Shown piece by piece: positions 1-11,005 of a stretch of DNA of 11,005 bases. The translations under genes were made by a program, and so were the position numbers. Origin of the DNA: Flavobacteriaceae bacterium (GTDB lineage Bacteria > Bacteroidota > Bacteroidia > Flavobacteriales > Flavobacteriaceae); contig JAUVCP010000033.1 of the NCBI GenBank assembly GCA_030590765.1, positions 1-11,005 on the forward strand. Reading direction: 5' to 3'. Position 1 is the first letter of the stretch. Each line of letters begins with the position of its first letter. The notes beneath the pieces were generated by a model. The model saw only the letters and a program-made list of their open reading frames with translations, had not been told where the DNA came from and did not search any database.

Positions 1-660
1 AACTGTTTTGATCAGATTTCCTAGATCATGGCCGTATTGTTCAAATATGGCAAGTGCTATTTTATCTTTATTTAAGGCTCTTTTATAGAGCAATTCAAAC
101 TTCATTCCGTATTTTTCTTCAAAATAACTTTCTGAACAATAATACTCATAATCGTGTTCTCTGTATGGGAGGTATCCTATTTCTCCTGCTCCGCAATTTG
201 TTCCTGAATACAAATGTCCATTGAAAATAATTCCGGCACCAACCCCTGCCTCAAGAATTAAACCAACAACATTATTATATTCTTTAGCAGACCCAAAGTA
301 TTTTTCGCCAATAGCAAAACAATTTGCATCATTGTTAATGTAAACTTTAACTCCAAATTGGCTTTCTAAAATATCCTTTAAATGTACTTCCTTCCATGAT
401 GGAATCTTTTGAACCATGTAAACAATACCTTTCTTAACATCTACCAAACTTGGTATGCCAATTCCAATTCCGGTTACATCATCGTTCATTACCTTAGCAA
501 TAGCTCTAATGACTTCGGTTAATATTTCTTCTTCATTGCCTCTACTGCTGATTTTTTTTGAAGAGAATTCTGTTAGTTTTCCTCCTTTTACTAAACCTGT
601 TAAAAGTGAAGTCCCGCTTAAGGAAACGCCAATAATGGAATCATTTTTATTATAATTCAT
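1..660 (-). CDS. ROK-family protein with degraded phosphate-binding motifs (3' end outside window)
   Basis: This is the N-terminal 220 codons of a ROK (repressor, ORF, kinase) family protein. The C-terminus lies beyond the left edge. It is clearly a paralogue of the next gene upstream: both share GIGIGxPSLVD near residue 65, an NNDANCFAxGE-type block (D111 is the family's catalytic Asp), GAGIxxxGHL and an NCGxGE segment. Unlike its neighbour, the N-terminal ATP motif DxGGTK has become S13-L-S-G-T-S18, and the second phosphate motif LGTGxGAG has become L136-E-A-G-V-G-A-G143. The family His/Cys zinc site is not recognisable; Y163 sits where the His of GExGH is expected. The ATG at 658-660 lies 15 bp after the stop of the preceding gene, so it is probably the third gene of the MFS-ROK-ROK operon. 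It could be a kinase with altered chemistry, or a non-catalytic sugar-binding or regulatory paralogue. Family assignment is firm; activity is doubtful. Confidence 0.85.
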   Translation of the reverse strand, partial: MNYNKNDSIIGVSLSGTSLLTGLVKGGKLTEFSSKKISSRGNEEEILTEVIRAIAKVMNDDVTGIGIGIPSLVDVKKGIVYMVQKIPSWKEVHLKDILESQFGVKVYINNDANCFAIGEKYFGSAKEYNNVVGLILEAGVGAGIIFNGHLYSGTNCGAGEIGYLPYREHDYEYYCSESYFEEKYGMKFELLYKRALNKDKIALAIFEQYGHDLGNLIKTV

Positions 661-675
661 AATTGTATGTAAGTA

Positions 676-1533
676 TTATTCCGTTCTGTCATAATATAAT
701 GAAGCGGCTCCTAGGATAGCAATATTTGGCGTATTTGTGAATTTCAATTCTAAATTGTTAACTGAATCGGAATAAGGAAATTTTTTAATTGTTTCCATCA
801 TTGATCTTTCAAAGAGTTCTTTTGATTTTGATACAGATCCACCAATAATTATATTTTTAGGATCTACTGAAAACATGATTGTTTTAATTGAATTGCCAAT
901 GTGTTTGCCAAATTCTTCAAAGGCCATTATGGCTTCTTTGTTTCCGTTTTTTGCTTTCTTGAAAAGATCTTCGCCATTTGAATTGTGAAAAGTTTTAAAA
1001 AACTTTCCACTACAATAATCTTCATAGATACTGTCTAAATATGGAATTGAGCCAAATTCACCCGATCCGCAATTTGCATCTTTTAATAAATGACCATCTG
1101 TGACAATACCGGCACCCATCCCTGTTCCTAAGGTGATACCCACAAAATTATCATCATCTTTTGCCACTCCAAATTTACCTTCCCCCAAGGCAAAACAATT
1201 TGCATCATTATCTAAAAAAACAGGTACATTATAGTGTTTTTCTAAAATACTTTTTAAATGAATCTTATCCCATGAAGGAATATTTTGAACATGATAAATG
1301 ACGCCATTTTTTCTATCTACCAGACTAGGAACACCTATCCCAATGCCTTCAACGTTGTCTATAAAAACTTCATCAATGATCTCAATTATTTTATTGATAA
1401 CATCTTCAGCTTTACTTGAGTCATTAGGAATCAGGTCATAGGCTTGTTTTATTATTTTACTTCCTTCTATAAGACCTGCCGCAACTTTTGTTCCTCCAAG
1501 ATCAACACCAATTATTTTTTTATCTAATTCCAT
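676..1533 (-). CDS. ROK-family sugar kinase (glucokinase-like)
   Basis: A complete 285-residue ROK-family protein, a normal length for a single-domain sugar kinase with no N-terminal helix-turn-helix, so an enzyme rather than a NagC/Mlc-type repressor. Visible motifs are the ATP phosphate motif D11-L-G-G-T-K16, the sugar-site/catalytic block L-D-N-D110-A-N with D110 as presumed general base, the second phosphate motif T134-L-G-T-G-M-G-A-G142, and a C-terminal IIIGGSVS adenosine-site segment. The classical ROK zinc site is missing: the GExGH His is replaced by S162 and only C155 and C173 remain nearby. The start ATG directly abuts the TAA of the transporter gene (TAAATG), indicating translational coupling. 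Expected role: cytoplasmic phosphorylation of the hexose imported by the MFS carrier. The substrate (glucose, N-acetylglucosamine, mannose or other) cannot be read from the sequence; GH9 nearby makes glucose or glucosamine attractive guesses. Confidence 0.9.
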   Translation of the reverse strand: MELDKKIIGVDLGGTKVAAGLIEGSKIIKQAYDLIPNDSSKAEDVINKIIEIIDEVFIDNVEGIGIGVPSLVDRKNGVIYHVQNIPSWDKIHLKSILEKHYNVPVFLDNDANCFALGEGKFGVAKDDDNFVGITLGTGMGAGIVTDGHLLKDANCGSGEFGSIPYLDSIYEDYCSGKFFKTFHNSNGEDLFKKAKNGNKEAIMAFEEFGKHIGNSIKTIMFSVDPKNIIIGGSVSKSKELFERSMMETIKKFPYSDSVNNLELKFTNTPNIAILGAASLYYDRTE

Positions 1534-2787
1534 TTAAATATCTTTTTTCTTTGTTAGATCTATTGTTTTGTTGTTTATCAAAGGTTTTGCCCAAAATCCG
1601 ATACTTAATATATATGCAAGCAGTATAAAATTGAAAAACATGCCAACTTTTAGTGATGTTAGATCACTTATAAAACCTATTAAAAGTTGTACAACAGCAC
1701 CTCCCATAATTCCACTTACCAATATGCCGGCAAAGGCACCGTGGTGTTTGTTCATAGAATTTAAGGCCAATGAGAAAATAATTGGATACATAACAGATAA
1801 GAAGAAACCACTTGCCTGAAATGCATAAAGCGAAGTACTTGCAGGTCCTATTAGAGCAAATCCCAGACTAATTATTGCCAGTAAAGAGAATAGCTTTAAA
1901 ACGAATTTACTGTCTAAAAATTTCAGTAGGATCAGACCTAAAATCCCTCCTATGGTCATTAATCCCCAAAAATTTGCAACTGCAACAGCGCCAATTGTTT
2001 CATAATCATATCCATGGTAGGTTTGTAAGAATTTCGACATCCAATAGGATATTCCTTGTTCTACGCCAACATAAGCAAAGATTCCGAAAAAGAATAATAT
2101 TACCGTTTTGTTTTTAAAGAGTGCAAAATAGCTATCTTTTGTTCCAACTTTTTCATCTTCCTTTAGGTCGACCTTGGGAAATTTGATAAAAAAGATCAAA
2201 GCGATCATTATTAGGCTGAACAAAGCAAAGATCCAGTAAATTGATGTCCATGACATATCAGGCAATGTTACTCTTGATAAGAAGTTAATAACTGGATTTG
2301 TATTTTCAGGATCACCCATATTTGTTACCAGCCAAGAGTAAACCAACGGGCTGACAAATGAAGCTGCTCCAAAAATCAATTGTGCCATCACGGAGGTGAA
2401 AGCGTAGTTTTCTTTACCGCCGGATTCTCTTAAAAGTGGATTTATAACCACTTGTAAAATTGCCATTCCGGAGCCTATTGAAAATAGTGAAAAGAGGAAT
2501 ACTCCAAAAGATGGAATTCCAACAAATAATAAAGAGGCTGTAAACGCCAGAACAAATCCAAAAAGCATCATCTTTTTTTCACCATATTTTTCTGTCATGA
2601 ACCCGGCTGGGATCGACATAACTCCATAAGCAATAAAAAAAGAAAAAGGTAAGAAACCTGCCATGGTTTCAGTTAGGTCATAACTTGATGAGACACTTGG
2701 GTTTAAAGCTCCAAGAATGTTTGTTAGGAAAGAAATAACAAAAAATGACAATAAGATCAGTGCAACTAAAATGTAATTTTTTTTCAT
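1534..2787 (-). CDS. MFS sugar transporter, FucP/GluP/NagP-like
   Basis: A 417-residue polytopic inner-membrane protein of the Major Facilitator Superfamily, typical in length for 12-helix sugar:proton symporters. Hydrophobic segments start at residue 5 (ILVALILLSFFVISF) and continue through two six-helix halves separated by a charged cytoplasmic loop (around residues 205-220, with KFPKVDLKEDEKVG). Between helices 2 and 3 is an MFS loop motif variant (MTEKYGEKKMML). The segment near residues 112-147 with NPLLRESGGKENYAF followed by a GAASFVSP block is characteristic of the fucose/glucose/N-acetylglucosamine (FucP/GluP/NagP) branch. It is the first gene of the leftward operon and its stop touches the ROK kinase start, so import and phosphorylation are coupled. 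Substrate is inferred only from neighbours (GH9, ROK kinases): a monosaccharide or possibly a short oligosaccharide. Start ATG at 2785-2787. A promoter candidate lies about 160 bp upstream. Confidence 0.88.
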   Translation of the reverse strand: MKKNYILVALILLSFFVISFLTNILGALNPSVSSSYDLTETMAGFLPFSFFIAYGVMSIPAGFMTEKYGEKKMMLFGFVLAFTASLLFVGIPSFGVFLFSLFSIGSGMAILQVVINPLLRESGGKENYAFTSVMAQLIFGAASFVSPLVYSWLVTNMGDPENTNPVINFLSRVTLPDMSWTSIYWIFALFSLIMIALIFFIKFPKVDLKEDEKVGTKDSYFALFKNKTVILFFFGIFAYVGVEQGISYWMSKFLQTYHGYDYETIGAVAVANFWGLMTIGGILGLILLKFLDSKFVLKLFSLLAIISLGFALIGPASTSLYAFQASGFFLSVMYPIIFSLALNSMNKHHGAFAGILVSGIMGGAVVQLLIGFISDLTSLKVGMFFNFILLAYILSIGFWAKPLINNKTIDLTKKKDI

Positions 2788-2944
2788 TTTTTTTATTGAT
2801 TTAGTATTGTTTGTAAATGTTTTTAATATTGTTTAACAGATGTCTTTGGAGTTTTAAAACTTATGATGATCCATAAATGCTTAAAAAGCACCCTATAACT
2901 ACTGTTTACTATTTTATCAAGGTTAATGATGAAAATCAATTCTT

Positions 2945-2975
2945 CAAAAGTATTAATAAAAAATATATATGCAAA
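2945..2975 (-). promoter_or_regulatory. Candidate promoter of the MFS-ROK-ROK operon
   Basis: Read on the minus strand there is a -33 element TTTG (2975-2972), a 19-bp spacer and a -7 element TACTTTTG (2952-2945). This matches the Bacteroidota TTTG / TAnnTTTG consensus and has the same spacing as the leuS promoter candidate in this window. Transcription would start near 2938, giving a leader of about 150 nt. The -33 element lies inside the inverted repeat at 2970-2983, so a repressor bound there would block sigma contact. Confidence 0.5.
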
Positions 2976-2983
2976 ATATTGCA
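2970..2983. promoter_or_regulatory. Candidate LacI-family operator TGCAA-AATA-TTGCA
   Basis: A perfect inverted repeat with 5-nt arms TGCAA and TTGCA and a 4-nt AT centre. Its overall TGNNA...TNNCA shape resembles LacI-family operators, but the usual central CG is absent. It covers the -33 box of the leftward promoter candidate. The right arm continues into TTGCACAA (2979-2986), a sequence found twice more in this intergenic region. Binding by the LacI protein encoded at 5193-6218 is an inference. Confidence 0.4.
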
Positions 2984-3122
2984 CAACTAAATTATTTTAT
3001 ATTTTAAATGATACAATCTCTTGAGGCTATTAAAATAGTGAATAACTGGTATTTCTTAATTGCTTTTATAAATATAAAGCTCTAATATATTTTGTATAAA
3101 TATTAGAAACAAAATGAAATAA

Positions 3123-3132
3123 ATTGCACAAT
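3123..3132. promoter_or_regulatory. Second TTGCACAA motif copy (ATTG-CA-CAAT)
   Basis: The 8-mer TTGCACAA occurs again at 3124-3131, inside a short inverted repeat with arms ATTG and CAAT. It lies between the two divergent promoter candidates, about 145 bp from the first copy. Function is inferred only from recurrence and position. Confidence 0.3.
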
Positions 3133-3150
3133 AAATATATTTAGTATAAT

Positions 3151-3182
3151 TTTACAAGCATAATATTGCATCAGTAATTTTG
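3151..3182 (+). promoter_or_regulatory. Candidate GH9 promoter with TTGCA motif in its spacer
   Basis: TAATTTTG at 3175-3182 matches the Bacteroidota -7 consensus TAnnTTTG. A weak -33 element (TTTA, 3151-3154) lies 20 bp upstream. The spacer contains AATATTGCA (3162-3170), identical to nine bases of the first operator candidate (2975-2983), so a repressor site within the promoter is plausible. Transcription from here would give a leader of about 215 nt before GH9. A second TAATTTTG at 3214-3221 is an alternative -7 box but has no -33 partner at normal distance. Confidence 0.35.
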
Positions 3183-3216
3183 ATTTTCAATAATAGGATT
3201 TTAACTCGAAAATTAA

Positions 3217-3228
3217 TTTTGTGCAAAA
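3217..3228. promoter_or_regulatory. Third motif copy, inverted repeat TTTTG-TG-CAAAA
   Basis: This inverted repeat contains TTGTGCAA (3219-3226), the reverse complement of TTGCACAA. It overlaps the end of the second TAATTTTG box (3214-3221), so it sits where a repressor could block GH9 transcription or elongation. Assignment as an operator is inferred. Confidence 0.33.
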
Positions 3229-3403
3229 AATACTATTTCAGGAACAGTTGGAGATGATAAAAAGGTTATTAAGGATGTTGCTGTTATATTTAAATGTTTT
3301 AGGGAGCCATTTTTTTGATTCTCTTTTCAAAACATTAACACATGAGAACAAAAAGTAAAAATAATAATTGATTTTTTAATTTCATGATTAAATTTACAGT
3401 AAA

Positions 3404-5173
3404 ATGATACATATACAATTAGGTGCCTTGCTGGTATTAACACTATTATTTCCAAAAACTTCTTATTCTCAGAATAACACAAATATGGTGTTAGTCAACC
3501 ACCTTGGTTATGAACAATATGGTGAGAAAAAGGTGGTTTTTCAAACTGCTTCTAATGTAAATCCTAAGACATTTAATGTGGTTGATCATTCAGGAAAAAC
3601 GGTTTTTAAAGATAATTTTAAAGATGGAGGTAGAGTAGATAACTGGCATACCGGAAATGTTTTTGCCGGTTTGTTTGATAAATTTGAAAAACCTGGTAAG
3701 TATTTCGTTGAAATTGATTTTGAAGGAAAGAAATTTAAATCTTCTGTATTTGAAATTAAAAAAGGGCAATTCGTTGACAAAACGATGTCATTAATGCTCA
3801 AAGGATTTCAATCTATTCATCCTGCTGAAAAATATGAGAATTGGGATTCAAATATATCCTTTTATGGAACAAGGAAAGATAAGAGGGATGTTCACGGAGG
3901 GTGGTACGATGCTTCAGGTGATTATAGTAAATATTTAAGCCATTTATGCTATACAAATTATATGGCTCCACAGCAAACACCAATGGTTGTTTATAATCTA
4001 TTGGTTTCTGCGAATAATATTTCTAAAAGCCATGGAGACTTATCAAAAGAAATGATCAAAGAATCTGCATGGGGTGCAGATTTTTTAGTTCGTATGCAGG
4101 ATCCGGAAGGGTATTTTTACACCATAGTTTTTGATACCTGGACCAAAGACGAAACAAAAAGAGAAATTTGTGCATATGAAACAGAACATGGAAATCGTAC
4201 CGAAGATTATAAGGCTGCATTTCGCGAAGGGGCAGGTATTAGTATTGCTGCATTAGCCCGTTTAAGTGCCGAAAAAGTTTCTGGGGAATATAGTTCTGCT
4301 GTTTATCTTAAGAAAGCTGAAAAAGGTTTTGCTCATTTGTTACAGAATAATTTGAAATATTGTGATGATGACAAGGAAAATATTATTGATGATTATTGTG
4401 CTTTAATGGCAGCAACAGAATTATATAATGCTACACATAAAGAAAATTATCTTGACTATGCTCGATTAAGGGCACAAAATTTAGCAAACAGAATTAGTAA
4501 AGATGAAAATTTTAATGGATGGTTTAGAGCAGATAATGGTAATCGTCCATACTTTCATGCTGCAGAAGCTGGATATCCTTTAGTTGCTTTAAGTAGATAT
4601 CTGGATGTTGAAAAAGATGAAGCTAAAAGAATTATTGCTATAGAAACTATTAGGCAGTCAGTTGAATTTCAACTTGATATAACTAAAGAGGTGAATAATC
4701 CTTTTGGTTACCCAAGACAATATGTAAAAGCTATAGATGAGAGTGAAAACAAAAGTTCATTTTTTGTTCCGCATAAAAATGAATCAGGTTATTGGTATCA
4801 GGGGGAAAATGCACGTCTTGCTTCTTTAGCTTCAGGATTTAATTATAGTAAGAAATATATGTTGCCTAGCCAACAAATGGAAGTAGGTAGTTTTGTACAG
4901 AATCAGATCAATTGGATTTTGGGTCTTAATCCCTATGATATGAGTATGCTTGATGGGTTAGGTAGAAATAATCCTGAGTATTTAGAACCTCATGACTGGA
5001 ACTACAAAGGAGGAATTGCTAATGGTATTACTGCAGGGGTAAATGATGAATCTGATATTGCTTTTTTACCAAGGCCGCAAGATCAGGATCCAGCTCAGAG
5101 ATGGAGGTGGCCTGAACAATGGATCCCTCATGCAGGATGGTTTATGTTAATGGTGTCATCAATGGAAAGGTAG
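3404..5173 (+). CDS. Secreted family 9 glycoside hydrolase (endoglucanase-like)
   Basis: A 589-residue exported GH9 enzyme. Residues 1-22 form a signal peptide (hydrophobic LGALLVLTLLFP, probable cleavage at SYS|QNN). Residues about 28-118 form the N-terminal Ig-like domain common in GH9 (VNHLGYEQYGEKK...). The rest is the (alpha/alpha)6 catalytic domain. The nucleophile/base motif is GGWYDASGDYSKYL at 165-178 with D169 and D173. H530 lies in the substrate-site segment EPHDW. E571 in WRWPEQWIPHAGWF is the likely acid. There is no carbohydrate-binding module and no C-terminal sorting domain, and the protein ends just after the catalytic fold. The start is the earliest possible ATG, since an in-frame TAA lies at 3389-3391. 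GH9 members are mostly beta-1,4-glucanases but include exo-glucosaminidases and cellodextrinases, so the substrate is open. It diverges from the transporter/kinase operon and converges with lacI. Confidence 0.92.
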   Translation: MIHIQLGALLVLTLLFPKTSYSQNNTNMVLVNHLGYEQYGEKKVVFQTASNVNPKTFNVVDHSGKTVFKDNFKDGGRVDNWHTGNVFAGLFDKFEKPGKYFVEIDFEGKKFKSSVFEIKKGQFVDKTMSLMLKGFQSIHPAEKYENWDSNISFYGTRKDKRDVHGGWYDASGDYSKYLSHLCYTNYMAPQQTPMVVYNLLVSANNISKSHGDLSKEMIKESAWGADFLVRMQDPEGYFYTIVFDTWTKDETKREICAYETEHGNRTEDYKAAFREGAGISIAALARLSAEKVSGEYSSAVYLKKAEKGFAHLLQNNLKYCDDDKENIIDDYCALMAATELYNATHKENYLDYARLRAQNLANRISKDENFNGWFRADNGNRPYFHAAEAGYPLVALSRYLDVEKDEAKRIIAIETIRQSVEFQLDITKEVNNPFGYPRQYVKAIDESENKSSFFVPHKNESGYWYQGENARLASLASGFNYSKKYMLPSQQMEVGSFVQNQINWILGLNPYDMSMLDGLGRNNPEYLEPHDWNYKGGIANGITAGVNDESDIAFLPRPQDQDPAQRWRWPEQWIPHAGWFMLMVSSMER

Positions 5174-5180
5174 ATAATCA

Positions 5181-5200
5181 AAAGATAAAATTTTACTTTA
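5181..5200. terminator. AT-rich inverted repeat between convergent genes
   Basis: AAAGATAAAATTTTACTTTA lies between the GH9 stop and the end of the lacI-type gene and includes the latter's stop codon. It forms an imperfect inverted repeat centred on the perfect palindrome TAAAATTTTA (5186-5195). With no GC in the stem core it would be a weak hairpin. It is proposed only because it is symmetric and sits at the junction of two converging genes only 19 bp apart. Confidence 0.2.
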
Positions 5201-6218
5201 GTTTTAGTGATGAACTTTTTATAATAAATTTTGGAGGTATAATGATAGTCTCATCAATAATTTCACCTTTTTCTATCTGTTTAAATAATTTCTTTGCTGC
5301 TATTTCACCTATTTCAGAACCTGAATATTGAACTGTGGATAGAGTTGTTGCGGAAATAGTATAATTTTTATCACTACTAAAACTAGCTAATAATATATCT
5401 TTTGGCGCGCTCAAATTATTCATTGACATCCAATTGATAATTTGATTAGCTACCAATGTGCTAGGTGCAAGAATTGCATCTGGGAGTTTATTTTTTTTAA
5501 AAAACGAATCTAATTGGTTAAAAATATTTTTTTTATTAATTGTATTTGAAAAGATATGTTCTTTAGTGTATTTATGACCTGCTTCTGCTATTGCATCTTT
5601 ATATCCTATAACAATATCAGCATAATATGGGTTGTTTAGATTTCCTGTAAAAATGACAATATTTTTACATTTCATTGAAATAAAATGTTTTACAGCTTTG
5701 TATGACCCATGAGAAATATCCGGAATTATTTTACATGAATTAGGAGTGTGATCTGTTTTATTGATAAAAACAGTTGGAATATTTTGATTTAATAATTGGT
5801 TTAAATGACTAGTGTCAGAACTTTTATCAAATAAAGCTACAATTACTCCTTTAATAGTTAGATCTATCAGGGAGCTTGCATATATTTTTTCAATTTCGAG
5901 TGAATTATTTGTATAAGCGATATACAAATTATATTCCTTTTTTAGATAAAATTCCTGAATGGAATTGATAGCATCCCTGTAAAATGGAGCATTTAGATCA
6001 GGAACCATAAAACAAATTGTTTTTGTTTTATCAGCATTCATATATGCTGGAATATTTGGTTGGTAACCTAATTTTTTTGCAGCTTCCCAAACTTTTTCTT
6101 TGGTTGCCTTGCTTATTTTTGGATGATTATTTAGAGCTCGGGAAACTGTCGAAGCCGAAATATTAATTTCATTTGCAATGTCCTGAACTGTAGGATTTTT
6201 TTTATTGAGATTTTTCAA
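5193..6218 (-). CDS. LacI-family transcriptional regulator (TTG start)
   Basis: A 341-residue LacI/GalR-type regulator. Residues about 10-29 are the helix-turn-helix (TVQDIANEINISASTVSRAL), followed by the third helix and the hinge region LGYQPN at 50-55. From about residue 67 there is a periplasmic-binding-protein-like sensor domain (ICFMVPDLNAPFYRDAI, then two alpha/beta lobes). In the hinge, the Leu that many LacI proteins insert into a central CpG is replaced by N61 (PNIPAYMN), which fits CpG-less operators. No ATG is available: the frame runs back to a stop at 6249-6251 with only TTG at 6216-6218 as an ordinary start, which gives the usual short N-terminal arm. It converges on the GH9 gene. 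It most likely controls GH9 and the divergent transporter/kinase operon, sensing a sugar released by GH9. Effector unknown. Confidence 0.88.
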   Translation of the reverse strand: MKNLNKKNPTVQDIANEINISASTVSRALNNHPKISKATKEKVWEAAKKLGYQPNIPAYMNADKTKTICFMVPDLNAPFYRDAINSIQEFYLKKEYNLYIAYTNNSLEIEKIYASSLIDLTIKGVIVALFDKSSDTSHLNQLLNQNIPTVFINKTDHTPNSCKIIPDISHGSYKAVKHFISMKCKNIVIFTGNLNNPYYADIVIGYKDAIAEAGHKYTKEHIFSNTINKKNIFNQLDSFFKKNKLPDAILAPSTLVANQIINWMSMNNLSAPKDILLASFSSDKNYTISATTLSTVQYSGSEIGEIAAKKLFKQIEKGEIIDETIIIPPKFIIKSSSLKLK

Positions 6219-6243
6219 AAAAGGGTTAGATTTGATGGATAAG

Positions 6244-6251
6244 CAAATTTA
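6244..6251 (-). promoter_or_regulatory. Candidate -7 box of the lacI-type gene
   Basis: On the minus strand TAAATTTG (6251-6244) matches TAnnTTTG and would start transcription about 20 nt before the TTG start, a leader length like that of leuS here. The only upstream TTTG (6268-6265) is just 13 bp away, shorter than normal, so the promoter is uncertain. Readthrough from the amidohydrolase gene is the alternative. Nothing else is recognisable in the 98-bp gap 6219-6316. Confidence 0.3.
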
Positions 6252-6316
6252 AAAAATGTTATCACAAATTGATTGAAAATTGAATATTTAATCTAAAAAT
6301 ATAGAATTAATTGTTT

Positions 6317-7951
6317 CTAATTTGTGTCAGCTGTACTAACTCGCTCTCCATTAAGCCAGGTTTCTTTTACTTTTATATCGGGAATTTTATCTAAATCAAT
6401 TTTCATAATATCTTTATCTAATATAACAAAATCAGCAAATTTACCAGGTTCAATACTTCCTTTTTCATTTTCTTCAAAATTGGCATAGGCAGCCCAGATT
6501 GTCATTCCTTTTAATGTTTCCTCTCTTGTTAAGCCATTTTCAATTTCAAATCCACCATCAGGGTAGCCTTTTGTATCTTTTCTGGCAACAGCAGCATAAA
6601 AAGTAAGCATGGGGTTTACCTTCTCAACAGGAAAATCTGTTCCTAAAGCTACTTTACCATTAATTTCCAATAGTTTTTTATATGCATATGCGTTTTTAAT
6701 TCTCTCACTTCCCAACCTATCTTCTGCCCAATACATATCACTTGTAGCATGGGTTGGTTGTATAGAAGGAATAATATCAGTAAAATAATAAAAGTCACTT
6801 GGTGCAATTATTTGTGCATGTTCCATACGCCAGCGCCTATTTGTTTGACTTTTTAAAACATCTGCATAAGTTTTTAAAATAAAAGCATTTGCTGAATCCC
6901 CTATTGCGTGGGTATTCATTTGAAAATCTGAATTGGCAATTGCTTTGGCAATCTTTCGAAGCGTTTCGGAATCAGTTACCATGGCACCGAAATGTTTATC
7001 TCTATCGCTATAAGGTTTTTTTAAAGCGGCACCTCTAGACCCTAAAGCGCCATCTGCATAAACTTTGAAGGAACGAACGTTTAGTCTATCCGATTTAAAA
7101 ATACCATTTTCAATATAATGCTCCAGATTTTTTTCACTAACTGAAACCATTGCATAAATTCTAATGCTTAATTCATTTGCCAATTGCAGACTGTCAATTA
7201 GTTCAATGGTTTCTCTGCTTAATCCAGCATCATCAACCGTTGTTAGTCCATAGCTGAAACAATATCTTTCAGCATCTTTCAGAGCTTGTATAGCTTCATT
7301 TTTACTTTCTTTAGGGATGATTCTGGAAACCAAATCCATTGCATTATCGATTAAAACACCAGTAATTTTTCCGTTTTTTTTAATGATTTCACCGCCTTTG
7401 ATTTTAGTTTTTTCATTAATTCCAGCCAGATCTAATGCAGCCTGATTAGCGAGTAAGGCATGACCGTCAATTCTTCTAACAGCAACAGGTGTTTTAGGAA
7501 ATAATCTGTCTAATTTGTCTTTTGTTGGATATTCTTTTATCTTCCAGTCATTTTGATCCCATCCTCTTCCTGTAATAAAATTGCTGTTTTTTTCTTTTTG
7601 AAAAGATTTGATTTTTTCTAATACTTCCTCAAAGCTTTTTGTGCCAGTGAGATCAACTTTTTGCATAGACAATCCAAGACCATAAAAATGGCAATGTGCG
7701 TCGATTAGACCGGGGTATATGATTTTTCCCTTAGCATTGTATTCTTTTGTAGCCTTAAAATTTGATTTAATTTCTTTGGATGTTCCAACCCCAACAAACT
7801 TTCCGTTTGTTATCGCAAAAGCTTCAGCCATGCTAAAACCTTCATCAACTGTATAGATTTTTGCATTTGTAACGATATAATCTGCGTGCTGCTTATCTGT
7901 ACAGGAAAAAAAAGACAACAACAAGACAAAGCATATAAGGGGTTTATACAT
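6317..7951 (-). CDS. Exported amidohydrolase-3 (YtcJ-like) lipoprotein
   Basis: A 544-residue metal-dependent hydrolase of the amidohydrolase superfamily, family 3 (YtcJ / N-substituted formamide deformylase-like). Residues 1-17 look like a lipoprotein signal peptide (LICFVLLLSFFSC, lipid-attached Cys at C17), so it is probably anchored in the envelope. The metal-site motif D84-A-H86-C-H88 follows an N-terminal beta-sandwich segment (ADYIVTNAKIYTVD). Further metal or active-site residues are K296 and D300 in FKVYADGALGSRGA, H348 in NTHAIGDSA, H378 in MEHAQ and D439 in GTDFP. The C-terminal beta-sandwich returns with SIEPGKFADFVILDKD. The motif set is complete, so it should be an active enzyme. 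Substrates in this family are rarely known, and none can be assigned here. It is divergent from leuS, with 121 bp between them, and lies 98 bp upstream of the lacI-type gene in the same direction. No convincing promoter was found. Confidence 0.88.
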   Translation of the reverse strand: MYKPLICFVLLLSFFSCTDKQHADYIVTNAKIYTVDEGFSMAEAFAITNGKFVGVGTSKEIKSNFKATKEYNAKGKIIYPGLIDAHCHFYGLGLSMQKVDLTGTKSFEEVLEKIKSFQKEKNSNFITGRGWDQNDWKIKEYPTKDKLDRLFPKTPVAVRRIDGHALLANQAALDLAGINEKTKIKGGEIIKKNGKITGVLIDNAMDLVSRIIPKESKNEAIQALKDAERYCFSYGLTTVDDAGLSRETIELIDSLQLANELSIRIYAMVSVSEKNLEHYIENGIFKSDRLNVRSFKVYADGALGSRGAALKKPYSDRDKHFGAMVTDSETLRKIAKAIANSDFQMNTHAIGDSANAFILKTYADVLKSQTNRRWRMEHAQIIAPSDFYYFTDIIPSIQPTHATSDMYWAEDRLGSERIKNAYAYKKLLEINGKVALGTDFPVEKVNPMLTFYAAVARKDTKGYPDGGFEIENGLTREETLKGMTIWAAYANFEENEKGSIEPGKFADFVILDKDIMKIDLDKIPDIKVKETWLNGERVSTADTN

Positions 7952-8017
7952 GGTTTTAAAACATTAAGATAATAATTTGCCTTGTAAAGGTAAGGATTAT
8001 TATACTATAAATACTAC

Positions 8018-8048
8018 TTTGTGCTTTGCTTCTTATGGAGTATCTTTG
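8018..8048 (+). promoter_or_regulatory. leuS promoter, Bacteroidota -33/-7 type
   Basis: TTTG (8018-8021), a 19-bp spacer and TATCTTTG (8041-8048) match the Bacteroidota promoter consensus TTTG / TAnnTTTG. Transcription would begin near 8054, leaving only about 19 nt of leader before the leuS ATG. That is too short for a T-box or attenuator. This is the best-formed promoter in the window and supports the phylum assignment. Confidence 0.6.
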
Positions 8049-8072
8049 CAAACTTTAAGAATTTAGCTACAG

Positions 8073-11005
8073 ATGAAATACAACTTCAATGAAATAGAGG
8101 CCAAATGGCAAAAATATTGGGCAGATAATCAGACTTTTAAAGCAGAAAACAGAAGTGATAAACCAAAATTTTATGCGTTAGATATGTTTCCTTATCCAAG
8201 CGGGGCAGGTCTACATGTTGGTCACCCACTAGGTTATATTGCAAGTGATATATATGCAAGATATAAAAGACATAAAGGATTTAATGTTTTACACCCCATG
8301 GGATATGATTCTTTTGGTTTGCCAGCAGAACAATATGCTATCCAGACTGGTCAGCATCCTGCAAAAACAACAGAAGAAAATATCAAAACATATCGTAGAC
8401 AATTAGATCAAATTGGTTTTTCATTTGACTGGAGTAGAGAAGTACGTACTTCTAATCTGGATTATTATAAATGGACTCAATGGATATTTATCCAGCTTTT
8501 TGAATCGTATTATTGTAAAGATGCAGATCAGGCACGCCCAATTGATGAATTGGTTGAAGTTTTTAATCTGGAGGGGAATGGGAAGATAAATGCTGTTACT
8601 GATGATGATGTTGAGTTGTTTACCACAGAGGAATGGAAAAATTATTCCAACCAGAAGCAGCAGGAAATATTAGCTAAATATCGCCTGACTTTTTTATCAG
8701 AAACCGAGGTGAACTGGTGTCCAGATTTGGGAACTGTTTTGGCAAATGATGAAATTGTAAATGGTGTTTCAGAAAGAGGAGGTCATACTGTTGTTCGCAA
8801 AAAAATGAAACAATGGTCTATGAGAATCACTGCTTATGCGCAAAGATTATTAGATGGTTTAAATACCATTGATTGGCCACAACCTTTAAAAGATTCGCAA
8901 ATAAACTGGATTGGGAGATCAGAGGGGGCGATGGTTACATTTAAAGTCCTATCCCCAACCCTTTCCGTCGGAAAGGGAGTTCGGGATGCGGGTTATTTAA
9001 CAGGTAACCCTGATTTAGCTGGCATAATGTTGGAAAAGGCAAAAGAAATGAGAGCGAATCCAACTCAAGCAGAATCAGTTCTTTGGCAACAATTAAAGAG
9101 TAAAAAGTTAGGTATTAAGTTTAGGCAACAACATTTGATAGAAGAATTTATAGTTGACTTTGTATGTTTAAAAAAGAAATTAATAATTGAAGTTGATGGT
9201 AAAATTCACGATTCTCAAGTGGAGAAAGATAAAGAAAGGACTTTAAAGCTTGAGAATAAGGGATATAAAATAATTCGCTTTAAAAATAAAGAAATAAATA
9301 GTAATTGTGACAAAGTAGTTGAAAGAATTAAACTAGAGTTAGAGAACAGGAAAGTCCTTCCCTCTGGGAAGGATTTAGGATGGGAAATTAATGTATTTAC
9401 AACCCGCCCCGATACCATTTTTGGGGTGTCATTTATGACCTTAGCTCCAGAACATGAATTAGTAGAAAAAATCACTACCGAAGAATATAAAGCCAATATT
9501 CAAAAATATATAGAAGCAACTTCCAAAAGGAGCGAAAGAGATAGAATGGCCGATGTAAAAACTATTTCTGGTCAGTTTACAGGAGCATATGCAATTCATC
9601 CGTTTAACGGAAAAAAAATTCCTATCTGGATTGGCGATTATGTTTTAGCGAGTTACGGAACTGGTGCTGTAATGGCGGTTCCTTGTGGTGATCAAAGAGA
9701 TTATGATTTTGCAAAACATTTTGACATTAAAATTCCTAATATTTTCAAAGACATTGATATTTCTGAACAGGCATGTGAAGATAAAAGTGCTATAATCGCC
9801 AATTCTGAATTTATTTCGGATATGCCTGCAAAAAAAGCGATAAAAAGAATAATTTATGAGCTGGAACAAAAAGGAATTGGTGAAGGAAAAATAAATTATC
9901 GTTTACGTGATGCTGTGTTTTCCCGTCAAAGATATTGGGGAGAGCCATTTCCAGTTTTTTATAAAGATGATTTGCCTCAAATGATCGATGTTGAATATCT
10001 TCCGATTGAACTCCCTGAAGTAGAAAAATACCTGCCAACAAAAGATGGAAAACCACCATTAGGAAATGCTACTGTTTGGGCGTGGGATACCGTTCAAAAC
10101 AGAATAGTTGATAATGATAATATTGATCATAAAACGGTTTTTCCTTTAGAATTGAATACTATGCCTGGCTGGGCAGGTAGTTCCTGGTATTTCAATCGTT
10201 ATATGGATGCTCAGAATACTGAAAAACTTGCTAGTGAAGATGCTTTGAATTATTGGCAAGATATTGATCTGTATATCGGTGGTAGTGAACACGCTACAGG
10301 GCATTTGTTGTATTCTCGATTTTGGCAAAAATTTTTATTTGATAAAGGATTGGTTCCTGTTGATGAATATGCTAAAAAACTGATCAATCAAGGTATGATT
10401 CTCGGGACAAGCGCATTTGTTTATCGCTGGGAATTTGAAAATGGAGATACTTCAGGGAAACCGAAAAAAATGATTTTTGTTAGTAAAGATCTGATGGAGA
10501 AGATTATCAGGGAACGCAGTACCGTTGAGAATTCAAAACATAATTTAGATAATGATTCTATTGATCTGCTGGCAACCGCAAAAATAAAAAGTGATCCAAA
10601 AAATAAATGGTCACATTTTACACCAATTCATGCAGATGTTTCTTTTGTAAATGCATCTAACGAATTAGATATTGAAGCTTTTAAAAATTGGAGACCTGAA
10701 TATAAAGATGCGCAGTTTGTTTTAGAAGATGGAAAATTCATTGTTGGTCGTGAAGTAGAAAAGATGTCTAAATCAAAATACAATGTTGTAAACCCAGATG
10801 ATATTTGTGATGATTATGGAGCAGATACCTTGCGTTTGTACGAAATGTTCTTAGGTCCGTTAGAGCAGGCAAAGCCATGGAATACAGCGGGAATAACTGG
10901 TGTATATGGATTTTTGAAAAAACTTTGGAAACTTTATCACAATGGAGAGAACGGAGACTTCTATGTATCAAATGCAGAAGCAACCAAAGATGAACTGAAA
11001 ACTTT
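8073..11005 (+). CDS. leuS: Leucyl-tRNA synthetase with embedded DUF559 endonuclease domain (3' end outside window)
   Basis: Cytoplasmic class Ia leucyl-tRNA synthetase, which charges tRNA-Leu. An in-frame TAG at 8064-8066 fixes the ATG at 8073. The frame is open for 977 codons to the window edge, with the anticodon-binding C-terminus still to come. Landmarks: HVGH (H48-H51) for ATP binding; a Bacteroidota-type insertion around residues 160-190 before [19 protein letters not shown] leading into the CP1 editing domain; the editing motif FTTRPDT (442-448); [16 protein letters not shown] with the editing aspartate at D543; [13 protein letters not shown]; and KMSKS (897-901). Between K291-V292 and about E438 lies roughly 145 extra residues with a DUF559 nuclease domain, described separately. 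All synthetase motifs flanking the insert are intact and the frame is preserved, so the protein is probably functional and about 145 residues longer than its relatives. Divergent from the amidohydrolase gene. Confidence 0.93.
8951..8987. repeat. Left border hairpin of the DUF559 cassette
   Basis: Perfect 8-bp arms CCCTTTCC (8959-8966) and GGAAAGGG (8970-8977) enclose a 3-nt loop. Outer arms ATCCCC (8951-8956) and CGGGAT (8982-8987) extend it as an imperfect stem. It is much more GC-rich than the surrounding gene and is translated as part of LeuRS ([13 protein letters not shown]). It follows the direct repeat AAAGTCCT at 8943-8950. Confidence 0.7.
9351..9380. repeat. Right border hairpin of the DUF559 cassette
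   Basis: Perfect 8-bp arms TCCTTCCC (9355-9362) and GGGAAGGA (9366-9373) enclose a 3-nt loop, with AAA/TTT outside extending the stem after one mismatch. The layout AAAGTCC...stem...GGATTTAGG resembles, from memory, a short palindromic repeat scattered through many Bacteroidota genomes. It is translated as [10 protein letters not shown] and begins with the same AAAGTCCT found at the left border. Confidence 0.7.

Follow-up and report, generated by a model that had tools for sequence, protein, structure and literature searches.

The window, that is, the whole stretch of DNA analysed here (11,005 bases, the entire contig C188 of a fragmented genome that is 67% complete), ends inside leuS, the gene for leucyl-tRNA synthetase (LeuRS). 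In translation, the leuS frame has no stop from 8073 to the contig end, and its product matches the bacterial LeuRS family TIGR00396 (leuS_bact) with 778 bits. HVGH at residues 48–51 and KMSKS at residues 897–901 are taken here as LeuRS signature motifs. The frame is interrupted by 148 codons situated between F290 and I439. They take the place of about eight loop codons found in insert-free relatives just before FTTRPDT, which is presumably the LeuRS editing motif and whose DNA is supposed to be the target side of the insertion site. The original prediction had put the insert at 8943..9383 and proposed an alignment with close relatives for finding the uninterrupted site; the alignment with the sixteen insert-free LeuRS located this site at the loop and moved the right limit by one codon, to 9386 (Table 1).

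About 105 of the 148 codons form a DUF559 nuclease domain, with some 30 residues of the insert on its N-terminal side and some 15 on its C-terminal side. Pfam places the domain at LeuRS residues 321–423 (118 bits at a cut-off of 20.6, profile positions 5–108 of 109), with LeuRS domains flanking it on both sides. Together with the open frame, this confirms the predicted complete DUF559 nuclease in frame inside LeuRS. The DUF559 residues named there hold as well: D362, D375 and H379 are invariant, as are R351, Q353, H354 and FTTRPDT, and E373 is at least 90% conserved across 46 carrier LeuRS, namely the window's and 45 hand-picked from 120 listed matches. The insert contains neither a stop nor a frameshift, which the prediction had named as evidence against itself, and its open frame survives in none of 20,000 mononucleotide shuffles. 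Its G+C content is 0.331 versus 0.354 in the remaining leuS. The structural model of the insert is confident in the core; the model of the whole LeuRS has a mean pLDDT of 64.8 and is relied on solely for the position of the insert between two strands.

No intein family is matched in Pfam or NCBIfam up to E 1, and the splicing domain, whose signals had been predicted to be lacking, was not found in these scans; the insert begins with K, and its 148 codons leave little room for a splicing (Hint) domain. An intein was therefore rejected. An RNA intron was rejected too: for 8000–11005 Rfam gives a single match up to E 1, a sub-threshold sR9 outside the insert, and none to an intron.

A single LeuRS match each is found in the window's genome, in the five further genomes of the genus that have an insert, and in the one-contig genomes G160, G154, G228 and G142 (for these four, the best four candidates per genome were scored). 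Hence the interrupted leuS is probably the working copy. A second intact leuS, also named in advance as contrary evidence, is not seen in the window's genome as assembled to 67% completeness.

Table 1. Features of the interrupted leuS in the window
Feature	Position	Strand	Basis or remark
leuS, leucyl-tRNA synthetase, interrupted in frame	8073..11005	+	977-codon open frame; 3' end beyond contig
Whole in-frame cassette, 148 codons	8943..9386	+	compared with 16 LeuRS of the genus that have no insert
Left border repeat	8943..8990 (right limit approximate)	+	hairpin scan, sequence; translated as 16 residues
Left palindrome CCCTTTCC-GTC-GGAAAGGG	8959-8977	+	hairpin scan
DUF559 (PF04480) nuclease domain, EDxHD/Vsr type	9033..9341	+	Pfam, conservation, fold
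D362	9156-9158	+	
E373	9189-9191	+	
D375	9195-9197	+	
H379	9207-9209	+	
Right border repeat AAAGTCCTTCCCTCTGGGAAGGATTTAGGATGGG, 34 bases	9351..9384	+	pattern searches; translated as 11 residues
Right palindrome TCCTTCCC-TCT-GGGAAGGA	9355-9373	+	hairpin scan
LeuRS editing motif (presumed) FTTRPDT, residues 442-448	9396..9416	+	three residues 3' of cassette

Occurrence and borders of the insert in LeuRS

The fusion, initially thought to be possibly unique, is one among many. A query with the insert alone against proteins of 537–1710 aa gave 309 matches; all 120 of those listed contain the editing domain PF13603, and among them are carriers with lengths of about 1,080–1,235 aa, some coming from named isolates. 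Since databases label some such proteins 'DUF559 domain-containing protein' or 'leucine--tRNA ligase', the in-frame architecture is, as far as our searches go, on record but unexplained.

In the family, 21 of 199 genomes, the window's included, have an insert at the same LeuRS loop, two of them in a dead form (G142 and G023). DUF559 as such is found at E ≤1e-3 in 101 of the 199, some of the weakest matches probably belonging to other families. All 22 genomes of the genus have LeuRS. The insert is intact in three (G000, G016, G003) and dead, without the catalytic D and H, in three others (G021, G005, G009); the remaining sixteen have no insert, and fifteen of these have an 11-residue loop. The dead forms come from five genomes in three genera; D375, H379 and the palindromes are gone from them and the domain is kept. 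The same LeuRS position is also occupied in further Bacteroidota, namely in Bacteroidales, Sphingobacteriales, Chitinophagaceae and others (L232, L234, L235, L237–L240).

Both border palindromes in the window are G+C-rich. The right border repeat, at up to three mismatches, occurs at 12 sites in four of the 22 genus genomes, the reversed-pattern control giving none. G000 and G016 account for two of the 12 sites with their LeuRS borders; the window's genome has two copies, so that the copy number is small. In some genomes of the genus the repeat is dispersed and stands alone, mostly outside long frames. One solo copy (L097) is in frame within what we would call, from its motifs, a polysaccharide deacetylase-like frame, another (L092) is just 5' of a likely start, and those in L098 and L159 touch the ends of frames on the opposite strand. 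In L082, several palindrome-like peptides follow in succession.

The hairpin scan (perfect stem of at least 7, loop of 3–8, at least 4 G+C in an arm) covered LeuRS, RecG, HemD-like, HisD, MetH and free DUF559 genes; related copies in its counts are not independent, and p-values come out too small. Hairpins were found in 23 of the 42 flanks of the 21 intact LeuRS inserts versus 3 of 322 control windows at the same loci, and in none of the ten flanks of the dead inserts. The corresponding fractions for flanks and controls are 6/12 and 1/105 for RecG, 10/14 and 1/107 for HemD-like, 2/2 and 1/13 for HisD, 4/20 and 2/159 for MetH (three of ten inserts having any hairpin), and 7/26 and 9/207 for the free genes. 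Among the intact LeuRS inserts, five have a hairpin on both sides, thirteen on one and three on neither. Since the two-sided arrangement is seen in just five of 21, we hold it evenly balanced whether the palindromes are functionally part of the mobile unit.

Related nucleases in other host proteins

In the genomes of the family, 39 of 125 matches (E ≤1e-20) lie in frames of at least 250 aa: 19 in LeuRS, 7 in HemD-like frames, 6 in RecG, 6 in MetH, two of these in one protein of G228, and 1 in HisD. In the phylum survey, DUF559 at E ≤1e-10 is present in 167 of 392 genomes, and 51 of the 150 listed matches are in frames of at least 250 aa, 40 of which were inspected for host identity. A second LeuRS site, before GWAGSSW, is occupied in L199 and L202. 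The MetH inserts lie before GDVHDIGKN and at a second site, those in RecG between DEQHRFG and TATPIPRT, and four of the five in HsdR directly before HTQGSGKS, the fifth (L170) being farther upstream. We take these flanking sequences to be the cobalamin motif of MetH, helicase motifs of RecG and the Walker A motif of HsdR. Internal inserts with host sequence on both sides are also found in HsdM-like, Eco57I-type and type ISP enzymes, UvrC, two UvrD-type helicases, IcmF, TsaB, and in Elp3 of a Patescibacteria bin. The HsdM assignment is sub-threshold (NCBIfam, 86 against a cut-off of 243). Several of the insertions adjoin what we take to be a signature motif of the enzyme, as with inteins.

In HemD-like, HemF, HisD, glutamine-amidotransferase (PurQ/PurL type) and HutG frames, DUF559 is situated at the frame end, and these cases, which may be read-through neighbours, are excluded from the internal count. 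The HemD assignment itself is sub-threshold, with 42 bits against an NCBIfam cut-off of 223 in the one protein scanned.

The nuclease lineages are host-specific: the tree of 168 domains groups the cassettes by host and site. It comprises 168 of 173 domains at 126 columns, with five dead ones relabelled and the host labels assigned by script and corrected by hand for up to ten domains. Because the choice of loci favoured long frames and high scores, the tree probably contains too few free-standing members of its LeuRS/MetH/RecG half; 160 short relatives were found, 120 of them listed, and stand outside this tree.

Descent and exchange of the insert

The LeuRS tree contains 79 genomes, 53 without the insert, 21 with an intact and five with a dead one; L140 and L145 (no anchor) and G012 (length) were left out, and 40 fetched non-carriers were hand-picked from the listing, partly for long frames. 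Presence of the insert requires 19 changes on this tree, eight of them being forced by well-supported branches. With shuffled labels 22.1 changes are required, and 36 of 500 shuffles are as low as observed, so the carriers are slightly clustered and presence hardly follows descent. Losses, or replacement of leuS by horizontal transfer, could account for part of the patchiness.

In AU tests the insert is incompatible with the host tree (p 2.8e-4, or 1.9e-4 with the intact inserts only), and so is the host with the insert tree; the fine branching is unsure both for the insert alignment, with 151 columns, and for the 168-domain tree. The identities of host and insert are correlated at 0.24 over 325 pairs. 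In G021, the nearest host to the window (88.5% identical), the insert is 34% identical, and in G003 and G199, the latter a host of another genus, the hosts are 76 and 74% and the inserts 79 and 78% identical to the window's. Of 301 similar pairs, 225 have less synonymous divergence in the insert than in the host; the pS difference has z >2 (insert younger) in 103 and z <-2 (insert older) in 5 of them, counts that are inflated by overlap among the pairs and by genomes present twice (L082/L210, L067/L231 and others). By these discordant trees, identities and synonymous divergences, the insert sequence has been exchanged between lineages separately from the host gene.

Two Polaribacter bins have pS of 0.27 in the host and 0.036 in the insert. 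The leuS copy in one of them (L223) may be misassembled or broken, since its frame opens merely 117 codons before the insert. Between Bizionia algoritergicola and UBA5079, pS is 0.40 in the host and 0.165 in the insert, whose final two thirds are 99–100% identical, with identity of 0.89 just past the right junction. These recent exchanges took place between alleles that were both occupied; ordinary recombination could yield them as well, and on their own they are no proof of homing. As for co-conversion of the flanks, no raised leuS identity beside the insert is seen in one comparison of 12 pairs or in another of four.

Among G000, G016 and G003, dN/dS is 0.05–0.10 in the host parts and 0.14–0.17 in the intact insert; in the dead inserts it is 0.27–0.38 (three pairs compared), all these values being rough, as dS is high, 0.6 to 2. 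The host parts are strongly constrained, and the intact insert is under purifying selection. A close relative of the insert was found neither in phage records, which gave four distant matches with identity of 37% at best, one of them annotated as a homing endonuclease, nor on plasmids, with 39 records and 50% at best among the 12 listed.

Origin of the cassette

The insert is very probably a mobile in-frame cassette. We consider it likely that it is a selfish nuclease cassette of homing type that does without splicing and is tolerated as a protein domain, and we lean, somewhat less firmly, towards spread by the cassette's own nuclease, that is, homing. The selfish cassette in frame at a tolerated loop, as originally proposed, is supported by the fixed site, the patchiness, the discordant insert and host trees, the dispersed border repeat, the dead derivatives and the failure to find a splicing domain. 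The nuclease, within LeuRS or as a fragment, would cut leuS alleles without the cassette beside FTTRPDT, and repair from an occupied allele would copy the cassette into the cut leuS. The host would survive since the loop accepts a folded domain, and hence no splicing would be needed. Less frequent moves into new genes may use the palindromes as ends or substrates. When no empty allele is left, the nuclease may degenerate, G021, G005, G009, G023 and G142 being examples; introns and inteins go through the same homing cycle, which here would run without splicing. Several observations count against homing, among them that flank co-conversion, often left by homing repair, is not seen in the pairs compared, that the insert is without a long DNA-binding tail of the I-Bth0305I type, that few intact LeuRS inserts have palindromes on both sides, and that the recent exchanges are between occupied alleles. 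On a wider scale, the chances seem to us even that these are a Bacteroidota-wide class of in-frame nuclease cassettes, permanent unspliced domains in essential proteins, in which each lineage would home beside the most conserved motif of one host, palindromic ends would allow rare jumps, and some lineages would lose catalysis and become host domains.

The palindromes themselves could be the mobile unit, similar to Rickettsia palindromic elements (RPE) or REP, with DUF559 as cargo or mobilising enzyme and with repeat-based transposition in place of allelic homing; such repeats would enter loops in frame, and some copies would have acquired a nuclease or evolved together with one. This agrees with the scattered copies of the right border repeat in the genus, one of them in frame, with the excess of hairpins around DUF559 in RecG, HemD-like, HisD, MetH and free genes, and with the row of palindrome-like peptides in L082. 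However, the cassettes, unlike scattered repeats, are tied to host and site by lineage, G002 and G010 have a solo repeat and a LeuRS without the cassette, and in 16 of the 21 intact LeuRS inserts one side or both show no clear hairpin; we regard this explanation as unlikely. The same position in further Bacteroidota and the persistence of dead forms, with their dN/dS values, would rather suit an old accessory LeuRS domain that serves the host, for instance in tRNA binding or quality control, and has been passed on vertically with many losses. Yet neither of the insert and host trees is accepted for the other, synonymous sites make the insert the younger of the two in many pairs, the same kind of nuclease is present in many unrelated proteins, and the losses would need precision, because 33 of the 53 non-carriers on the LeuRS tree keep a plain 11-residue loop. 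An ancient fixed domain without border repeats had been named from the outset as contrary evidence; presence is patchy and border repeats exist, and such a domain is quite improbable.

Several hosts are restriction-modification proteins (HsdR, HsdM-like, Eco57I-type, type ISP), and DUF559 could be a defence domain riding on abundant proteins and cutting invading DNA. The fixed LeuRS site and the host-specific lineages are not expected from a need for defence, and we know of no defence role of LeuRS, MetH or RecG, which makes this very improbable. Since the window makes up an entire contig of a fragmented, incomplete genome, an assembly or binning artefact might have fused a nuclease gene to leuS, but the same fusion is carried by isolates (Bizionia algoritergicola, Muricauda sp. 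TY007, Confluentibacter flavum) and by the single-contig genomes G154, G160 and G228. The artefact was rejected, its probability being negligible.

If such a Bacteroidota-wide class exists, homing nucleases would have, besides introns and inteins, a third way of residing inside conserved genes. According to a section of PMC3943268, homing nucleases owe their freedom to enter highly conserved genes to their association with self-splicing sequences; in the present case, a homing-type nuclease is found in conserved cellular genes of many genomes, with no splicing seen. If this holds, it would become possible to measure what foreign domains cost essential enzymes and how far they are tolerated, the dead forms in five genomes would mark a route from selfish nuclease to host domain, and LeuRS, MetH, RecG and UvrC would offer natural loops accepting a domain of about 105 residues. 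DUF559 fusions in databases would then be no evidence of function.

Unorthodox homing elements have reportedly been described in yeast. No description of in-frame nuclease cassettes in cellular housekeeping genes was found in searches of the open-access PMC literature, where DUF559 occurs in 14 papers, none of which, judged by title and opening of the abstract, treats such insertions. Inteins, like the cassette, lie in frame beside conserved motifs at a fixed site, with patchy presence, trees unlike those of the host and dead derivatives. However, inteins splice, whereas no splicing domain was found in the cassette, which apparently stays in the protein and has palindromic borders. Part of the facts on inteins in this comparison comes from a passage of PMC11855218. 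By sequence and fold, the insert matches the EDxHD homing endonuclease I-Bth0305I (PDB 3r3p), the two having a homologous catalytic core with E, D and H. I-Bth0305I, in an excerpt from PMC3943268 a phage-type mobile intron protein with a target of nearly 60 base pairs, has an extended DNA-binding region, whereas the window's insert is without such a tail and is fused inside a cellular protein.

The border repeat resembles the RPE in being palindromic dispersed DNA tolerated in frame in conserved genes, and dispersal of this type is seen here, the repeat being read in frame both in LeuRS and within one deacetylase-like frame. The RPE, of 105–146 bases and counted in part of PMC2229807 among repeats that do not encode proteins, have no protein domain, whereas the pair of palindromic repeats in the cassette encloses a complete nuclease domain. 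PARCEL repeats are a neighbouring class (PMC2996958). The ShiLan element of actinobacteriophage methylases, with an HNH nuclease read out of frame (again from the passage of PMC11855218), is, like the cassette, a disjunct insertion of homing type through which the host frame reads, with no detectable splicing. However, its nuclease is in an alternative frame and in phages, and that of the cassette is in the host frame and in cellular genes. The same passage mentions a seemingly lone LAGLIDADG insertion, apparently inherited vertically. Finally, the free-standing DUF559/Vsr-like proteins (PF04480, NF007294) share family and fold with the insert but are stand-alone genes; one protein with a DUF559 domain, VsrA of Caulobacter, is linked to cytosine methylation in an extract of PMC12907096.

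The LeuRS loop and the leuS frame

Other repeat-like in-frame peptides, IASEAKQS, ERSRSEQDVIS and AELVEAPQ among them, are common in the loop preceding the FTTRPDT motif of LeuRS in the Flavobacteriaceae that lack DUF559 (loci L132, L135, L137, L148, L152, L155 and others). In several genomes the loop is made up of short repeats of the AATTCAA/AGTTCAG type, translated as NSEFRI and NSKFKI, with the 11-residue length retained; the short-repeat assignment has a DNA basis for L054 (genome G002), L041 (G018) and L057 (G006), and is made from the protein only for L125 and L149. Judging by IASEAKQS and the other peptides of that kind, the loop seems to gather many kinds of dispersed repeats.

The insert-bearing leuS frame of a Polaribacter bin (L223) starts just 117 codons upstream of the insert and is about 170 codons short, which may reflect decay or an assembly error.

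Related elements in other frames

The 34-base border palindrome occurs by itself, in frame, within a 237-codon reading frame whose product resembles a polysaccharide deacetylase. A single MetH-type frame (L102) contains a pair of DUF559 domains that are related to each other and occupy separate sites. In the Patescibacteria bin C14-29 (L252), DUF559 is internal to Elp3 and adjoined by palindrome-like peptides, and hence in-frame insertion of this domain may extend outside the Bacteroidota.

L112 has a Vsr-like nuclease in a 717-aa frame together with the stretch NGVVVHNC, which resembles an intein end; the NCBIfam search gave no match. L112 is a possible spliced counterpart, and the same genome also carries an unspliced LeuRS cassette.

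Genes neighbouring leuS

By the look of the sequence, we take the neighbours in the window to be a ROK-type sugar kinase, a sugar transporter, a 589-aa glycoside hydrolase-like protein, a LacI-type regulator and an amidohydrolase.

Coordinates of the loci and features discussed
Feature	Genome	Position	Strand
Two-domain MetH-type locus, L102	G228	C1:744500-752500	
Possible spliced counterpart, L112	G154	C1:233500-239500	minus
Deacetylase-like frame with solo palindrome	G002	L097:1114-1824	
Neighbouring genes	window	676-7951
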